In this document: piece after piece, positions 1 through 64,000 of the stretch
How the letters are laid out: the number at the start of each line of letters is the position of its first letter
Numbering within the stretch: position 1 is the first letter of the stretch
Source: Magnetococcales bacterium
GTDB taxonomy: Bacteria > Pseudomonadota > Magnetococcia > Magnetococcales > Magnetaquicoccaceae
NCBI GenBank assembly: GCA_015231915.1
Contig: JADGAR010000019.1
Location: forward strand, 1-64,000
Reading direction: 5' to 3'
Length of the DNA stretch: 64,000 nt
Notes under the pieces: model-generated
The model's input: the letters and a program-made list of their open reading frames with translations, nothing else
The model's database searches: none
Told to the model about the DNA's origin: nothing
Made by a program: the position numbers and the translations under genes

Positions 1-369
1 TCCCAGGAGGATTACCATCTGCGCTTCCAGGTGGCTGATCCCGCCTTCAGCGAACAACAGGACCGCATCCACGAGCAGGCCATGCAAACCCTCAAGGAGT
101 CCCTGGCCGGGGGGGACGCCTGGACCGTGGCATGCGGCAAACTCAAGGTGGCGGATGCCGGCTTCAAGGAGGTCATCCTGGCAGACTTCTTGAAGGTCTT
201 GCTGGCGGAACGTCATTTTCAGGGTGGAGAACGGCTCAAGCAGATCGCCAGTGATTTGAGGGTCCCCTTGAACCACCTGGTCACCCTGAAAGAGACCATG
301 ATCCGGGAGGTGGCGGAGTCCACGCAACTGGCTTACCGCCTCTCGCAATCTCAACCTGCGGAAAATTGA
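1..369 (+). CDS. C-terminal part of an unrecognised protein (5' end outside window)
   Basis: The frame is open from base 1 to a TGA at 367-369, so the gene most likely starts before the window. A GTG at 31 is possible, but its AGGAGG (5-10) is about 20 bases away, which is too far. The visible 120 or so residues are soluble, helical and rich in charged residues, with no signal peptide or membrane segment. I recognise no family. It ends 1 base before the start of the receiver gene at 371, so the two are almost certainly co-transcribed, and a signalling role is possible from context only. Confidence 0.6.
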   Translation, partial: SQEDYHLRFQVADPAFSEQQDRIHEQAMQTLKESLAGGDAWTVACGKLKVADAGFKEVILADFLKVLLAERHFQGGERLKQIASDLRVPLNHLVTLKETMIREVAESTQLAYRLSQSQPAEN

Positions 370-370
370 C

Positions 371-748
371 ATGGCCCACATCCTGGTGATTGACGACGAT
401 ATCAGCATCCGCGCTCTGCTGCGCGAGATCCTCGAGGAGGAAGGCCACGTGGTCGAAGAGGCCACCGATGGCCGCGCCGGTTTGCGGCAATTCCGCAAAC
501 AGCGCCCAGACCTGGTGATGACCGATATCCTGATGCCGGAAAAGGATGGCGTGGAGTTGATCATGGAACTCAAGGAACTGAGCGCCCAGATTCCCATCCT
601 CGCCATGTCCGGCGGGGGACGGGGGTTGGATGCCGCCTTCAATCTGCGCATGGCCCAGGATTTCGGGGCCAATCGTGTGCTCGTCAAGCCGTTTTCCCGC
701 AGCCAGGCCCTGGAACTGGTCCAGGAGATCCTCGCCCGGCGGGGGTGA
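371..748 (+). CDS. Stand-alone response regulator receiver domain (CheY-like)
   Basis: The 125-residue protein is a single receiver domain. The acidic pocket is D8-D9-D10, the phospho-acceptor is D52 in the context TDILMPEKDG, the conserved S/T position is S80 and the lysine is K106 in VLVKPF. All residues needed for phosphorylation are present. There is no output domain, so it would act through protein contact, as CheY or Spo0F do, in phosphotransfer or motility control. It directly follows an unrecognised gene. The cognate kinase cannot be named; the window holds several hybrid kinases. Confidence 0.93.
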   Translation: MAHILVIDDDISIRALLREILEEEGHVVEEATDGRAGLRQFRKQRPDLVMTDILMPEKDGVELIMELKELSAQIPILAMSGGGRGLDAAFNLRMAQDFGANRVLVKPFSRSQALELVQEILARRG

Positions 749-817
749 TCCCCCCGTCTTGGAAAAGAGTGGCATTGCGCGTGCCGTCTCGCCATTCCGC
801 AGGAGGAGACGCCGCGC

Positions 818-1078
818 ATGATGCTCGCCACCACCTTCGATACCCACAGATACGTCAAGGAGATGATCGCCACGGGTTTCACCGAAGAGCAGGCGGAAAC
901 CCATGCCCGTCTGTTGGTGGAGATTCTCGGCGATCAACTCTCCACCAGGGAGGAGATGGCCAAGCTGGATGCCAAGGTGTTGGAAATCATCCGCTGGTTC
1001 GTCTCATTGTCTTTGGTGCAGCTTGGCGTGATGTGCGGCATCCTGTTCGCCATTCTGAGGCTCCTCCCCGCGCACTGA
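818..1078 (+). CDS. Small coiled-coil/membrane-anchored protein (DUF1640-like)
   Basis: The 86-residue protein has an N-terminal stretch of the FDTHRYVKEMIATGFTEEQAE type, a charged helix around residues 35-58 and one hydrophobic segment at about residues 60-82, ending after a few polar residues. This layout (FDT motif, helix rich in Q/A/E, coiled coil, C-terminal membrane span) fits the DUF1640/CCDC90-like small proteins common in proteobacteria, whose function is unknown. AGGAGG at 801-806 sits about 11 bases before the ATG at 818; a second ATG at 821 is also possible. Related, shorter proteins lie at 41,460 and 41,710. Confidence 0.7.
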   Translation: MMLATTFDTHRYVKEMIATGFTEEQAETHARLLVEILGDQLSTREEMAKLDAKVLEIIRWFVSLSLVQLGVMCGILFAILRLLPAH

Positions 1079-1090
1079 ACAACGCCGCGC

Positions 1091-3979
1091 TCACCCGGCT
1101 CGCAGGGTGGATTTCAGGAATTTCTCCTCCATTTCGGCAGCCGGAATCGGTCGGCTGATCAGATAACCTTGCAGTTCGTCGCACCCCAGGCTGGTGAGCA
1201 GTTCCCGCTGGGCCTGCTCTTCCGCGCCTTCCGCCGTGGTGCGCAGATTGAGCGTGTGGGCCATGGTGATGATGGCGTGGGTGATGGCGGCATCCTCCTT
1301 GTTGGTGGTGATCTCCCGCACGAAGGAGCGGTCGATCTTGAGGATATGCACCGGCAGACGCCGCAAGTGGGAAAACGAGGAGTACCCGGTGCCGAAGTCG
1401 TCCACCGCCAGATGAATCCACATCTCCCGCAGGGAGTGCAGCGAGGACATGGCATGGGTCACGTCGCGCATGACGATCGCCTCGGTCAATTCCAGTTCCA
1501 GGGCATCGGGTTCGAGGGCATTCTCTTCCAGGGCGCGTCGGATCAACTCCACCAGATCCTTGCGCCCGAACAGATGATGGGACAGATTGATCGACAGGCG
1601 GATGTGGGGATAGCCCGCATCACGCCACTTTCTGGCCTGCCGGCACACATTTTCCAACATCCACAGATCGAAGGATTCGATCAGGCCCAACTCCTCGGCC
1701 AAAGGCAGAAAGTCGGCGGGAGAGACCGGTTTGCCACCGCCACGGCGCCAGCGCACCAGGGCCTCGGCGCCCGCCAGGCAATCGCGGTGCAGGTCCCAGC
1801 GTGGCTGATAATGGGCCTCCAGTTCGCCGCGTTCGACGGCCCGGCGCAGGTCCGCCTCCATGGCCAGACGCTCGGCCCCTTTCCGGTTCATCTCCGTCGA
1901 GAAGAAGCGAAACTGGTTCTTGCCCTGCACCTTGGCATGACTGGTGGCGATGTTGGCGTTTTTGAGCAGTTCGTCCGGGGTGGAGCCGTTCTCCGGGGAG
2001 ACGCTGATGCCGATGCTCGCGGTCACGAACACCTCCTGGCCGTTGGAGAGCGTCAGGGGCATGGCGATGGCGTGGGAGATCTTCTTGGCGACGTGAATGA
2101 TGTCCTCTGCCCTGGCCACGTCCATGAGCAGGACGAGAAATTCGTCCCCGCCGATGCGGGCGACCGTGTCGCCGCCGCGCACACAGGCACGCAGACGGTT
2201 GGCGGTCTCCTTGAGCAGTTCGTCTCCGGACCGGTGGCCCAGGGTGTCGTTGATGCTCTTGAAGCGGTCCAGGGCGCAGTGCAGCACCCCCACGCTGGTG
2301 GTACGCCAGGGCGCGCGCGCCAGAGTCTGGCTCAGGCGTTCCTGCAGCAGGGCACGGTTGGGCAGCCGGGTCAATACATCGAAATTGGCCAGGAAATGGA
2401 GCTGTTCTTCATTGTTTTTGCGGATCCGGATGTCCTGCGCCAGGATCACCATCCCGGTGAGGGTTTCGCCATGCCGGAGCAGATTGCTGGAGATGGAGAC
2501 CGCCACGTCCCGCCCATCCCTGGTGCGAAACGCGGTCTCCTGGGAGCGGAACAGCCGGTTGGCCAACAGATCGCGAAACATCGCCGCGCAGAATTCCGGA
2601 TCGGGCAGCAGGCTGTCCAGATGACGGTTGAGGAGACTCTCCTCCTTTTCTTCGAGGAGTTCCAGCATGGCCCGGTTGACGCGGCGGATGCGGTTTTCCA
2701 TGTCCAGCACCAGCAATCCGTCCACCATGGCCCGCAGGATGTTTTCGGTGAACTCCTTGGTATCGGTGGTTTGGCTCAGGGTCAGCAGCATCCGGTTGAA
2801 GGAGTGGGCCAGGATGCCCACCTCGTCCAGATTGCCCACGTGTATCCGCATGTTGAAGTCGAGATTGCCGTCCGCGATCTTTTGCGCCGAACGGGCCAGT
2901 CCCCGCAGGGGCAGGGCGATTTTGTTCACCTGGAACCAGACGATCAGAATCGTCGCCAACAGGGTGCCGCAGGCGGTCATGGCGAAGGCCAGGCGCACGC
3001 TGGTCAGGGAGGTTTTGCCCTGGAGCAGGGCATGATGGGGCCGGATGTGACCGATGCTCCAGCCAAAGGTTTGCAGGGGGCGGAAGGTGACATGCTGCCG
3101 TTCCCCCCCCTCTTCGTACCAGTCGGCGCCGCTGCCGCCCTGCCGCATCCGTTCGAGGATCGCCGTGAAACGGGGTGTGGCGTTCAGGGAGGTGGCCACG
3201 GGGAGATAGTGTTTCAGCGATTCTTCCTGGGGATTGTTCTTGCGGTCCATGGAGAAGTCCCGCCAACTGTCCGCGATCAGCACCCCGGAAGGGTCCAGGA
3301 TGAAGAGGCGACTGTTTTTGTCCATGTCGTGTTGACGGATCAGTTCCTGAAACAAAGAGACCGGGATTTCGTTATGGAACATGCCGGCCTTGGTGCCGTC
3401 CGGCAGGACGATGGGGGACAGGTATGCAAAAACCCATTTATGGGCGTCTTGAGAGATGTAGGGATATTGGATATGAATCTGTCCTTCGGTCAGCGCCATG
3501 GCGGGGGCAAAGAAGGGGGTTTGCGCCTCCTCGCTGGAGAACTCTTCGATGGGGGCGACTTTGCCGAAGGTGATGCGGGCATGCTCCTGTCCGCTCTGGT
3601 CGATGAGACAGCTTTCGACGATGGGGAAGCGTTTTTGCATGGAGACGATCCAGGCGTCCAGGTCGGACTTGACGGCCAGTTGATCCGTGGTCAGGACGAG
3701 GTGGTTTTCGCTGTCGAAGCGGTTGCCGCGTCGGGTCTCCTGGAGGTTGAAATACCGCTTGAAGGCGGGGTGCTCCAGGGACATGAGGATGTCGCTTTGG
3801 ATTTTTTTGTGGAACAGGTCGATCTTGTGGAGCAGGTCGCGGTTGGTCTGGTCCATGGTGGTGAGGGCGCTCTCCTCCATGGCCTCTTCGGTGAACGTGA
3901 AGGAGACCGTGGAGTTGACAACCAGACCCGTCAGCAACAGGAGGGTAAAGAGCAGAATGAATTTGAAAGGTATGGACAT
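1091..3979 (-). CDS. Membrane-bound GGDEF-EAL cyclic-di-GMP enzyme with Cache, HAMP and PAS domains
   Basis: The 962-residue protein has an N-terminal membrane span (residues about 5-27), a periplasmic Cache-like sensor region (about 30-310), a second span (about 325-348), a HAMP domain (about 350-405), a PAS domain (about 410-525), GGDEF (about 533-695) and EAL (about 710-955). The cyclase signature RIGGDEF lies near residue 610, with the inhibitory I-site RGGD five residues upstream. The EAL domain keeps EALVRW, SINLS, ELTEAI, DDFGTGYSS, KIDRSF and LQGY, so both synthesis and hydrolysis of c-di-GMP look possible. The net direction cannot be told from sequence. It is transcribed divergently from the membrane-fusion genes at 4083. 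Confidence 0.95.
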   Translation of the reverse strand: MSIPFKFILLFTLLLLTGLVVNSTVSFTFTEEAMEESALTTMDQTNRDLLHKIDLFHKKIQSDILMSLEHPAFKRYFNLQETRRGNRFDSENHLVLTTDQLAVKSDLDAWIVSMQKRFPIVESCLIDQSGQEHARITFGKVAPIEEFSSEEAQTPFFAPAMALTEGQIHIQYPYISQDAHKWVFAYLSPIVLPDGTKAGMFHNEIPVSLFQELIRQHDMDKNSRLFILDPSGVLIADSWRDFSMDRKNNPQEESLKHYLPVATSLNATPRFTAILERMRQGGSGADWYEEGGERQHVTFRPLQTFGWSIGHIRPHHALLQGKTSLTSVRLAFAMTACGTLLATILIVWFQVNKIALPLRGLARSAQKIADGNLDFNMRIHVGNLDEVGILAHSFNRMLLTLSQTTDTKEFTENILRAMVDGLLVLDMENRIRRVNRAMLELLEEKEESLLNRHLDSLLPDPEFCAAMFRDLLANRLFRSQETAFRTRDGRDVAVSISSNLLRHGETLTGMVILAQDIRIRKNNEEQLHFLANFDVLTRLPNRALLQERLSQTLARAPWRTTSVGVLHCALDRFKSINDTLGHRSGDELLKETANRLRACVRGGDTVARIGGDEFLVLLMDVARAEDIIHVAKKISHAIAMPLTLSNGQEVFVTASIGISVSPENGSTPDELLKNANIATSHAKVQGKNQFRFFSTEMNRKGAERLAMEADLRRAVERGELEAHYQPRWDLHRDCLAGAEALVRWRRGGGKPVSPADFLPLAEELGLIESFDLWMLENVCRQARKWRDAGYPHIRLSINLSHHLFGRKDLVELIRRALEENALEPDALELELTEAIVMRDVTHAMSSLHSLREMWIHLAVDDFGTGYSSFSHLRRLPVHILKIDRSFVREITTNKEDAAITHAIITMAHTLNLRTTAEGAEEQAQRELLTSLGCDELQGYLISRPIPAAEMEEKFLKSTLRAG

Positions 3980-4082
3980 ATTGACTACCGCCTGCCGGGC
4001 CGAGCTTGCCTGACGGGTTGCATTTCGTTATTTTGGAGGTATGAGACGATCACAAGCCTCACAACCCGATGGAGTATACAGG

Positions 4083-4868
4083 ATGGATGACCGGATTGTA
4101 ACCGTCTTGATGGCCTGCCGTCAAAAAAAGCCGTTGCGTTGGGGGGTCTGGCTTGCGTTGTTGCTGCCGGTCGGGTTGGCGCATGGCGGGGAGGGGGAGT
4201 GGCGGAGTCGGGCGCTGCTTGCCGCGCAGCGGGAGACGGTGTTGTCGGCGCGGCTGACAGGGCGCGTGGAGAAACTGGGGGTGAAGGAGGGGGACGCCAT
4301 CCGGGCGCATCAACTCCTGATGCATATGGATTGCGGGATTCACGAGGCGCGTCTGGCCAAGGCGGAGGCGGAACTGAGCGCGGCGCGTTTCAAGCTGGAG
4401 GTGCAGCAGCGCTTGGAAAAACTGCAATCCGGCAGCGCCCTGGAGGTGGGTTTGGCAGGGGCCGAGGTCAAAAAATGCGAGGCGGACCTGGCCGAGGCGC
4501 GGACGGTGGTGGGGATGTGCGTGGTGCATGCACCATTCGATGGCCGGGTGAGCGCGGTCAAGGTGGGGTTGCATCAGAGCGTGACGCAGGGGACGCCGTT
4601 GGTGGAGATTCTCGACGACACTGCGTTGGAGGTGCGTTTGATCGTCCCGTCGCGTTGGCTGGCCTGGTTGAAGGAGGGGACGCCGTTCACCCTGCGACTG
4701 GACGAGACCGGTCGGGAGTATGCGGGCAAGGTGGTCAGGCTGGCGGCGCGGATCGATCCGGCCAGCCAGTCCCTTGGGGTGACCGGGGTGATGACCGGCA
4801 AGCGCGACGGGGTGTTGGCCGGGATGAGCGGGACGGCGGAATTTGCGGCGCCGTCGGGGGGGCCATGA
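4083..4868 (+). CDS. Periplasmic membrane-fusion (HlyD/RND adaptor-like) protein
   Basis: The protein is 261 residues from the ATG at 4083, chosen because GGAG at 4071-4074 is 8 bases upstream; the ATG at 4041 has its GGAGG directly against it. After an export signal (hydrophobic WGVWLALLLPVGLA) comes a barrel-sandwich half (TGRVEKLGVKEGDAI), a helical hairpin (about residues 95-145), the second half (VHAPFDGRVSAV) and a beta-barrel domain. This is the adaptor fold that links inner-membrane pumps to an outer-membrane channel. It is shorter than most adaptors (about 350-400). Its stop overlaps the next start by ATGA, so the two proteins probably form one export complex. Confidence 0.88.
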   Translation: MDDRIVTVLMACRQKKPLRWGVWLALLLPVGLAHGGEGEWRSRALLAAQRETVLSARLTGRVEKLGVKEGDAIRAHQLLMHMDCGIHEARLAKAEAELSAARFKLEVQQRLEKLQSGSALEVGLAGAEVKKCEADLAEARTVVGMCVVHAPFDGRVSAVKVGLHQSVTQGTPLVEILDDTALEVRLIVPSRWLAWLKEGTPFTLRLDETGREYAGKVVRLAARIDPASQSLGVTGVMTGKRDGVLAGMSGTAEFAAPSGGP

Positions 4869-6163
4869 GCGATTCGGGGCGTGGACTGGTCGCCTGCGCG
4901 GCCTTGCTGGAACTGGAGAGAGAGGCGCGCCGCGCCGAAAACGTGCAGGCCTTGCGTTTCGTGATGGTCAACCGGACCCGGTTGCTGGTCCCGGCGGAGG
5001 TGATGCTGTTTTGGAACGCGACTTCGGGGCAGGTGGAGGGGGCGATGGGGGTGTCGGAGCTCGATGCCCATGCCCCTTTCGTGCGCTGGGCGGGGGGGGT
5101 GTGCCGGGAGCGGGCACGGGAGACAAGTGGCGTCGTTGCCTTGCGCGCGGGGGAGGATTGGGACGAGGCGGCGCCGCGCCAGGGGATGTGGGTGCCCTTG
5201 GTGGCCCCGGACGGTCTGTGCATCGGGGGATTGTTGTTGTTGCGTACCCAGCCTTGGGGGGATGGGGAGCGGGAGTTGCTGGAGCGTCTGGCCGAGGCCT
5301 ATGCCCATGCCTGGCGTGCGTTGCCGGCAATGCGCTCGCGCCGTTGGTCCGGGTCGGGCCTGGGGTGGTGGATCGGGGCGGTGCTGCTGGCTGCCGGTTT
5401 TCTGCCGGTGAGTCAAACCACCCTTGCCCCCGCCAGTGTCGCGCCGCGTGAGCCTTGGGTGGTGGCCGCGCCGTTGGAGGGGGTGGTGGAGTCGGTGGCC
5501 GTGGAGCCGAATGCGACCGTTGAGGTTGGGGATCTCCTGTTGCGTCTGGAGCCGTCGGTGATCGCCAACCGCAAGGAGATGGCGCGCCTGGCCGTCGAGA
5601 CTGCGCGCGCCGAGTTGTTCCGGGCGCGTCAGTTGTCTTTTTCCGATGCCGACGCCAAGGCGTCCATGCCATTGCTGGAGGCGCGCATTGCCGAGAAAAG
5701 CGCGGAGGCCGAGTATGCCGCAGCGTTATTGGAGCGCACCGAGGTGCGATCCCCCCGGCGCGGGATTGCCATTTTCACCGATGCCAATGCCTGGCGCGGT
5801 CGTCCGGTGGCGGTCGGGGAGCGTGTGATGCTGATCGCCGACCCGGAACGGGTGGAGATGGAGATTCGTCTGCCGGTAGCCGACTTCATGACCCTGACCC
5901 CCGGCGCTCCGGTGCGGCTCTTTTTGCATGCCGATCCCCTGCATCCTCTGGCAGGGGAGTTGACCAGCGCCTCCTACGACGCCGAGACCACCCCGGAGGG
6001 GATTCTCGCCTATCGCCTGACCGCCGGTTTTTCACCACGCGTCACCCCACCCCCGCGCATCGGCCTCAAGGGGACCGCCAAGCTTTATGGGGAGCGGGTG
6101 ACGGTTTTTTATTACCTCTTCAGGCGGCCTTGGTCGGCGTTGCGTCAGGGGGTGGGGTTTTGA
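4865..6163 (+). CDS. Membrane-fusion protein with N-terminal cytoplasmic GAF-like domain
   Basis: The 432-residue protein has about 155 soluble residues that resemble a GAF-type domain (VPLVAPDGLCIGGLLLL near residue 115), one membrane span (WWIGAVLLAAGFLPV, about 165-185) and then an HlyD-like adaptor. The adaptor has first lipoyl-like half VVAAPLEGVVESVAVEPNAT, hairpin at about 240-290, second half VRSPRRGIAIF and a C-terminal beta domain. Such adaptors usually sit next to an M50 peptidase or an export ATPase; here the following DNA is an AT-rich scar and no pump gene is seen. The start is fixed by the ATGA overlap with the upstream adaptor gene. Confidence 0.8.
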   Translation: MSDSGRGLVACAALLELEREARRAENVQALRFVMVNRTRLLVPAEVMLFWNATSGQVEGAMGVSELDAHAPFVRWAGGVCRERARETSGVVALRAGEDWDEAAPRQGMWVPLVAPDGLCIGGLLLLRTQPWGDGERELLERLAEAYAHAWRALPAMRSRRWSGSGLGWWIGAVLLAAGFLPVSQTTLAPASVAPREPWVVAAPLEGVVESVAVEPNATVEVGDLLLRLEPSVIANRKEMARLAVETARAELFRARQLSFSDADAKASMPLLEARIAEKSAEAEYAAALLERTEVRSPRRGIAIFTDANAWRGRPVAVGERVMLIADPERVEMEIRLPVADFMTLTPGAPVRLFLHADPLHPLAGELTSASYDAETTPEGILAYRLTAGFSPRVTPPPRIGLKGTAKLYGERVTVFYYLFRRPWSALRQGVGF

Positions 6164-6180
6164 GGTTTGCTCCGATGCGA

Positions 6181-6357
6181 TTATTTTTTGAGGTGTCTTT
6201 TTATATCGTCTACCATGACGCCTACAGTCCGTACTGCTTCACGCAGTTGCTGTTCTGTGATATTCAGCTTTTCTGTCCAGTATTTTATTTCATGATCTTG
6301 GTGTATGTTTATCTTTTTTGGATCCTGTGGAGCCTTTATTTTGAGATTGTCTGGCAT
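6181..6357 (-). CDS. Small DUF3606 protein
   Basis: A 58-residue reading frame runs from ATG at 6357 to TAA at 6181-6183, with AAAGGAG about 7 bases before the start. It reads like the DUF3606 family (about 55-60 residues): an N-terminal QDPKKINIHQDHEIKYWTEK stretch, followed by LNITEQQLREAV and VGVMVDDIKRHL. The family forms a small helical domain of unknown function, often in accessory regions. Base composition is AT-rich, unlike the flanking adaptor gene, which suggests acquisition from elsewhere. It is convergent with the gene ending at 6163, with 17 bases between the stops. Confidence 0.85.
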   Translation of the reverse strand: MPDNLKIKAPQDPKKINIHQDHEIKYWTEKLNITEQQLREAVRTVGVMVDDIKRHLKK

Positions 6358-6536
6358 GTGCTATCTCCTTTATCTTCAACGTTGAATAGAATGGTCTACA
6401 AATTAAGAGTAGCATGATTTTGATTTCAAATCAAGAATTATTGAATTATTTTTAGAAATTTTTATTTAGATTATAAAATACCAATAATATAACCTTTTTG
6501 AAATGGCTGCTTTGTGTGGGTAAGGTGGCCGCTTGG
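6358..6536. other. AT-rich intergenic stretch
   Basis: About 180 bases, strongly AT-rich in 6415-6500, with no credible reading frame. It lies between the DUF3606 gene and a decayed nucleotidyltransferase, and is the likely promoter region for the minus-strand DUF3606 gene. I see no clear repeat or terminator in it. Confidence 0.5.
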
Positions 6537-6765
6537 TCAAGATCGCTCATAGAGCAATCTTCTTTCCTGCAGGACATGGGCGATGATGTGGTTGGCGGAA
6601 TCACGCCAACGGGCTACCTCGTCGCGGCTGTATAGGAGGATATCCTTGGGCATGGGAAAGAATGCCACGAGCTTGCGGGTCCGCTGCAACTCCCGCCAGG
6701 CTGCGATTGGAAAAATCCTCGTCCACCACCAACAACAGGTCGAGGCCTTGGGCGGTGTTGCGTCA
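6537..6765 (-). pseudogene. Decayed MNT-type nucleotidyltransferase remnant
   Basis: Read on the minus strand, bases near 6760-6720 give LDLLLVVDEDF, the nucleotidyltransferase core ending in the metal-binding D-x-D region. A frame change near 6700 is needed to continue into WRELQRTRKLVAFFP, then DILLYSRDEVARWRDSANH and IIAHVLQERRLLYERS, followed by TGA at 6537-6539. That tail is typical of the small nucleotidyltransferases (MNT, antitoxin of HEPN-MNT pairs). The N-terminal GSRARG part is missing upstream, where a stop interrupts the frame. The gene is therefore truncated and frameshifted. No HEPN partner is seen. Confidence 0.7.
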
Positions 6766-6876
6766 GAGGGTGAGGTTCTGAGACGAGGTTATCGCATATT
6801 TTGCTTGCCGAACGTGTCCGGTTGACGGAAGATGAAGAGAAGTCAGGCTTGCATAGAGATTCGAGAGGATGAGCAC

Positions 6877-7803
6877 ATGAACCGACGCCGACTGATCAGT
6901 TTCGACTGGGCGCTGAAACGGCTTCTGCGCAGCAAGGCCAACTTCGAAGTCCTGGAAGGTCTGTTGAGCGAATTGCTCATGACCGATGTAAAGATTGTCG
7001 AAATCCTTGAGAGTGAGAGCAATAAGGAAAATCACCGCGACAAGAGCAACCGGGTGGACATGAAAGTCAGGAACAGCCAGGACGAGCTGATCCTGATCGA
7101 GTTGCAATACGAACGGGAATACGATTATTTGCAACGTCTCGTCTATGCGACATCCAGGGCCGTTACGGAACATGTGGCGGAAGGTGAAGCTTATTCCAAG
7201 GTTCCGAAGGTGATTTCCATTAGCATTCTTTATTTTGATCTCGGCTGCGGGGAAGACTATATATACCATGGCACGACATCGTTCAGAGGATTGCACACCA
7301 ACGACGAATTGCAACTCAACGAAGGTCAGAAGGGGTTGTTCCGCCGCCAATCCGTTCTGGAGATTTTTCCGGAATTCTATCTGCTCCGGGTCAAGCGCTT
7401 CGATGAAGTCGCCCGCAACTCACTGGACGAATGGATTTATTTCTTGAAAACCGGCGAGATTCGCGAGGAGTTCACCGCGCGCGGCTTGCAGAAGGCCAAG
7501 ACGCTGCTGGATGTTTTGCAGCTCCCGGAAGAGGAGCGATGGGCCTACGAACATTACCAGGAGGAACTGCACTATCAGGCCAGCATGGTGGAGTCCACCT
7601 GGGTCGCCGGCAGACTGGAAGGCCGCCAGGAAGGCCGCCAGGAAGAAGCCGCCTCCATGCTACTGAAACAGATGCACCGCAAGTTTGGCCAGACGCCGGA
7701 CTGGGTGACCGGGAAGGTGCGGTCGGCGCAACTGGAACTGCTTGAGGTGTGGGGCGAAAACGTCCTGTTCGCCAACTCCGTGGATGATGTGTTCGCCTCG
7801 TGA
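6877..7803 (+). CDS. Rpn-family PD-(D/E)XK nuclease (recombination-promoting nuclease/putative transposase)
   Basis: The protein is 308 residues from the ATG at 6877, which begins the family-typical RLISFDWALKRLLRSKANFE. An upstream in-frame ATG at 6832 would add 15 unconserved residues. The nuclease core shows VDMKVRNSQDELILIELQ, the D-x(n)-E-x-Q form of the PD-(D/E)XK signature used by Rpn proteins, with a further helix-rich part and a C-terminal RLEGRQEGRQEEA repeat tract leading into a short helical tail. Rpn proteins promote RecA-independent recombination and spread as selfish genes or defence-related elements. It sits beside a decayed MNT gene in an accessory patch. Confidence 0.88.
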   Translation: MNRRRLISFDWALKRLLRSKANFEVLEGLLSELLMTDVKIVEILESESNKENHRDKSNRVDMKVRNSQDELILIELQYEREYDYLQRLVYATSRAVTEHVAEGEAYSKVPKVISISILYFDLGCGEDYIYHGTTSFRGLHTNDELQLNEGQKGLFRRQSVLEIFPEFYLLRVKRFDEVARNSLDEWIYFLKTGEIREEFTARGLQKAKTLLDVLQLPEEERWAYEHYQEELHYQASMVESTWVAGRLEGRQEGRQEEAASMLLKQMHRKFGQTPDWVTGKVRSAQLELLEVWGENVLFANSVDDVFAS

Positions 7804-7965
7804 CCTGAGTCTGATGATATCCTTGGATATGGAACGGAGAGCACGATCGCGCGGACCCGCTGCACTCCCTCCATCGCTTGCATGCCAGACATTGCCCTTC
7901 ATGCAATCCGATGGCACACTGAATCCTCGTTCAGGCCTCGTATTCCACAAGCCGGGTCCAAGCCG

Positions 7966-10900
7966 ATGAATTCCATCCTGATCGTCGAAGACTCCAGCAG
8001 CTTCGCCGCCCTTCTGAAGAGCCGCATCCAGGCCGTTCTGGCCGTCGAGGTGATGGTGGCGCGCAGCTTCAAGGAGGCCAGGGCGCTCCTGGAACTCAGC
8101 GCCGACCGCTTCTTCCTCGGCGTCCTCGACCTCCACCTCCCCGACGCCATGCACGGGGAGATCGTCGATCTCTTTGTCCATTTCAATATTCCGGGGATCG
8201 TCCTGACCGGGGCGTACAAGAAGGAATTGCAGGAGACCATCCTCCACAAGGGGATGCTCGACTATTTCATCAAGGACAATCCCAGGGTGGTGGATTCCGT
8301 CATCCACGCCATCGAACGGGTCCGGAAAAACAAACTCGTCCGCATCCTGGTCGTGGACGACTCACGCGCCGCGCGGCATGCCGTCTGCCGTCTGCTCGGC
8401 AGGTACGGCTTCTCCATCCTCGATGCCGATGGCGGAGTGGCGGGCCTGCAATGCATCGCCCAGCAAAAGGTCCACCTGGTCATCACCGACTATCAAATGC
8501 CGGGCATGGACGGCCTCGCCTTCGTCAAGAAACTCCGCTCCGATCACTCCCGCGAAGAACTGGCCGTCATCGGACTCTCCTCCCTCAGCGATGCCGAACT
8601 GGCCACCCGCTTCATCAAGGCGGGCGCCAACGACTTTCTCGTCAAGCCGTTCCAGCCCGAGGAACTGTTGTGCCGGGTCTATCAGAACCTGGAAAACATC
8701 GAAAGCTACCAGGCCATCACCCGCCTGCTCGACCGCCACCAGGCGACCCTCATCCATGCCCTGGACGCCATCATCACCACCGATTCCCAGGGCCGGGTGC
8801 TCGAGTTCAATCCGGCTGCCGAGCAGTTGTTCGGTTATTCCAAAGGGGTGCTCCTGGGCAGGTCGATCGCTGACTTCATCATCCCGGAACCGTTGCGCGC
8901 CTTTCATCAGAAGGGCTTGACCACGCAAGCCGCCAGGGGCATCCATGCCCCCAGGTTGCAGCGGCGCATGGAATTCCCGGGCATGCGCGCCGACGGCCAG
9001 AATATCGACCTGCAAATCTCCCTGACCTCCCTGGTCCATGAGGGAGAGGTGAATTTTACCGCGTTCTTGCAGGATGTGACGGATAAAAAGCAATTATTGA
9101 AATCATTGGAAGAGACCCTCGCGGTCGCGGAGTCGGCCAGCGTGGCCAAAAGCGAGTTCATCGCCAACATGAGCCACGAGATCCGCACCCCCATGAACGC
9201 CGTGCTGGGTTTCGCCGAACTGGCCCTCAAGGCCGATTTGCCGCCACGGGTGCGGGATTATCTGGAAAAGATCGACAACGCCTCCCACTCCCTGATGGGG
9301 GTGATCAGCGATCTGCTCGATTTCTCCAAGCTGGAGGCGGGCCAGATGTTGCTGGATCCGGTGCCGTTCGATCTCCAGCCCTTGATGGAGCGGTTGGCGG
9401 ATCTGTTCAGCCAGCAGGTGGCCGACAAGCGCATCGAGTTGGTGTTTCTTCTGGGCAACGCGCCGGATTGCGTACTGTTCGGGGATGTGATCCGTCTGGA
9501 GCAGGTCCTGATCAACCTGATTCGCAATGCGGTGAAGTTCACGGAAAGAGGCACCATCTCGGTGGTCATCGATGCCGTTGTGCTGGAGGATGGGGGGGTG
9601 CGGCTCACCTGCCGGGTGCGCGACACCGGGATCGGGGTGGAGCCGACCATGATTCCGCAATTGTTCGCCCCCTTTGTGCAGGCCGACGGCTCCACCACCC
9701 GCAAGTATGGCGGGACCGGGTTGGGGTTGACCATTTGCAGGCGCCTGGTCACCTTGATGGGCGGGCGGATGTGGGCTGACAGCCGGCCTGGAGAGGGGAG
9801 CGAATTCGCCTTCGAGGTGGGCGTCGGCTATCACGGACCCAATCGCCGCGCCAGGCCGGCCTTGCCCGAAGAGATGTGGGGCGCCAGAGTGCTGGTGGTG
9901 GACGACAATCCCCTGGTGCGCGAGGCGCTGTGCGGGCAGTTGCGGGAGGTGCTGCTGGAGCCGGAGGCGGTGGAGAGCGCGGAAGCCGCCATGACGCAAC
10001 TCTTGCGGGCCAATGGCAATGGTGCGGAGGGGCAACCGTATGCCTGCGTGTTGCTGGACTGGAGGATGCCGGACAAGGACGGGGAGGTGTTGGCGGTGGA
10101 GATGCGGGCCGCGCTGGATGCGTTGGCCCCGGGGTCGGTGGTGCCACGGATCTTTCTGATGCCGCCTTTCGGTCTGGAGGATCTGCCGGGCCGCGGAGAA
10201 CGGTTCGGAGTGGATGGTTGCCTGGACAAGCCGGTCACCAGGGCACGTTTGGTGCGGGGCTTGAGCGCGGCGGAGGATGGCGGTGGCGGGCAGCCGGAGC
10301 GTCGGCGGGCGCGGGTTTTGGGCCGCGAAGAAGAGACCGGGACCCGCATCGGCGCAGCGCGGGTCTTGCTGGCGGTGGGGAGTGGGGTCACTCTGGGGAT
10401 CGCCCGCGAACTTCTGGAACGGGTGGGACTGGTGGTGGACGTGGCCAGGGAGGCCAAGGAGGCGCTGGCAATGGCCGCCCGATATTCCCATCATGCGGTG
10501 CTGCTGGATTGGCATCTGCCCGGCGGGGAGGGCGCCGGGCTTCTGGCCCGTTTGCGCGAGACCGCCCGGGAGCGGGAGATCCCGGTCATCGCCATGCTGG
10601 CCAATGAGGGGTGGGACGAGAAGAAGGCCAGCCGGGATGCCGGGGCGCGGGATCATGTGTCGCTGCCGTTGCGCGCCGAGCGGTTGTACGGGGTATTGGT
10701 CAACCGGATCGCCCTGCGCACCGGAGAGGAGCCGGAGATCGTCGAGGAGTTGGCCAGGGTTTCCGGGTTGGATGTCGTGGCCGGGCTGGAGCGGGTGGGG
10801 GGCAAGGAGACCCTGTATCGGCGTTTGCTGAGCCGTTTTTGTGGAGAATTCGGCGGGCTGGCCGAGGCGCTGGTCGGGGGGGAGACCGAACTGGCCGAGG

Positions 10901-12987
10901 CGGTGGCGCGGGTGCATGCGGTGGGGAGCGCGGCGCGTCATCTGGGGGCCATCACCCTGGCCGAGGCGGCTGGCCAACTGGAAGGGGCGTTGCAGGGCGA
11001 CGATCCGGTGGAGCGTCAGGCGGCATTGATGAGTTTTGTCAATCGGCTGCGGGTGGTGTTGCGCGGGTTGCGGCCAGGGATCGGTGCGGAGGCGGAAAAG
11101 CGGGAGCCGGTGCGGGTCATCGAGGCCCCGGACCTGGGGCAGGTGACCTGGCTTTTGACAGGATTGCGGGATCGACTGGTCCATTTCTCCATCGAGGTGG
11201 AGCCTTGGTTGCCCGAGCTGGAGGCGCTGCTTGTCCAGACCGGGGCCGCGTTCACCGTGCGGGAACTGGTCAAACAGATCGGCTGGTTTCATTTCGACGA
11301 GGCGTTGGCTCTGGTGGAGGAGTTGCGGTTGACCTTCGGCTGCGACTTGCCGCAGGTCTCGGTGGATGACCGAACCGGACAGCCCGAACGGATCCTGATC
11401 GTGGATGATCAGCCGGACAACGTGGAACTGCTCAAGGCCATCCTGAGCGATTACCGGCGGATGGTGGCCCTGTCCGGGCAGCAGGCGTTGCGGGCCGTCC
11501 ATGCCGGCGAGACGCCGGATCTGATCCTGCTGGACATCATGATGCCGGAGATGAACGGTTACGAGGTCTGCCGGCGCTTGCAGGAGGATGCCCGCACCCG
11601 TGGGATCCCGGTGATCTTCGTGTCGGCCAAGAAACAGGTGACCGACGAGACGGAAGGCTTTGCCCTGGGGGGGGTGGATTACATCACCAAGCCGTTTCAC
11701 GGCGAGATCGTCAAGCGGCGGGTGATGACCCATCTGGAGTTGAAGCGCCATCGTGTCGCCCTGGAGGAGGAGGTGCGGGTGCGAACCCTGGAGCTGCAGG
11801 CAGCCCGGGAGGAGGCCGAACGGGCCAGGGATGCCGCCGAGTCGGGCAATCGGGCCAAATCGACCTTTCTGGCCCACATGAGCCATGAAATCCGCACACC
11901 GTTGAACGCCATTCTGGGGGTCAACGAGTTGCTGGGAGAGACCAATGCCACGCCGGAGCAGCGACAGTATCTGGAGATGTCGCGCAAGGCGAGCGAGTCG
12001 TTGTTGGCTTTGGTGAATGATGTGTTGGATTTTTCCAAGATCGAGGCCAATCAATTCGATCTGGAGCGCTCCTGTTTCGATTTGCATGCCGTGGTGCGGG
12101 GGGCGGTGGAGATTCTGGCGATTCAGGCGCGGGATCGGGGGTTGCGCATGGGGTGTCGGCTGGCCGCAGGCTTGCCGAGGCATGTGGTGGGGGATCCCAA
12201 CCGGTTGCGGCAAATCCTGTTGAATGTGATGGGCAATGCGGTGAAGTTCACCCTGGTGGGCGAGGTGGAGGTGCGGGTGGACCCGATGGATGGGGGGCGG
12301 ATTCGTTTCGCCATCGCCGACACCGGAATCGGGATCCCGGAGGACAAGCTGGAGACCATTTTCCAGCCGTTCCGGCAGGCCGATTTATCGACGACGCGGC
12401 AGTACGGGGGATCCGGGCTGGGGTTGTCGATTTGTGCCCTGCTGGTGGAGCATATGGGGGGCCGGATCCATGTGGAGAGCACCGTGGGGAAGGGGAGTGT
12501 GTTCGACTTCACGCTGGTTTTGCCGGCAGCCGGGCCGGATCAGGAACTGCCGGTGGTGACCGTGGTGCGGCAGTCGAGCCGGGAGCGCAGCGCGAGCGAT
12601 GCCGGGGAGCGCTCCTTGTCGATTCTGGTGGCCGAGGATTCGGAGGACAATCGGATCCTGCTGCGCGCCTTTCTGAAAAGCGGGGGCCATCGGCTGGATT
12701 TCGCGGAGAACGGGGAGGTGGCCTGGGAGAAATTCCGGCAGCAGCGCTATGACATCGTGTTGATGGATTTGCAGATGCCGATCCTGGATGGCTACGCCAC
12801 CACCCGCCGGATCCGCGACTGGGAGTTGGAGCACGGGGTCGAGCCGGTTCCGGTGATCGCCCTGACCGCACATGCCATGCAGGAGGCTGCCAGCGACGCC
12901 ATGGAGGCCGGGTGTGATTATTATCTGTCCAAGCCCATCGCCAAGAAGCGGCTTTTGGAGGTGTTGCGGGAGTTCTCCTCCAGATAG
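7966..12987 (+). CDS. Giant hybrid histidine kinase with two kinase cores, six receivers, PAS and Hpt
   Basis: The protein is 1673 residues from the ATG at 7966 (starts MNSILIVEDSS, the usual receiver beginning; an ATG at 7882 would add a non-conserved leader). Order: REC1 (about 3-118), REC2 (124-240), PAS (265-375), DHp with H404 in MSHEIRTPMN, ATPase (500-620; DTGIG, GTGLGLT), REC3 (638-765), REC4 (800-910), Hpt with H984, REC5 (1139-1255), second DHp with H1307 in MSHEIRTPLN, second ATPase (1405-1520; DTGIGIP, GSGLGLS) and REC6 (1551-1672). REC4 keeps LLDWHLP but lacks the acidic pair and the lysine. There is no membrane segment, so it senses inside the cell or through partners. Confidence 0.95.
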   Translation: MNSILIVEDSSSFAALLKSRIQAVLAVEVMVARSFKEARALLELSADRFFLGVLDLHLPDAMHGEIVDLFVHFNIPGIVLTGAYKKELQETILHKGMLDYFIKDNPRVVDSVIHAIERVRKNKLVRILVVDDSRAARHAVCRLLGRYGFSILDADGGVAGLQCIAQQKVHLVITDYQMPGMDGLAFVKKLRSDHSREELAVIGLSSLSDAELATRFIKAGANDFLVKPFQPEELLCRVYQNLENIESYQAITRLLDRHQATLIHALDAIITTDSQGRVLEFNPAAEQLFGYSKGVLLGRSIADFIIPEPLRAFHQKGLTTQAARGIHAPRLQRRMEFPGMRADGQNIDLQISLTSLVHEGEVNFTAFLQDVTDKKQLLKSLEETLAVAESASVAKSEFIANMSHEIRTPMNAVLGFAELALKADLPPRVRDYLEKIDNASHSLMGVISDLLDFSKLEAGQMLLDPVPFDLQPLMERLADLFSQQVADKRIELVFLLGNAPDCVLFGDVIRLEQVLINLIRNAVKFTERGTISVVIDAVVLEDGGVRLTCRVRDTGIGVEPTMIPQLFAPFVQADGSTTRKYGGTGLGLTICRRLVTLMGGRMWADSRPGEGSEFAFEVGVGYHGPNRRARPALPEEMWGARVLVVDDNPLVREALCGQLREVLLEPEAVESAEAAMTQLLRANGNGAEGQPYACVLLDWRMPDKDGEVLAVEMRAALDALAPGSVVPRIFLMPPFGLEDLPGRGERFGVDGCLDKPVTRARLVRGLSAAEDGGGGQPERRRARVLGREEETGTRIGAARVLLAVGSGVTLGIARELLERVGLVVDVAREAKEALAMAARYSHHAVLLDWHLPGGEGAGLLARLRETAREREIPVIAMLANEGWDEKKASRDAGARDHVSLPLRAERLYGVLVNRIALRTGEEPEIVEELARVSGLDVVAGLERVGGKETLYRRLLSRFCGEFGGLAEALVGGETELAEAVARVHAVGSAARHLGAITLAEAAGQLEGALQGDDPVERQAALMSFVNRLRVVLRGLRPGIGAEAEKREPVRVIEAPDLGQVTWLLTGLRDRLVHFSIEVEPWLPELEALLVQTGAAFTVRELVKQIGWFHFDEALALVEELRLTFGCDLPQVSVDDRTGQPERILIVDDQPDNVELLKAILSDYRRMVALSGQQALRAVHAGETPDLILLDIMMPEMNGYEVCRRLQEDARTRGIPVIFVSAKKQVTDETEGFALGGVDYITKPFHGEIVKRRVMTHLELKRHRVALEEEVRVRTLELQAAREEAERARDAAESGNRAKSTFLAHMSHEIRTPLNAILGVNELLGETNATPEQRQYLEMSRKASESLLALVNDVLDFSKIEANQFDLERSCFDLHAVVRGAVEILAIQARDRGLRMGCRLAAGLPRHVVGDPNRLRQILLNVMGNAVKFTLVGEVEVRVDPMDGGRIRFAIADTGIGIPEDKLETIFQPFRQADLSTTRQYGGSGLGLSICALLVEHMGGRIHVESTVGKGSVFDFTLVLPAAGPDQELPVVTVVRQSSRERSASDAGERSLSILVAEDSEDNRILLRAFLKSGGHRLDFAENGEVAWEKFRQQRYDIVLMDLQMPILDGYATTRRIRDWELEHGVEPVPVIALTAHAMQEAASDAMEAGCDYYLSKPIAKKRLLEVLREFSSR

Positions 12988-13001
12988 GCCGAGGAAGAAG
13001 C

Positions 13002-14435
13002 ATGATGCCGCATCGTCCGGATCACAATCACCTGCTGGCCTTGTCCCATGCATTGACGTTGCTTGCGGCAGGGCGGTTCGAGCGCGCCGAGGGGATCGGG
13101 CTGCGGGTGGCCGGGGAGGATGGGGAGTATGCGGACGCCTGGTTCATCGCCGGGGTGGCGGCGGGCCGGCAGGGCAGGCACGCCGAGGCGGTGGAGCGGT
13201 TGGAGCGGGCCATCGGGTTGCAGCCGGGGGTTGCTGAGTATTTTAATAATCTGGGGGTCAGCAGAAACGCTCTTGGATTGGACGAGGAAGCTTTAAGGGA
13301 TTTCGAGACCGCCCTGGCCTTGCATCCGGATGATTATGGCGCTCATGCCAATCGTGCCAGATTATTGCTTAAAATCGGGGATGCGCAACAAGCCTTGTTG
13401 GCAATCCGGCGCGCGCGGGCGTTGTGTCCGGGGGATGCGGAGTTGATGGGGGACGAGGCCGTGATCCTGATGGCCCACCGCGAGCTGGAAGGTGCCCTGA
13501 GCCTGTACGAGCAGGCGTTGCGGATCGCCCCGGAGGATGCGGAGATTCATTTCAATTACAGCCGCGCCCTGCTCATGGCGGGTCGCTATGCCGAGGGGTG
13601 GCGGGAGAACGAATGGCGCTGGCGGGCCAGGCATTACCGGGGGGTGACCCGGGCCTTTCCGGCCCCGGTGTGGGCCGGGGAGCCGCTGGCAGGCAGACGC
13701 ATCGCGATGCTTTCCGAGCAGGGGTTCGGGGATGCCTTGCAGTTCATCCGCTACGCCGCCGTGCTCAAGGGGTTGGGGGCGGAGGTGGGGGTCACCTGCC
13801 GTCCGGAGTTGACCCGTTTGTTCCGGGCCGCGCGGGGGGTGGACTGGGCATGCGAATGGGAGCATCAATTGCCGGAGGTGGATTTCTGCATTCCCATGTG
13901 GAGCCTGCCCCTGGTGCTGGGGACCGGGCCGGAAACCATCCCGGAGGCGCGTTGTCTGACCGTTCCGCCAGGGTCTTTCCCCGGAGTGGTGCGGCAAGGT
14001 TATCGGGTGGGGTTGGTGTGGTCCGGCAACAATCGCAGGGATTTTCGTTTCGGCGATCTGGAGCCGTTGCTGGCCGTGGAGGGGGTGGCGTTTCACAGTT
14101 TGCAGTTCGGTCCCCAGGCGGTTCTGGCCAGGGAGCGGGGGGGGGTGCATGACTGGTCCTCCCATTTGAGCGATTTCGCGGTCACGGCGGCCCTCCTGAG
14201 CCAAATGGACCTGCTGATCACCATCGACACCGCCGTGGCCCATCTGGCGGGCGGGTTGGGGGTGCCGTTCTGGCTGTTCACCCACGTCACCGCCGATTGG
14301 CGATGGGGCTGGCGCGGTGCCTCCACCCCCTGGTATCCTGGGGCACGGCTGTTCCGCCAGCATCGGCGCGGGGTGTGGGCGGACGTGGTGCTGGAGATGG
14401 CGGACGCCTTGCGAAAGGAGCTTGCAGATGGATGA
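13002..14435 (+). CDS. TPR protein with GT9/GT41-like glycosyltransferase domain
   Basis: The 477-residue protein starts with about five tetratricopeptide repeats (residues 10-210; for example NNLGVSRNALGLDEEALRDF and NYSRALLMAGRYAEGW). The second half (about 225-470) is a GT-B type domain with LSEQGFGDALQFIRYA near 240 and GLVWSGNNRRDFR, and a nucleotide-sugar site near SQMDLLITIDTAVAHLAGGLG. The same TPR plus transferase layout is common among proteins that glycosylate flagellin or other surface proteins. It begins 14 bases after the giant kinase, and its end overlaps the dciA-like start by 8 bases. Confidence 0.85.
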   Translation: MMPHRPDHNHLLALSHALTLLAAGRFERAEGIGLRVAGEDGEYADAWFIAGVAAGRQGRHAEAVERLERAIGLQPGVAEYFNNLGVSRNALGLDEEALRDFETALALHPDDYGAHANRARLLLKIGDAQQALLAIRRARALCPGDAELMGDEAVILMAHRELEGALSLYEQALRIAPEDAEIHFNYSRALLMAGRYAEGWRENEWRWRARHYRGVTRAFPAPVWAGEPLAGRRIAMLSEQGFGDALQFIRYAAVLKGLGAEVGVTCRPELTRLFRAARGVDWACEWEHQLPEVDFCIPMWSLPLVLGTGPETIPEARCLTVPPGSFPGVVRQGYRVGLVWSGNNRRDFRFGDLEPLLAVEGVAFHSLQFGPQAVLARERGGVHDWSSHLSDFAVTAALLSQMDLLITIDTAVAHLAGGLGVPFWLFTHVTADWRWGWRGASTPWYPGARLFRQHRRGVWADVVLEMADALRKELADG

Positions 14436-14922
14436 TGGAGAACCGCAGGGACCGTTGGCCGATCTGATCCAGCGCGTGGCCGGCCATTTTTTGGACCATC
14501 CCGCCAGCAAGGGGGCCGGGCTGCATCGGGAGTGGAGCCGTTGTGTCGGGGCGCGGGTGGCGCGTCATTCCGAACCGGTCACCTTGCGCAACGGACTTCT
14601 CACCGTGCGGGTGGACTCCTCGGTCTGGCTGACGGAGTTGACCTATCTGGCCCCCGGCATTCTGGAACAATTGCGCGCGCGTCTGCCGCCGGACACCACG
14701 CTGCGGGAGATACGTTTCAAGCAAGGCTCACTGCGCACCATTCCTCCCTGGCTCCAGGAAAAGCCCGCTGTGCCAACGCTCCCTCCGCCGCTGCCAGGGG
14801 AGCGCGAACGCGCCGTTACCCTGACCGCCCCCATCACCGATCCCGTGTTGCGCGAGGTGATGACCCGGTTGTTCATCACCGATCAGGTGGCCAAACGGTG
14901 TCGAACGCCCCGGAAGGAATGA
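14428..14922 (+). CDS. dciA: DciA-like (DUF721) protein
   Basis: The protein is 164 residues from the ATG at 14428, inside the end of the upstream gene, with AAAGGAG at 14414-14420. The core REWSRCVGARVARHSEPVTL, then GLLTVRVDSSVWLTELTYL and RLPPDTTLREIRFKQGS, matches the DUF721 KH-like domain. In most bacteria without DnaC/DnaI, DciA loads the replicative helicase DnaB. The long C-terminal tail (PPWLQEKPAVPTLPPPLPGE and beyond) is Pro-rich and probably flexible. Here it lies among glycan genes, which is not its usual place, so the symbol rests on domain resemblance only. Confidence 0.75.
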   Translation: MDDGEPQGPLADLIQRVAGHFLDHPASKGAGLHREWSRCVGARVARHSEPVTLRNGLLTVRVDSSVWLTELTYLAPGILEQLRARLPPDTTLREIRFKQGSLRTIPPWLQEKPAVPTLPPPLPGERERAVTLTAPITDPVLREVMTRLFITDQVAKRCRTPRKE

Positions 14923-14928
14923 ATCGTC

Positions 14929-15825
14929 ATGCGCCAGATGCTCTATCGCCGTTTTCCGGGCCTGGCCCGTCGCCGCTACGCGCGACTCTGTCGCGAGTTG
15001 CTCGCCAATGGCAAAACCCGGCACATCTATCTGCTCTCCTTCGACTGCGACAACCCCGAGGATCTTCCGGCCCTGCGCTCCTTGCTCCCTTTGCTGGACG
15101 AACTGGCCATTCGGGTGGCCATCGCCGCGCCCGGCGAGATCCTGCAACGGGATCCGGCCTTTTTCCGCCAATTGCATCAGGACGGCCACGAACTCATGGG
15201 GCATGGCTGGCGGCAGCACTCGGCCATCCGCGATGGCCAATATCTCAGCACGCTTTATTATCACAACCTGACCGACGCGCAACTGGACGAGGAGATCACC
15301 AGGAGCCGTGACGCCGTGGCGTCTCTGACCGGCGCGCCCCCTGCCGGTTTTCGCATTCCCCACTTCGGCCACAGCAATACCCCGGAGGAACTCCACCGGG
15401 TCCATTCCCGTCTGCCGCCCCTGGGCATCGCCTACTCCAGTTCCACCCTGCCGCGCATGGCCATCCGTCATGGACCCCTCTACCCGGCGCAAGAGGGTTT
15501 GCTGGAACTCCCCATCTCTCCCTCGTTTTGCAAACCGACCGCCATCCTGGATACCTTCAGCCATGGTTTCGACCATCGCGCCAAGCCTGCAAAGAGCTTC
15601 CAGGAGTATCATGCGGAGTTCATGCGCATGCTCGAATATGCCGTGCGGAAACCGGCCTGGGTCTGCAACCTCTATTGCGACCCTTCCCAGGCCGTCGGCA
15701 TGCAAGGGTGGTGGGAGAAAACCGTCCGCGCGGCCCACGCGCACGGTTTTTCCTTCCAAACTCTCGACCAATTCCGTAAACCGTATGCCATCCCCCCTGC
15801 CACTCCAGCGATCCTGCGCCCATGA
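14929..15825 (+). CDS. Polysaccharide deacetylase (NodB-like)
   Basis: The 298-residue protein has the NodB-homology layout: FDCDNPED near residue 40 supplies the catalytic and metal aspartates, HELMGHGWRQH near residue 85 the metal histidines, and a C-terminal half (GFRIPHFGHSNT; FQTLDQF) completes the barrel. The family removes acetyl groups from N-acetylated sugars in polysaccharides or lipid-linked sugars. No signal peptide is evident, so it probably acts on a nucleotide- or lipid-linked precursor in the cytoplasm. GGAAGG at 14912-14917 precedes the ATG. Its stop overlaps the next transferase start by ATGA. Confidence 0.85.
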   Translation: MRQMLYRRFPGLARRRYARLCRELLANGKTRHIYLLSFDCDNPEDLPALRSLLPLLDELAIRVAIAAPGEILQRDPAFFRQLHQDGHELMGHGWRQHSAIRDGQYLSTLYYHNLTDAQLDEEITRSRDAVASLTGAPPAGFRIPHFGHSNTPEELHRVHSRLPPLGIAYSSSTLPRMAIRHGPLYPAQEGLLELPISPSFCKPTAILDTFSHGFDHRAKPAKSFQEYHAEFMRMLEYAVRKPAWVCNLYCDPSQAVGMQGWWEKTVRAAHAHGFSFQTLDQFRKPYAIPPATPAILRP

Positions 15826-17015
15826 AACTCTTGTGTCTTTGCTTCTGGACCCCGCCGCAACCCCGCCCGCAGGCCATCCTGATCGGCAAGATGATCCCCG
15901 AATGGCGGCGCCAGGGGATGGAACCCGTGCTTTTGACTTACGAAAATCATGGCGCATGGGCGGTCGATGCCCCTGTGACGACCATTCCCGTGTTCCAGCG
16001 TGACCGTTTGGCCAAGCTGTTGCGAGTTTGGGGAAACTGGCAGGAGCGCCGCTACCGGGAGCGCATTCGTCGGATTGCCGCCCAAACCATCCGTGCGCAC
16101 GGTCTGCCGTTGATCTTTTCCTTCGCCAACCCCATGGAAAGCAATTTTCTCGGCATCGCGCTCAAGCGGGAGTTGGGGGTGCCATGCATCTCCCACTTCA
16201 GCGATCCATACGCCGACTCCCCCCTCAAGGAGATCTCCGCGCGTCAGCAGCGGATCCTGCTGGCCAGGGAGCGGGAGGTGGTGGCGCAAAGCGACCGGGT
16301 GGTTTTCGTCAACGACCCGCTGCGCCGTCTTGTCATGGGAAAATATCCGGACGACTGGCAAGCCAAGGCGGTGGTGATTCCGCACTGTTACGACCCCGCC
16401 TTGCACCGGACCACGCGGCCCGCCAATGGGCGATTCGTTCTCAGTCATGTCGGGGTGTTCTATCCGGCCCGTCATCCGGAAAGGCTGTTTCAGGCCATGG
16501 CCGCATTGCGGGCCAAACGACCGGAATTCGAGCAGGCTTTTGTGTTGCGGCTGGTCGGCGGGGTCAATCCCTATTCCGGGTTTTCGCAAGAGAGGCTGAA
16601 CGCCCTGATCGCGCAATACGGTTTGGAGCGGATGGTGGAAATCCTGCCCACCGTGGATTATCAGGCCAGTCTGGACCACATGGCCGACTCCGATGGCTTG
16701 TTGGCCCTGGATGTGGACCTGCCCGACAGTCCGTTTCTGCCTTCCAAGTTGATCGACTATCTGGGTGCGCGGCGTCCCATTCTCGCCCTCACCCCTCCCG
16801 ACAGCCCGACCTGGGAGGTGGTGACCCGCGCCGGTGGCATCGCCCTGCCGCACCATGCCACCGACCGACTCGTCGCTGCCCTGGAGGAGCTGGTTTTTCA
16901 GCATGCCAGCCAAAACCCGGATGACGCCTATGTCCGGCAATTCAGTGTGGCCAGCACCACCGCGCGTTATCGGGAGTTGTTCGCCGGGCTGCTGGCGGAG
17001 AGGGGGGTGTCATGA
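15822..17015 (+). CDS. GT-B glycosyltransferase (family 4-like)
   Basis: The 397-residue protein opens with LCLCFWTPPQPRPQAILIGK, has HFSDPYADSPLK and VVFVNDPLRRLVMGKYP in the N-terminal Rossmann domain, then HVGVFYPARHPERLFQAMAA marking the start of the C-terminal domain and LPSKLIDYLGARRPILAL as the nucleotide-sugar site of family-4-type retaining transferases. It probably adds a sugar in a surface glycan or flagellin modification pathway. Both ends overlap neighbours by 4 bases (deacetylase and wecB), placing it in one operon with them. The sugar specificity cannot be read from sequence. Confidence 0.85.
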   Translation: MKLLCLCFWTPPQPRPQAILIGKMIPEWRRQGMEPVLLTYENHGAWAVDAPVTTIPVFQRDRLAKLLRVWGNWQERRYRERIRRIAAQTIRAHGLPLIFSFANPMESNFLGIALKRELGVPCISHFSDPYADSPLKEISARQQRILLAREREVVAQSDRVVFVNDPLRRLVMGKYPDDWQAKAVVIPHCYDPALHRTTRPANGRFVLSHVGVFYPARHPERLFQAMAALRAKRPEFEQAFVLRLVGGVNPYSGFSQERLNALIAQYGLERMVEILPTVDYQASLDHMADSDGLLALDVDLPDSPFLPSKLIDYLGARRPILALTPPDSPTWEVVTRAGGIALPHHATDRLVAALEELVFQHASQNPDDAYVRQFSVASTTARYRELFAGLLAERGVS

Positions 17016-18139
17016 AAAAGATAATGTTTATTTTTGGAACCCGTCCGGAGGCGATCAAGATGGCCCCGGTAATGATGGCGGCAGCCCGCATTGCCGGCAT
17101 GCAAATCCGCTGTTGCGTCACGGCCCAGCATCGGGGGATGCTGGATCAGGTGTTGGCGCTGTTTGCCATCCGTCCGGATCACGATCTCGACCTCATGGCT
17201 CCGGGCCAGGAGCTGCCGGGGCTGACCGCGCGCATCCTGACCGCCCTCGATGGGGTGTTGCGTCAGGAGCGGCCCGATCTGGTGCTGGTGCATGGCGACA
17301 CCACCACCACCTTTGTCGCGGCCCTGGCTGCCTTTTACGCCCGCGTGCCGGTGGGACACGTGGAGGCGGGGTTGCGCACCTTCGATCTGACCCGTCCTTT
17401 TCCGGAAGAGGCCAACCGGCAGTTGACCGGTCGTCTGGCCGCGCTCCACTTCGCTCCCACGTCCGGGGCCAGGGAGAATCTGCTGCGCGAGGGGATCCCG
17501 GAGGGTCGCATCCATGTCACCGGCAACACGGTAATCGATGCGTTGCTGCACGTTCGCGACCGTCTGCCGGTCAGCCATGCGGAGCGGTTGACCCGGTTCG
17601 GGCCGGAGTTGGCCGACATCCTGGCCTCGTCGCGGCGGCTGCTGCTGGTGACCGGACACCGCAGGGAAAATTTCGGCCAGGGGTTTGTCGATATCTGCCG
17701 GGCATTGGCCACCATCGCCCGCGAGGAGCCGGAGCTGTCGATCGTCTATCCGGTGCATCTCAACCCCAACGTGATCGGACCGGTCACGGAGCGCCTGGGA
17801 GGAATCGACAATATCCGCCTGATTCCGCCGGTGGATTACCTTGCTTTCGTGGCGCTATTGGATCGCAGTACCCTGGTGTTGACCGACTCCGGCGGGGTGC
17901 AGGAGGAGGCCCCCTCATTCGGCAAGCCCACCCTGGTGATGCGGGAGGTGACCGAACGTCCGGAGGCGGTGGCCGCCGGCACGGCCCGTCTGGTCGGCAC
18001 CGATCCCGACCGGATGATCGCGGCGGTATTGACCCTGCTGCGTGATGCGACCGAGTATCACCGGATGGCCTCGGTGGCCAATCCCTTCGGGGATGGCCTT
18101 GCCTCGGAGCGTATCGCGGGCATCCTTGTTGATTATTGA
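17012..18139 (+). CDS. wecB: UDP-N-acetylglucosamine 2-epimerase (non-hydrolysing)
   Basis: The 375-residue protein has all WecB landmarks: FGTRPEAIKMAPV at the N-terminus, HGDTTTTF near residue 93, GHVEAGLRT near 113, FPEEANR near 130, VTGHRRENFG near 213 and LTDSGGVQEEAPSFGKPTL near 290. The enzyme interconverts UDP-GlcNAc and UDP-ManNAc. The length is that of the non-hydrolysing class rather than the hydrolysing NeuC/LegG class. It can feed ManNAc-type sugars to a surface glycan, but does not itself release the free ManNAc that sialic-acid synthases use. It is the last gene of the plus-strand operon and is convergent with the AT-rich gene at 18,158. Confidence 0.95.
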   Translation: MKKIMFIFGTRPEAIKMAPVMMAAARIAGMQIRCCVTAQHRGMLDQVLALFAIRPDHDLDLMAPGQELPGLTARILTALDGVLRQERPDLVLVHGDTTTTFVAALAAFYARVPVGHVEAGLRTFDLTRPFPEEANRQLTGRLAALHFAPTSGARENLLREGIPEGRIHVTGNTVIDALLHVRDRLPVSHAERLTRFGPELADILASSRRLLLVTGHRRENFGQGFVDICRALATIAREEPELSIVYPVHLNPNVIGPVTERLGGIDNIRLIPPVDYLAFVALLDRSTLVLTDSGGVQEEAPSFGKPTLVMREVTERPEAVAAGTARLVGTDPDRMIAAVLTLLRDATEYHRMASVANPFGDGLASERIAGILVDY

Positions 18140-18157
18140 AATTGCTATAAGTAATTT

Positions 18158-20356
18158 TTAGTATTCAAATAAATAATCAATATCATCATCCATTCCTGCG
18201 TTAGCAATTGGTCCAATATGTCCTTTGGCGCGATCAAGATAATCTCTTATATTTCGTTTTATAATTAATTCATCTTTGCCTTTAAGTTCTTCTCTGATCT
18301 TGTCGGCAGTTGCAAGAATTTCAGCTGTATAATTCCCGCTATCTCCAAGATGCATTAATAAGGGTAAGTGTGATTCTTGTGATTTGTCAATTTTGTTGCG
18401 ATTAGGGCAAAACACAAGATAGTTAACCATAAAATCAGCGCTAATAACTGGCGAATCAGGCGGATTTCCTTTGATTGATTTGCTTAATTTGTCTTTTAAG
18501 TTGAAGGTATGTTTGTCAACAGTTAGCCACCATGCGCTATATCCAAAAGGAGAGGTTTTTCTGTTGTTGCGACGTAATATTACGCCGCAGTAACATTCAA
18601 TATCATGAGACACAAGTTTATCAATTGTTGTGTCATCAATGACAACTCCGTAGCGTTCTTGGCGTTTTTTGTATCTTTCACGCCATATCAATTGTAGCGC
18701 ATTACGTATTTCTGAAATTTTTTCATCGTTTGAGTCAAATTCTAAATTTAATGTCTTGATATTAAATTTATCTTTAAGATATTCTGAAATATCCTGTTCT
18801 GGGCGGGATTCACCTCTAAAATTATCTAACCAGCTTGCAAAAGAAGATGTGCTATTCCCATGTTGAATAAAGCGATCAAACAGATAAGGAAATTGTCCGC
18901 TCCAATTGTTGTTTAGGCTTCGTGCGCATCTTAGTGAGCGATTCATGTGTCGTTCTGTTTCTTCTATCACTCCATCGGTTACGAATAATTCGAGACCAAT
19001 TTTGTTGGCCGCAGAAATCATACGTGTAAAATGTCCAGGCAGGCTATTATTATCAAGAGTTTCAGCAATGAGTGGTAATATAATTGTTGTGTCGAGCCAA
19101 ATCTCACCATCTGAAAACATTTTATTGACGGCGCTTTGGACGTCAGGGGTTTGACGCAAAAAAGCCATTAATGTGTAAGCGTCAGCTTTTGATCGCATAT
19201 ATGTTTGAATTGTTGGGTTGTTACTAAGTAATATGGATCTAACGCCTCTTCTTATTGGTTGAGTCCAATCAATATTAGGAATTTTTGGTAAATTTGAGCT
19301 TAAAATTTGAGAAAAAATAATTGATTGAAAGTCAGAATCTGCCAATGTTACTAATGACCCTTTTTTTACTTCCATTGCAAAAGTTTGACTACGGTTAAAC
19401 ATGACTGATTCTGTTGTTTTTCTCAAGCATATAATAAACTCATTTTTGTATTTTGTTATATTATAAGATAATAATACCTGATCGCATATTTCTTCAATGG
19501 CTTTGATTAAACTTGCTTCTAATAATGCTAATTTTGCTTCATAGTCAATTAATTTTAATTTTTCTTCGTGTGATAAACAAAATTCATCTTCTTTTTGCCA
19601 GTGTTTTATGGATTTTTTTGTAAGTCTTTTTAAAGCAGCGTCAATTAAGATTTTTACATCATTATGTGCATGGTCTGGTAGTAGTTGATAAATGGTTGAG
19701 TGTATTGTATTGCGGGGTATTCTGTTGTTGGTGTCAGTGTTCGACAAAACAGAGTGAACCAGGGCTTCAAAAGCAAGTTTTGTCAATCCTTTTTCGCGTA
19801 CATCATCTTGCCATTGAAGACCTAATAAAGTGACGGCGGCGACAGCCTCTGGCGATGACAGTTCCGAAGGAACATGAGATTTGATGCCTTTTGATGATAA
19901 ATAAGGATCTACAATGATTTGTGAAAATTCTTCTGATGCATTTTGTCGAGTTTTGTCTGTGGCGCATCTTTCGATAAACCAATTTCTATCTCTAATATCT
20001 AAAGTTAAACAATATTTCTTTCTTAAAAAATTTTTAATATTATCACCCAAAGCTCCTATCTCTTGGTTGCTAACATAAATTAAAAATGTTGTGTTTGGAA
20101 AATTCTCGTTAATTTGTTTTGCTGATGATTTGATTTTTTGTTCCCATTCTTTTTGCAAAGAATACTGAAGCATTATGTTTGGTTCGTTGTCTACTAGAAA
20201 AAGTTCAGCGTCTCTGCCAGCATCACCTGATAATGATGCTGTTGTTCTTAAATTTTCAAATTCTGAAGCCAGAAACGAAGAAGAAAGTTTTTCAAAGATC
20301 TTCCAGTCAGTTGGTTTTATCAGTTCGAGTGCTAGTTGTAATCTGTTTGTAAGCAT
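18158..20356 (-). CDS. AT-rich two-nuclease-like protein: Mrr/restriction-like N-terminus plus PIN-like C-terminus (putative defence gene)
   Basis: The protein is 732 residues from the ATG at 20356 (GGAG 6 bases upstream; an in-frame GTG at 20368 overlaps that site). Residues about 18-70 read like a PD-(D/E)XK restriction fold: WKIFEKLSSSFL, then GDAGRDAE (D49, E51) and LQYSLQKEW (Q64, K69). Residues about 418-600 resemble a PIN nuclease: IWLDTTIILPLI (D422), TDGVIEETERH (D461, E465, E466) and VVIDDTT (D574, D575). The middle is helical and unrecognised. Base composition is far more AT-rich than the flanks, pointing to recent transfer. It is a single gene with no visible partner. The nuclease assignments are inferences from short motifs. 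Confidence 0.65.
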   Translation of the reverse strand: MLTNRLQLALELIKPTDWKIFEKLSSSFLASEFENLRTTASLSGDAGRDAELFLVDNEPNIMLQYSLQKEWEQKIKSSAKQINENFPNTTFLIYVSNQEIGALGDNIKNFLRKKYCLTLDIRDRNWFIERCATDKTRQNASEEFSQIIVDPYLSSKGIKSHVPSELSSPEAVAAVTLLGLQWQDDVREKGLTKLAFEALVHSVLSNTDTNNRIPRNTIHSTIYQLLPDHAHNDVKILIDAALKRLTKKSIKHWQKEDEFCLSHEEKLKLIDYEAKLALLEASLIKAIEEICDQVLLSYNITKYKNEFIICLRKTTESVMFNRSQTFAMEVKKGSLVTLADSDFQSIIFSQILSSNLPKIPNIDWTQPIRRGVRSILLSNNPTIQTYMRSKADAYTLMAFLRQTPDVQSAVNKMFSDGEIWLDTTIILPLIAETLDNNSLPGHFTRMISAANKIGLELFVTDGVIEETERHMNRSLRCARSLNNNWSGQFPYLFDRFIQHGNSTSSFASWLDNFRGESRPEQDISEYLKDKFNIKTLNLEFDSNDEKISEIRNALQLIWRERYKKRQERYGVVIDDTTIDKLVSHDIECYCGVILRRNNRKTSPFGYSAWWLTVDKHTFNLKDKLSKSIKGNPPDSPVISADFMVNYLVFCPNRNKIDKSQESHLPLLMHLGDSGNYTAEILATADKIREELKGKDELIIKRNIRDYLDRAKGHIGPIANAGMDDDIDYLFEY

Positions 20357-20568
20357 ATAGTTCTCCACTGCAACTGATCAATCAATAGCGGGTATGAATA
20401 AGTAAAGATTGCAAAAAATTTTCATTGATGTCAAGAGAAAAATTGATAAATTCTTGTTATATTTCATTATATGCTTAAGATGCTGTAATTATTTGACTTT
20501 TTTAAGCAAGAAAAAAATATGTTATATATGCTGTCTTAATAACTGTGTCGTAAATTAATGCGTCCCAA
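20357..20568. other. AT-rich intergenic stretch upstream of the defence-like gene
   Basis: About 210 very AT-rich bases with no reading frame of note. It is the only candidate promoter region for the minus-strand gene that starts at 20356; a TTGACA-like box is visible on that strand at 20434-20429, but no convincing -10 box at the right distance. The composition returns to GC-rich at about 20570, which probably marks one edge of the inserted segment. I found no flanking direct repeat by eye. Confidence 0.5.
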
Positions 20569-21789
20569 TCATGATCCATAATTGGAAAATCCGGGTAGAA
20601 ACGCCTGACGCAGCTTTTCCACCACCATCGCCTCGTAGCCTTCCGTCATGCCGGTTTGGAAGATCCCGGCCAGTTCTGCCTCGCCGGCCTTTGGCAAGAT
20701 GTTTTCACCGTTTGCCATGCGGCCAAGCAGGTCGTCCGTCTCTTCCCGTTTGTGGCAGAAGGGGCTGTACATCAGCGAACAGCCATAGCGGGCCGTCCAT
20801 TCGTCCAGCAGGATGACCGGCTTTTGCAGCCAGAGCAAATGGGGCACGAAGGTGGTGCAGGAGGTGACCATGGCGTCGCTCGAGCTGGCCAGCAGCGCCG
20901 AATCGGTTTCGCTCTGGAAGAGGGTCACCCGGTCGCCGTGGGGGGTCAACTGGTGAAAATGGCGGTAGCGGCCCCTGGTCTTGGGGTGGGGCTTGACGAT
21001 CAGGCGCAGGGTGGGGTGGCGGTCCAGCAGGCCGAAGACAAAGCGGTCGTCTGCGCTCAGGTCCAGGCCGGGGAAGGAGGCGTTGCTCCCCTTGGAGGGC
21101 AGGAAGAGCAGCACCGGACCCTGCGCAGCTCCCCGCAATTGGGGGCGCGGGAGGGGCAACCGGTCGAGATGGCGGGTCCAGTAGCCGGAATAGCGCGGCG
21201 CGCCGATGGCCAGGGTGCGGTCGCGGGGGATGGGGGCATGGAGCTTGTTCCAGTCGCCCCGGCTCAGGAAAAAATCCGCGTGGACGGTCAATTCCGCGCT
21301 GCAATCGAGGAACTCGTCCACCTCGTGGAACTGGTCGAAGGTTTCGGTGGAGAGCAGGCGGCGGATTGCGGGCCGGGTGAGCAGGGGGGAGAGTTTGCCC
21401 GGCAGGTCGCCGGAGTCGTGAAAGGCGGCGGACAGGGTATTTGCCGTCAGGTGGAGGATGTCGCACCGTGACATGGCCTCCTCCTGGAAGGCGAAGTGGC
21501 CCAGGACGATGCGCAGGTAGTCCTTCTTGCGGACGTTGGCTGCGGCGAGCAGGGAGGTGACGAGGCGTCCCCAGGGAGGGCCATTGAGAAACTCGTGGGG
21601 GAGCAGCACCGGGATGCCGGCCAGCAGGTGTTGCAATATCGGGGTTTGCACCGGTTCCCGGTTGGGATGCAGGAGCAGGATTTTCTGTTCGATGTGGGGC
21701 AGGTGGTTGGCGATGGCGTGGATGACGGGCAGGGCGTTGTCTGTCTCCACGTAGTTGCGCAGCAGATGCCAGAGCCGGAGGGGTTTCAT
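20569..21789 (-). CDS. Putative GT-B glycosyl/glycerophosphotransferase-like protein
   Basis: The 406-residue protein has the second-domain features of the CDP-glycerol glycerophosphotransferase/GT-B group: PVLLFLPSKGSNASFPGL, then LRLIVKPHPKTRGRYRHF near 270 and a later SSSDAMVTSCTTFVPHLLWL with acceptor-independent SDAMVTS-type site. No membrane segment is seen. It overlaps the neuA stop-start by ATGA, so it is the last gene of the nonulosonate operon. A role in moving the CMP-activated sugar or a related group onto a surface acceptor is inferred from position. It is not similar to named sialyltransferase families by motif. Confidence 0.65.
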   Translation of the reverse strand: MKPLRLWHLLRNYVETDNALPVIHAIANHLPHIEQKILLLHPNREPVQTPILQHLLAGIPVLLPHEFLNGPPWGRLVTSLLAAANVRKKDYLRIVLGHFAFQEEAMSRCDILHLTANTLSAAFHDSGDLPGKLSPLLTRPAIRRLLSTETFDQFHEVDEFLDCSAELTVHADFFLSRGDWNKLHAPIPRDRTLAIGAPRYSGYWTRHLDRLPLPRPQLRGAAQGPVLLFLPSKGSNASFPGLDLSADDRFVFGLLDRHPTLRLIVKPHPKTRGRYRHFHQLTPHGDRVTLFQSETDSALLASSSDAMVTSCTTFVPHLLWLQKPVILLDEWTARYGCSLMYSPFCHKREETDDLLGRMANGENILPKAGEAELAGIFQTGMTEGYEAMVVEKLRQAFLPGFSNYGS

Positions 21790-22469
21790 GATGGCGTGCG
21801 GGTGGCCAGCAGCCGTTCGGCCAACAGCAGGTCCGGGGGTTCGTCCACGTCCAGGGAGTCGGCGTATGGCATTTCCGCAGCCACGATCTTGCCGCCGAGG
21901 CGGTTGTCATGCTGCCGGAGCACCCAGGGTTTGAAGAGAAAGAAGGAGCCGTTTTCCAGGAGTTCTTCCGGCATGTGTTGTCTGGGTTGGCGGTTGCGGT
22001 AGTCGTAGGAGACCGAATCGAGGAGGCCCTGTGTGCGGTGCCAGAGTTTGCCGTGCATCTTGCAGTAGGAGAAGGCCGAGTCGGCGTTTTCCCGGATCAA
22101 CAGGTCGATGGCGTTTTGCAGGTCGCTGGGTTGGCGCAGGGGCGAGGTGGCTTGCAGGAAGACGACCAGATCCGGGGCATACCCTTCATTGGCGGTCAGG
22201 GTATCCAATACGTGGCGCAGGGCCGATTCCGAGGAGGCCGCGTCACCGCTGATTTCCGTCGGTCGCCACACCACCTCCGCACCGTGTTGTTGGGCCACCT
22301 GGCCGATTTCCGCATCGTCCGTGGAGACGACGATCCTGTGGATGGCCGCGACCTGCTGGCAATGTTCGATGCTGTGGACCAGCAGGGGTTTTCCGCCCAG
22401 CAGGGCGAGATTTTTCCTGGGGATGCCTTTGGAACCCCCACGAGCCGGGATGATGGCGAGAATTTTCAT
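21786..22469 (-). CDS. neuA: CMP-nonulosonate (N-acylneuraminate-type) cytidylyltransferase
   Basis: The 227-residue protein begins with the nucleotide-binding IIPARGGSKGIPRKN, has VSTDDAEIGQVA, VVFLQATSPLRQPSDL near residue 105, and ends with AEMPYADSLDVDEPPDLLLAE, the metal and product site of the family. It activates a nine-carbon alpha-keto sugar (sialic, legionaminic or pseudaminic acid type) with CTP to give the CMP-sugar. The exact sugar cannot be told. It lies 54 bases after the HicB-like gene and overlaps the downstream transferase, in an operon led by neuB. Confidence 0.93.
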   Translation of the reverse strand: MKILAIIPARGGSKGIPRKNLALLGGKPLLVHSIEHCQQVAAIHRIVVSTDDAEIGQVAQQHGAEVVWRPTEISGDAASSESALRHVLDTLTANEGYAPDLVVFLQATSPLRQPSDLQNAIDLLIRENADSAFSYCKMHGKLWHRTQGLLDSVSYDYRNRQPRQHMPEELLENGSFFLFKPWVLRQHDNRLGGKIVAAEMPYADSLDVDEPPDLLLAERLLATRTPS

Positions 22470-22523
22470 GTTGATGACGACCCGATCCGGTTCTGGATGG
22501 TTTATACGTGAAAGAGCATCGAT

Positions 22524-22961
22524 TTAACCAGCAACCAACATGCGCCGTGCGGCTTCGGCCAGATAACCGGATCGGCTCATGCCGATCTCCCTGGCCGCCT
22601 GGTCAATCCGGGTGACCAGGTTTTCCGCCATGGACAGGTTGATCCGGATCAAACGTGTCGGGATCTCGACTCGCACCAGGCAACGTCCAACCTCTGCGGA
22701 GTCTTCTGGATCAGGGGCAACCTCGTCCAGGCGTTCCAATGGGGTTGGTTCCGGCAAGGGATCGCCGTCACGGATCATGAGGGCGACATGTCCGGCAAGG
22801 GCCTCTTCGGCCTGCATTGCCGCATGTTGAGCCGTTTGGCCAAAACTGACACACCCCGGAATATCCGGGAATCCAACCCAGATCCCTGCGGATCCACGGT
22901 ACAGGATTGCTGGATAATGTCTGATTTCCATCATTTCCCGACTGCTCATGCTCTTGCCCAT
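22524..22961 (-). CDS. HicB-like antitoxin-type protein (no HicA seen)
   Basis: The 145-residue protein has the HicB N-terminal fold (YPAILYRGSAGIWVGFPDIPG, then QHAAMQAEEALAGHVALM) and a C-terminal ribbon-helix-helix of the RINLSMAENLVTRIDQAARE type. GGAG lies 9 bases before the ATG at 22961; shorter starts at 22934 or 22931 are possible. HicB normally binds and neutralises the HicA mRNA interferase and represses the operon. No HicA-like frame is adjacent: the 54 bases downstream are empty and the upstream gene is a dehydrogenase. It is an orphan inside the nonulosonate operon. Confidence 0.85.
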   Translation of the reverse strand: MGKSMSSREMMEIRHYPAILYRGSAGIWVGFPDIPGCVSFGQTAQHAAMQAEEALAGHVALMIRDGDPLPEPTPLERLDEVAPDPEDSAEVGRCLVRVEIPTRLIRINLSMAENLVTRIDQAAREIGMSRSGYLAEAARRMLVAG

Positions 22962-22986
22962 CAGTGGGTGCTCCAGGATGTGGCCC

Positions 22987-23763
22987 TTACAATCCCTTGA
23001 TCAGCCAGCCGCCATCCACGTAGAAATCCTGGCCGGTGATGTAGGCCGAGGCGGGGGATGCGAGAAAGACGATCACCCCGGCCAGATCGCGCGGTTCACC
23101 CCAGCGGCCCAGAACCGTCCGCTCGCGGCGCTGCCGGTTGCGTTCGGGATCGGCGTAACTCTTCCGGGTCATGTCGGTGTGAAAATAACCCGGTCCCACG
23201 TTGTTTACCCGAATCCCGAATGGACCCAGATCCATGGCCAGTGATTTTCCCAATTGTTTCAATCCGCCCTTGCAGGCCACGTAGGCGGGATTGTCCGGAA
23301 AGGCCAACTCGGCGTTCAGACTGGTGATGTTGATGATGCTCCCGGAACCCCGCTCCCGCATGTGGCCTGCCACGGCCTGGGCAATGCGAAACGGCGCCTT
23401 GAGATTGATGCGATAGGTGGTGTCCCACGCCTCCTCGGGATACTCCAGAACCGGATGGGAAAAGGTCACCCCGGCATTGTTGATCAGCACGTCGATCCTT
23501 CCCAGGCCGGTCGTTGCCTCCCGGACCAGTTGTTCCGGGAAGTCGGCCTGGGTGATGTCGGCGGCCAGGCCGGATGCGGCCAGCCCTTCGGCCCGCAATG
23601 CGGCGACACTCGCCTGCAACTCCGTCTCCAGACGGTCCACCAGCAGCGTGGCGGCCCCGGCCCGCAACAGCGCCTCGGCCATGGCCAACCCGTTGCCACG
23701 CGCCGCGCCGGTCACCACCGCCCCCATGCCGTGCAGCGAAAACAGGGATTCCAGATAACTCAT
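22987..23763 (-). CDS. Short-chain dehydrogenase/reductase
   Basis: The 258-residue protein is a classical SDR: cofactor motif TGAARGNG near residue 18, NNAG near 93, catalytic serine in ITSLN near 145, the YVACK tyrosine-lysine pair near 161-165 and the C-terminal DFYVDGGW. The cofactor cannot be set firmly. It overlaps the preceding SDR gene by ATGA. Paired SDR genes between neuB and neuA suggest a redox or epimerisation step on the sugar or its precursor. The substrate is unknown. Confidence 0.92.
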   Translation of the reverse strand: MSYLESLFSLHGMGAVVTGAARGNGLAMAEALLRAGAATLLVDRLETELQASVAALRAEGLAASGLAADITQADFPEQLVREATTGLGRIDVLINNAGVTFSHPVLEYPEEAWDTTYRINLKAPFRIAQAVAGHMRERGSGSIINITSLNAELAFPDNPAYVACKGGLKQLGKSLAMDLGPFGIRVNNVGPGYFHTDMTRKSYADPERNRQRRERTVLGRWGEPRDLAGVIVFLASPASAYITGQDFYVDGGWLIKGL

Positions 23764-24464
23764 CGAATCACCACCCGATTCAAACGCACCTCTTCGGAGA
23801 CCATGTTGCCGCTCCCGGAGAGCAGGAACAGCAGATATTCGGCCACCTCGGCAGGATCGATGAACGTGGAAAAATCCTGCCCCGGCACCTGCCGCCCCAT
23901 GGGGGTTTGCAGGGAGCCGGGGGAGAGGCAGATGCTGCGCACGCCGCTCTCCCGCAGTTCATCGTGCAACGAGCGGGAAAACCCCAGCAGGGCATGCTTG
24001 GAGGCGCAATAGAGGGCCGTGTTGCGAAACCCCGCGTAGGCCGACGACGAACCGATGTGCACCAGGCGTCCCCAACCCCGCGCCACCATCCCCGGCAACA
24101 CCAGACGGGAAAGCCGGATCGGCGCCCGCACGTTGACGGCAAAACAGGTTTCGTACAACTCCGGGTCGCTCTCCACGAACGGACCTACCGGAAAGATCCC
24201 CGCGTTGTTGATCAGCACGTCCACCCGTCCGAAGACCCGTTCCGCCTCGGCCATGATCGCCTCGCAGGCGTCGGGCGCGGCAAGATCCGCCGCCAGCCAG
24301 GCGCTCTCCGGCAGGGAGCGGCTCATCAGGGCCAGGGGGTCGGCATGCCGACCGGTCAGAAACAGACGGCATCCGGCATCGGCCAGACACATGGCGAAGG
24401 CACGACCCAGCCCCCCCGTGGCACCGGTCAGCAGCACCACCCGTTCGCGCAACCCCCCGTTCAT
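23760..24464 (-). CDS. Short-chain dehydrogenase/reductase
   Basis: The protein is 234 residues from the ATG at 24464, which overlaps the neuB stop by ATGA. It has TGATGGLG near residue 12, NNAG near 87, the serine in GSSSAYAG, the YCASK pair near 155 and a PGSLQTPMG tail. The C-terminus lacks the usual DGG motif, which sets it apart from the adjacent SDR; the two are not recent duplicates. As part of the neuB-neuA operon it probably modifies the nonulosonate or a precursor. The substrate is not known. Confidence 0.9.
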   Translation of the reverse strand: MNGGLRERVVLLTGATGGLGRAFAMCLADAGCRLFLTGRHADPLALMSRSLPESAWLAADLAAPDACEAIMAEAERVFGRVDVLINNAGIFPVGPFVESDPELYETCFAVNVRAPIRLSRLVLPGMVARGWGRLVHIGSSSAYAGFRNTALYCASKHALLGFSRSLHDELRESGVRSICLSPGSLQTPMGRQVPGQDFSTFIDPAEVAEYLLFLLSGSGNMVSEEVRLNRVVIR

Positions 24465-25339
24465 GATGCCACGCGGAACGGATTGTTCGGGTGGTCGAGG
24501 GTGGGATCCAACGACCACGGGGCCAGCTTGGCGCGCACCGCCCGTTCCTTGTCGCCCAACCGCTTCACCCCGTCACCCATCGCCGCCTCCACCGCCCGGA
24601 TCATGCGCACCAGACGCACGAAGCCGACCACCTCCACGGAGGCCGCCTGATCCGATCCGTACATGGCCCGATCCAGGGTGAGGTGACGCTCGATGGAGGT
24701 GGCCCCCAGCGCCGCCGCCGCCACCGATATGGTCAAACCCACCTCGTGACCGCTGTAGCCCACCGGACAACTGAAGAGTTTCTTCAGGGTGGTGATCACC
24801 CGCAGATTGGCATCGGTCTCTGCCATGGGGTAGGTGGCGTTGCAATGCATCAATTCGAAGGGACAATCCTTTTTGCGAAACAGTTGCACCACATGTTCGA
24901 TCTCCTCCAGGGTGGACATCCCGGTGGAGATGAAGGTGGGTTTTTTCTCCTCGGCCACCATGTTCAGGTATGGCTCGTGGGTCAACATGGCCGAGGCGAC
25001 CTTGTTGTGCCGGAAATCGAACTGTTGCAAAAACCGCTGCGCCTCCACATCCCAGGCCGAGGCGAACCACTCGATGCCCACCTGTTTGCAGTGGCGGTCG
25101 ATCTCCTGAAACGCCTCCAGGCCGAACTCCAGGCCGGCTTTCTGTTGCCGCTGCGTGGTGCCCCAGGGGCTTTCCCGCGGGGAATCCAGCAGTTCTTTGG
25201 TGTAGACCACGTCCAGAGTCCGTTTCTGGAACTTGATGGCGTCCGCGCCAGAGGAGGCGGCGGCATCGATCAGCTTCTTGGCGATCTCGATATCGCCGTT
25301 GTGGTTGATGCCGGCTTCCGCGATGATGAAAATGGACAT
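24461..25339 (-). CDS. neuB: N-acylneuraminate-type (nonulosonate) synthase without SAF domain
   Basis: The protein is 292 residues from the ATG at 25339, which follows AAGGAG by about 6 bases. The synthase barrel is complete: EAGINHNGD at the start, IKFQKR, FASAWD, FISTGMSTLEEI near 125, LMHCNATYP, GYSGHEVGL and IERHLTLDRAMYGSDQAAS. It condenses PEP with a ManNAc-type sugar to make a nonulosonic acid. Family members are usually about 340-350 residues with a C-terminal SAF (antifreeze-like) domain that completes the active site of a dimer partner; this one stops after the barrel. It leads the minus-strand sugar operon. Confidence 0.92.
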   Translation of the reverse strand: MSIFIIAEAGINHNGDIEIAKKLIDAAASSGADAIKFQKRTLDVVYTKELLDSPRESPWGTTQRQQKAGLEFGLEAFQEIDRHCKQVGIEWFASAWDVEAQRFLQQFDFRHNKVASAMLTHEPYLNMVAEEKKPTFISTGMSTLEEIEHVVQLFRKKDCPFELMHCNATYPMAETDANLRVITTLKKLFSCPVGYSGHEVGLTISVAAAALGATSIERHLTLDRAMYGSDQAASVEVVGFVRLVRMIRAVEAAMGDGVKRLGDKERAVRAKLAPWSLDPTLDHPNNPFRVAS

Positions 25340-25464
25340 GGCTGCTCCTTGGGTTTGGGATGACGACCTGGCTTTGGGCAGCATGGCGGTAAATATCGTT
25401 AATGTCAAGACGGCTTGCGACCGGGTTTGTGGAACGCTGCCAAGGCGTGCTATGCTGACCAGTC
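25340..25464. promoter_or_regulatory. Divergent promoter region for the neuB operon and the 25,465 transferase
   Basis: The 125 bases between the two divergent starts must carry promoters for both directions. On the minus strand a perfect TTGACA lies at 25408-25403 with CATGCT 17 bases further on, a weak -10. On the plus strand TTGTGG, an 18-base spacer and TATGCT run up to about 25455. Both are only candidates. Confidence 0.35.
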
Positions 25465-26610
25465 ATGAACGCGCCCGATTCCAGACTGGTGGTCTACTAC
25501 TCCGATCAGGTGGTCGGCTCCAACCACGCCTCGGTGGAGTCGCTCTTCCACCGGCATCTGCACCGGCATGTGCCGGTCCTGGTGGTCTACTACGACCGGC
25601 AGGCCGAGCGTACCGCCTGGCTGGGAGAGCGCCGGGTGGTGATCCCCTATCGCCGCCGGGGGCGCATGCTGGAGGAGTTGTCCACCCTCTTTCCCCTGTC
25701 CACCATTGCCTGCGTGATCGTCCGCAACATCTTTCCGGTGTGCCGCAACGCCTTGCGCCATCGCCCCCGTTACGGGTTCAAGGTTTTTTTTCACTACTCT
25801 TTTCCCCACACCTACCGGCACTATTTCGCCCAGCCGGGATTCGGCCTCGCCAAGGCGCGCAAATGGCTCAACTGGCGGGTGCGCCATTATCTGCAATTGC
25901 GGCTGTTGGCCTGCACGGACGGCATCCTTGCGATCTCCGAGCGGCTGCCTGCCATGCTCGGACTGCCGAAAGGGCTGCCGGTGCTGCCGATTCACAGCGG
26001 CGTGGATTTTTCCACCTTGCCTGCGCCTGCCGCCTATCCCATCCACGCGCAGCCGCGCCGGTTTCTTTATGTGGGCACCATGGATGAACAGCGGCGCATG
26101 GATGTGGTTCTGCAGGGGTTCGACCTGCTGGAGCGCGCGGATTGGCATCTGGACATCCACACCGCCCAGGAGACGTTTTCCCGTCAACTGGTGGGTAACG
26201 TCATGTCCCGTCATCAGGCGCGGGTCACGGTCCATCCCGCCATCCCCCGCGATGCGCTCTATGAGGTGATGCGCGGCTATCCCATCGCCTTGTGCCTCAT
26301 CCCGCCCAATGCCCTCTACCAGGTCTCCTCCCCTTTGAAGCTGATGGAATACTATGCCATGGGCGTTCCCGTGGTGATGTCTTTGCTGCCGGAGTGCCTC
26401 AACCTGTTCGGCCCTGACCGGTGCGGCTGGTTTGCCCGGTTTGCGCCTGCGGATATCCGTCGCGCCCTGGAAGAGGCCCTCGACACCCCCCCCGCCACCT
26501 GTCATGCCATGGGTCGCACCGGACGCGAGATCGTCATGCATGCCAGAAATTACGCCACCATGGCCGAGCGGCTGGCCGGCTTTTTGTTCGGAGGAGCGCC
26601 TCCCGCATGA
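25465..26610 (+). CDS. GT-B glycosyltransferase (family 4-like)
   Basis: The 381-residue protein has LVVYYSDQVVGSNHASVESL at the start, an acceptor domain rich in His and Arg, PIHSGVDFSTLP near 175, FLYVGTMDEQRRMDVVLQGF at the start of the C-terminal domain, and SSPLKLMEYYAMGVPVVMS near 288, the nucleotide-sugar site of family-4 transferases. It probably acts in the same glycan pathway as the divergent neuB operon. It ends in an ATGA overlap with a large family-2 transferase. Donor and acceptor are unknown. Confidence 0.85.
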   Translation: MNAPDSRLVVYYSDQVVGSNHASVESLFHRHLHRHVPVLVVYYDRQAERTAWLGERRVVIPYRRRGRMLEELSTLFPLSTIACVIVRNIFPVCRNALRHRPRYGFKVFFHYSFPHTYRHYFAQPGFGLAKARKWLNWRVRHYLQLRLLACTDGILAISERLPAMLGLPKGLPVLPIHSGVDFSTLPAPAAYPIHAQPRRFLYVGTMDEQRRMDVVLQGFDLLERADWHLDIHTAQETFSRQLVGNVMSRHQARVTVHPAIPRDALYEVMRGYPIALCLIPPNALYQVSSPLKLMEYYAMGVPVVMSLLPECLNLFGPDRCGWFARFAPADIRRALEEALDTPPATCHAMGRTGREIVMHARNYATMAERLAGFLFGGAPPA

Positions 26611-29519
26611 ATTCGTCCATGGGGGAGTATCTCGCCGCCCTCGAACGGCTGGACGAACAAGACCAGGTGGACGAGTTGATCGCCTGTGCCCAGACCCGTT
26701 CGCCAGGGGCGGACGGGATGGTGATGGCCATGGCGACGTTTTTTCGGGCAGGGAGGCTGCGACCGGCCTTTCTGCTCGCCATGCTGCTGGCCAATGGCGG
26801 CCTGACTCCCCCGGTCGTCTTTCTGGTGCTGGCCGTCGGTGGCCTGGTGTTCCGGGTGGACGGGGAATACGCCAGGGGCATGGCGGGGCTGCGCGCCTGC
26901 GGGGATGCGGAGGGGGTGCCGGGGCTGATGCGCTCCTTTCTGGCGCAGTGGCCGGGCGGGGCGGAGCGGGGCGGGATGCGGGCCATTCTGGCGGTCATGC
27001 GTTCGCACGGGGCGCTGGCAGGCGCGGAGCCATCCTCTTCCGGCATCCTGCTGAGCATCTGTATACCGACTTACAACCGCTGTCATCAACTGGCCGCAAC
27101 CCTCGACCATCTCGCCTGGGTCGAGGCGTGCGACCGCACCATCGAGGTGATCGTGTGCGACAACGCCTCGGAGGACGATACCCCACGGGTGGTGTTGGAG
27201 AAGGGCGGCTTCTTTACCTGTTTCCGCTACATCCGGCAGCGTCGCAACATCGGTTCCAACCGGAACGGACAGGCGGTCATGCGGCGCGCGCGGGGCAAAT
27301 TCTGTTTGTGGATGGGGGATGACGACCGTCTGGTACCGGAGGTGGTGCTGGAGGAACTGGCGTATCTGGAGCGTCATGACGACATCATTGTCAGTTATGC
27401 CCCGGCAGAGATGTGGAGCACCACGGAGAACGCCAGCAGGGGGCGGGTCTTCACCCTGGAGGAGGCGGTGACCTTCGACCGCTCGGAAGGGGCGACCCTG
27501 TTCAACTTCATGATGCACCATCGGGTGATTGCCGAATGGTCGATCAATCGCACCGCCATCTATACGCGGGTGCAGTTCGAGCCGCATACGTTGTACGTCA
27601 ACCCGGTTCTGCTGTTTCATCTGTTGGAATACGGTCGGGTCCGGTTTCAGCCGCAGCCCTTTTTTCGTGTGGTGATCGAATCCCCCCTGAGCGCAACCGA
27701 TCGCAATCCGGATCATGAGGGGTGCAAGCAACTTTTCACGCATTTGGATCGTTACCGGGGCGGCATGGAGTTTGCCGCCGCCATGGCATTGGCGGGCAGT
27801 GGCCAGAGCGGTTTGCATGCCGACAACCGGAACGTGGTGATGAGCACGATCAACGATTTCGTTCTGGGGCGGATCAGCGCCTTGTTGCGGGTGGGGCAGG
27901 GCATGAGGCGTTTCATCGTCGCCTCCCTGGCGATGCGGCGCTTGCGGTTTTGGTATCCGGACTCCGAGGCGGTTTTGGAGGTGATCGGGCAGGAGGAGGC
28001 CAGGCTGCTGCTGGGCACGGTGTTCGAGGCGATGGCGGCCATGCTGCATGCCATGCCCGGGGCGCCCAGGCTGGTGTTGTTCGGGATGGTCGATCCGGAA
28101 CTGGTGCGCCAGGGGTTTGCCCACATGGATGCCGACGTGTCGGTGGTCAGCGCGGACCTGGCCGGAATCACGGCGGCAGCGGACTGGCGGGAGTCGCTCT
28201 ATCTGACCGATCACGAGGGGGCGCGCGAGGTCCTGCTTGGTCTGGGCATCGACGCGGCGCGGGTTTTTCTGTGGTCGGAATGGTACTCTTTGTTCCGGAT
28301 CAACGGTTTGCCGGAGTGGGGCATGCGGGCGTCGGGCGCCTCTTGTCGCTTGAGCATTGGCGTCGTGGTGGACGGGGATGCCGGCGAGTTCGCCGCCCTG
28401 CTGGACCATCTGGCCTGGAGCGTGGCCCATGGCGCAGGGCTGGAGATCCTGGTGGTCGATGCCGGTCAGGACGCGGGGGTCGAGGGGGTGGCAAGGGAGA
28501 GGGGGGCCGGGTTGCCCGGTTTCCGGTATCTGCGTCGGCCCCCTGGCGAGGAGGCCTGGCGATGCGAACTGGTCGCGATGCAGGCGGCCCGGGGGAGATA
28601 TGTGGTACGGATGGGGGTGGGGGACCGGTTGATGCCGGAGGCGCTCATGGCCGAACTTGCCCATCTGGACCGGCATGGGGAGATCCTCGCCAGCCATGGG
28701 GTGGCTGGTCTGGAAGAGGGGTGGCTGTTCGGCGCGGCGGAGGCGGTCGAGTTGTTCAATGCCATGGTGCATTGGCGTCTGGATTTGGCGCGGGGGATCT
28801 TGCGCCGGGAGGCCTTTTGCAGGGTGTTGTGCGGGCTGCCGGGCCACCATGCCCCCTTCATCGTCCATTTTCAGGTGTTGGCGCAAGGCAAGGTCCGTTT
28901 GCATCCTGGGAGTTGTTACCGGGTGATCGGGGCCTGCCGGGCGGTCGTGGACCCGGAGGGGTGGAGGGGCGCCCTGGATGTGGCAGCGGCTTTGGCCTTG
29001 TCCCACATCGGGGGGGAGGGGATGACGGAGGCGAGCAAGCCGGTTTTTTTGAACATGGTCAACGCTTCGGCGGTTGCCGTTCTGGAGGACAACGCCCGCG
29101 TTGCCCAGGGGGCGGGGGACCGCATCGCCCTGGTGGAGACGCTGCGGCGTTTGATTTTGTGGGAAGAGGACGCGCAAAGAAAGGACCAGTTGCGCGCCTG
29201 GGCGCTGGCTGCGGTCGGCGCGGCGGTGATGCAGGCCGTGGGGGAGATTTTCGCATTGTTCACCGATGCCCGGCGGCTGGTGTTGTGTGGCCTGGCCGAA
29301 CCGGACCCGGTGCGGGAGGCGTTGCTGGCCTGTGATGCCTCCCTGCCGGTCACGGTGTGGGATCCGGTTGCGGCGCTGGCGGCTGCGGACTGGGAGGGGA
29401 GCGTCTATGTCGTGGAGAGCGAGTCCGTCCAGCGCCTGCTCCTGGCCGCCGGGGTGGAGGCCGGGCGGGTGATGGTGTTGTCCGACCTGATCTTTCTGTT
29501 CCGGTCCGGGGTGTTGTAG
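26607..29519 (+). CDS. Large double-module GT2 glycosyltransferase; second module degenerate
   Basis: The protein is 970 residues from the ATG at 26607 (GAGGAG at 26591-26596; ATGA overlap). Module one has the family-2 opening LLSICIPTYNRCHQLAATLD near residue 155, CDNASEDDT, IGSNRN and the metal site WMGDDDRL near 235. Module two repeats it: RLSIGVVVDGDAGEF near 582 and RMGVGDRL near 670, where the aspartate cluster is reduced. Each module is followed by a similar 300-residue tail ending in a dinucleotide-fold-like segment (ADWRESLYLTDHEGA; ADWEGSVYVVESESV). The first module should be active; the second probably binds but does not catalyse. N-terminal 140 residues are helical. Confidence 0.85.
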   Translation: MNSSMGEYLAALERLDEQDQVDELIACAQTRSPGADGMVMAMATFFRAGRLRPAFLLAMLLANGGLTPPVVFLVLAVGGLVFRVDGEYARGMAGLRACGDAEGVPGLMRSFLAQWPGGAERGGMRAILAVMRSHGALAGAEPSSSGILLSICIPTYNRCHQLAATLDHLAWVEACDRTIEVIVCDNASEDDTPRVVLEKGGFFTCFRYIRQRRNIGSNRNGQAVMRRARGKFCLWMGDDDRLVPEVVLEELAYLERHDDIIVSYAPAEMWSTTENASRGRVFTLEEAVTFDRSEGATLFNFMMHHRVIAEWSINRTAIYTRVQFEPHTLYVNPVLLFHLLEYGRVRFQPQPFFRVVIESPLSATDRNPDHEGCKQLFTHLDRYRGGMEFAAAMALAGSGQSGLHADNRNVVMSTINDFVLGRISALLRVGQGMRRFIVASLAMRRLRFWYPDSEAVLEVIGQEEARLLLGTVFEAMAAMLHAMPGAPRLVLFGMVDPELVRQGFAHMDADVSVVSADLAGITAAADWRESLYLTDHEGAREVLLGLGIDAARVFLWSEWYSLFRINGLPEWGMRASGASCRLSIGVVVDGDAGEFAALLDHLAWSVAHGAGLEILVVDAGQDAGVEGVARERGAGLPGFRYLRRPPGEEAWRCELVAMQAARGRYVVRMGVGDRLMPEALMAELAHLDRHGEILASHGVAGLEEGWLFGAAEAVELFNAMVHWRLDLARGILRREAFCRVLCGLPGHHAPFIVHFQVLAQGKVRLHPGSCYRVIGACRAVVDPEGWRGALDVAAALALSHIGGEGMTEASKPVFLNMVNASAVAVLEDNARVAQGAGDRIALVETLRRLILWEEDAQRKDQLRAWALAAVGAAVMQAVGEIFALFTDARRLVLCGLAEPDPVREALLACDASLPVTVWDPVAALAAADWEGSVYVVESESVQRLLLAAGVEAGRVMVLSDLIFLFRSGVL

Positions 29520-29636
29520 ACCTTGCAGAACACCTTGACATGTCATGTGAAAGCGCGGAATCTGGCGTCGCCGGGCCTGAAAAGACGCAGCTTGCACGCC
29601 GCATCAGTACCATTGACCAACAGAGGAATGCTCCAC

Positions 29637-30263
29637 ATGGACCGTGAAAGGCTCTTGCGCACACTCTATGACTGGGAAGATGCGCTGTTCGCATGGCGTC
29701 ACGGGTTCGATCTGGGCGGAGTGATTCCGCAAGAGCGCCTGCTGCAGGTGGACAGCGCATCCCTTGCCCATGCCACGGCCTATCATGCCGTCTGGTGTCG
29801 CAACCTTCGGGAACTGTTTGCCGAGGCACACAAAACCGGCGTGACCTTCGAGCACTTCATCGACATTGGCTCCGGCAAGGGCAAGGCATGCTTTTATGCG
29901 GCCTTGCATGCACGGTTTCCCAGCATCCTCGGCATCGAATTCTCCCGGGCGCTGCTCGATATTGCCGCACAGAATCACCAAAAACTCTCCGCCCGTTCGG
30001 GCGGTGCCAGGATTGCCTTCCTGCATGCCGATGCCGCCACGGTTCGTTTGCCGACTGGAACCAGTCTGATTTTCCTGTTCAACCCGTTCGATGCCATCGT
30101 ATTGGAGCATTTTTTGCGCAACAACATGGAGCGCATTCAAAGCGATGGTTCCTGTATTGCCTATGCCAACGATCAGCATGGTCAAACGCTGGCCAAACTG
30201 GGTTTCGTGACCCTGTTCCGAAATCAGACCCGCAAGCTTTCACTCTGGCGGTTCATGAAATGA
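29637..30263 (+). CDS. Class I SAM-dependent methyltransferase
   Basis: The protein is 208 residues from the ATG at 29637, chosen because GAGG (29623-29626) is at a good distance; an ATG at 29628 is close to it. The SAM-binding loop FIDIGSGKGKACFYAA lies near residue 78, followed by ILGIEFSRALL (acidic residue binding the ribose) and the FNPFDAIVLEHFL segment where NPPY-like residues are expected. It could methylate a sugar or protein of the nearby glycan system; no acceptor can be inferred. It stands alone, 117 bases after the large transferase gene. Confidence 0.8.
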   Translation: MDRERLLRTLYDWEDALFAWRHGFDLGGVIPQERLLQVDSASLAHATAYHAVWCRNLRELFAEAHKTGVTFEHFIDIGSGKGKACFYAALHARFPSILGIEFSRALLDIAAQNHQKLSARSGGARIAFLHADAATVRLPTGTSLIFLFNPFDAIVLEHFLRNNMERIQSDGSCIAYANDQHGQTLAKLGFVTLFRNQTRKLSLWRFMK

Positions 30264-30309
30264 TCGGTTTGGTGTGCAAACAAAAAGTGCGACAAGGTGC
30301 AAAAAGCCT

Positions 30310-30339
30310 TTGCAAATTCTGTATTGTCTGGTGTATCAT
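30310..30339 (+). promoter_or_regulatory. Candidate sigma-70 promoter for the cold-shock gene
   Basis: TTGCAA at 30310-30315, an 18-base spacer and TATCAT at 30334-30339 precede the cold-shock gene by about 165 bases. A long leader of this size is usual for cspA-type mRNAs, where it controls stability and translation at low temperature. No other convincing promoter is seen in 30264-30507. Confidence 0.35.
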
Positions 30340-30507
30340 GGGGCATTGTTTAAAATAAAGGGTGCCTCTTGTGCCTGCCTGCCCATGAACCGTTCAACCG
30401 GGTCAGTCCGCAGCAAATTTGATGGTTTGTCATTATTTTGAGCGCTGTTTGATTGCAAAAAAGTGCTTATTTCCCCCGTAAACGTTTAGCAAAAGGATCA
30501 GAAGAGA

Positions 30508-30720
30508 ATGGCAGGTCGTGAAACAGGAAAAGTGAAATGGTTCAATGACAGCAAGGGCTTTGGCTTCATTGAGCGTGATAATGGCAAAGGTGACGCATTC
30601 GTCCACCACACCGCGATTTCGATGAGTGGCTTCAAGACGCTTGCCGAGGGGCAACGGGTGGAGTTTGACATCACCAAGGGCCAAAAGGGTGATCAGGCTG
30701 CCAACGTGATCGCCTTGTAA
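30508..30720 (+). CDS. cspA: Cold-shock protein
   Basis: The 70-residue protein is a single cold-shock domain: [19 protein letters not shown] (RNP1-type KGFGFI) followed by DAFVHHTAI (RNP2-type) and [20 protein letters not shown]. The extra His in FVHH and the length fit bacterial CspA proteins. It binds single-stranded RNA and DNA and acts as an RNA chaperone. AGAAGAGA at 30499-30506 lies just before the ATG. A 244-base leader and a stem-loop downstream complete a single-gene unit. The symbol marks the family; which of several Csp paralogues it is cannot be said. Confidence 0.95.
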
Positions 30721-30733
30721 GCCATTGCATGAC

Positions 30734-30761
30734 CGCCGCCGTCTGGAAACGGACGGCGGCG
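30734..30761 (+). terminator. GC-rich stem-loop after the cold-shock gene
   Basis: CGCCGCCGTC (30734-30743) and GACGGCGGCG (30752-30761) form a perfect 10-base stem with an 8-base loop, 13 bases after the stop. No T-run follows, so it may be a weak or Rho-aided terminator or an mRNA-stabilising hairpin rather than a standard intrinsic terminator. Confidence 0.5.
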
Positions 30762-30964
30762 CCTCGCCGGAATCACGGTGCTCCAGTTGCCGATTCCGGA
30801 CGCTTTCTTCGAGACGGTCTTCGGGAATCCCTGGCAGACCATCCAGCATGGCCTTGTTCTGCAACACGGTATTCCTCTCGGCCAGTGCCGCATACCGATG
30901 GCCAGCCTCGCATTTCTTTCCCGCTGCCCCGCAACGTTCAATGTCGCGACCATGGAACGTCTCT

Positions 30965-31591
30965 ATGAGTTCTGATCGGGAAATCGTCCTGGCCGTTTTT
31001 CTGCCATCCGCCGCCATCTCCAGGTTGCGGGAGTGGCAGGAGGAGTTGCCATTCGTTCTGGTTGCCACAGGCGAGGACGAGATGGAAAACCTGACGGAAA
31101 AACTCGTCCGCATGCCCGGTTTGATCCTGCTGGGAGAGGCGTGGATCGCGGCACAGCAACCGCTCGCCCCGGAACGGATCCGCATGGAACTGGCCACGGG
31201 GGAGATCCCTCTGATCGTCCTGGGCCACCCGGAAACCGAACCGTCCCGGCAATGCACCTTGGCCCAAGCCGGTCTGGAGTATCTTCCAGGATACCTGTGG
31301 CCCGATCTCCTGCGATCCAGATTGCGGCATCACCTGCTGCGCCAGCGCCCGGCCCCCCCGTCGGAACTGCCCGACCGGCAACGCCTCCGGCAGGCCACCC
31401 ACGATCTCAACAATCTCCTGGCCGTGATCCGCGGCGCCAGCGACGTGATCGCCACCTTGGCCCCGACCGACGCCCCCTATGCCGCAGAGTTGCAAGCGCT
31501 GCTTGCGGCATGCGACACGGCCAGAAAACAAACCCAAACCCTGCACGACCTGCTGAGCGGATCCCGTCAGGCAGAAAGCAACCCCGTCTGA
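30965..31591 (+). CDS. Receiver-like protein with a histidine-kinase dimerisation (DHp-like) tail but no ATPase domain
   Basis: The protein is 208 residues from the ATG at 30965; the frame runs further upstream, but that part looks non-coding (biased toward Ser and Arg). The first 120 residues have a receiver-like alternation (IVLAVFLPSAA; LPFVLVATGEDE; PGLILLGEAW; IPLIVLGHPE) with no acidic pocket. Residues about 145-200 carry RQATHDLNNLLAVIRGASDV, close to the H-box HDFNN of hybrid kinases, then a second helix. The protein ends there, without an ATPase domain. It may be a phosphotransfer or dimerisation partner of the convergent kinase at 31,596, whose H-box is IAHDFNNIL; only 4 bases separate the two stops. 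Confidence 0.65.
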   Translation: MSSDREIVLAVFLPSAAISRLREWQEELPFVLVATGEDEMENLTEKLVRMPGLILLGEAWIAAQQPLAPERIRMELATGEIPLIVLGHPETEPSRQCTLAQAGLEYLPGYLWPDLLRSRLRHHLLRQRPAPPSELPDRQRLRQATHDLNNLLAVIRGASDVIATLAPTDAPYAAELQALLAACDTARKQTQTLHDLLSGSRQAESNPV

Positions 31592-31595
31592 CACC

Positions 31596-34500
31596 TCATC
31601 CGGCGCGCGGCGCGACGCCAGCCAGCGCCTTCTCCAACTCGGAGATGGAAAAGGGCTTCTTGAGCGTGCCCGTCAACCAGGCCAACCTTTCCTGGTTGAG
31701 CATGGCCGCATCGATGAACCCGCTGCACAAGAAAACCGGCAGGTCGCCGCGCAAGGCATGCGCCCGGCGTCCCACCTCCTCGCCGCTCATCGCGGGCATG
31801 GAGCGATCCGTCAACAGGGCGACATAGACCGCAGGCTCCCGCGCCAGCCGCTGCAAGGCCAACTCGGGATCCTCCTGAGCCTCCACCTCGAACCCGATCA
31901 GCTCCAGCATGCGCGCGGTCACCTTGACCACCTGGGGTTCGTCGTCGATGAGCAATACCCGCCCGCGTCCCGTGCGGGCCTCGCGGCGCGACTCCGATTG
32001 CGTCATTTCGCCAGTCATCGTCCTGGCCATGGGGAAATAGACCCGAAAGAGCGTGCCGCCATCCGGCGTGCTTTGCACCTCCACGCCCCCTCTGGCATCG
32101 TGGGCGTAGGTCTGCACCATGGCCAGGCCCAATCCGGTGCCCACGCCGGATGCCTTGGTGGTGAAAAAAGGATCAAAGATCCGCGCCCGAATCTCCTCCG
32201 GGATGCCGCAGCCGTTGTCGCTCACCGTCAGGCATGCGTACTCCCCCGCCGCCACATTGAGCTGCACGGCACGTGTCATGTCCAGGTGCTCCGGCTCGAT
32301 GCGCACCTCCATCCGGGGTGCGGGTCGGCCATTCATGGCATGCAAGGCATTGGTGCAAAGATTCATCACCACCTGTTGAAACCCGACCGGATCCCCGAAG
32401 ATGGCATGCGCATGGGGATCGATCACGGAGGTGATCTCCACCGTGGCGGGAATGGTGGAGCGCAACAACCGCAAGGTCTCCTTGAGCACGGCGCGCGGCT
32501 CGAAATAGTGGAACTCCCCGACATCCCGCCGGCTGAAATTCAGCAGTTGCCGGACCAGATCGCGTCCCCGCGTCGAGGCCTGCATCATGTCGCCGAGCAG
32601 TTCCATCAGCGCGGGATCCTCCCTGTGGGAGACCATGCCGAACTCCGCATTGCCCATGATGATGGCCAGGATGTTGTTGAAATCATGCGCAATCCCCGCC
32701 GCCAGCGTGCCGATGGCCTCCAGTTTCTGCGCATGACTCAACTGCAACTCGATGCGGCTTTTTTCCTCCAGGGCGCGTTTCTGACGGATGGCCAGTGCAA
32801 AGAGGTTCCCCAGACGGGTCAGGGCATCCACATCCCGTTCGCCGTACCCGGAGGGGGCATTGATCAACACGATTTGCCCCACTGCCCGGCTGTCGAGCAA
32901 CACGGGTACGCACAGCAGGCAGCGCATCGGGATGTGCCCGGGCGGGAGATCCAGGGTTAGGGGAATGTCCGTGGCAGGATCGTTGCTGAAAAATCCCCGC
33001 GCCAAAGAGAGGAGGGGTTGGCCATGGGAGACCCCGCAGTTGGGCATCGTCCCGCCGAGGGAGGCGATGATGCGGTAATCCGGATCGATCTCGGCCACAT
33101 AACCGTACGGGCTGGCCGTGAGTTCTCCGGCAATGGCCAGCAGCTCCCGCGCCACATCGATGATCCGGTAATCCGTGGCGATGAGCAGGCGGGAGAGGCG
33201 TTGCAAGGCGAGATTGATGGCCGATTCCCACTGGAGATTGGCCTGAATCCGTTTGAGTTCCGTGATGTCCGTGGCGATGCCGCACACGGCGAACGGATTG
33301 CCATCTTCATCCTTGAGGGCAAACTTCAAGGCGAGATAATCCCGGTGGGAACCGTCCGGCAGGGGGATCCGCTCTTCCCGCTCCACCCTGCCCAGCGCCA
33401 GGGTGTCCTGGTCGTTGGCGCGCAGATGCTGGGCCACATCCGGTGGGAAAACGTCCGTGTCTTTTCGCCCGCGCAGCTGTTCGTTGCTGAGGTTGAGGAG
33501 CTGTTCGCAACGACGGTTGACCAACAGGAACCGACCATCCGGACTCTTGATGAAAATGATGGCCTGGGAATTGTCGATGATCGCATCGAAGAGTCGTTGC
33601 GTATCCAGCAATCGCTGCTCCGCCTCCCGCCGTTCCGTGATGTCGATGCCATGGCTCAGGGAGCGTGGCGTCTTGTCGAACAGCAGGCGGTTGTGCCACA
33701 GGATGTGACGTTGGCTGCCGTCCTTGCGCCGGATCGCGTTTTCGAAAATCGAGGGCAGGGAGGGGGGCGACAAACCGTCCAGGTATTGGTGGAATACCGC
33801 GCGCATGGCCGCGCGGTTGTCATCGGGCAGAAAATCATCGAACCAGTTGCGTCCGAGGATCTCCTGTTCTTCCTGATGACCCAACAGTTCGCAACCGGCC
33901 CGGTTGATCAGGGTGACCCGTTCCTCCCGGTCGATTTCGACGATGATCCCGCCCACCAGATCCAGATATTGGGTGGCCCGGTCCCGTTCCTTTTGGATCG
34001 TTTGAGTGGCGGCATGCAATTGCAGGTAGGAGACGCGCAATTCGCTCACCATCTGGTTGAGGGCCATGGCGAGGTGATCGAGTTCGTCCAGAACCGTGGT
34101 ACTCCCCGGTCGGAGCGGAAGGGGTTCCAGATGCGTCAGATGCTTGAGTTGAATGTGATGGGCATAGCTGGCCATGAACCGCAGTCGCCGGCCAACCAGG
34201 ACGTGGAGCAGATAGAGAATGAAAAAGCCGGTCAGAAAGATCTGCACCGCCTGGGCGAGCAGGATATGAGCCGCTTGATGCCGCAATTGCAGAAAAATCT
34301 CCTCCCTGGAGATGGCCACTTCCAGGGTGCCCAGGTCCACGCTGCGGCCATCGAACGCTGCGTGCAGGGGAAAGCGATGCACATCGACCTCCCCGGCGCT
34401 GGCGTCGCCCCGGACGATCTCCTCGTGATCGTGCAGCCGCACCCGGACGTAACGGACACCCGGCAGATGGACCAGCCCCTCGATGTGGAGCGCCACGGCA

Positions 34501-34730
34501 TCGAAGCGGGTGAGCCAGATGTCCTGGCGCAAGGCCGGCAGATGGTTGGTTGCGATTTCTTGCAGACGCGCCTTTTCCATGGACAACTGGTGGCGATATT
34601 CGAGGTAAACGTGGGTGAGCGTGGCCAGAAAAGTCGCAAACAGGCCAAACAGGAGGATGAGCACCACGATGCGACGTCCCAGTCGATGACGCGGGAAGGC
34701 GGACGCCTCCGGGGTGTCGGTACCATTCAT
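31596..34730 (-). CDS. Membrane-bound hybrid histidine kinase (PAS-PAS-GAF-kinase-receiver)
   Basis: The 1044-residue protein has a membrane span at about 21-43, a periplasmic region (45-155), a second span at about 158-182, a HAMP-like helix, PAS at about 250-370 and 385-505, GAF at about 520-660, DHp with H682 in IAHDFNNIL, ATPase at about 780-900 ([17 protein letters not shown]) and a C-terminal receiver ([23 protein letters not shown]). It is complete and should autophosphorylate and pass phosphate to its own receiver. It starts in an ATGA overlap with an exported solute-binding-like protein, which may be its ligand-sensing partner. Confidence 0.93.
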
Positions 34731-35461
34731 TCCGTGCCGCTCCGGTCGGCCTGCATGATGCGTTGCCAGGTGCCATCCTCCTTCATCCGGCGCAGTTCCT
34801 CGGCCATGCGCGGCGCAAGACCGGCGTGATTGTGGTGCAGATAGGCAAATATCGGACTTTCCGCCAGGGGAGGTCCCGCGATGCGCGCCTGGGGGAGGTC
34901 CAGAACCCGTTTGAAGTGTTCTCCCTGCAGATCGTCGTAGAGGATGACATCGACCCGTTGGCGTTTGAGAAGTTCGAAGAGTTGCAAGGCATCATCCGTC
35001 CTGACGAGGGTAGGCGTCTTGGCGAGATTGCGTTCGAACACCTGCCATCCCCGGATGAAGGCCACCCGCCAGGGCGACAACGCCTGCCAGGAGGCGATGG
35101 CGAGATCCGTGCGGGTGGTGAAGGCGACGAAGCGCATGGTGAGCCACGGTTCTGGAACCATCACCAGCGTGGGGAATTTCTCTTCCAATCCGGCGATGCG
35201 AAAGAGGTCGCCATCGGCCTCGCCCTGTGCGGCCAGGCGCAGGGCGCGCTCCGAGGGCAGGCGTGTCAGGCGTGCGCTCCGCCCCAGGCGTGCGAAGAGT
35301 TCCCTGGTCAGGGCATCGAGGATTCCGGTCCCCGCTGCATTGGCATAGACCGGATTGGCGTCCGACACCACCAGGGAAAGACCCGGCGGTTCCGCACCTG
35401 TCCCTTGCCCGGCGCCCAGCACCAGCAAGAAGAGCGCGATGAAAAATCGTAGCCTGGACAT
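34727..35461 (-). CDS. Periplasmic solute-binding-like sensor protein (SBP_bac_3 family)
   Basis: The protein is 244 residues from the ATG at 35461, with a signal peptide (LRFFIALFLLVLGAGQGTGAE). The mature part has family-3 features: ANPVYANAAGTGILDALTREL, a hinge region and FELLKRQRVDVILYDD near 160. There is no transporter gene beside it. The direct overlap with a membrane hybrid kinase suggests a role as a ligand sensor passing a signal to the kinase rather than in uptake, as seen for some two-component systems. The ligand is unknown; amino acids or other small polar compounds are usual for the family. Confidence 0.83.
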   Translation of the reverse strand: MSRLRFFIALFLLVLGAGQGTGAEPPGLSLVVSDANPVYANAAGTGILDALTRELFARLGRSARLTRLPSERALRLAAQGEADGDLFRIAGLEEKFPTLVMVPEPWLTMRFVAFTTRTDLAIASWQALSPWRVAFIRGWQVFERNLAKTPTLVRTDDALQLFELLKRQRVDVILYDDLQGEHFKRVLDLPQARIAGPPLAESPIFAYLHHNHAGLAPRMAEELRRMKEDGTWQRIMQADRSGTE

Positions 35462-35530
35462 GCCCACCCCCGTTGCCATCCCCGGCCCCGCCGGAATCGT
35501 TTGGGACTCAGAGCACTCCCCATTTTTTTC

Positions 35531-35560
35531 ATGTTACTGCGGTTTCGATAAAATTGTCAA
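35531..35560 (-). promoter_or_regulatory. Candidate promoter for the solute-binding protein/kinase operon
   Basis: On the minus strand TTGACA (35560-35555), an 18-base spacer and TAACAT (35536-35531) lie about 70 bases before the start at 35461, in an otherwise AT-rich short gap. The -35 box is perfect and the -10 is fair. Confidence 0.5.
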
Positions 35561-35584
35561 GCAATTGGTAACATTTCAGGCCGG

Positions 35585-36580
35585 TCATCGCCGAGTGCCC
35601 ATCTGCCTGAGAATCTCACGCAACGGCCAGGGGGGAGGGCCTTGTTGGCAGACCTGTTCGTGAGGGGTTGCCACCGCCAGGAAATGGATGCTCTTCGCCC
35701 TGGAGACGCGCTGCAGGGAATCCGACCAGGGTTGACCCCTGGCCTGCAGTTTTTGCTGAAATTCCAGGCTGATGGGCGTGGTGGAGGCAGCGTGAAGATT
35801 GACCAGGAATTTGCGTCCCGGCCTGCGCAACCAGCGGTCGAACTTGTCCAGGTCGCCATACAGGGCATCCAGCAGGATGACCCCTTGCAGCCGGCCACGG
35901 CGCTTGCGGTCGAAGCCCCGGTCCAGGGCGAACGCAGCGGCCCGGTAGCCTCCGCTGTAGGCGGCCAGGATCACCGGGGCCTTCTGGAACCTGGCGGCGA
36001 ATTTTTTTCCCATCCGGTTGTGCAAGACCCGGTTGACATCCCCGAGCAAACGGGCAAACCCCAGGGGGCGCCAGAGTTTGCCGGGGCTGGAGTCCGCCGC
36101 CTCCAGGGCCATCTGGGGGGCCACCAGCACGAGATTGCGACCGCTGGCATTGACCTGACGCAACAGCTCCATCTCCTCGACCAGGGTGCGATGGATCTCG
36201 GCGCCATGACCATGAAAAAAGACCAGAATGGCGAACGGCTTGCGGGGTTGAAAGGTGGGTGGCAGATGGATCAGGACCCGATCATCGCGGTAATGGGGGG
36301 ATTCGGGAAAGAGGTCGCCAGCGCCGGTGGTATGAAAGCGCTGGCCGCTCACCGGATCCCGGTGGTCGAAAAAGGGCTGATCCGAGTCCCCCGCCATCCC
36401 CTCGTAGGGAAAAGGGGCATTGGGCAGTCGGGCCATGACGGTGAGCAGGCACTCCGGTGATTTGCGGCAGGTCACCTCCACCCCGGCGCTCCCGGTCCCG
36501 GGGTGGAGGATCAGGGTCATCAGCGCGCCAAGGCGAAGGAGCCGGGGGAGGGACGCAGCAAGGCGAAGAAACAGGGCCAT
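35585..36580 (-). CDS. Exported alpha/beta-hydrolase-like protein
   Basis: The protein is 331 residues if it starts at the ATG at 36580, which gives a signal-like N-terminus (MALFLRLAASLPRLLRLG and onward to HPGTGSAG) and overlaps the upstream gene by 61 bases; the ATG at 36520 would give 311 residues with almost no signal. The fold features are AILVFFHGHGAEI (oxyanion region near 135), ILAAYSGGYRAAAFAL (nucleophile serine in the AYSGG elbow) and a late His in LAVATPHEQ. It is likely an esterase or peptidase acting in the periplasm. It is the last gene of the operon with the synthase-like and isoaspartyl methyltransferase genes. Confidence 0.75.
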   Translation of the reverse strand: MALFLRLAASLPRLLRLGALMTLILHPGTGSAGVEVTCRKSPECLLTVMARLPNAPFPYEGMAGDSDQPFFDHRDPVSGQRFHTTGAGDLFPESPHYRDDRVLIHLPPTFQPRKPFAILVFFHGHGAEIHRTLVEEMELLRQVNASGRNLVLVAPQMALEAADSSPGKLWRPLGFARLLGDVNRVLHNRMGKKFAARFQKAPVILAAYSGGYRAAAFALDRGFDRKRRGRLQGVILLDALYGDLDKFDRWLRRPGRKFLVNLHAASTTPISLEFQQKLQARGQPWSDSLQRVSRAKSIHFLAVATPHEQVCQQGPPPWPLREILRQMGTRR

Positions 36581-39084
36581 GCCAACAGGTAGAGCGCAGC
36601 CGCCAGATAGAGATTGGCGGAGAGTCCCACGCTCACCGAGACGAGCGGCACCAGCACTGCCCCCATGACGGAAAACATGCCATTGATACCCCATGCCCAC
36701 AGAAAGAAACGCTCCTTGCCCAGGTTGGCCAGCCAGCTCATGCCGGTGGAAAAGGGAAAGCCCATGAGAAACGCCAAAGGGAACAGCAGCAGAACGCAGG
36801 CGATGGTACGCCAGGAGAGGGCGCCAATGAAAGGCAGCCATGTATCCAGTGCCATTCCGTAGAGCACCAGGATCCCGGCGATGGCAATGAAAACCCGTGG
36901 CATGACCGTGACGGCCCGTGACAGGTAGCGCCCGGAGACCAGGGAACCCAGACCGGTGCTGATCAACATCCCGGTGATCAGGACGCTGGTGGAGATCACC
37001 GGATTGCCCAGGGCAGTGATGAATTTGCCGATCAGGGAGACCTCCACCAAAATGTACCCCAGGCCCAGGGCGAAGAAGTAACCGAGAATTCCCAGCTTGC
37101 CCGGTTGCGGGGCGAAGATGGTCCGCCAGCCGAAGAGGATCGGCAGGGAGAGCAGGATGACCCCCGCGATGGCCGCCTGTCCCAGGGTCAGCCACAGCAA
37201 CAGATAGCCCCACTCGTCGGAGATGACCTCCAACCTGCCGGCAAAGGCGGGCAGGTCCGGCAACCGCACGAACCCGGCGAAATAGGGCCGGTCGTCGGAG
37301 AGGGGGGTGATGTCGAAGGGATAGGCGGTCACCACCTCCCCGGCATCGCCGTGGATCATGCGGTCCAGCATGAGCCGGTAGAGGGCGGGCACGGAGAGGT
37401 CCGGCCCATCCACATCGTCCGGGGCCTCCTGATTTTCGGTTGCGCCACTGCCCAGCACGACCCGGCGATAGCCGGCGAGCATCTCCGCCGCATCCCCCTG
37501 GAACCGTTCGCCTGGCCGGTAGACCACGTCGAAGGCCATCTCCCTGGCGTGGTTGTCCAGTTTCGCCACCTCGTCGGGGGAGAAGCCGCCTTTTTTGTAG
37601 AGCACGGTGGTGGTGGAGAGAAACACCTGCACCACATAGAAGGAGTCGGGGGCCGCGGTGGCGGCGTCGGTGCGTCCCGCTGCCGCCATGGTGGCGAAGA
37701 GGCGCAGGGTGGATTTGGGGGGATCCTCCTTGTTCCACATGGTCACGGCCAGCACGCCGCCCGGTTCCAGGGCGTTCATGTAGGCCTGGAAGGTCTCCTG
37801 GGTGTAGAGGAACTTCTCGGTGACCGCGAAGCCTCCCGGACTGGAGAGGCCGGAGGAGTCCGCCAGGCTCAGATCGATCACCTGAAAGCGCCGGTCGGTG
37901 TTGCGCACGAACAGATGGCCATCCATGGGCATCAGGGTGATTCTGGGGTCGGCGAGCAGATTGCCGGTGAGTTGCTTGACGGCGTCGCTTGCCATGGCCG
38001 CCGGGATCATGGGATTGCCCTCGGCCACGGTGATGTGGCGTGCCCCGTTGGCCAGGGCCGCACGGGTGGAGATGCCGCCGCCGAACTGGACCACGAAGAC
38101 GCTGTCGGGTTGCGGCTTGAGCAGATAGGGCATGGACATGGGGAGGAAATGGAAATACGCCTGCTGGTCGGGCGGGAGGGGTTTCATGATGCCGATGGGT
38201 CCATCGCTGTCGATGTACATGCCCAGGTAATGGTTTTTCGGCAGTTCGCCCATGGTCAGGGAGGCCATGTCGCTCAGGCCCGGTGCGAAATGGAGGTAGG
38301 AGCTGGAGTAGATCTCCAGCAGCCCGTGGGCGCCCGCTGCGTGGTGGATGCGTTGGGCGTCCGGGAATTTGGTGGCGTAGCTCACCCCCTTGTAGGGCGA
38401 GACGTGAATCTGGGGCAGCAGGAACAGCATGAGGAACGCCGCGATGGCGGAAAGCGAGACCAGCCACGGGGAGCGCCGGTCATCCCAGGCGCGAAACCAG
38501 GCGATGGCCCCGCCCCACCAGAACAGCAGGGGGACGGCCAGGAGATATTCCGGGGGCAGCCACAGCATGGCGTTGAGGCAGAGGAGTCCGGCCATGCCGG
38601 ACCCGACCATGTCTGCGGCATAGGTCAACTGGAAACGGCGTCGCCCGGCGAGAAAGGCGATCCCCAGCAGGAGCGCCGCGAGCAGAAAGGGAACGGCATA
38701 GGCGAGGAAATTGACCAGCAGGTTGAAGAACTGCTGCGGGTCGGCGAGCAGGAAGATGGGATTGAAGCCGATCTTCTGAGCCGCCACGTTGCCCAGCACG
38801 ATGGTGGGGCCGAGCAGCAGCAGGCAGGTCCTGGCAATGGCTTGCATGTGGCGTTCGAACCACGCCTGACCGAGACACATGGTGGTGCTGGAGAGGCCGA
38901 ACCCGAACATGGCGACGCTGATCACCATGGAGCCGAAATGGGCCCAGCCGGAGATGGCGTAGAGCCGCATGACGGTGATCTGCAGGGCGATGATGGCGCC
39001 GGCGATGAGAAAAACCGACGCAAAGAAGGGAAAGCGTTGGTCCGGGGATGCCGGACCAACGATACTGCTTGTATTCTTGTTCAA
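36520..39084 (-). CDS. Polytopic membrane protein with spermidine-synthase-like methyltransferase fold
   Basis: The protein is 854 residues from a TTG at 39084 that overlaps the upstream stop (TTGA) and follows GGAAAGGGA. It has about six N-terminal membrane spans, a soluble Rossmann-type domain (residues about 270-560; VFVVQFGGGISTRAAL and VAEGNP near 345-370, FQVIDLSLADSSG near 420), then six or seven more spans. This matches the large spermidine-synthase-like membrane proteins, whose reaction is not known; the Asp residues of true aminopropyl transferases are not evident. It is sandwiched between an exported isoaspartyl methyltransferase and an exported hydrolase. Confidence 0.85.
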   Translation of the reverse strand: MNKNTSSIVGPASPDQRFPFFASVFLIAGAIIALQITVMRLYAISGWAHFGSMVISVAMFGFGLSSTTMCLGQAWFERHMQAIARTCLLLLGPTIVLGNVAAQKIGFNPIFLLADPQQFFNLLVNFLAYAVPFLLAALLLGIAFLAGRRRFQLTYAADMVGSGMAGLLCLNAMLWLPPEYLLAVPLLFWWGGAIAWFRAWDDRRSPWLVSLSAIAAFLMLFLLPQIHVSPYKGVSYATKFPDAQRIHHAAGAHGLLEIYSSSYLHFAPGLSDMASLTMGELPKNHYLGMYIDSDGPIGIMKPLPPDQQAYFHFLPMSMPYLLKPQPDSVFVVQFGGGISTRAALANGARHITVAEGNPMIPAAMASDAVKQLTGNLLADPRITLMPMDGHLFVRNTDRRFQVIDLSLADSSGLSSPGGFAVTEKFLYTQETFQAYMNALEPGGVLAVTMWNKEDPPKSTLRLFATMAAAGRTDAATAAPDSFYVVQVFLSTTTVLYKKGGFSPDEVAKLDNHAREMAFDVVYRPGERFQGDAAEMLAGYRRVVLGSGATENQEAPDDVDGPDLSVPALYRLMLDRMIHGDAGEVVTAYPFDITPLSDDRPYFAGFVRLPDLPAFAGRLEVISDEWGYLLLWLTLGQAAIAGVILLSLPILFGWRTIFAPQPGKLGILGYFFALGLGYILVEVSLIGKFITALGNPVISTSVLITGMLISTGLGSLVSGRYLSRAVTVMPRVFIAIAGILVLYGMALDTWLPFIGALSWRTIACVLLLFPLAFLMGFPFSTGMSWLANLGKERFFLWAWGINGMFSVMGAVLVPLVSVSVGLSANLYLAAALYLLAWPCFFALLRPSPGSFALAR

Positions 39085-39965
39085 CGCAGTCCCTTTCCGC
39101 TCCAGGTGCCGCCTTCGGCTTTGGTGAAGGGGACGAAGGAGACGGTGCGCCGTCCGTTGTAGACATCCTGACGGTTGAAGGTGATCTTGCCGTCCGCATC
39201 CACCACCTTTTGCACCTTGAGCAGGGTTTGCTTGCCAGGGGGGCCTACGGGGATCACGATGACGCCGTTGGGGGCGAGTTGTTGCAAAAGGGGCGGCGGG
39301 ATATGGTCGATGGCGCAGGTGACGATGATCTTGTCGAACGGGGCGTTTTCTTCCCAGCCGTAATAGCCGTCTCCGGATTTGAGGGAGACGTTGGTATATT
39401 CCTTGTTGCCCGCCTGCACGAGATTCTGATAGACCCCCTTGGTGCGGGTGTGCAGGGGTTCGATGATTTCCACGGTATAGACGTGATTGGTGAGATGGGC
39501 GAGGATGGCGGATTGATAGCCGGAGCCGGTGCCCACCTCGAGGACCTTGTCCGTGGGTTTGATGTCCAGCGCCGAGGTCATGCGCATGACCAGGTGCGGG
39601 CCGGAGATGGTGACGCCATAGCCGATGTCGAGGAAGGCGTGCTCGTAGGCGCGGTGTTTGTTCCTTTCCAGGGTGAACTCCTCCCGGGCGGTGAGCAGGA
39701 AGGCCCTGGTCTCCTTGTCGCCGGTAACGTCCTTGTTTTGCAGCAGGCTTTGCAGGCGATCGAAGCGCCAGGCGAGCATCTTTTTGTCCTGGCCGAAGGT
39801 TTTGTTCATGAATTCCACGAAGGCGGGCTTGCTGGAGGTCTCCGGCGTGGGCATGGTGGACATGTCGAAGGAGACGTTCTGTGCAGCGCGCACGGCGACC
39901 GGGATGCAGCAGGCCAGCAGCAGAAGGGGCATGAGCATTCGTTTCGTTGGTTTCAACATTGACAT
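39081..39965 (-). CDS. pcm: Exported protein-L-isoaspartate O-methyltransferase
   Basis: The protein is 294 residues from the ATG at 39965, with AAAGGA 6 bases upstream. A signal peptide (LMPLLLLACCIPVAVRAAQ) and about 80 extra residues precede the catalytic domain, so it is longer than the usual 210-residue cytoplasmic enzyme. The methyltransferase part is clear: ISGPHLVMRMTSAL, VLEVGTGSGYQSAILA, VYTVEIIEPL and PFDKIIVTCAIDHIP. It methylates damaged isoaspartyl residues to start their repair. Export is unusual because SAM is not expected in the periplasm, so the methyl donor or the real site of action is an open point. It heads a three-gene operon. Confidence 0.88.
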   Translation of the reverse strand: MSMLKPTKRMLMPLLLLACCIPVAVRAAQNVSFDMSTMPTPETSSKPAFVEFMNKTFGQDKKMLAWRFDRLQSLLQNKDVTGDKETRAFLLTAREEFTLERNKHRAYEHAFLDIGYGVTISGPHLVMRMTSALDIKPTDKVLEVGTGSGYQSAILAHLTNHVYTVEIIEPLHTRTKGVYQNLVQAGNKEYTNVSLKSGDGYYGWEENAPFDKIIVTCAIDHIPPPLLQQLAPNGVIVIPVGPPGKQTLLKVQKVVDADGKITFNRQDVYNGRRTVSFVPFTKAEGGTWSGKGLR

Positions 39966-40179
39966 TCTTTCCTTTGCGGATGGAGGAGTAGGCATGGATC
40001 GGCAATCGACAAAAGAGGAAGCGGATGTTGCTTGAAAGCATTTATCGCGCCATCCTTGTCCGGATTGGAGCGTCAAAAAAGGTGCTGAAAGCGGGAGAGC
40101 GGCGGTTGCCGGCAGGGATGGGCGCGCTGCTCTTTTTGGACAAGGCGGGCCTGTTTGTATTGTGGAGAGGAGATTGAAA

Positions 40180-41358
40180 ATGGAAAAACACAGCGTTTCC
40201 ACCCTGCCGGCCACGGTCTGGCTGCTGGGTTTGATCAGCCTGGTCAACGACGCCGCCGGGGAGCTGGTTTACCCTTTGGTGCCTCTCTATCTCTCCTCGG
40301 TGCTGATGGCGGGTCCCCGGGCCATGGGGCTGATCGAGGGGATCGCCGAGATGGCGAGCAGTCTGTTCAAGCTGTTTTCCGGGGTGATGGCGGACAGATA
40401 CCGTGCCTCCAGGTGGATGGTGACCGTCGGGTACGGAATGGCGGCCTTGGCGCGTCCGCTGCTGGCCTTCGCCAATGGTTGGGGCTTCGTGCTGGCGATG
40501 CGTTTCGTCGATCGGCTGGGCAAAGGGTTGCGCTCCTCGCCCAGGGACGCCATGATCGCCGCCGTGGTGCCGGTAGAGCGGCGCGGCATGGCCTTTGGAT
40601 TGCAGCGTGCCATGGACAACCTGGGATCGGTGATCGGTCCTCTGTTGGCCGCATGGATGCTGGCCAGCGGCATGCCGCTGCGGGAGGCCTTTTTGTGGGC
40701 CATTGTGCCGGGCGTGGTCACCATCGTGCTGGCGCTGATGATCCGGGAGCCGGAGCGCCCGCTGGTGGTGGATGCCAAACCCTTTTCCTGGGATGTGCGC
40801 CGTTTCCCTGCCGCCTATCGCCGTTATCTGATGATTCTGGCCCTGTTCACCCTGGGCAACTCGTCGAACATGTTTTTGCTGCTGCGTGCCCGTGAGGTGG
40901 GCGTGCCCGAGTATCAGGTCCCATTGCTTTGGGGGGTGGTCTCTTTGGTGGCCGCTCTGTTCGCCACGCATCTGTCTGCCCTGTCCGACCGCTGGGGGCG
41001 GCTGCGTTTGATCCGGGTGGGCTGGATGGTGTATGCCGCCTTTTATCTGCTGCTCGGCTGGAATGCCGTGACCTGGCTGCTTTGGCCGTTGTTCGCCTTT
41101 TACGGTCTGTTCATGGCCGCCACGGAAGGCGCGGAAAAGGCCCTGGTGGCCGACCTCGCCCCCCCCGAACAACTGGGGGTGGCCTATGGATGGTTTCATC
41201 TGGTGAGCGGGTTGATGCTGCTGCCGGCCTCCCTGTTGTTCGGCTGGTTGTGGCAGAGCTTGCAGCCGGAGTTCGCCTTCGGCTGGGCCGCCGCCTGCGC
41301 CTGCGCGGCTTCCCTGCTGATCGGAACCGTTACCCTGCCGGCTCCGGGGAGGCAATGA
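40180..41358 (+). CDS. Major facilitator superfamily transporter
   Basis: The protein is 392 residues from the ATG at 40180 (GGAGAGGAG at 40164-40172), with about 12 membrane spans. The loop between spans 2 and 3 reads GVMADRYRASR, the MFS motif A, and a second conserved stretch is DRLGKGLRSSPRDAMI. The sequence resembles MFS permeases that carry the GKGLR/RDA motif, for which the substrate is unknown. It stands alone; the start is 214 bases from the divergent isoaspartyl methyltransferase gene. Direction (import or efflux) cannot be told. Confidence 0.9.
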   Translation: MEKHSVSTLPATVWLLGLISLVNDAAGELVYPLVPLYLSSVLMAGPRAMGLIEGIAEMASSLFKLFSGVMADRYRASRWMVTVGYGMAALARPLLAFANGWGFVLAMRFVDRLGKGLRSSPRDAMIAAVVPVERRGMAFGLQRAMDNLGSVIGPLLAAWMLASGMPLREAFLWAIVPGVVTIVLALMIREPERPLVVDAKPFSWDVRRFPAAYRRYLMILALFTLGNSSNMFLLLRAREVGVPEYQVPLLWGVVSLVAALFATHLSALSDRWGRLRLIRVGWMVYAAFYLLLGWNAVTWLLWPLFAFYGLFMAATEGAEKALVADLAPPEQLGVAYGWFHLVSGLMLLPASLLFGWLWQSLQPEFAFGWAAACACAASLLIGTVTLPAPGRQ

Positions 41359-41459
41359 TCCTCCTTGCCGGGAGAGGTTTTGATTTGCTGGTGGACGGGA
41401 TCGTCCGGATCGGTTAAAGTATTGGCGTAATTGCAACCCGCCTGTCAGGAGTCAGTCGC

Positions 41460-41693
41460 ATGACCACCGTTGCCATTCCGTTTGACACGCTGGCCCTGGC
41501 CACGAAGCAGGATCTCAAAGAACTGGAACTGCGCATGGTGATCAAGACGGGTGCCATGATCCTTGGCGGGATCGGTCTTCTTTTCGGCCTGATGCGGGCA
41601 TGGCCGCTACCCGTGCAGTATGTCCCGCCGCTTCCACCCGGCCAGATGATGCCTGCTCCGGCACCTCTCCCCGCTCCTCCTGCTGCAAGATAG
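41460..41693 (+). CDS. Small membrane protein, DUF1640-like with internal deletion
   Basis: The 77-residue protein has IPFDTLALATKQDLKELELR followed by a membrane span (about 30-48) and a Pro-rich tail (PPGQMMPAPAPLPAPPAA). In the longer relatives the FDTL motif and the ATKQDL helix are separated by 20-40 residues; here they are joined directly, so a middle part seems to have been lost. It has a Shine-Dalgarno-like AGGAG at 41447-41451. Function is unknown. It lies just before another small protein of the same type. Confidence 0.55.
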   Translation: MTTVAIPFDTLALATKQDLKELELRMVIKTGAMILGGIGLLFGLMRAWPLPVQYVPPLPPGQMMPAPAPLPAPPAAR

Positions 41694-41709
41694 GGCTTCC
41701 TCAAGCAAG

Positions 41710-42006
41710 ATGGAAGAGTCGCGCCTCGCGGAGTTGGCCACCAAGGAAGATATCCTGCGTCTGGAACGCGATATCGAGATTGTCAGGAAAGAGATCGAAG
41801 CCGCCAAGGGCGACACCATCAAATGGACGGCAGGCATGTTCGCGGCGCAGACCGCGTTGATCGTCGGCGCCATGTTCGCGGTGATGCGGATCAACCAGTC
41901 TGCGCCGTTGCCACCACTCCCGGTTGTCCAGGAGATGCGCATGCCCGCTCCGCTCCAGCCGGCGCCGCATGCACCCGGTCAGGGCGTGCCAGTTCCCGCG
42001 AGATGA
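41710..42006 (+). CDS. Small coiled-coil membrane protein (DUF1640-like)
   Basis: The 98-residue protein has a charged helix (LATKEDILRLERDIEIVRKE) predicted to form a coiled coil, one membrane span (about 40-62) and a Pro-rich tail ending in PGQGVPVPAR. It follows the preceding small gene by 16 bases and resembles it in the ATK-D-L helix, span and tail, so the two may come from a duplication. Its 3' end overlaps the convergent HicB-like gene by 28 bases. Function is unknown. Confidence 0.6.
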   Translation: MEESRLAELATKEDILRLERDIEIVRKEIEAAKGDTIKWTAGMFAAQTALIVGAMFAVMRINQSAPLPPLPVVQEMRMPAPLQPAPHAPGQGVPVPAR

Positions 42007-42185
42007 TGCTCGTTTAGGGCAAGGATGGCGGTTTTCAGCGCATCCCTGCCATTTTCGATGGCCTCTTCAACCGTGGCCCCATCGGAAAAGCATTCGTTGA
42101 AATCCGTGAAGGTGATCAGGAATCCGGTTCCTTCGTCAGGACGCATCGGCCTGATCTCGAACGGGTAATCGTCAAGATTGTGCAT
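41979..42185 (-). CDS. HicB-like N-terminal domain protein (short)
   Basis: The protein is 68 residues from the ATG at 42185. It has the HicB core: YPFEIRPMRPDEGTGFLITF, FTDFNECFSDGATVEEAIEN and ALKTAILALNEH. It lacks the C-terminal DNA-binding half of full HicB proteins, and no HicA lies beside it. A longer open frame reaches 42413 but would run into the tRNA-Leu gene, so it is not used. No strong ribosome site is seen. It could be a minimal HicB or a remnant. Confidence 0.7.
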   Translation of the reverse strand: MHNLDDYPFEIRPMRPDEGTGFLITFTDFNECFSDGATVEEAIENGRDALKTAILALNEHHLAGTGTP

Positions 42186-42369
42186 GGGGATTGTGTTCAA
42201 AACGATCAGAGTCGAGGAATCGCTGCAACATTCCTGCCCCATGTATGCCAAAGTCCCCGCCATCGACAGATAAATGCCTAACGGCAATTTCTTCGCACCC
42301 AACCATGGGTTTGACAAAATCAGTGAAGGATTTCTTGTTGTTTCTGGAATGGAGATTTTTGTAAAAAAT

Positions 42370-42456
42370 TGGTGCCCAAAGGGAGAGTCGAACTCCCATG
42401 TCCTCTCGGACACTAGAACCTGAATCTAGCGCGTCTACCAATTCCGCCATCTGGGC
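42370..42456 (-). tRNA. tRNA-Leu (anticodon CAG)
   Basis: On the minus strand the 5' acceptor strand GCCCAGA (42456-42450) pairs with TTTGGGC near 42374-42380. The D-arm GGCGGAATTGGTAGACGC, the anticodon stem CTAGA/TCTAG around TTCAGGT (anticodon CAG), a long variable arm (GTGTCCGAGAGGACATG) and the T-loop GTTCGACTC are all present, and CCA is encoded. The long variable arm and the anticodon give tRNA-Leu for CTG codons. It is a single gene with no other tRNA near. Confidence 0.96.
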
Positions 42457-42522
42457 TTTGTTCCAACATCATAGCAACTCGCGCGGCGCGTGTCAATTGC
42501 CAAAATGCGATATTCCATCGTT

Positions 42523-43920
42523 TCATGTCGGGCGGGTGCGTTCCTGGAATTTTTGCACGGTATAGACCTGGATTTCCGCGCCCTGGCGCCAGCAGGAGCC
42601 GTCCAGTCCGGCCTTGCGGCACAGGTGGCCGAGGAATTCGAGGGGGTCGGGGAGCTGCTCCCAGACCTGCGGGAGAAAGGTGGCGCGGCGACCGTTTTTG
42701 GCGAGGATCACCCCATGCACGCCGGGACGCAGTCTGGCCAGCAGATCCTCCGCGTCCCGGTGGGGCAGGGGTTCGGGAGGGGTGAGCAGGGAGACCTCGA
42801 TGTCGATGAGGGGCAACTCCTCACGGGCCAGGGGCGGAAAACGGGGATCCCGCAGCGCGGCGGAGAGGGTGTTCTCCAGCAGATCCTCTGCCAGGGGACG
42901 ATGGGGGGAGAGCGTGCCGATGCAGCCGCGCAGTTGTCCCTGCTTTTTCAGCGTGACGAAGGTGGCGCCGGGTTGGGCCAACTCCGGCCAGCGTCTGGTC
43001 AGCACCTCCCCGGAGACCCCGGGTTCGTTGCGCAGGGTGCGGATCAGATGTTCCCGCGCCACTCCGGGCAGGGCCAGGCCCAGGTCGCCGGGTGTGGCTG
43101 GCGTCTCCCGCGTTGCCGGCGCGGCTTCCGGGAAGAAGAGATAACTGGCGTACCCCACCACCCGCTTGCGGTCCCCGGCGGTGTCGCCGGAGTTGCGCAG
43201 ATCCGCCAGCACGGGCCGCCAGTGCCGGCGCTTCGCGGTCTCCAGCAAGGCCTGCACCCCCAGGTTGCCACAGGCCTCGCAGCGGTCCATCGCCTCCGGA
43301 TCCAGGGCCATCACCGCCGCGTGGCTTTGCGCATCCCGTTCCCGCGCCAACGCGTAGGGATGATAGTGGGAGAGATCCGTGGAGATCACGATCAGATCCT
43401 CCGGTTGCATGCAACTCTCCAGCAGGTCCGCCAGTTCCCGGCCCGTGGTCTCGCCGTAGACCATGGGCACGATCCGGAAATGGACCAGGGTCTCTTGCAG
43501 AAAGGGCAGTTGCGTCTCCAGGGAGTGCTCCATGCGGTGGGAGACCCCGTCCTCGGAGACGCGCGGATGCCGGGTCAGGCATTGGACCGCCTCCCGGTCC
43601 ACCTCGATGCGTCCCAGCGGGGTCAGACAGGCGCTGTAGTTGCCCACCGACACCCCGTCCAGCCGCACCCGATGGCTCGGACCCAAAAGGAAAACCCGGC
43701 GGGGCTTCCCTGCCGGGGCCGGTTGCAGGGCTTTGTAGGCATGAGCCGCCGTCAGCCCGGAATAGACGAAACCGGCATGCGGGGCCACCAGCGCCACCGG
43801 GTCGGCGGGCGGGGCAGGGGCGCGGTTCAGCAGGTCGCGCACCATGGCCCGCAACTCCCCGGCATCGCCGGGATAGAACATGCCGGCCACTGCCGGCGTG
43901 CGCACGCGTTCTGCGTTCAT
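42523..43920 (-). CDS. MEMO-AMMECR1 fusion (AmmeMemoRadiSam system B plus A)
   Basis: The protein is 465 residues from the ATG at 43920 (GGGAGA upstream; an in-frame GTG at 43926 is possible). The N-terminal 270 residues are the MEMO domain: VALVAPHAGFVYSG, FLLGPSHRV, EHSLETQLPFLQ, VPMVYGE and ISTDLSHYHPY, carrying the metal-site His residues. The C-terminal part is AMMECR1: QPGATFVTLKKQGQLRGCIG and GVHGVILAKNGRRATFLPQVW. The two are normally separate proteins genetically linked to a radical SAM enzyme; no radical SAM gene is visible here. The biological role of the system is not settled. Confidence 0.92.
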   Translation of the reverse strand: MNAERVRTPAVAGMFYPGDAGELRAMVRDLLNRAPAPPADPVALVAPHAGFVYSGLTAAHAYKALQPAPAGKPRRVFLLGPSHRVRLDGVSVGNYSACLTPLGRIEVDREAVQCLTRHPRVSEDGVSHRMEHSLETQLPFLQETLVHFRIVPMVYGETTGRELADLLESCMQPEDLIVISTDLSHYHPYALARERDAQSHAAVMALDPEAMDRCEACGNLGVQALLETAKRRHWRPVLADLRNSGDTAGDRKRVVGYASYLFFPEAAPATRETPATPGDLGLALPGVAREHLIRTLRNEPGVSGEVLTRRWPELAQPGATFVTLKKQGQLRGCIGTLSPHRPLAEDLLENTLSAALRDPRFPPLAREELPLIDIEVSLLTPPEPLPHRDAEDLLARLRPGVHGVILAKNGRRATFLPQVWEQLPDPLEFLGHLCRKAGLDGSCWRQGAEIQVYTVQKFQERTRPT

Positions 43921-44104
43921 TGTCACTCTCTCCCGCCCAGGTTGGGATGGTCGCTTAAGGACTGATTTTCCATGATCTTACTGTATCACATTGCCGAGGT
44001 GGTCGTCACCCCCCGTGCCGGGGGGAAAAAATGTTCTGGTCAATACAAACCATTCTCGCTAAACTGTTTAAAATTCCTGATTCCATATCCAGTGAGATCC
44101 GCCC

Positions 44105-45886
44105 GTGACGCAATTCGTCTTCGCCTTTTTTTGCCTGTGGTTGCTGTGGGCCTCCCCCCTGATGGCCGCTCACGGACTGAGTCTGGATGGAACCCTGAAA
44201 TATCCACCCGACTTCAAGCGTTTCGATTACACCAGTCCCGACGCGAAACCCGGCGGCACCGTCACCCTGCACGCCCTGGGGAGCTTCGACAAGATGAATC
44301 CCTACACCCTCAAGGGGTCGGCCCCCGATCACCTGGAACCCCTGGTCTTCGAACACCTGATGGTCGGTTCCATGGACGAACCCTTTTCCCAGTACGGCCT
44401 CCTGGCCAGGGATGTGGAGGTGGCCGCAGACGGCCTCTCCGTGACCTTCCGCCTGCACCCGGATGCGCGTTTTTCCGACGGGTCGCCCCTCACCGCCGAG
44501 GATGTCAAGTTCTCCCTGGAGACCTTGCAATCCGACAAGGCGCACCCCTTTTATCAATCCTACTGGCGGGACATCGTGGGCGTCGAGGTGCTTTCCCCCC
44601 AAGAGGTGCGCTTCCGTTTCCGTCAGGTCAACCGGGAGTTGCCCCTGATCGCCGGGCAGATTCCGGTGTTGTCCAAGGCCTTTTTCGCCAAGAATGTTTT
44701 CGGTCAGGAGGACCTCACCCCGCCTTTGGGTTCCGGCCCCTATGTGGTGGAGGAGTTCAAACCCGGCAAGATCCTGGTCTACAAGAAAAATCCCGCATAT
44801 TGGGGGGCACGCCTGCCGGTCAGTCAGGGATTTTACCAGTTTGATCGTATTGTCATCAAATATTACAAGGACCCGGTGGTCGCCCTGGAGGGGTTCAAGG
44901 CCAACGAGTACGACTTCATGCCGGAAAACAACTCCAAACAGTGGGCCAGGGACTACGAGGGGCCGAAATTCGCCGAGGGGCTGATCAAAAAGGAGACCCT
45001 CCCCCACAAGCAGGGCGCCGGGATGCAGGGGCTGATCTTCAATCTGCGCCGGTCGCTCTTTCAGGATATCCGGGTGCGCAAGGCGCTCTCCCTCGCCTTT
45101 GACTTCGAGTGGAGCAACGAAAATCTCTTCTACGGCCAGTATACCCGTTCCAACAGTTACTTTTCCAATTCGGAGATGGAGGCCACCGGCAAGCCGGGTC
45201 CGGAGGAACTGGCCTTGCTGGAGCCGCTGCGGCCCCATCTCGATCCTGCCGTTTTCGACGAGGCCGTGCTCGCCCCGACCACCAAGCCGCCCGGCTCCCT
45301 GCGTCAGAACCTGCGGGATGCGGCGCGGCTGCTCAAGGAGGCGGGCTGGACCCTGGGCGAGGACCGGGTGCTGGTCAATGCCAAAAAGGAACGGTTCGAG
45401 ATCGAAACCCTGCTTGCCTCGCCCCCCTTCGAGCGGATCCTGGCCCCTTACGCCGCCAACCTCGAGAAGCTGGGGGTGATCCTGAAATACCGTACCGTGG
45501 AGCCTTCTCTTTATCAAAGCCGGGTCCACGATTTCGATTTCGATACCATCATCAACGGCTTCGGGCAATCCCAGTCCCCCGGCAACGAGCAGCGCGACAT
45601 GTGGTCTTCGGAGAGCGCCGGCATCAAGGGCAGCCACAACCGCATCGGCATCCGCGAGCCGGCGGTGGACGCCCTGCTGGAGAAAATCGTCGCCGCCAAG
45701 AGCCGCAAGGAGCTGGTCACCGCCTGTCGCGCCCTCGACCGGGTGTTGCGCGCCGGCTGGTATCTGGTCCCCAACTGGCACATTCCCTATCATCGTCTGG
45801 CCTACTGGAACCGTTTCGCGCGGCCCGACACCCTGCCGCTCTACTACTCTCCCGACAGCTGGCTGATGACCTGGTGGGTGAAGTGA
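44105..45886 (+). CDS. yejA: Periplasmic oligopeptide/microcin C-type solute-binding protein (YejA-like)
   Basis: The 593-residue protein starts at a GTG and has a signal peptide (FVFAFFCLWLLWASPLMAAH). The mature sequence matches family-5 binding proteins of the Yej type: DFKRFDYTSPDAKPGG near 37, SFDKMNPYTLKGSAPD, FSDGSPLTAEDVKFSLETL and GSGPYVVEEFKPGKILVYKK. It should capture peptides for an ABC importer. The permease yejB follows one base after the stop. Confidence 0.92.
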   Translation: MTQFVFAFFCLWLLWASPLMAAHGLSLDGTLKYPPDFKRFDYTSPDAKPGGTVTLHALGSFDKMNPYTLKGSAPDHLEPLVFEHLMVGSMDEPFSQYGLLARDVEVAADGLSVTFRLHPDARFSDGSPLTAEDVKFSLETLQSDKAHPFYQSYWRDIVGVEVLSPQEVRFRFRQVNRELPLIAGQIPVLSKAFFAKNVFGQEDLTPPLGSGPYVVEEFKPGKILVYKKNPAYWGARLPVSQGFYQFDRIVIKYYKDPVVALEGFKANEYDFMPENNSKQWARDYEGPKFAEGLIKKETLPHKQGAGMQGLIFNLRRSLFQDIRVRKALSLAFDFEWSNENLFYGQYTRSNSYFSNSEMEATGKPGPEELALLEPLRPHLDPAVFDEAVLAPTTKPPGSLRQNLRDAARLLKEAGWTLGEDRVLVNAKKERFEIETLLASPPFERILAPYAANLEKLGVILKYRTVEPSLYQSRVHDFDFDTIINGFGQSQSPGNEQRDMWSSESAGIKGSHNRIGIREPAVDALLEKIVAAKSRKELVTACRALDRVLRAGWYLVPNWHIPYHRLAYWNRFARPDTLPLYYSPDSWLMTWWVK

Positions 45887-45887
45887 C

Positions 45888-46955
45888 ATGACCGCTTATG
45901 TCATACGGCGTCTTCTGCTCATGTTGCCCACCCTGCTGGGGATCATGGCTGTGACCTTTGTGGTGATTCAGTTCGTGCCCGGCGGGCCGGTGGAGCAGAT
46001 GATCGCCATGATCGAGCAGCGCGGTTCCGGCGGTGGCGGCGAGGTTGCCGGCGGGGGGGGGTCGGTCTCCGGCGGTCTCTACCGGGGGAGCAAGGGGCTG
46101 GATGCCGAGCAGGTCGAGGCCCTCAGGCGGCTCTACGGCTTCGACCGCCCCGCTCATGAGCGGTTTTTGCTGATGATCGGCAACTATTTGCGCTTCGATT
46201 TTGGTGAATCCTATTATTATCATCGATCAGTGACTTCTTTGGTGGTTGACAAGCTCCCTGTTTCAATATCGCTCGGCATCTGGACCTTTCTGATCACCTA
46301 TCTGGTCAGCATTCCCCTGGGGATCCGCAAGGCGGTGCGTCACGGGGACCGTTTCGATGCCGTCACCTCGGTGATCATCCTGGCCGGCTATTCGATCCCC
46401 GGTTTCGTGCTGGGGGTGTTGTTGATCGTGCTGTTCGGCGGCGGGAGTTTCTGGGATCTTTTTCCGATTCGCGGCCTGGTTTCCGATCACTGGGAGGCGC
46501 TCTCCTGGCCGGCGCGGATCATGGACTATCTTTGGCACATGGTGCTGCCGATCACCGCGTCGGTGGTGGGTTCCTTCGCGGTGATGACCATGCTCACCAA
46601 GAACAGCTTCCTGGAGGAGATCGCCAAGCAGTATGTCCTCACGGCGCGGGCCAAGGGCTTGACCGAACGGGCGGTTTTGTACCGGCATGTGTTCCGCAAC
46701 GCCATCATCCCCCTGGTGACCGGCTTTCCCGGTTCCTTCGTCTCGGCCTTTTTCAGCGGCAGCCTCCTCATCGAGACCATCTTCACCCTGGACGGTCTGG
46801 GGCTGTTGGGTTACGAATCGGTGATCAACCGGGATTATCCGGTGGTGTTGGCCACGCTCTATTTTTTTACGCTGCTCGGTTTGATAACGAAATTAATTAC
46901 AGATTTGACTTACGTAATTGCTGACCCCCGCATCACCTTCGAGAGCGCCCATTGA
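45888..46955 (+). CDS. yejB: ABC transporter permease (YejB-like)
   Basis: The 355-residue protein has the N-terminal IRRLLLMLPTLLGIMAVTF of dipeptide-type permeases, six spans, and the ABC-contact EEA-like loop AKQYVLTARAKGLTERAVLY near 245. The region between spans one and two is long, as in YejB. It should form a pore with YejE and be driven by YejF, but neither gene follows: the next gene is a histidine kinase that starts 4 bases later. The importer is therefore incomplete here. Confidence 0.92.
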   Translation: MTAYVIRRLLLMLPTLLGIMAVTFVVIQFVPGGPVEQMIAMIEQRGSGGGGEVAGGGGSVSGGLYRGSKGLDAEQVEALRRLYGFDRPAHERFLLMIGNYLRFDFGESYYYHRSVTSLVVDKLPVSISLGIWTFLITYLVSIPLGIRKAVRHGDRFDAVTSVIILAGYSIPGFVLGVLLIVLFGGGSFWDLFPIRGLVSDHWEALSWPARIMDYLWHMVLPITASVVGSFAVMTMLTKNSFLEEIAKQYVLTARAKGLTERAVLYRHVFRNAIIPLVTGFPGSFVSAFFSGSLLIETIFTLDGLGLLGYESVINRDYPVVLATLYFFTLLGLITKLITDLTYVIADPRITFESAH

Positions 46956-46958
46956 ACC

Positions 46959-48953
46959 ATGCCGAGATTATACTCCTACCTGAATCGGGTGCGTGTCCGT
47001 GGTAAAACCATGATTCTTGTTGGTTTTATGGCGCTCGGTTATCTGTTCGTCGCCTTGATCGTCGGTCGCCATATCGCCATTCTGGAGGAGGCGCTCGGGG
47101 AGAAAAAGCGACTCAATCAGATCTCTCTGCTGATCAATCAGATGACTTTTGATACATTCGATTTGCATTTATTGATGTCTAAAATTATTGCTTCACCGCT
47201 GGATTCGCACAATGACCAGGATCAACTGGCAACATTGTTCGAGCGCAAGAATGCCGACATCCACAAGACCCTGACAGACTTGCGGAGTCTGACCACCGGG
47301 GAGAACGTCCATGCCATCGACGCGGTGCGGGAGATGGGGTCAACCCTCTCCAGGATCGAAACGTCGCTGCGCCGGTTGCAGGACCTCGACACCAGCGCCC
47401 TGCGTCTCGTTCGCGAGATCGGTCACACCGAGGAGCAGGGATTGCAGGGGAGTCTGCGGGGCCGCATGCATCTGCTCGAGGCGTGGCTGGGAGGGAACGA
47501 CGATGCGCGGGGCATGGTCAACCTGCTGCAATTGCGCCGCCGCGAGAAGGATTTCCTCATGCGCGGCCATCCGGAGAGCTTGCAGTTGTATCAGCGCGCC
47601 ATCCAGGGGGTGCGGGAGTACCTGGACGCGCTCCAGGGACCGGATGCCGGGGAACTCGACCGGGTCCGCGCGACGTTCGCCGCTTATCAGATAGAGGCCG
47701 AGCGGATCCAGAAGCTGGTGCCGCTGTTCAACGCGGACCAGTTGGAACTGCTTGCGGTCAACAACGACATCCTCTCCAACACGACCCTGTTGACCCGTAC
47801 CAACCAGCAATTGACCCTCTTCAAGACCAACTCCCTGGAGTTGACCTTGCGCAGGACCTCCATCAGTCTGTTCCTGTCGCTGACCATCACCCTGTTGCTC
47901 CTGGGCTGGATCACGTTTCTGTTCTTTCAGAGTCTCCTGACCCCCATTCGCCTGTTGAGCAACTATGCCAACCGGATCAGCAGCGGGCAGTATGGGGTGC
48001 GCATTTCCCTGTACGGCAAGGACGAGATCGGTGAACTGGCCGCCTGTTTGCAGAAGATGAAGGAGTCCATGCTGGATCAGCAGAGGGCTTTGGAGCACCA
48101 GGTGCGTCGCCGCACCGAACATCTGGAGATCACCAACTCGGTGTTGCAGGAGACGATTCAGCAACTCAACGAGACCCACCGCGAGCTGTTGCACAGCGAG
48201 AAGATGGCCTCCCTGGGCCGGCTGGTGGCCGGCTTCGCCCACGAGATCAACACCCCCATCGGCATCGCCATCACCACCATCTCCAATCTTCCTGAGCTGA
48301 CCCGCTACCTCAACGAGATGCTTTCCAGGGATGAGGTGGACGAAGAGGAACTGCACTCCACCCTGACCCAGTTGCGCCAGACCGCCGATCTGGGGTTGTC
48401 GAGCCTCAAGCGGGCGGCCAATCTGGTGACCCGCTTCAAGCGGACCTCGGCGGATCAGGCATCCGAGGAGTTGCGCACGTTCAACATCCAGGAGGTGATG
48501 CAAGACATCCTGGCCACCCTGCACTCCACCTTCAAAAAGAGCCGCATCGCCATCACCCTCGATTGTCCTAACGACATCACCCTGCACTCCCGACCCGGCC
48601 TGATCGGCCAGGTCATGACCAATCTTTTGACCAACAGTCACAAACATGGTTTCGCGGACGGGACCCGCGAGGGTGCCATCACCATCCTTGTCCGGCTCGA
48701 GCGGGATGGCAACCGGTTGCATATCCGCTATCGGGACGATGGCGTCGGGATTCGCCCGGAGGATTTGAACAACATCTTCGAGCCTTTTTTCACCACGGCG
48801 CGGGAGAGTGGCGGCTCCGGATTGGGGTTGACGATCTGTTACAACATCATTACCAGTCAACTGCGCGGTGAAATCAGCTGTCAGAGCAAGCCGGGCAAGG
48901 GGGTGGTGTTCGATATTCGCGTTCCGATGAAGCCAGAAGGGGGGATGGGATGA
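46959..48953 (+). CDS. Membrane-bound histidine kinase
   Basis: The 664-residue protein has a membrane span (about 18-38), a long helical periplasmic sensor (40-295; HBM-like four-helix type), a second span (about 302-325), HAMP (330-385), a coiled coil and a kinase core with H428 in GFAHEINTPIG, N-box SHKHGF, and the glycine loops DDGVGI and GSGLGLT. No receiver is present, so phosphate goes to a separate protein. The next gene, overlapping by ATGA, is an HD-GYP response regulator, the probable partner. Confidence 0.93.
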   Translation: MPRLYSYLNRVRVRGKTMILVGFMALGYLFVALIVGRHIAILEEALGEKKRLNQISLLINQMTFDTFDLHLLMSKIIASPLDSHNDQDQLATLFERKNADIHKTLTDLRSLTTGENVHAIDAVREMGSTLSRIETSLRRLQDLDTSALRLVREIGHTEEQGLQGSLRGRMHLLEAWLGGNDDARGMVNLLQLRRREKDFLMRGHPESLQLYQRAIQGVREYLDALQGPDAGELDRVRATFAAYQIEAERIQKLVPLFNADQLELLAVNNDILSNTTLLTRTNQQLTLFKTNSLELTLRRTSISLFLSLTITLLLLGWITFLFFQSLLTPIRLLSNYANRISSGQYGVRISLYGKDEIGELAACLQKMKESMLDQQRALEHQVRRRTEHLEITNSVLQETIQQLNETHRELLHSEKMASLGRLVAGFAHEINTPIGIAITTISNLPELTRYLNEMLSRDEVDEEELHSTLTQLRQTADLGLSSLKRAANLVTRFKRTSADQASEELRTFNIQEVMQDILATLHSTFKKSRIAITLDCPNDITLHSRPGLIGQVMTNLLTNSHKHGFADGTREGAITILVRLERDGNRLHIRYRDDGVGIRPEDLNNIFEPFFTTARESGGSGLGLTICYNIITSQLRGEISCQSKPGKGVVFDIRVPMKPEGGMG

Positions 48954-50038
48954 TCAGGAAAATTGCCAAGATGCAAAGAAGCGAGCCGCGCAGCGAAGAG
49001 AGCGTCCGCCAGGTTTGGAAACTGCTGGTGGTGGATGACGAACCCGACATCCATGCCGCCACCCAGTTGTCGTTGGCCCGTTTCGCCTTCGGCGAGGGGC
49101 GGTTGCAGTTGCTGCACGCCCACTCCGCCGCCCAGGCGCGGGAGGTGCTGGCCGAGCATCCGGATGTGGCCGTGGCGATGATCGACGTGGTCATGGAGAC
49201 CGATACCGCCGGGCTGGATCTGATCCAGCACATTCGCGACGAGTTGAAGAATCTCTTTCTGCGCATCATCATCCGCACCGGCCAGCCCGGCATGGCCCCG
49301 GAGCGGTATGTGATCGAGCATTACGACATCGACGATTACAAGGAGAAGACCGAACTCACCTCCCAGAAGCTCTACACCGCCATTCGCAACGCCATCAAGA
49401 GCTATCGGGATCTGCAGATCATCGCCCTGCGCCATCTGGAGGTCATGGAGGCGCATCATCATGCCATTCACATGTTGGCCCTGGCCTCGGAGTTGAAGGA
49501 TCGGGAGACCGGCAATCACATCAACCGCATCCGTCATTACACCGAAAGCCTGGCCCGGCGGATGGGGCATGGGCCGGAGGGGGCGGAAGCCCTGGGGCTG
49601 GCCGGGATGCTGCATGATCTGGGCAAGCTGGGCATTCCCGATGGGATCATCCAGAAAACGGGCCGGCTCACCGAGGAGGAGTTCGCGGTCATCAAGACCC
49701 ATCCCGAATTGGCCTTGCGGATTCTGGGAGAGAACCGCTGGTTCGAGACCGCGCGTCAGGTGGCCTGGTGCCATCACGAAAAGTGGAACGGGAGTGGTTA
49801 TCCGCAGGGGTTGCAGGGCGAGGAGATCCCTCTGGCGGCGCGCATCGTGGCGGTGGCGGACGTGTTCGACGCCCTGGCCAGCGATCGGCCCTACAAGAAG
49901 GCCTGGAGCGTGGAGGAGGCGGCTGCCGAGATCATGCGGTCCAGCGGTTCCCACTTCGATCCCGCCGTGGTGGAGGCGTTTCGGTTGTTGCTGGAGGAGG
50001 GGGAGATTCAGGAGATCCGGCGCCGATTTCCCACCTGA
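48950..50038 (+). CDS. HD-GYP response regulator (c-di-GMP phosphodiesterase)
   Basis: The 362-residue protein has an N-terminal receiver (LLVVDDEPDIH; MIDVVMETD) and a C-terminal HD-GYP domain: GNHINRIRHYTESLARRMG, MLHDLGKLGIPD (HD pair), THPELALRIL, CHHEKWNGSGYPQGLQGEEI and RIVAVADVFDAL. All metal-site residues appear intact, so it should hydrolyse c-di-GMP, switched by phosphorylation from the overlapping kinase. Together with the GGDEF-EAL protein at the left end, c-di-GMP control is well represented in the window. Confidence 0.94.
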   Translation: MIRKIAKMQRSEPRSEESVRQVWKLLVVDDEPDIHAATQLSLARFAFGEGRLQLLHAHSAAQAREVLAEHPDVAVAMIDVVMETDTAGLDLIQHIRDELKNLFLRIIIRTGQPGMAPERYVIEHYDIDDYKEKTELTSQKLYTAIRNAIKSYRDLQIIALRHLEVMEAHHHAIHMLALASELKDRETGNHINRIRHYTESLARRMGHGPEGAEALGLAGMLHDLGKLGIPDGIIQKTGRLTEEEFAVIKTHPELALRILGENRWFETARQVAWCHHEKWNGSGYPQGLQGEEIPLAARIVAVADVFDALASDRPYKKAWSVEEAAAEIMRSSGSHFDPAVVEAFRLLLEEGEIQEIRRRFPT

Positions 50039-50045
50039 GTGGGCC

Positions 50046-50510
50046 TCAGCCGGCGGCCTCCGGTCCGGAGTGGGTCCAGTTGAAGGAGACATCCACGCTG
50101 GCGTGGGGGGTGACCAGGCGGTCGATGAGGATTTTGATCAGTTTGTCCTTGAGCTTTTCCCGGAGCGGGCCATCCAGGGAGGCGAAGGCCTCCTGGTCCA
50201 GGCGGATGACGATGATTTCGCCGTTGGAGACCACATCGGCGGTGCGGGCGCGGCCCTGGGAGAGGAACGACACCTCGCCGAAGACATCCCCGCCCTTGAG
50301 AATGGCCAGGGGGATCGAACGGTTGCCCACCACCGTCGCGGTTCCCTTGAGGAGGATGAAGAGGTCGCCGTCCAGGTCCCCTTTGCGGATGATGATCGAT
50401 CCGGGGTGATAGCGAAAGATCCGCATTTGCAGTCGGCTTACGGTCTCCTTCTCCTCGTCGGTCAGCCCCTGGAAGAAAACCAATTTGTCCACGATTTCCA
50501 AAGTATGCAT
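50046..50510 (-). CDS. Cyclic-nucleotide-binding domain protein
   Basis: The protein is 154 residues from the ATG at 50510, with AGGAG about 9 bases upstream. It is one CNB domain: VFFQGLTDEEKETV, IRKGDLDGDLFILLKGTA, GDVFGEVSFLSQGRARTADV (phosphate-binding cassette; the usual GE-A is GEVSFL, and R is in the expected place) and a C-terminal helix with KLIKILIDRL. There is no DNA-binding or enzymatic domain. It probably senses a cyclic nucleotide or binds a partner. A clear paralogue lies at 61,986-62,474. It is convergent with the HD-GYP gene. Confidence 0.88.
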   Translation of the reverse strand: MHTLEIVDKLVFFQGLTDEEKETVSRLQMRIFRYHPGSIIIRKGDLDGDLFILLKGTATVVGNRSIPLAILKGGDVFGEVSFLSQGRARTADVVSNGEIIVIRLDQEAFASLDGPLREKLKDKLIKILIDRLVTPHASVDVSFNWTHSGPEAAG

Positions 50511-50644
50511 CGGTATGGCTCCTGCCTGGTTCGGGGCATGGCCTCCCCGGGAAAATTTTGTTCTGGCGCGTGTGTGCGGTAAACGGTACCATTCTAGCAT
50601 GAATGGTTCACGACAAAACCCTTTTTTTTCAAGGAATCTTCTCA

Positions 50645-50845
50645 ATGACATGCCGAGTCGATGAAATCCTGCAGGACTCACGCGAGATTGTCCGCGAGAC
50701 GATCCTGCGTTTCGCCGAGGATCTGACCACCGATTTCAACCTGGAACCTGCCGACCCCGCCCGGTTGTTGGAGAGCGAACCCGCCCGGGCGCTGCGCGGG
50801 GCGCTGGAGAGTTTCGCGGTGTGGCATGTCGGCAAGCGGGTCTGA
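50645..50845 (+). CDS. Small unrecognised protein before an Hpt gene
   Basis: A 66-residue frame starts at ATG 50645, with AAGGA at 50630-50634, and ends 8 bases before the Hpt gene. It is helical and acidic (DEILQDSREIVRETILRFAE; ALRGALESFAVWHVG). No family is recognised. Its spacing suggests translational linkage with the phosphotransfer protein. It could be a short regulatory partner; the coding assignment is moderate only. Confidence 0.5.
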   Translation: MTCRVDEILQDSREIVRETILRFAEDLTTDFNLEPADPARLLESEPARALRGALESFAVWHVGKRV

Positions 50846-50853
50846 TTGCCGGC

Positions 50854-51228
50854 ATGGCTGACTTCTCGCGTGCGACATTGTTGGACGGCGGTGAAAAGCT
50901 GCGTCTGCTGCATGTCGATGTGGGGAGATATCTCGATGAGATCGTCGCGCATTTCGTTGCTTCCATCCCGGCCCGTCTGGCGGCGTTCGCTGCGGCCCAT
51001 GCGGATCATGATCTTCCCGCCCTGCGGCGGGAGGCGCACAAGCTGAAAGGGGCGGCTGCCACCCTGGGGGCCACCCGACTGGTGGAACTGTGCGTGGAGT
51101 TGGAGTCCCTCTGCAAGGCCGGGCGCCTGCCCGCTGCCAATCTTTTGACCGTGCTCGGCGATGACGCATGGGAGAGCATTCGTCTCATGCATGGCGTCCT
51201 GGATCGGCTGCGTGACGAACGTGGTTGA
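50854..51228 (+). CDS. Hpt phosphotransfer protein
   Basis: The 124-residue protein is a single Hpt domain: helix VGRYLDEIVAHFVASIPARL, then REAHKLKGAAATLGATRL with phospho-accepting H62, and a final helix pair. It should shuttle phosphate between the receivers of hybrid kinases, such as those at 7,966 or 31,596, and output regulators such as the receiver at 371. No kinase gene is adjacent, so its partners are not set by context. Confidence 0.85.
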   Translation: MADFSRATLLDGGEKLRLLHVDVGRYLDEIVAHFVASIPARLAAFAAAHADHDLPALRREAHKLKGAAATLGATRLVELCVELESLCKAGRLPAANLLTVLGDDAWESIRLMHGVLDRLRDERG

Positions 51229-51369
51229 AGGGTGTTGCCGAATTGCAATACCCGGCATCTGCCTGTTTCCGGCATGGCATCGGGATTGCTATCCGTCCAT
51301 TGATGCTTGATTCGGTATGGATAAAATATTTACGTAAGTTTATCGATTGTTTTTTTATGCGGTTTTGTC

Positions 51370-51399
51370 TTGACATGCTTGGCACGTATTTGGTATATT
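51370..51399 (+). promoter_or_regulatory. Sigma-70-type promoter for the outer-membrane barrel gene
   Basis: A perfect TTGACA at 51370-51375, an 18-base spacer and TATATT at 51394-51399 lie about 100 bases before the barrel start. The surrounding 51,229-51,483 is AT-rich and holds no gene. This is the strongest promoter seen in the window. Confidence 0.75.
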
Positions 51400-51501
51400 T
51401 GCAACAGTGCAGCAATTGAGTGATATAAATAACACATTGCAGTGTCCCGTCTGTGATGACGGTAACCTGACCATACTCTAGCGATGCAAGGAAGAAAAAA
51501 C

Positions 51502-52806
51502 ATGACCAAATTGAAAAAAGCCGTGGCCCTGCTGGGCGTCTCTGCGGCCCTGCTCGTGAATGTCCCGGAAGCGGGCGCAACCAGCTACACCTATGCGGGC
51601 ACCGGGGAAACCCTCAGCTGGTCCACCTCGTCGACCAACTTCTCGGTGACCGGCAACATGGGGAGCAACTTCACCTACGCCTTCAACCCCTCCTATACCC
51701 AGCTCGCCTTCTCCGGAAGCGTCTACACCGGGAGCAGCGGAGGCGTCGTCACCATCCCCAGCGGGTGCTATATCGACCTGACCAACTATCAGTTGAGCAG
51801 CGCCTGTACCTCGGCATTGAGCGGGATCATGTCCGGCAGCAACACGGTCTCCTCTTCCAGCGTCGGCGGCGTTTCCGAGGAGGAGCGCAAGGCGCTCCAG
51901 GAATACAGCACCACCGCCGCCCCGGCCATGCGTGCCGAGACCAAGGCCACCGTCACCCAGATCTCCAATCGCGTCTCCACCATCATGCGTCCTGCGGCCT
52001 TCTCCAAGCAGAAGACCGCCCAACTGCAACTGCACAACGAGCAGATGGGCCTCTCCTCCGGCAGCGCGCCTGCCGCCAACCGGTTCGGGGTGTGGGGCAA
52101 CACCCGCTACATCAACAGCCAGAACACCTTCTCCGCCAGCAAATACGACGGCTCCAACATCAGCTGGCTGGTCGGCGCCGACTTCCGTCCCATCCAAAGC
52201 CTGCTGGTGGGCATGACCGCCTCCAAGGATCATGCCGAATTCGACCTGGCCAGCCAGTTGCGCGAATCCGATACCACCACCGTGACCCCGTATGTGGGTT
52301 ACATGTTCAGCAACAACTTCGGCATCGACGCCCTGTTCGGCTATGCCTGGCTGAACAACACCCAGACCGCCAAGACCGGATTCCCCCTCATCGGGACCTA
52401 CCCGGACGCCGAGCGTTGGTTCGGCTCGGTTTCCGCCAACGGCTTCCTGCCCCTGGGCAACGATTGGCTGGCCTCCGGCAAGTTGGCCTACATGTACTCC
52501 CGCGAAAATCCGGATACCGGCAACGCCATCAAACTGGGACAGGTCTCCGTCGGTGCCGAGTTGAGCTACCTGACCTCCTTCGCGGAACCCTATCTCGGGG
52601 TCACCTATGCCTACGATACCACCACCAGCGCCTCCTCGACGGTCGGCGTGACCAACACCTCGGACCGGGATGATTACCGCTGGGCCGCTGGCGTGCGCGC
52701 CAATTTCGACGCCTCCTTCAAGGGCGATATCGCTTTGGAGAAGACCGTGGGTCGGCAGAGATACGAAGAGACCTCCGTCACCGCCAACCTGCGCTACGAA
52801 TTCTGA
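51502..52806 (+). CDS. Outer-membrane beta-barrel protein with autotransporter-like C-terminus
   Basis: The protein is 434 residues from the ATG at 51502 (AAGGA at 51488-51492). A signal peptide (LKKAVALLGVSAALLVNVPEAGA) is followed by a short Ser/Thr/Gly-rich passenger (about 30-130), a helix (EEERKALQEYSTTAAP) and about 250 residues of amphipathic strands (for example SWLVGADFRPIQSLLVGM and TTTVTPYVGYMF) ending in YEF with the terminal Phe typical of barrels. It is the 12-strand autotransporter-type domain with a very short passenger. A strong promoter and a strong terminator make it a single-gene unit, probably highly expressed. Confidence 0.85.
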   Translation: MTKLKKAVALLGVSAALLVNVPEAGATSYTYAGTGETLSWSTSSTNFSVTGNMGSNFTYAFNPSYTQLAFSGSVYTGSSGGVVTIPSGCYIDLTNYQLSSACTSALSGIMSGSNTVSSSSVGGVSEEERKALQEYSTTAAPAMRAETKATVTQISNRVSTIMRPAAFSKQKTAQLQLHNEQMGLSSGSAPAANRFGVWGNTRYINSQNTFSASKYDGSNISWLVGADFRPIQSLLVGMTASKDHAEFDLASQLRESDTTTVTPYVGYMFSNNFGIDALFGYAWLNNTQTAKTGFPLIGTYPDAERWFGSVSANGFLPLGNDWLASGKLAYMYSRENPDTGNAIKLGQVSVGAELSYLTSFAEPYLGVTYAYDTTTSASSTVGVTNTSDRDDYRWAAGVRANFDASFKGDIALEKTVGRQRYEETSVTANLRYEF

Positions 52807-52834
52807 GCGCCCTCGGGGACGGTTCGTGAAGTCG

Positions 52835-52869
52835 AAGGGGTGGACAGCGATGTCCACCCCTTTTTTTTT
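52835..52869 (+). terminator. Rho-independent terminator after the barrel gene
   Basis: GGGGTGGACA (52837-52846) and TGTCCACCCC (52851-52860) form a perfect 10-base stem with a GCGA loop, followed by nine T residues (52861-52869). It ends transcription of the barrel gene 29 bases after the stop and separates it from the caspase gene. Confidence 0.93.
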
Positions 52870-52954
52870 ATGTGTCTCCCGGTACGTGGCAAGCTATACT
52901 GCCAGCCACCGATTACGGTTCGCGATCACGCCTTGCCGAAAGGAGACCTCCCGC

Positions 52955-55477
52955 ATGCCTTCCATTCTGTCGCGCCTCGCGTTGGCGCTCGCCTGTCTTT
53001 ACGCTGCGGATCTGGCTGCCGGGCCGATGCCGGGGAGCATGCGCAGTGTCGTTTCCGCCATCCAGACCAATGTCCGCATGGCCATGCGCCCCTCGTTCAC
53101 CATCCGCTCCCGCCACGCGGCGGCGGTCAACGCGGTGGTCTTCGCGCCGGGTGGGGGATGGTTCGCCGCCGCCTCCGAAAACGGCGGGGTGCAGATCTGG
53201 GAGACGGTCACCGGACAGAAGGTGATCGATCTGGCGGGCAGCGGCCCCATCGAGCAGTTGTTGCTGTTGTCGCCCCGTGGCGGGGATGCCCGCGCCTTTT
53301 CCCGCGCCGAGCCGCAGGCCGAGGCCCCCCCCGCCAAGGCCAAGAAGGCCCAGCCCGCCGCGAAGGCGAATGCCGCGCCTCCTCCTCCGGCCCCGAAAGC
53401 GAGCGAGGCGGACAAACGTCCCGCGCTGGCCACCGTGGATGGCAGCGGGGTCATCACGGTATGGAACACGGTGACCGGATCCCCCCGGCACCGCCTGAGC
53501 GGCCATGCCGGCCAGGTGGCGGGTCTGGCGCTCCTGTCGGGAGGCCAGATGCTCTCCGCAGGCCAGGACGGCCTGTGCATCCGCTGGAACCCGGACAACG
53601 GCAGCGAGACGGGTCGTTTCCAACTCCCCGGACGGGTGCGCCATCTGGCCACCTCCCCGCAGGGCGATCGGGCCGCAGTGGTGCTGGATGGACGGTTGAT
53701 GGTGGTGGATGCGACCACCGGCGGGACCCTGTTCACCCTGGCCGAGCGGGACGCGGTGGCCGTGGCCTGGAGTCCGGACGGCGCCATGGTGGCCGCTGCC
53801 CTGGAAGGCGGCAGGCTCGCCGCCTGGCAGGCGAGTGGCGGCCAGCCCCTCTGGGAGGTGCGCGGCGGTGACTCCGATCCCACTGCCATCACCTACAGCC
53901 CGGATGGCCGCAACCTGGCGGTGGCGGACAAGGAGCAGGTCATCCGCGTCTGGAGTCTGGCGGGCGCGGACGGGGCACGCGCCTTTGCCCGCACCCAGCC
54001 TGCCGCTCCTGCCGCTCCTGCCGCCCCCGTCGCGACGCCACCGGGTCCCCCCAAAGAGATGCGGGTGGCCAATGGCAAGATCAATGCCCTGGTCGCCGCC
54101 CCGGGCGGCAACAACGTGATCGCCTCGGCGGGCGACGACAAGATGGTCCATTTCTGGAGCGGAACCGCCGGCAACGAACTCATGCGGCTGGTGGCCCTGC
54201 GTTCCGGTTGGGCCGCCGTGGCCCCGGAAGGGTTCTTCGACGGCACCCTGGACGGCGAAACCGAGGACCGCATCGATGCGGTGAGCTGGGATGTGGAGAA
54301 TCGCAGTTTTTCGGTGGACGGTTTTCTGGAGAATTATTTCCGGCCCGGCCTGCTGGGGCGTGTGCTCTCCGGCGAGCGGATGAATCTGGCGGGCCGCCCC
54401 AATGTCCAGGAAGGATTCCCCCTGCCGCCCAAGATCTCCCTGGAGGTGGGGGATACCGACCCGGCCACCGGCATGGTCTCGGTGATGGCCACCGTCGAGG
54501 ATCAGGGCGGCGGCGTGGGAGAGGTGCGCCTGTTTCACAACGGCAAGGTGGTGGATGCCGCCCGCGCCGAGGAGTTGGGGGCCACCCGGGGCGGGGCGCG
54601 GCAAATCCGCTTCAAGGTCCCGGTGATGGACGGCGCCAATTCCATCCAGGGGGTGGCCCTGAGCAAGGACCGCATCGAAAGCGAACTGGCCAAGGTGCTC
54701 CATTCCCACTCGGGTGGCGGCAACGCTCCGGCCACCATGCACATCTTTGCGGTGGGGATCAACAAGTACAAGAATCCGGAGATGAATCTCAACTTCGGGG
54801 TGCCCGACGCCAAGGGGGTGCGCAATTTCTTCGCCGCCGCCAGGCCTGCCACCGTGGCCCGTTCCATGGTGGACGAGATCTACGACGAGCGGGCCACCAG
54901 GAACGAAATCCGTGACCGCCTGTCCGTGCTCAAGAACAGCGCACCCCAGGACACGGTGGTCGTCTATCTGGCTGGCCACGGCGAGTCGATCGAAGATGCC
55001 TGGTATTTCATTCCCAACGAGGTGGACATGGGCGATGTGGACCGTCTGCATCAGGTGGCCCTCTCCTCCGGTCAGTTGCGGCAGGCGATCTCGGAAATGG
55101 GCGCGCGCTATATCCTGTTGTTGCTGGACGCCTGCAAATCCGGGGCGGCGATCAACCAGTTCGCCAAACTGGACAACAACCGCACCCTGGCCGTGCTCTC
55201 CCGTTCCACCGGCATCCATGTGGCGGCAGCCACCACCGGCGAGCAGTACGCCAGCGAGTTGGGCCAGTTGGGCCACGGGCTGTTCACCTATGCCCTGCTG
55301 GAGGGGTTGAAGGGGAAGGCGGATACGGCCCCTGTCGATGAGCGGATTTCGGTCAAGGAACTGCTCGACTACCTGCGCGTCCAGGTCCCGGCGCTGACCC
55401 GGAAGTACCATACCGACATGCAGGATCCGGTGATCAGCATGCGGGGCGACGACTTCGTCGTGCTCAACAGGCGGTAA
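52955..55477 (+). CDS. Exported WD40-caspase-fold protease (Peptidase C14-like)
   Basis: The protein is 840 residues from the ATG at 52955, with AAAGGAG upstream. A signal peptide (RLALALACLYAADLAAG) precedes WD40-like repeats (about 50-410; for example AAAVNAVVFAPGGGWFAAAS and WSPDGAMVAAALEGG) broken by Ala/Pro-rich linkers, a beta-sandwich-like part (about 480-590) and a caspase domain (about 590-840). The catalytic pair is H675 in YLAGHGE and C727 in LLLDACKSG. The fold is that of orthocaspases/metacaspases. Export to the periplasm is unusual for this family. It is followed by the TPR-CHAT gene, 129 bases later. Confidence 0.92.
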   Translation: MPSILSRLALALACLYAADLAAGPMPGSMRSVVSAIQTNVRMAMRPSFTIRSRHAAAVNAVVFAPGGGWFAAASENGGVQIWETVTGQKVIDLAGSGPIEQLLLLSPRGGDARAFSRAEPQAEAPPAKAKKAQPAAKANAAPPPPAPKASEADKRPALATVDGSGVITVWNTVTGSPRHRLSGHAGQVAGLALLSGGQMLSAGQDGLCIRWNPDNGSETGRFQLPGRVRHLATSPQGDRAAVVLDGRLMVVDATTGGTLFTLAERDAVAVAWSPDGAMVAAALEGGRLAAWQASGGQPLWEVRGGDSDPTAITYSPDGRNLAVADKEQVIRVWSLAGADGARAFARTQPAAPAAPAAPVATPPGPPKEMRVANGKINALVAAPGGNNVIASAGDDKMVHFWSGTAGNELMRLVALRSGWAAVAPEGFFDGTLDGETEDRIDAVSWDVENRSFSVDGFLENYFRPGLLGRVLSGERMNLAGRPNVQEGFPLPPKISLEVGDTDPATGMVSVMATVEDQGGGVGEVRLFHNGKVVDAARAEELGATRGGARQIRFKVPVMDGANSIQGVALSKDRIESELAKVLHSHSGGGNAPATMHIFAVGINKYKNPEMNLNFGVPDAKGVRNFFAAARPATVARSMVDEIYDERATRNEIRDRLSVLKNSAPQDTVVVYLAGHGESIEDAWYFIPNEVDMGDVDRLHQVALSSGQLRQAISEMGARYILLLLDACKSGAAINQFAKLDNNRTLAVLSRSTGIHVAAATTGEQYASELGQLGHGLFTYALLEGLKGKADTAPVDERISVKELLDYLRVQVPALTRKYHTDMQDPVISMRGDDFVVLNRR

Positions 55478-55606
55478 GCCGCAGGGGAAAAAATGGGGAT
55501 GGGGCCATTCTTGAATTGAAATCACCCCCATAAAGGGATAAATTCATTGTCAAGAATGCCCCCCTCCCCAACATCGCCAGAGGCGTACCCCTTGGAGGTT
55601 AGATCC

Positions 55607-58600
55607 ATGTCAGTCGAACGGTTGCGGAGTGTCCGCCGGGGAACCGGTTTGCTGCGTTGCTTCCTGTATGGCATGGCCATTGTGCTGTGTCTGGGATGGC
55701 CAGCGCCACTTCGGGCCGCAGAAACCCCGGAGTCGCTCTTTGCCGCCACCCAGCGTGCGGCCACGAGCGGAGACGCGGAAGCCATGATGCTGTTGGGTCA
55801 TCTCTATGCCCGCGGGACCGGGGTGGCGAAGGATGCGGGCCAGGCCATCAAATGGTACAGCCTGGCCGCCGGGCGTGGTCATGCCGAGGCCGCTGCCGCG
55901 CGTGACCGCCTGTTGGCCGAAACCGGACGCGTCTCTCCCCTGCCGATCATCACCGCCTACGAGGAACCCCCTCCTGCCCCCGCGCCGTCGTCCAGGGCCG
56001 GAGCGCAATCGTCGCCTCCCTTCGAGATCGTGCCCTATTCCCCGGACGGACCCCCTCCACTTCCCGTGGCCGCTCCCGTTGCCGTGCCGTCATCCGATCC
56101 CCCCCGGCGGGTGGAGAGCGAGAGCGCCCCCGTCCGTCGCGCGGTGGCCAGGCCGCAACAACCAGTGTCGCCACGGGCAGCCCGGAACGCACCCGTCGCC
56201 AAATCGCCACGGGTGAGCAGGCCGCTCCCCGCCAAGCCCTCCCGGCAGGTGGTGGCCAAGGCGGAGCAGGCGTCACCAGCGCCAACCCGTGGTCGCCGGA
56301 GCGCGCAACCGGCCCCTGGAGCGGCGGAGCAGGCGACCGGCAAGGAGGCAGCCGCCGCCCCGGAAAAGCCCGAGATCGATCTTGCCCAGTTGTGGGCCAG
56401 GGAGGGTCAGGAAGGGGTCATGGCACCAAAGGCCGTGCCCCCCTTGCTGACGCCGCCCGCCCTGCCTGCGGTCGATGCCGCGGATGCGGCTGGCGCAAAG
56501 GAGGCGGAGGCCGCCGGCAAGGCCTTGCAGGGGAACCAGCCCAGAGAGTCCCTGGAGCGCTACCGCAAGGCGGTGCTGCTGGCGGTGGCGGCGGGCAAGA
56601 GCGACCTGGCGGGAGCGTATGCGCAAGAGATCACCAATATTCTCAATCTCCCCCCCGCCTGGGCGGAAGAGGCATTGAACCAGGCCAGCGCCGTGCCCCA
56701 GGAGAAGGCCGGGGCGGCAGTGATGTGGTCCAAGGCCAGGGAGGGCGCCCTGGAGGCTGCGGGCAAGGGGGATTTCGAGGGGGCGATCCGACTGGGAAAA
56801 CAGGCCCTGGATCTGGCGCGGGAGAATCTCGGGGCGCGGCATGCCGCCTCCTTCATGACCGCGCGGGAGTTGGGGAGGGTTTACGCCATGGCGGGCAAGC
56901 CGGCAGAGGCCGAGCCGCTGTTGCGGCAGGCCGCCGACGATGCCAGGGCGATCCTGGGCGGCAACCACCCCGAAACCGTCAACGCCGACAAGGCCCTGGC
57001 CGAGTTTCTGGAATCCCGGCTCAAGTTCGCCGATGCCCAAGAGATCCACAAGAAGTCGCGTCCGGCCATTGCCGGGAAACTGGGGGCCGATCATCCCCTG
57101 GCGCTGGACAACGAGATGGCGTTGGCCCGGGTGCAGGTCAACCTCTCCCAGGCCGACGAAGCGATCCGGCAGTTGACGGCGACTTGTCCCCGCGTGGCGG
57201 CCACCCATGGCCATCACCATCCGGAGACCGCCAGGTGTCTGGAGCAGTATGCCACCGCGCGGATGGCCCGGGAGGCGTTCCCCGAGGCCCTGGCGGCCTA
57301 CGAGCAGGAGGCGGCGATTCTGGCCGGGATGACCCCCGACGGGGATCCCGCGCGTTTTCCCGCCCGCATCGGCATGGCCGAGGCCAACCGGAGGATGGGG
57401 CAGGCGCAAAAGGCGCGCGAGATCCTCGATGCCCTGCTGGGCGAGGCGGCCAGGGGGCAGGCCGGCAAGGATCCTGCTTTGCTGGAGGCCAGGGCCGGTC
57501 TGGTGCGCGCGTTGACCGATCTGGGAGAGTTCCAGGCCGCCGAGACCACGGCGAACGCCTTGCTGAAAACCATGCAGGAAAGCCTGGGCGCGGAGCATCC
57601 GTCCACCGTGGCCCTGCGCGCGGACCTGGCCGGGATTCACCAGAAGCTCGGGCGCCTGGCCGAGGCGGAAAAGGAACTCAAGGAGATCCTGGAGCAGTAC
57701 CGCAAGGCGTTCGGCGAGGCCCATCCCACCGCCATCACCACCATGAACAACCTCGGCCAGGTCCTGGAGGAGGCGGGCCTGTACGACGAGGCCGAACCGC
57801 TGTTGCGTCAATCCCTGACCCTGGCCCAAAAGCATCTGGGCAGCGCACAGCCCTTGACCTTGACCACCATGAACAACCTCGCCCTGCTGCACGAGAGCCA
57901 GGGCAATTTCGACAAGGCGGAACCGCTCTATCACAACGCCATCGACCTTTCCCGCAAGCGGTTGGGGGAACGGCATCCCGACACCGTGGCGGTGATCAAC
58001 AATCTGGCCTATCTGCAACTGCTGCGTCAGGACTACGCCAAGGCCGAACCCCTGTTCAAGAAGATCGCGGAGATCTGGCGCAAGCATCTGGGTGACAAGC
58101 ATCAGCGCACCCTCAAGGCCATGAACAACCTGGCGCGGGTCACCCACCACCTGGGCAGGCACAAGGAGGCGGAGGCGCTTTTCGTCAAGACCCTGGATCT
58201 GCGGCGTCAAGCCCTGGGCGAGCGGCACATGGATGTCATGCGCTCCATGCACGACCTGGCCCTGCTCTATCGGGACATGGGCCGGATGAAGGAGTCCGAG
58301 GAACTGCTGCGCAAGACCCGCAGCCTGGACGAGGAGGTGCTTGGGCCGTTGCACCCCTATACCTTCGAAACCATGAACACCATGGCCTCGGTGCTGGAGA
58401 AGGGCAAGAATCCGGAGGCGCTTTCCGTGCGCAAGGAGATCTTCGCCCGCCGCACGGCCTTCTTCGACCGCATGCTCTGGTCCACCGGCGAGAACGCCCG
58501 CGAGGGGTACATCCGCCTGCATCAGCCGGAGTACGACGATCATCTGGCCCATCTGGCCCGGCTGGATGGGAGCACCGGCGGACGCGAGGTGCTGGAGGCG

Positions 58601-60133
58601 GCGTTGCAACGCAAGGGGATTCTGCTCAAGATCGCCTCGGAGATTCGTCAGGTCGTTCAGTTGGGCAAGGATCCAAAACTCACGGTCATAGGCGAGCGCC
58701 TGACCGCCACGCGCAAGCAGTTGGCGGCCCTGACCCTCTCCGGCCCGACCCAGGAGAGCGGGGAGAAGCACCTGGAGGTCATCCACGGCCTGGAACAGGA
58801 GGTGGACCGCTTGCAGCAGGAGCTGGGGCAGGCCAGCAAGCGTTTCCAGCGCACCTCAGGCAACGTCTCGGTGGCGGAACTGGAAAAACATCTCCCGGAG
58901 AAGGCTGCGTTGGTGGATTTCCTGGTTTTTCGTGACGGGCAGAAGACCAAATTGCTGGCCGGCATCCTGAAGAAGGAACAGGGCCAGCCGCACTTCGATC
59001 TCGTGGTCTACCCGGACATGGAGGCGATCCAGAAGGCGGTGACCGACTATCGCGGCATGATCCAGGACGAGGAGGCCGAAGAGGAGGCCATGAAGAAGAT
59101 GGGCCGTGCGGTCTACGACCTGGTCTGGGCGCCGGTCAAACAGGCCATCGGCGGGCGGGAACAGGTCTATGTGGTCCCGGACGGCCTGCTCAACATCCTG
59201 CCGTTTCCGGCCCTGGTGGATCCGGAGGATGTCTATCTGGCCCGTGGCACGGATCTGCACATGCTCACCTCGTCGCGGGATCTGCTGCCCTCCGGCCAGC
59301 CGGAGGCCACGGGGAATTATCTGATCATGGCCGGTCCGGATTACAACTCGGACAAGGTGAGCAGTGCCCAGACCCAGGCCCTCAAAGAGGCGGAAGGGCG
59401 TCGTTCCGCCGATTTCAAGCAGGGTCTGCGGGCCTTTTCCTCCGGCATGCGCGGGTTGCACTTCGATCCCCTGCCGGGGGCGGAGAAGGAGGGGAAACTC
59501 ATCGCCGGGCAGGCCAGCGACAAGAAGAAGCTCAATACCATTCTGATCCGGAACGAGGCTCAGGAGGCAGCGTTGCAATCCCTCGCCGCGCCGCCGGAGA
59601 TCGTGCATATCGCCACCCACGGCTTTTTCCTCAAGCCGGACGACAGCCTGAGGAAGCGGCTGTTGAAGCTGGCGCGCGGTGGGGATCTCAAGCTGCCGCC
59701 GCCGGGTGACAATCCCCTGCTGCGCTCGGGTCTGGCCTTTGCGGGGATCAACGCCAACGCCAAATTCCTGGGCGAACTGGATACCGGCAACGACGGGGTG
59801 CTCACCGCCCTGGAGGTGCTGGGTCTGGATTTGACCGGCACGCGTTTGGCGGTGCTTTCCGCCTGTGAGACCGGTCTGGGCGAGGTCCACGAGGGGGAGG
59901 GGGTGTACGGCCTGCGCCGTGCCTTCCAGGAGGCGGGCGCCCAGGCGGTCATCTCCTCCTTGTGGGAGGTGAGCGACGCGGGCACCCAGGCCCTGATGAC
60001 CAACCTCTATGCCCGGCTCGGCGACGGCATGACACCCCATCAGGCGCTGCGCGAGGCGCAACTCGACCTGTTGGAGTCCGAGGAGTGGAAACATCCCTAC
60101 ATCTGGTCGGCGTTCATGATGGTGGGGCAGTGA
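55607..60133 (+). CDS. Exported TPR-CHAT protease-like protein
   Basis: The protein is 1508 residues from the ATG at 55607 (GGAGG at 55593-55597). After a signal or anchor segment (CFLYGMAIVLCLGWPAPLRA) come Sel1-like repeats (about 40-105), a Pro/Ala-rich basic linker (about 115-270), 12 or so kinesin-light-chain-like TPRs (about 380-960; for example TTMNNLGQVLEEAGLYDEAE and NNLARVTHHLGRHKEAE), a helical linker and a CHAT domain (about 1100-1508). The catalytic pair is H1338 in IATHGFFL and C1420 in LSACETGLG. CHAT proteases are caspase relatives that cleave specific partners. It overlaps the TPR-SPOR gene by GTGA. Confidence 0.93.
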   Translation: MSVERLRSVRRGTGLLRCFLYGMAIVLCLGWPAPLRAAETPESLFAATQRAATSGDAEAMMLLGHLYARGTGVAKDAGQAIKWYSLAAGRGHAEAAAARDRLLAETGRVSPLPIITAYEEPPPAPAPSSRAGAQSSPPFEIVPYSPDGPPPLPVAAPVAVPSSDPPRRVESESAPVRRAVARPQQPVSPRAARNAPVAKSPRVSRPLPAKPSRQVVAKAEQASPAPTRGRRSAQPAPGAAEQATGKEAAAAPEKPEIDLAQLWAREGQEGVMAPKAVPPLLTPPALPAVDAADAAGAKEAEAAGKALQGNQPRESLERYRKAVLLAVAAGKSDLAGAYAQEITNILNLPPAWAEEALNQASAVPQEKAGAAVMWSKAREGALEAAGKGDFEGAIRLGKQALDLARENLGARHAASFMTARELGRVYAMAGKPAEAEPLLRQAADDARAILGGNHPETVNADKALAEFLESRLKFADAQEIHKKSRPAIAGKLGADHPLALDNEMALARVQVNLSQADEAIRQLTATCPRVAATHGHHHPETARCLEQYATARMAREAFPEALAAYEQEAAILAGMTPDGDPARFPARIGMAEANRRMGQAQKAREILDALLGEAARGQAGKDPALLEARAGLVRALTDLGEFQAAETTANALLKTMQESLGAEHPSTVALRADLAGIHQKLGRLAEAEKELKEILEQYRKAFGEAHPTAITTMNNLGQVLEEAGLYDEAEPLLRQSLTLAQKHLGSAQPLTLTTMNNLALLHESQGNFDKAEPLYHNAIDLSRKRLGERHPDTVAVINNLAYLQLLRQDYAKAEPLFKKIAEIWRKHLGDKHQRTLKAMNNLARVTHHLGRHKEAEALFVKTLDLRRQALGERHMDVMRSMHDLALLYRDMGRMKESEELLRKTRSLDEEVLGPLHPYTFETMNTMASVLEKGKNPEALSVRKEIFARRTAFFDRMLWSTGENAREGYIRLHQPEYDDHLAHLARLDGSTGGREVLEAALQRKGILLKIASEIRQVVQLGKDPKLTVIGERLTATRKQLAALTLSGPTQESGEKHLEVIHGLEQEVDRLQQELGQASKRFQRTSGNVSVAELEKHLPEKAALVDFLVFRDGQKTKLLAGILKKEQGQPHFDLVVYPDMEAIQKAVTDYRGMIQDEEAEEEAMKKMGRAVYDLVWAPVKQAIGGREQVYVVPDGLLNILPFPALVDPEDVYLARGTDLHMLTSSRDLLPSGQPEATGNYLIMAGPDYNSDKVSSAQTQALKEAEGRRSADFKQGLRAFSSGMRGLHFDPLPGAEKEGKLIAGQASDKKKLNTILIRNEAQEAALQSLAAPPEIVHIATHGFFLKPDDSLRKRLLKLARGGDLKLPPPGDNPLLRSGLAFAGINANAKFLGELDTGNDGVLTALEVLGLDLTGTRLAVLSACETGLGEVHEGEGVYGLRRAFQEAGAQAVISSLWEVSDAGTQALMTNLYARLGDGMTPHQALREAQLDLLESEEWKHPYIWSAFMMVGQ

Positions 60134-61989
60134 AGCCGCGTGCGTGGGTCGTGTGTCTGGCGCTGCCCGGCTGGCTGATCGCGGTGGCCGCGCAAGCTGC
60201 GGACAGCGCCCTGACGGTGCTGGAACAGAACGAAAAGCGGCTCGCCCAGGAGGCCGCCGACGCGGCGGGACGTTTCGGAGCCGACAGCCTCAATACCGCC
60301 ACGGCCCGGCTGCATCTGGCGGAATTTCATATCGCCGGGGGACGGGACAAGGAGGCAAGGACCGCCCTGCGCGAGGTGGTGGCGATTCTGATCAAGCGGC
60401 ATGGGCCGGATCACCCGGATGTGGCGGACCTGCATACCCGGTTGGCGGGGATCGAGTTGCGTCTGGGCGACATGCAGGCCGCGCGGGAATTGCTGGAAGG
60501 AGCGACCGCTGCCCTGGAGCGGCGTCTGGGGGCCGGGCACCTGAATACCGCCAGCGCGCGGATCAATCTGGCCCGACTGCTGTTGAGCGAACCGGACAAA
60601 CACGAGCGCGCGGCGACTCTGCTGGAGGCATCGATTCCGGTGCTGGAACGGACCCTGTGGCCGGAACATCCGAGGGTGGCCGATGCCTGGATGGTCCTGA
60701 CCCGCGTTCGTTTGCTGCAGGGCCGTTTGGAGGAGGCCATCGAGACCGTGGGCAAGGCGGCGCGGATCCGCGAACAGGCCCTGGGTCCGGATGCCCCCCT
60801 GACGGGCGAGGCGCTGCGGGAGCGGGGACGGATCCTGGCGATGCAGGGGGAACACCAGGCCGCAGAGGTGTTTTTGCGTCGGGCCGTGGAGATTCTGGAG
60901 CCGTTCGCCAGGAACGAACCTTTGGAACTGGCCGAGAGTCTGGAACGCCTGGGCGAGTCCCTGGTGGCGCGGGAGCGCCACGGGGAGGCCGAACCACTGT
61001 TTGCGAGGGTGCTGGAACTGCGCGAGCGGAAGTTGGCCGGGGATCACCCCTTGGTGCTGAAGTCCGTGAACGATCTGGCACTGCTGCATTTGACCAAACG
61101 GGAGTTCCCGAAGGCTGCGGCTCTCTTTCGGCGTGCCCTGGAAGCGACCGAAAAGCGTCTGGGCAAGGATCATCTCCAGGTGGCTTTCATTCAGAACAAT
61201 CTGGCGGTGGTCGCCTGGCAGCAGGGGAACAAGGCCGAGGCCGACCCCCTGTTCGAGCGGTCCATGGCCACGGCGGAACGCCATTTCGCCAAGGATGCCC
61301 TGGGCCTGTCGGATTGGTTCGCCAAGTCGGGGGCGATCCTGCTCAAGGAGGGGGTCACGGAGCAGGGGAAGCGTTTTCTGGAGCGCGCCGTGACGCTTCT
61401 GGCCACTGCGTATGGCAAGAATCATCCCGGCGTGGAGAAGATCAGGCGTTCCATCGAAGCGCTGCAAAGCGCAGCACCCGTCGCCCCGGTTGTCCCAGTC
61501 GCGGCGCGGCAACCGGCACCCGCACCGGCACCCGCACCCGCACCCGCACCCGCACCCGCACCCGCACCCGCACCGGCACCCCCCCCCGTTCCTGTCTCCG
61601 TTCCGGTGCCCCTCGACCCGGCCCCTTTGCCGGTGGCCATGCAGGAGGAGGTCACCAAGGCCCTGCTTGCCGCAGCGTCGGCCCCATCCCCCGTGGAGGC
61701 GGTCAAGAGCGCACAGGTCAAACGGCCCTGGCCATCGGACAAGGCGAAATTCGTCCTGCATCTCAGTTGTCTGGCCGTCAACTCGCCGCATCTGCCGCGC
61801 ATGGAGGAGAAGATGACCGCCCTGAAATTGCCGTTTTACCGCAAGATCATCCAGAATGGGGAAAACACCTTCGATTGCGGTTTTTCCGGACCCTACGCCG
61901 AACAGCAGGAGGCCGAGGAGGCCATGGCGCGCATCAAGACCGAGGGGGTCAGCCCCGACCCCATGCTGAAACGGTACACACGCTACTAG
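60130..61989 (+). CDS. Exported TPR protein with Pro-Ala linker and SPOR-like domain
   Basis: The protein is 619 residues from a GTG at 60130, which overlaps the CHAT stop. A signal peptide (VVCLALPGWLIAVAAQA) is followed by TPRs of the same kinesin-light-chain type (about 25-455), an (Ala-Pro)-rich tract coded by an 11-copy six-base repeat, and a C-terminal SPOR-like domain (about 535-619; KFVLHLSCLAVNSPHLPRME, DCGFSGPYAEQQEAEEAMA). SPOR domains bind denuded glycan strands of septal peptidoglycan. It may place its partner protease at the cell wall. No protease motif is present. Confidence 0.85.
   Translation: MKPRAWVVCLALPGWLIAVAAQAADSALTVLEQNEKRLAQEAADAAGRFGADSLNTATARLHLAEFHIAGGRDKEARTALREVVAILIKRHGPDHPDVADLHTRLAGIELRLGDMQAARELLEGATAALERRLGAGHLNTASARINLARLLLSEPDKHERAATLLEASIPVLERTLWPEHPRVADAWMVLTRVRLLQGRLEEAIETVGKAARIREQALGPDAPLTGEALRERGRILAMQGEHQAAEVFLRRAVEILEPFARNEPLELAESLERLGESLVARERHGEAEPLFARVLELRERKLAGDHPLVLKSVNDLALLHLTKREFPKAAALFRRALEATEKRLGKDHLQVAFIQNNLAVVAWQQGNKAEADPLFERSMATAERHFAKDALGLSDWFAKSGAILLKEGVTEQGKRFLERAVTLLATAYGKNHPGVEKIRRSIEALQSAAPVAPVVPVAARQPAPAPAPAPAPAPAPAPAPAPAPPPVPVSVPVPLDPAPLPVAMQEEVTKALLAAASAPSPVEAVKSAQVKRPWPSDKAKFVLHLSCLAVNSPHLPRMEEKMTALKLPFYRKIIQNGENTFDCGFSGPYAEQQEAEEAMARIKTEGVSPDPMLKRYTRY
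61515..61580 (+). repeat. Eleven-copy six-base repeat (CGCACC/GGCACC)
   Basis: Eleven tandem units of six bases, eight CGCACC and three GGCACC, lie in frame in the TPR-SPOR gene and code an Ala-Pro tract. Changes in copy number by slippage would alter linker length two residues at a time without breaking the frame. Confidence 0.92.
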
Positions 61990-62474
61990 AAGACCGTTTC
62001 CGTTGCCGTGGCGATGGTCATCACCACCCCCTCGATGGCCGAAAGGGTTTCCACCAGCATTTCGTTGGTCCGGTCCAGGCGACCGACCAGGATCTCGATC
62101 AGTTGATCCTTGATCTTGTTTTGCAGGGGCAGGGAGAGATTCTCCAGGGTCATCCGCGTCAGGGTGAAACAGACCGTCTCTTCGGTGGCGATCACATCGC
62201 TGATGCGGGGCCGGTTGGTGAGAAACGAGATCTCCCCCACCACCATGCCTGGGGTCAGCGTCGTCAGGATCATGCCTGGCTTGGCCTTTTTCGTGACGAT
62301 GGCCGATCCTTGCAGGAGGATGAACAACGTGCCGTCGATCTCCGTCTCGCGGATCAGGTAATCCCCCTGGTGGTATCTGGCGAAAAAGTGCTCGGAGCAG
62401 AGAATCTGTTTTTTTTCCGCGTCGCTGAAGCGATCGAAGAAACGGATCTTGTCCAGAATGGCTCTTTCGTCCAT
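61986..62474 (-). CDS. Cyclic-nucleotide-binding domain protein (paralogue of 50,046 gene)
   Basis: The protein is 162 residues from the ATG at 62474 (GAGGGGG upstream). It is one CNB domain: IRFFDRFSDAEKKQI, IRETEIDGTLFILLQGSA, GMVVGEISFLTNRPRISDVI and a C-terminal KDQLIEILVGRLDRTNEM helix. It matches the 50,046-50,510 protein along the whole length, sharing FILL-G-A, GE-SFL-R and the I-ILI-RL tail. No output domain is present. Its stop overlaps the convergent TPR-SPOR stop by 4 bases. Confidence 0.88.
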   Translation of the reverse strand: MDERAILDKIRFFDRFSDAEKKQILCSEHFFARYHQGDYLIRETEIDGTLFILLQGSAIVTKKAKPGMILTTLTPGMVVGEISFLTNRPRISDVIATEETVCFTLTRMTLENLSLPLQNKIKDQLIEILVGRLDRTNEMLVETLSAIEGVVMTIATATETVF

Positions 62475-62505
62475 GTGCGTCCCCCTCGTCTGCTGCCGTC
62501 GTGGA

Positions 62506-63174
62506 TCACCAGGTGCGCGGTTCGAAGTCTGCGGCATTGGCCATGCGCAACGTGTCGCCGGTCTGCTCGATCACGAACAGGCCCTGGTTGATGGCAAAGC
62601 GCATGATGTTGTCATCCATCACCATGGCAGCGACCGCGCCATAAACACGGTAACCGGCAAAGCGCGGAAAAAATTCCTTGAAATCGCCCAGGCGCTCCAG
62701 ATGTTCCCGCACATCTCCGACTTCCAGTTTGCTCTTCACTTCCACCAGGACCACGGAGTCGGTATTCACCACGAACAGGTCGATTTCCATCATGCGTCCG
62801 TCCGGCAATCTGGCCTTCACGCGCCGGCTGACCTCATGGACCGGAATGCCGCGTTGCGTAAACAGGGTCTCGCAGGCCGGGGCCACCAGCCCCTCGACGA
62901 ATTCGCCCAGACGCCCGCCAAGCCGATCCAGCTTGCGGTCGGTCTCTTGCATTTGTTTGGAGACCGCTGCGATCTGACGATCGGTCTCCTCGCGCATTGC
63001 ACGGAAATAGCGGTCGAGTTCTGCCCGACGCTCCCGGTCTTCTTGCGCCAGTTCCTGCAACCGGCGATCGAGTTCCATCCGACGTTCCCGGTCCTCGCGG
63101 GCCATCTCCTGGATCTGGCGGTTGGTTTCCCGGATCATCTCCCAGACATCATCGATGGTGGCGGTTTGTGGCAT
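62506..63174 (-). CDS. Coiled-coil PD-(D/E)XK nuclease-like protein (DUF3782-like)
   Basis: The protein is 222 residues from the ATG at 63174 (GGGAGA upstream). The N-terminal half is a long coiled coil with repeated EDRERRxELDR units. The C-terminal half has MEIDLFVVNTDSVVLVEVKSKL (the D...E-V-K form of the PD-(D/E)XK signature, near residue 140), then LERLGDFKEFFPRFAGYRVY. Proteins of this type are widespread in cyanobacteria and some proteobacteria, with unknown function. It lies 31 bases from the CNB gene on the same strand and may be transcribed with it. Confidence 0.83.
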   Translation of the reverse strand: MPQTATIDDVWEMIRETNRQIQEMAREDRERRMELDRRLQELAQEDRERRAELDRYFRAMREETDRQIAAVSKQMQETDRKLDRLGGRLGEFVEGLVAPACETLFTQRGIPVHEVSRRVKARLPDGRMMEIDLFVVNTDSVVLVEVKSKLEVGDVREHLERLGDFKEFFPRFAGYRVYGAVAAMVMDDNIMRFAINQGLFVIEQTGDTLRMANAADFEPRTW

Positions 63175-63260
63175 GGCGGTTCTCCCTGGTTGCGACATCA
63201 TTGGTCACAGCATACCCTGTTCGCCTGGCGAATGAAACAAGAAACGCCATTTTTGAGATG

Positions 63261-64000
63261 TCAAAGGTCCGGAGCGGGGCGTTCCAGTTTTTGCAGGATG
63301 TCGTGATAGTGCCGGATCCGCTGAACGTAGCGCACCGGTTCTGAGCCTCTGGCGTAGCCGTACCGGAGGGTCTTGTAGTACCGCTCCATGGAGAGCAGCG
63401 GCAGGGCCTGCTGGAGGTCCTTCCAGGAGTCCGGGTCCAGGTCCATGCGGCGGGCCAGTTCGCGGGCGTCGAGGATGTGTCCCATGCCGACGTTGTAGGC
63501 GGCCAGGGCAATCCAGGTGCGATCCGGCTCCTGAATCGTCTCCGGCAGCCGGCGCAGCAGATCGGCCAGATACCAGGCCCCCCCCATGATGCTCTCCAGG
63601 GGGTTGCGGCGATTGCGGATGCCCACGTCGTGGGCGGTCATCCGGGTCAGCATCATCAGCCCCTTCACCCCGGTCATGCTCACCGCCTCCGGGTCCCAGT
63701 GGGACTCCTGATAGGCCTGGGCCGCCAGCAGCATCCACGGCGCGCCGTATTTCCGGGAGGCGGTTCGGAACCACTCCCGGTAGGCCCCCAGCCGTTCCTT
63801 GATGCGTTGCAGGAACAATTGGTTGTCCACATAGTCGTACTCCATGTGGTCCTGCTCGACGAAGCTGTAATAGCGTTCGCGAATCTTCTCCAGTTGTCCG
63901 TTGGCGCGCATGACGCGGAACCAGGCGTCCACCTCCCGTTCCAGAAGTCGTGCCTGTTTGGGCAGCATCCAGGCGAGGGAGTGGGGGGAGCCGAGGGTGA
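63261..64000 (-). CDS. mltF: Membrane-bound lytic murein transglycosylase F (C-terminal part; continues beyond window)
   Basis: The frame is open to base 64000, so the N-terminal part is missing. The visible 246 or so residues include the end of the solute-binding-like domain (SPHSLAWMLPKQ; WFRVMRANGQLEKIRERYY) and the lysozyme-like catalytic domain: LLAAQAYQESHWDPEAVS (catalytic Glu in QES), TGVKGLMMLTRMTAHDVG and ALAAYNVGMGHILDAR. It cleaves peptidoglycan glycan strands to 1,6-anhydro products. Normal MltF is about 450-500 residues. It is downstream-facing toward the PD-(D/E)XK gene, 86 bases apart. Confidence 0.92.
   Translation of the reverse strand, partial: TLGSPHSLAWMLPKQARLLEREVDAWFRVMRANGQLEKIRERYYSFVEQDHMEYDYVDNQLFLQRIKERLGAYREWFRTASRKYGAPWMLLAAQAYQESHWDPEAVSMTGVKGLMMLTRMTAHDVGIRNRRNPLESIMGGAWYLADLLRRLPETIQEPDRTWIALAAYNVGMGHILDARELARRMDLDPDSWKDLQQALPLLSMERYYKTLRYGYARGSEPVRYVQRIRHYHDILQKLERPAPDL

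Follow-up and report, generated by a model that had tools for sequence, protein, structure and literature searches.

The part of this locus worth pursuing is a conserved two-gene association between an exported WD40-caspase and a mini-autotransporter. The window, meaning the whole stretch of 64,000 nucleotides analysed here, is contig C44 of a 4.02-Mb genome from the order Magnetococcales. An earlier sequence-only reading had taken three of its genes as one protease system, and its finding did not include the autotransporter gene, which lies directly upstream of the caspase gene. In what follows, A denotes the WD40-caspase gene, B the TPR-CHAT gene, C the TPR/SPOR-like gene and barrel the mini-autotransporter gene. 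Judged by gene order among relatives, A, B and C are a local line-up of recent arrangement, not a conserved set.

Gene layout of the locus

The three adjacent open reading frames for the caspase-like, CHAT and TPR proteins lie on the same strand, as previously described, and the GTGA overlap of B and C was likewise confirmed. The features of the region are as follows.

51370..51399, + strand: sigma-70-like promoter ahead of the barrel gene (11/12)
51484..52806, + strand: barrel, a mini-autotransporter with signal peptide, N-terminal passenger, linker helix and 12-stranded beta-barrel (PF03797, AF2, Foldseek, conserved neighbour of A)
52834..52863, + strand: terminator-like hairpin with T run, between the barrel gene and A
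52955..55477, + strand: A, an exported WD40 - Ig-like - caspase (C14) protein with catalytic H675/C727, 840 aa
55516..55544, + strand: promoter-like site ahead of B, also in the sister genome
55607..60133, + strand: B, an exported Sel1/TPR-CHAT protein with H1338/C1420, 1508 aa
60130..61989, + strand: C, an exported TPR protein with a divergent SPOR-like C-terminal domain, GTG start, 619 aa

A strong terminator lies upstream of A, and the 129 bp between A and B contain the promoter-like site conserved in the sister genome (contig G001:C50 of the MAG WMHbin3). Together, the terminator at 52834-52863 and the promoter-like site at 55516-55544 suggest that barrel and A, and likewise B, are transcribed at least partly separately here. 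With a terminator between them, barrel and A are not clearly one transcript.

The exported WD40-caspase

To our knowledge, little has been established about the substrates of bacterial caspase homologues, and most models assign these proteins to cytoplasmic cell death. The product of A has WD40 repeats that an Ig-like region links to a C14 caspase domain. The Pfam Peptidase_C14 profile matches at 40.2 bits against a cut-off of 21.4, which places A within C14, and its His/Cys dyad, rightly named in the sequence-only reading as H675 and C727, is invariant in 21 homologues. Sec-type N-termini of A, B and C were called by inspection and hydropathy, which supports the envelope location predicted from their export signals. 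A signal-peptide-like start is found in nearly all complete homologues of A, and export is predicted to be conserved across the family. The mature N-terminus of A carries a conserved amphipathic segment with an R/K-P-x-F end, just ahead of the propeller.

In its C14 domain and invariant His/Cys pair, A resembles other prokaryotic caspase homologues (orthocaspases and metacaspases, Peptidase C14). The likeness extends to its WD40 repeats and N-terminal signal-like helix, since WD40 is the commonest extra domain in a published survey of these homologues (PMC3501461). An exported caspase had been regarded as unusual, but the same 2012 survey records many N-terminal signal-like helices (PMC3501461), and this genome encodes at least four further caspases with signal-peptide-like starts. 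What sets A apart from the homologues in the literature searched is its WD40-Ig-caspase order, its amphipathic segment and its autotransporter partner gene, a combination for which no description was found there. Cleavage after basic residues is reported for prokaryotic caspase homologues (PMC6426788).

Other caspase loci occur in the same genome. Contig G000:C48 (L217, 4281-10286) has three genes that overlap or abut, with a lipoprotein-like protein, a long, 1037-aa exported WD40-caspase and a 574-aa exported caspase as their products, and contig C49 (L218, 4241-7230) carries a divergent pair of exported caspases.

The mini-autotransporter partner

The barrel protein is matched by PF03797 at 38 bits in Pfam. 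AF2 places 12 strands at residues 200-439 and, ahead of them, a helix at 132-168; the mean pLDDT is 69, with most of the barrel at 75-94, and the alignments behind both AF2 models of this analysis were shallow (17 and 21 rows). The passenger, at residues ~34-117 and about 100 aa long, has low pLDDT. The top Foldseek matches are the translocators of NalP, Hbp, EstA and EspP (E 2e-13 to 2e-11). The predicted fold thus shows the 12-strand translocator barrel and N-terminal helix of type Va autotransporters such as these. It differs from them in a very small passenger, a caspase gene as partner and a sequence identity of 11-16%. In the barrels as a group, the linker helix just ahead of the first strand is basic, amphipathic and rich in Arg/Lys. 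Classical autotransporters are cut in or near their linker helix.

Conservation of the caspase-autotransporter pair

The caspase region of A was searched in named genomes, together with a profile search with the barrel. In this census, which was seeded with A and used a barrel model built partly from A's neighbours, 31 distinct loci have an A of the short type, and in 24 of these the barrel gene adjoins A or is one gene removed from it. No barrel neighbour was detected in the other seven, some of which are at contig ends, and no barrel match occurred among longer A relatives of Bacteroidota and others. The paired loci span Magnetococcia, Alpha- and Gammaproteobacteria and Desulfobacterota (Magnetococcales, Desulfamplus, Methylobacter, Methylomonas, Dongia and other Alphaproteobacteria). 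In most of them the two genes stand in tandem with barrel upstream of A. Barrel lies in tandem downstream of A in L049 and L059, divergent to A in L050 and L052-L054, and convergent in L056 and L124. Adjacency kept through such rearranged order and orientation argues for a functional tie.

Presence and absence were also compared in 41 Magnetococcales genomes, comprising this one and 40 relatives, with barrel counted as present at E<=1e-20. Of the 16 genomes that carry A, 15 also have barrel; of the 25 that lack A, three have it (Fisher 1.8e-7). Because relatedness weakens such p-values, the counts are also given by genus (8/0/1/8, p 3.7e-4). Sampling 398 genomes of the phylum yielded only three more A carriers outside the order; one of them has a barrel neighbour and is nearly identical to L165. 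When plasmids were searched for A, the matches were distant only, and no autotransporter-like gene is annotated near the two that were inspected, but the search did bring up the Sulfitobacter cluster described below.

When the N-terminal segments of A and barrel were compared in 23 pairs, 11 were more alike than shuffled controls at p<0.05 (mean z 2.2). Cognate-specific matching was not established, as cognate pairs do not score consistently above non-cognate ones. The shared segment may reflect a general amphipathic character, and as a sign of a tie the resemblance is suggestive only.

The pairing itself suggests that the outer membrane is where the protease acts. It provides a specific candidate for an outer-membrane partner or substrate, and with it the function of an exported caspase becomes directly testable.

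The TPR-CHAT and TPR/SPOR-like families

Gene B starts at an ATG at 55607 with GGAGG upstream, and its product contains one Sel1 repeat, a proline-rich stretch, ten TPR_12 stretches and CHAT. The CHAT match scores 257 bits, and the predicted catalytic residues proved right, with H1338 within HIATHG and C1420 within SACETG. Across most genomes of the order, the CHAT end is 53-76% identical. The comparison with TPR-CHAT proteins of type III-E CRISPR systems (Csx29, Craspase; PMC9729208) extends to the combination of TPR with a CHAT His/Cys protease. It fails beyond that: Csx29 is only a weak relative (NCBIfam E 0.044), B is predicted to be exported, and there is no CRISPR context. The score of 12.6 bits against a cut-off of 300 rules out B as a CRISPR TPR-CHAT protein. 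A defence system was likewise rejected, since PADLOC matches were to generic caspase/TPR only.

The neighbours of B-family genes elsewhere are of other kinds. The gene mtxA has been reported as specific to magnetotactic bacteria and as followed by a CHASE2-cyclase gene (PMC4439547). It lies directly after a B-family gene in 14 loci (L080-L084, L093-L101) from several families of Magnetococcales, with a CHASE2-adenylate cyclase gene next in most of them. We know of no report of a CHAT protease in the mtxA cluster, and the link may matter to the magnetotaxis field. This genome departs from the pattern, its mtxA being on contig C115 and B elsewhere. In addition, a second B paralogue of the genus precedes giant RTX proteins that bear marks of type I secretion (L076, L077, L104, L105, L107), and B-family genes stand beside type I secretion genes in three genomes (L078, L087, L088). 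These neighbours resemble the LapA/LapG system of giant-adhesin release and suggest that an exported CHAT protease could play a part like that of LapG. Unlike LapG, the B family is CHAT and not C93, and RTX or secretion neighbours were not seen at the locus studied here. The C93 domain occurs in 19 of 41 genomes in a mixed pattern that does not discriminate, and the LapG-like role is kept as a lead only. From the mtxA/CHASE2-cyclase and RTX/type I secretion neighbours we conclude that B is an envelope protein from an old family, one that is partnered elsewhere with a periplasmic signalling cluster and with giant secreted proteins rather than with the caspase.

Two further observations concern CHAT genes. 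The sister genome has the N-terminal region of its B distributed among three frames (L045, 2-3100), by assembly error or decay. Another contig of the present genome (L216 on G000:C55, 2167-9957) encodes a protein of ~2600 aa with a CHAT end, which has homologues in several relatives.

Gene C encodes TPR_12 repeats (Pfam). Its assignment as a SPOR protein is plausible: the aligned C-terminus keeps a SPOR-like pattern (VVHLSCFA...FECVFxGPF...A) with two conserved cysteines, but PF05036 is not called on C itself, and in all five homologues its match, identically placed, scores 16.2-19.5 bits, just short of the cut-off of 21. Relatives of C are found near gatCAB in several members of the genus (L060, L061, L067, L068), and in this genome C is missing from the gatCAB locus. 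A move of C to its place behind B would be the simplest reading of these positions.

Gene order among relatives

All three families are common in the 41 genomes, yet at separate loci (neighbourhoods of 15 A, 11 C and 33 B loci were read). A and B adjoin in 2 of 16 A-bearing genomes, namely this one and its sister WMHbin3, whose contig ends inside B. B and C adjoin only in the window; the relatives, with 33 B loci and 11 C loci, show no such case, and the A-B-C order appears in no other genome. This absence is the outcome that the sequence-only reading had itself named as contradicting its three-gene system.

The flanking genes indicate how the line-up may have formed. In genus members L072 and L075, the B orthologue directly follows yejA/yejB (oligopeptide transporter). 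In the window, yejA/yejB at 44105-46955 is followed by genes for a histidine kinase, an HD response regulator, a cNMP-binding protein and an Hpt protein, and then by barrel, A and B. The barrel-A block therefore appears to have been inserted upstream of B.

Proposed mechanism and alternative explanations

Our overall proposal, held tentatively and at somewhat less than even confidence, is that barrel and A form the unit of selection rather than A-B-C, that A acts on the barrel's linker helix, and that B and C are separate. After export A would act in the periplasm, with the propeller and the Ig-like domain serving as sensor or adaptor. It would be held near the barrel, possibly through the N-terminal amphipathic segment that resembles the barrel's own. 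Once activated, the caspase would cut the Arg/Lys-rich linker helix (residues 132-168) between the passenger and the 12-strand barrel, and the passenger would be released or the barrel unplugged or opened. Contact, cleavage, direction of control and trigger are all steps that we infer. Cutting of the linker by A is the most economical model given the basic nature of the helix, the cut site of classical autotransporters and the preference for basic residues reported for prokaryotic caspase homologues. B and C would be separate envelope proteins placed beside the pair in this lineage, and C is proposed to be a TPR-SPOR protein, located at the septum or bound to peptidoglycan, that is usually found on its own. 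In a more general form, exported WD40-caspases would sense an envelope signal and cut the plug or linker helix of a dedicated mini-autotransporter, freeing a surface peptide or opening an outer-membrane pore. Such a mechanism, widespread in Proteobacteria and comparable to caspase-activated inner-membrane pores, is a speculative extension that we consider rather improbable.

Other readings of the pair fit parts of the same evidence. A could be an envelope stress or self-killing protease for which barrel is one of several envelope substrates or partners, within a stress module that also includes FecR-like, OmpA and hydrolase neighbours. OmpA-domain genes do lie near A in L118, L132 and L056 (by sequence also in L047 and L135), exported alpha/beta-hydrolase-like proteins in L046, L049, L059, L118, L132 and L173, and small exported proteins of FecR-like appearance without a Pfam match in L124, L154, L165, L180, L184 and four Magnetococcales loci. 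All of these fit an envelope role, but they are less constant than barrel, and the stress-protease reading is doubtful. Barrel might instead be a carrier and not a substrate: the N-terminal helix of A would thread the pore and thereby bring the caspase to the outer membrane or anchor it there. The conserved amphipathic helix and following P-x-F motif of mature A, like the barrel's pre-barrel helix, would suit such a route. The barrel already has its own predicted linker helix in front, however, and the likeness of the two helices is modest and not cognate-specific, so we judge threading unlikely.

The cascade originally envisaged, with A, B and C forming one envelope protease system targeted to the septum by the SPOR domain of C, draws on their shared strand, their predicted export and the 4-bp overlap of B and C. 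It also finds an echo on a plasmid of Sulfitobacter sp. SK012 (L214, 12819-25736), where one cluster holds four exported proteins, namely a WD40-caspase, an alpha/beta hydrolase (DUF900), a caspase and a Sel1-CHAT protein. That cluster is a partial parallel and not the same locus as the window, and it implies that caspase and CHAT neighbours can arise independently. Against the cascade stand the uniqueness of the three-gene order, with A/B shared only with the sister genome and B/C found only here, and the other conserved neighbours of each gene. The promoter-like site of its own ahead of B and the three frames over which the N-terminal region of B is spread in the sister genome tell in the same direction. 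The three-gene protease cascade is thus very unlikely. By analogy with the plasmid cluster, a weaker form may still apply, with exported caspases and CHAT proteins able to act within a shared compartment or process.

Beside these readings, the FecR-like-looking proteins deserve a remark of their own. They are ~220-300 aa long, stand beside the caspase or the barrel gene in L124, L154, L165, L180, L184, L050 and L052-L054, and possibly represent an undescribed family of small exported proteins.
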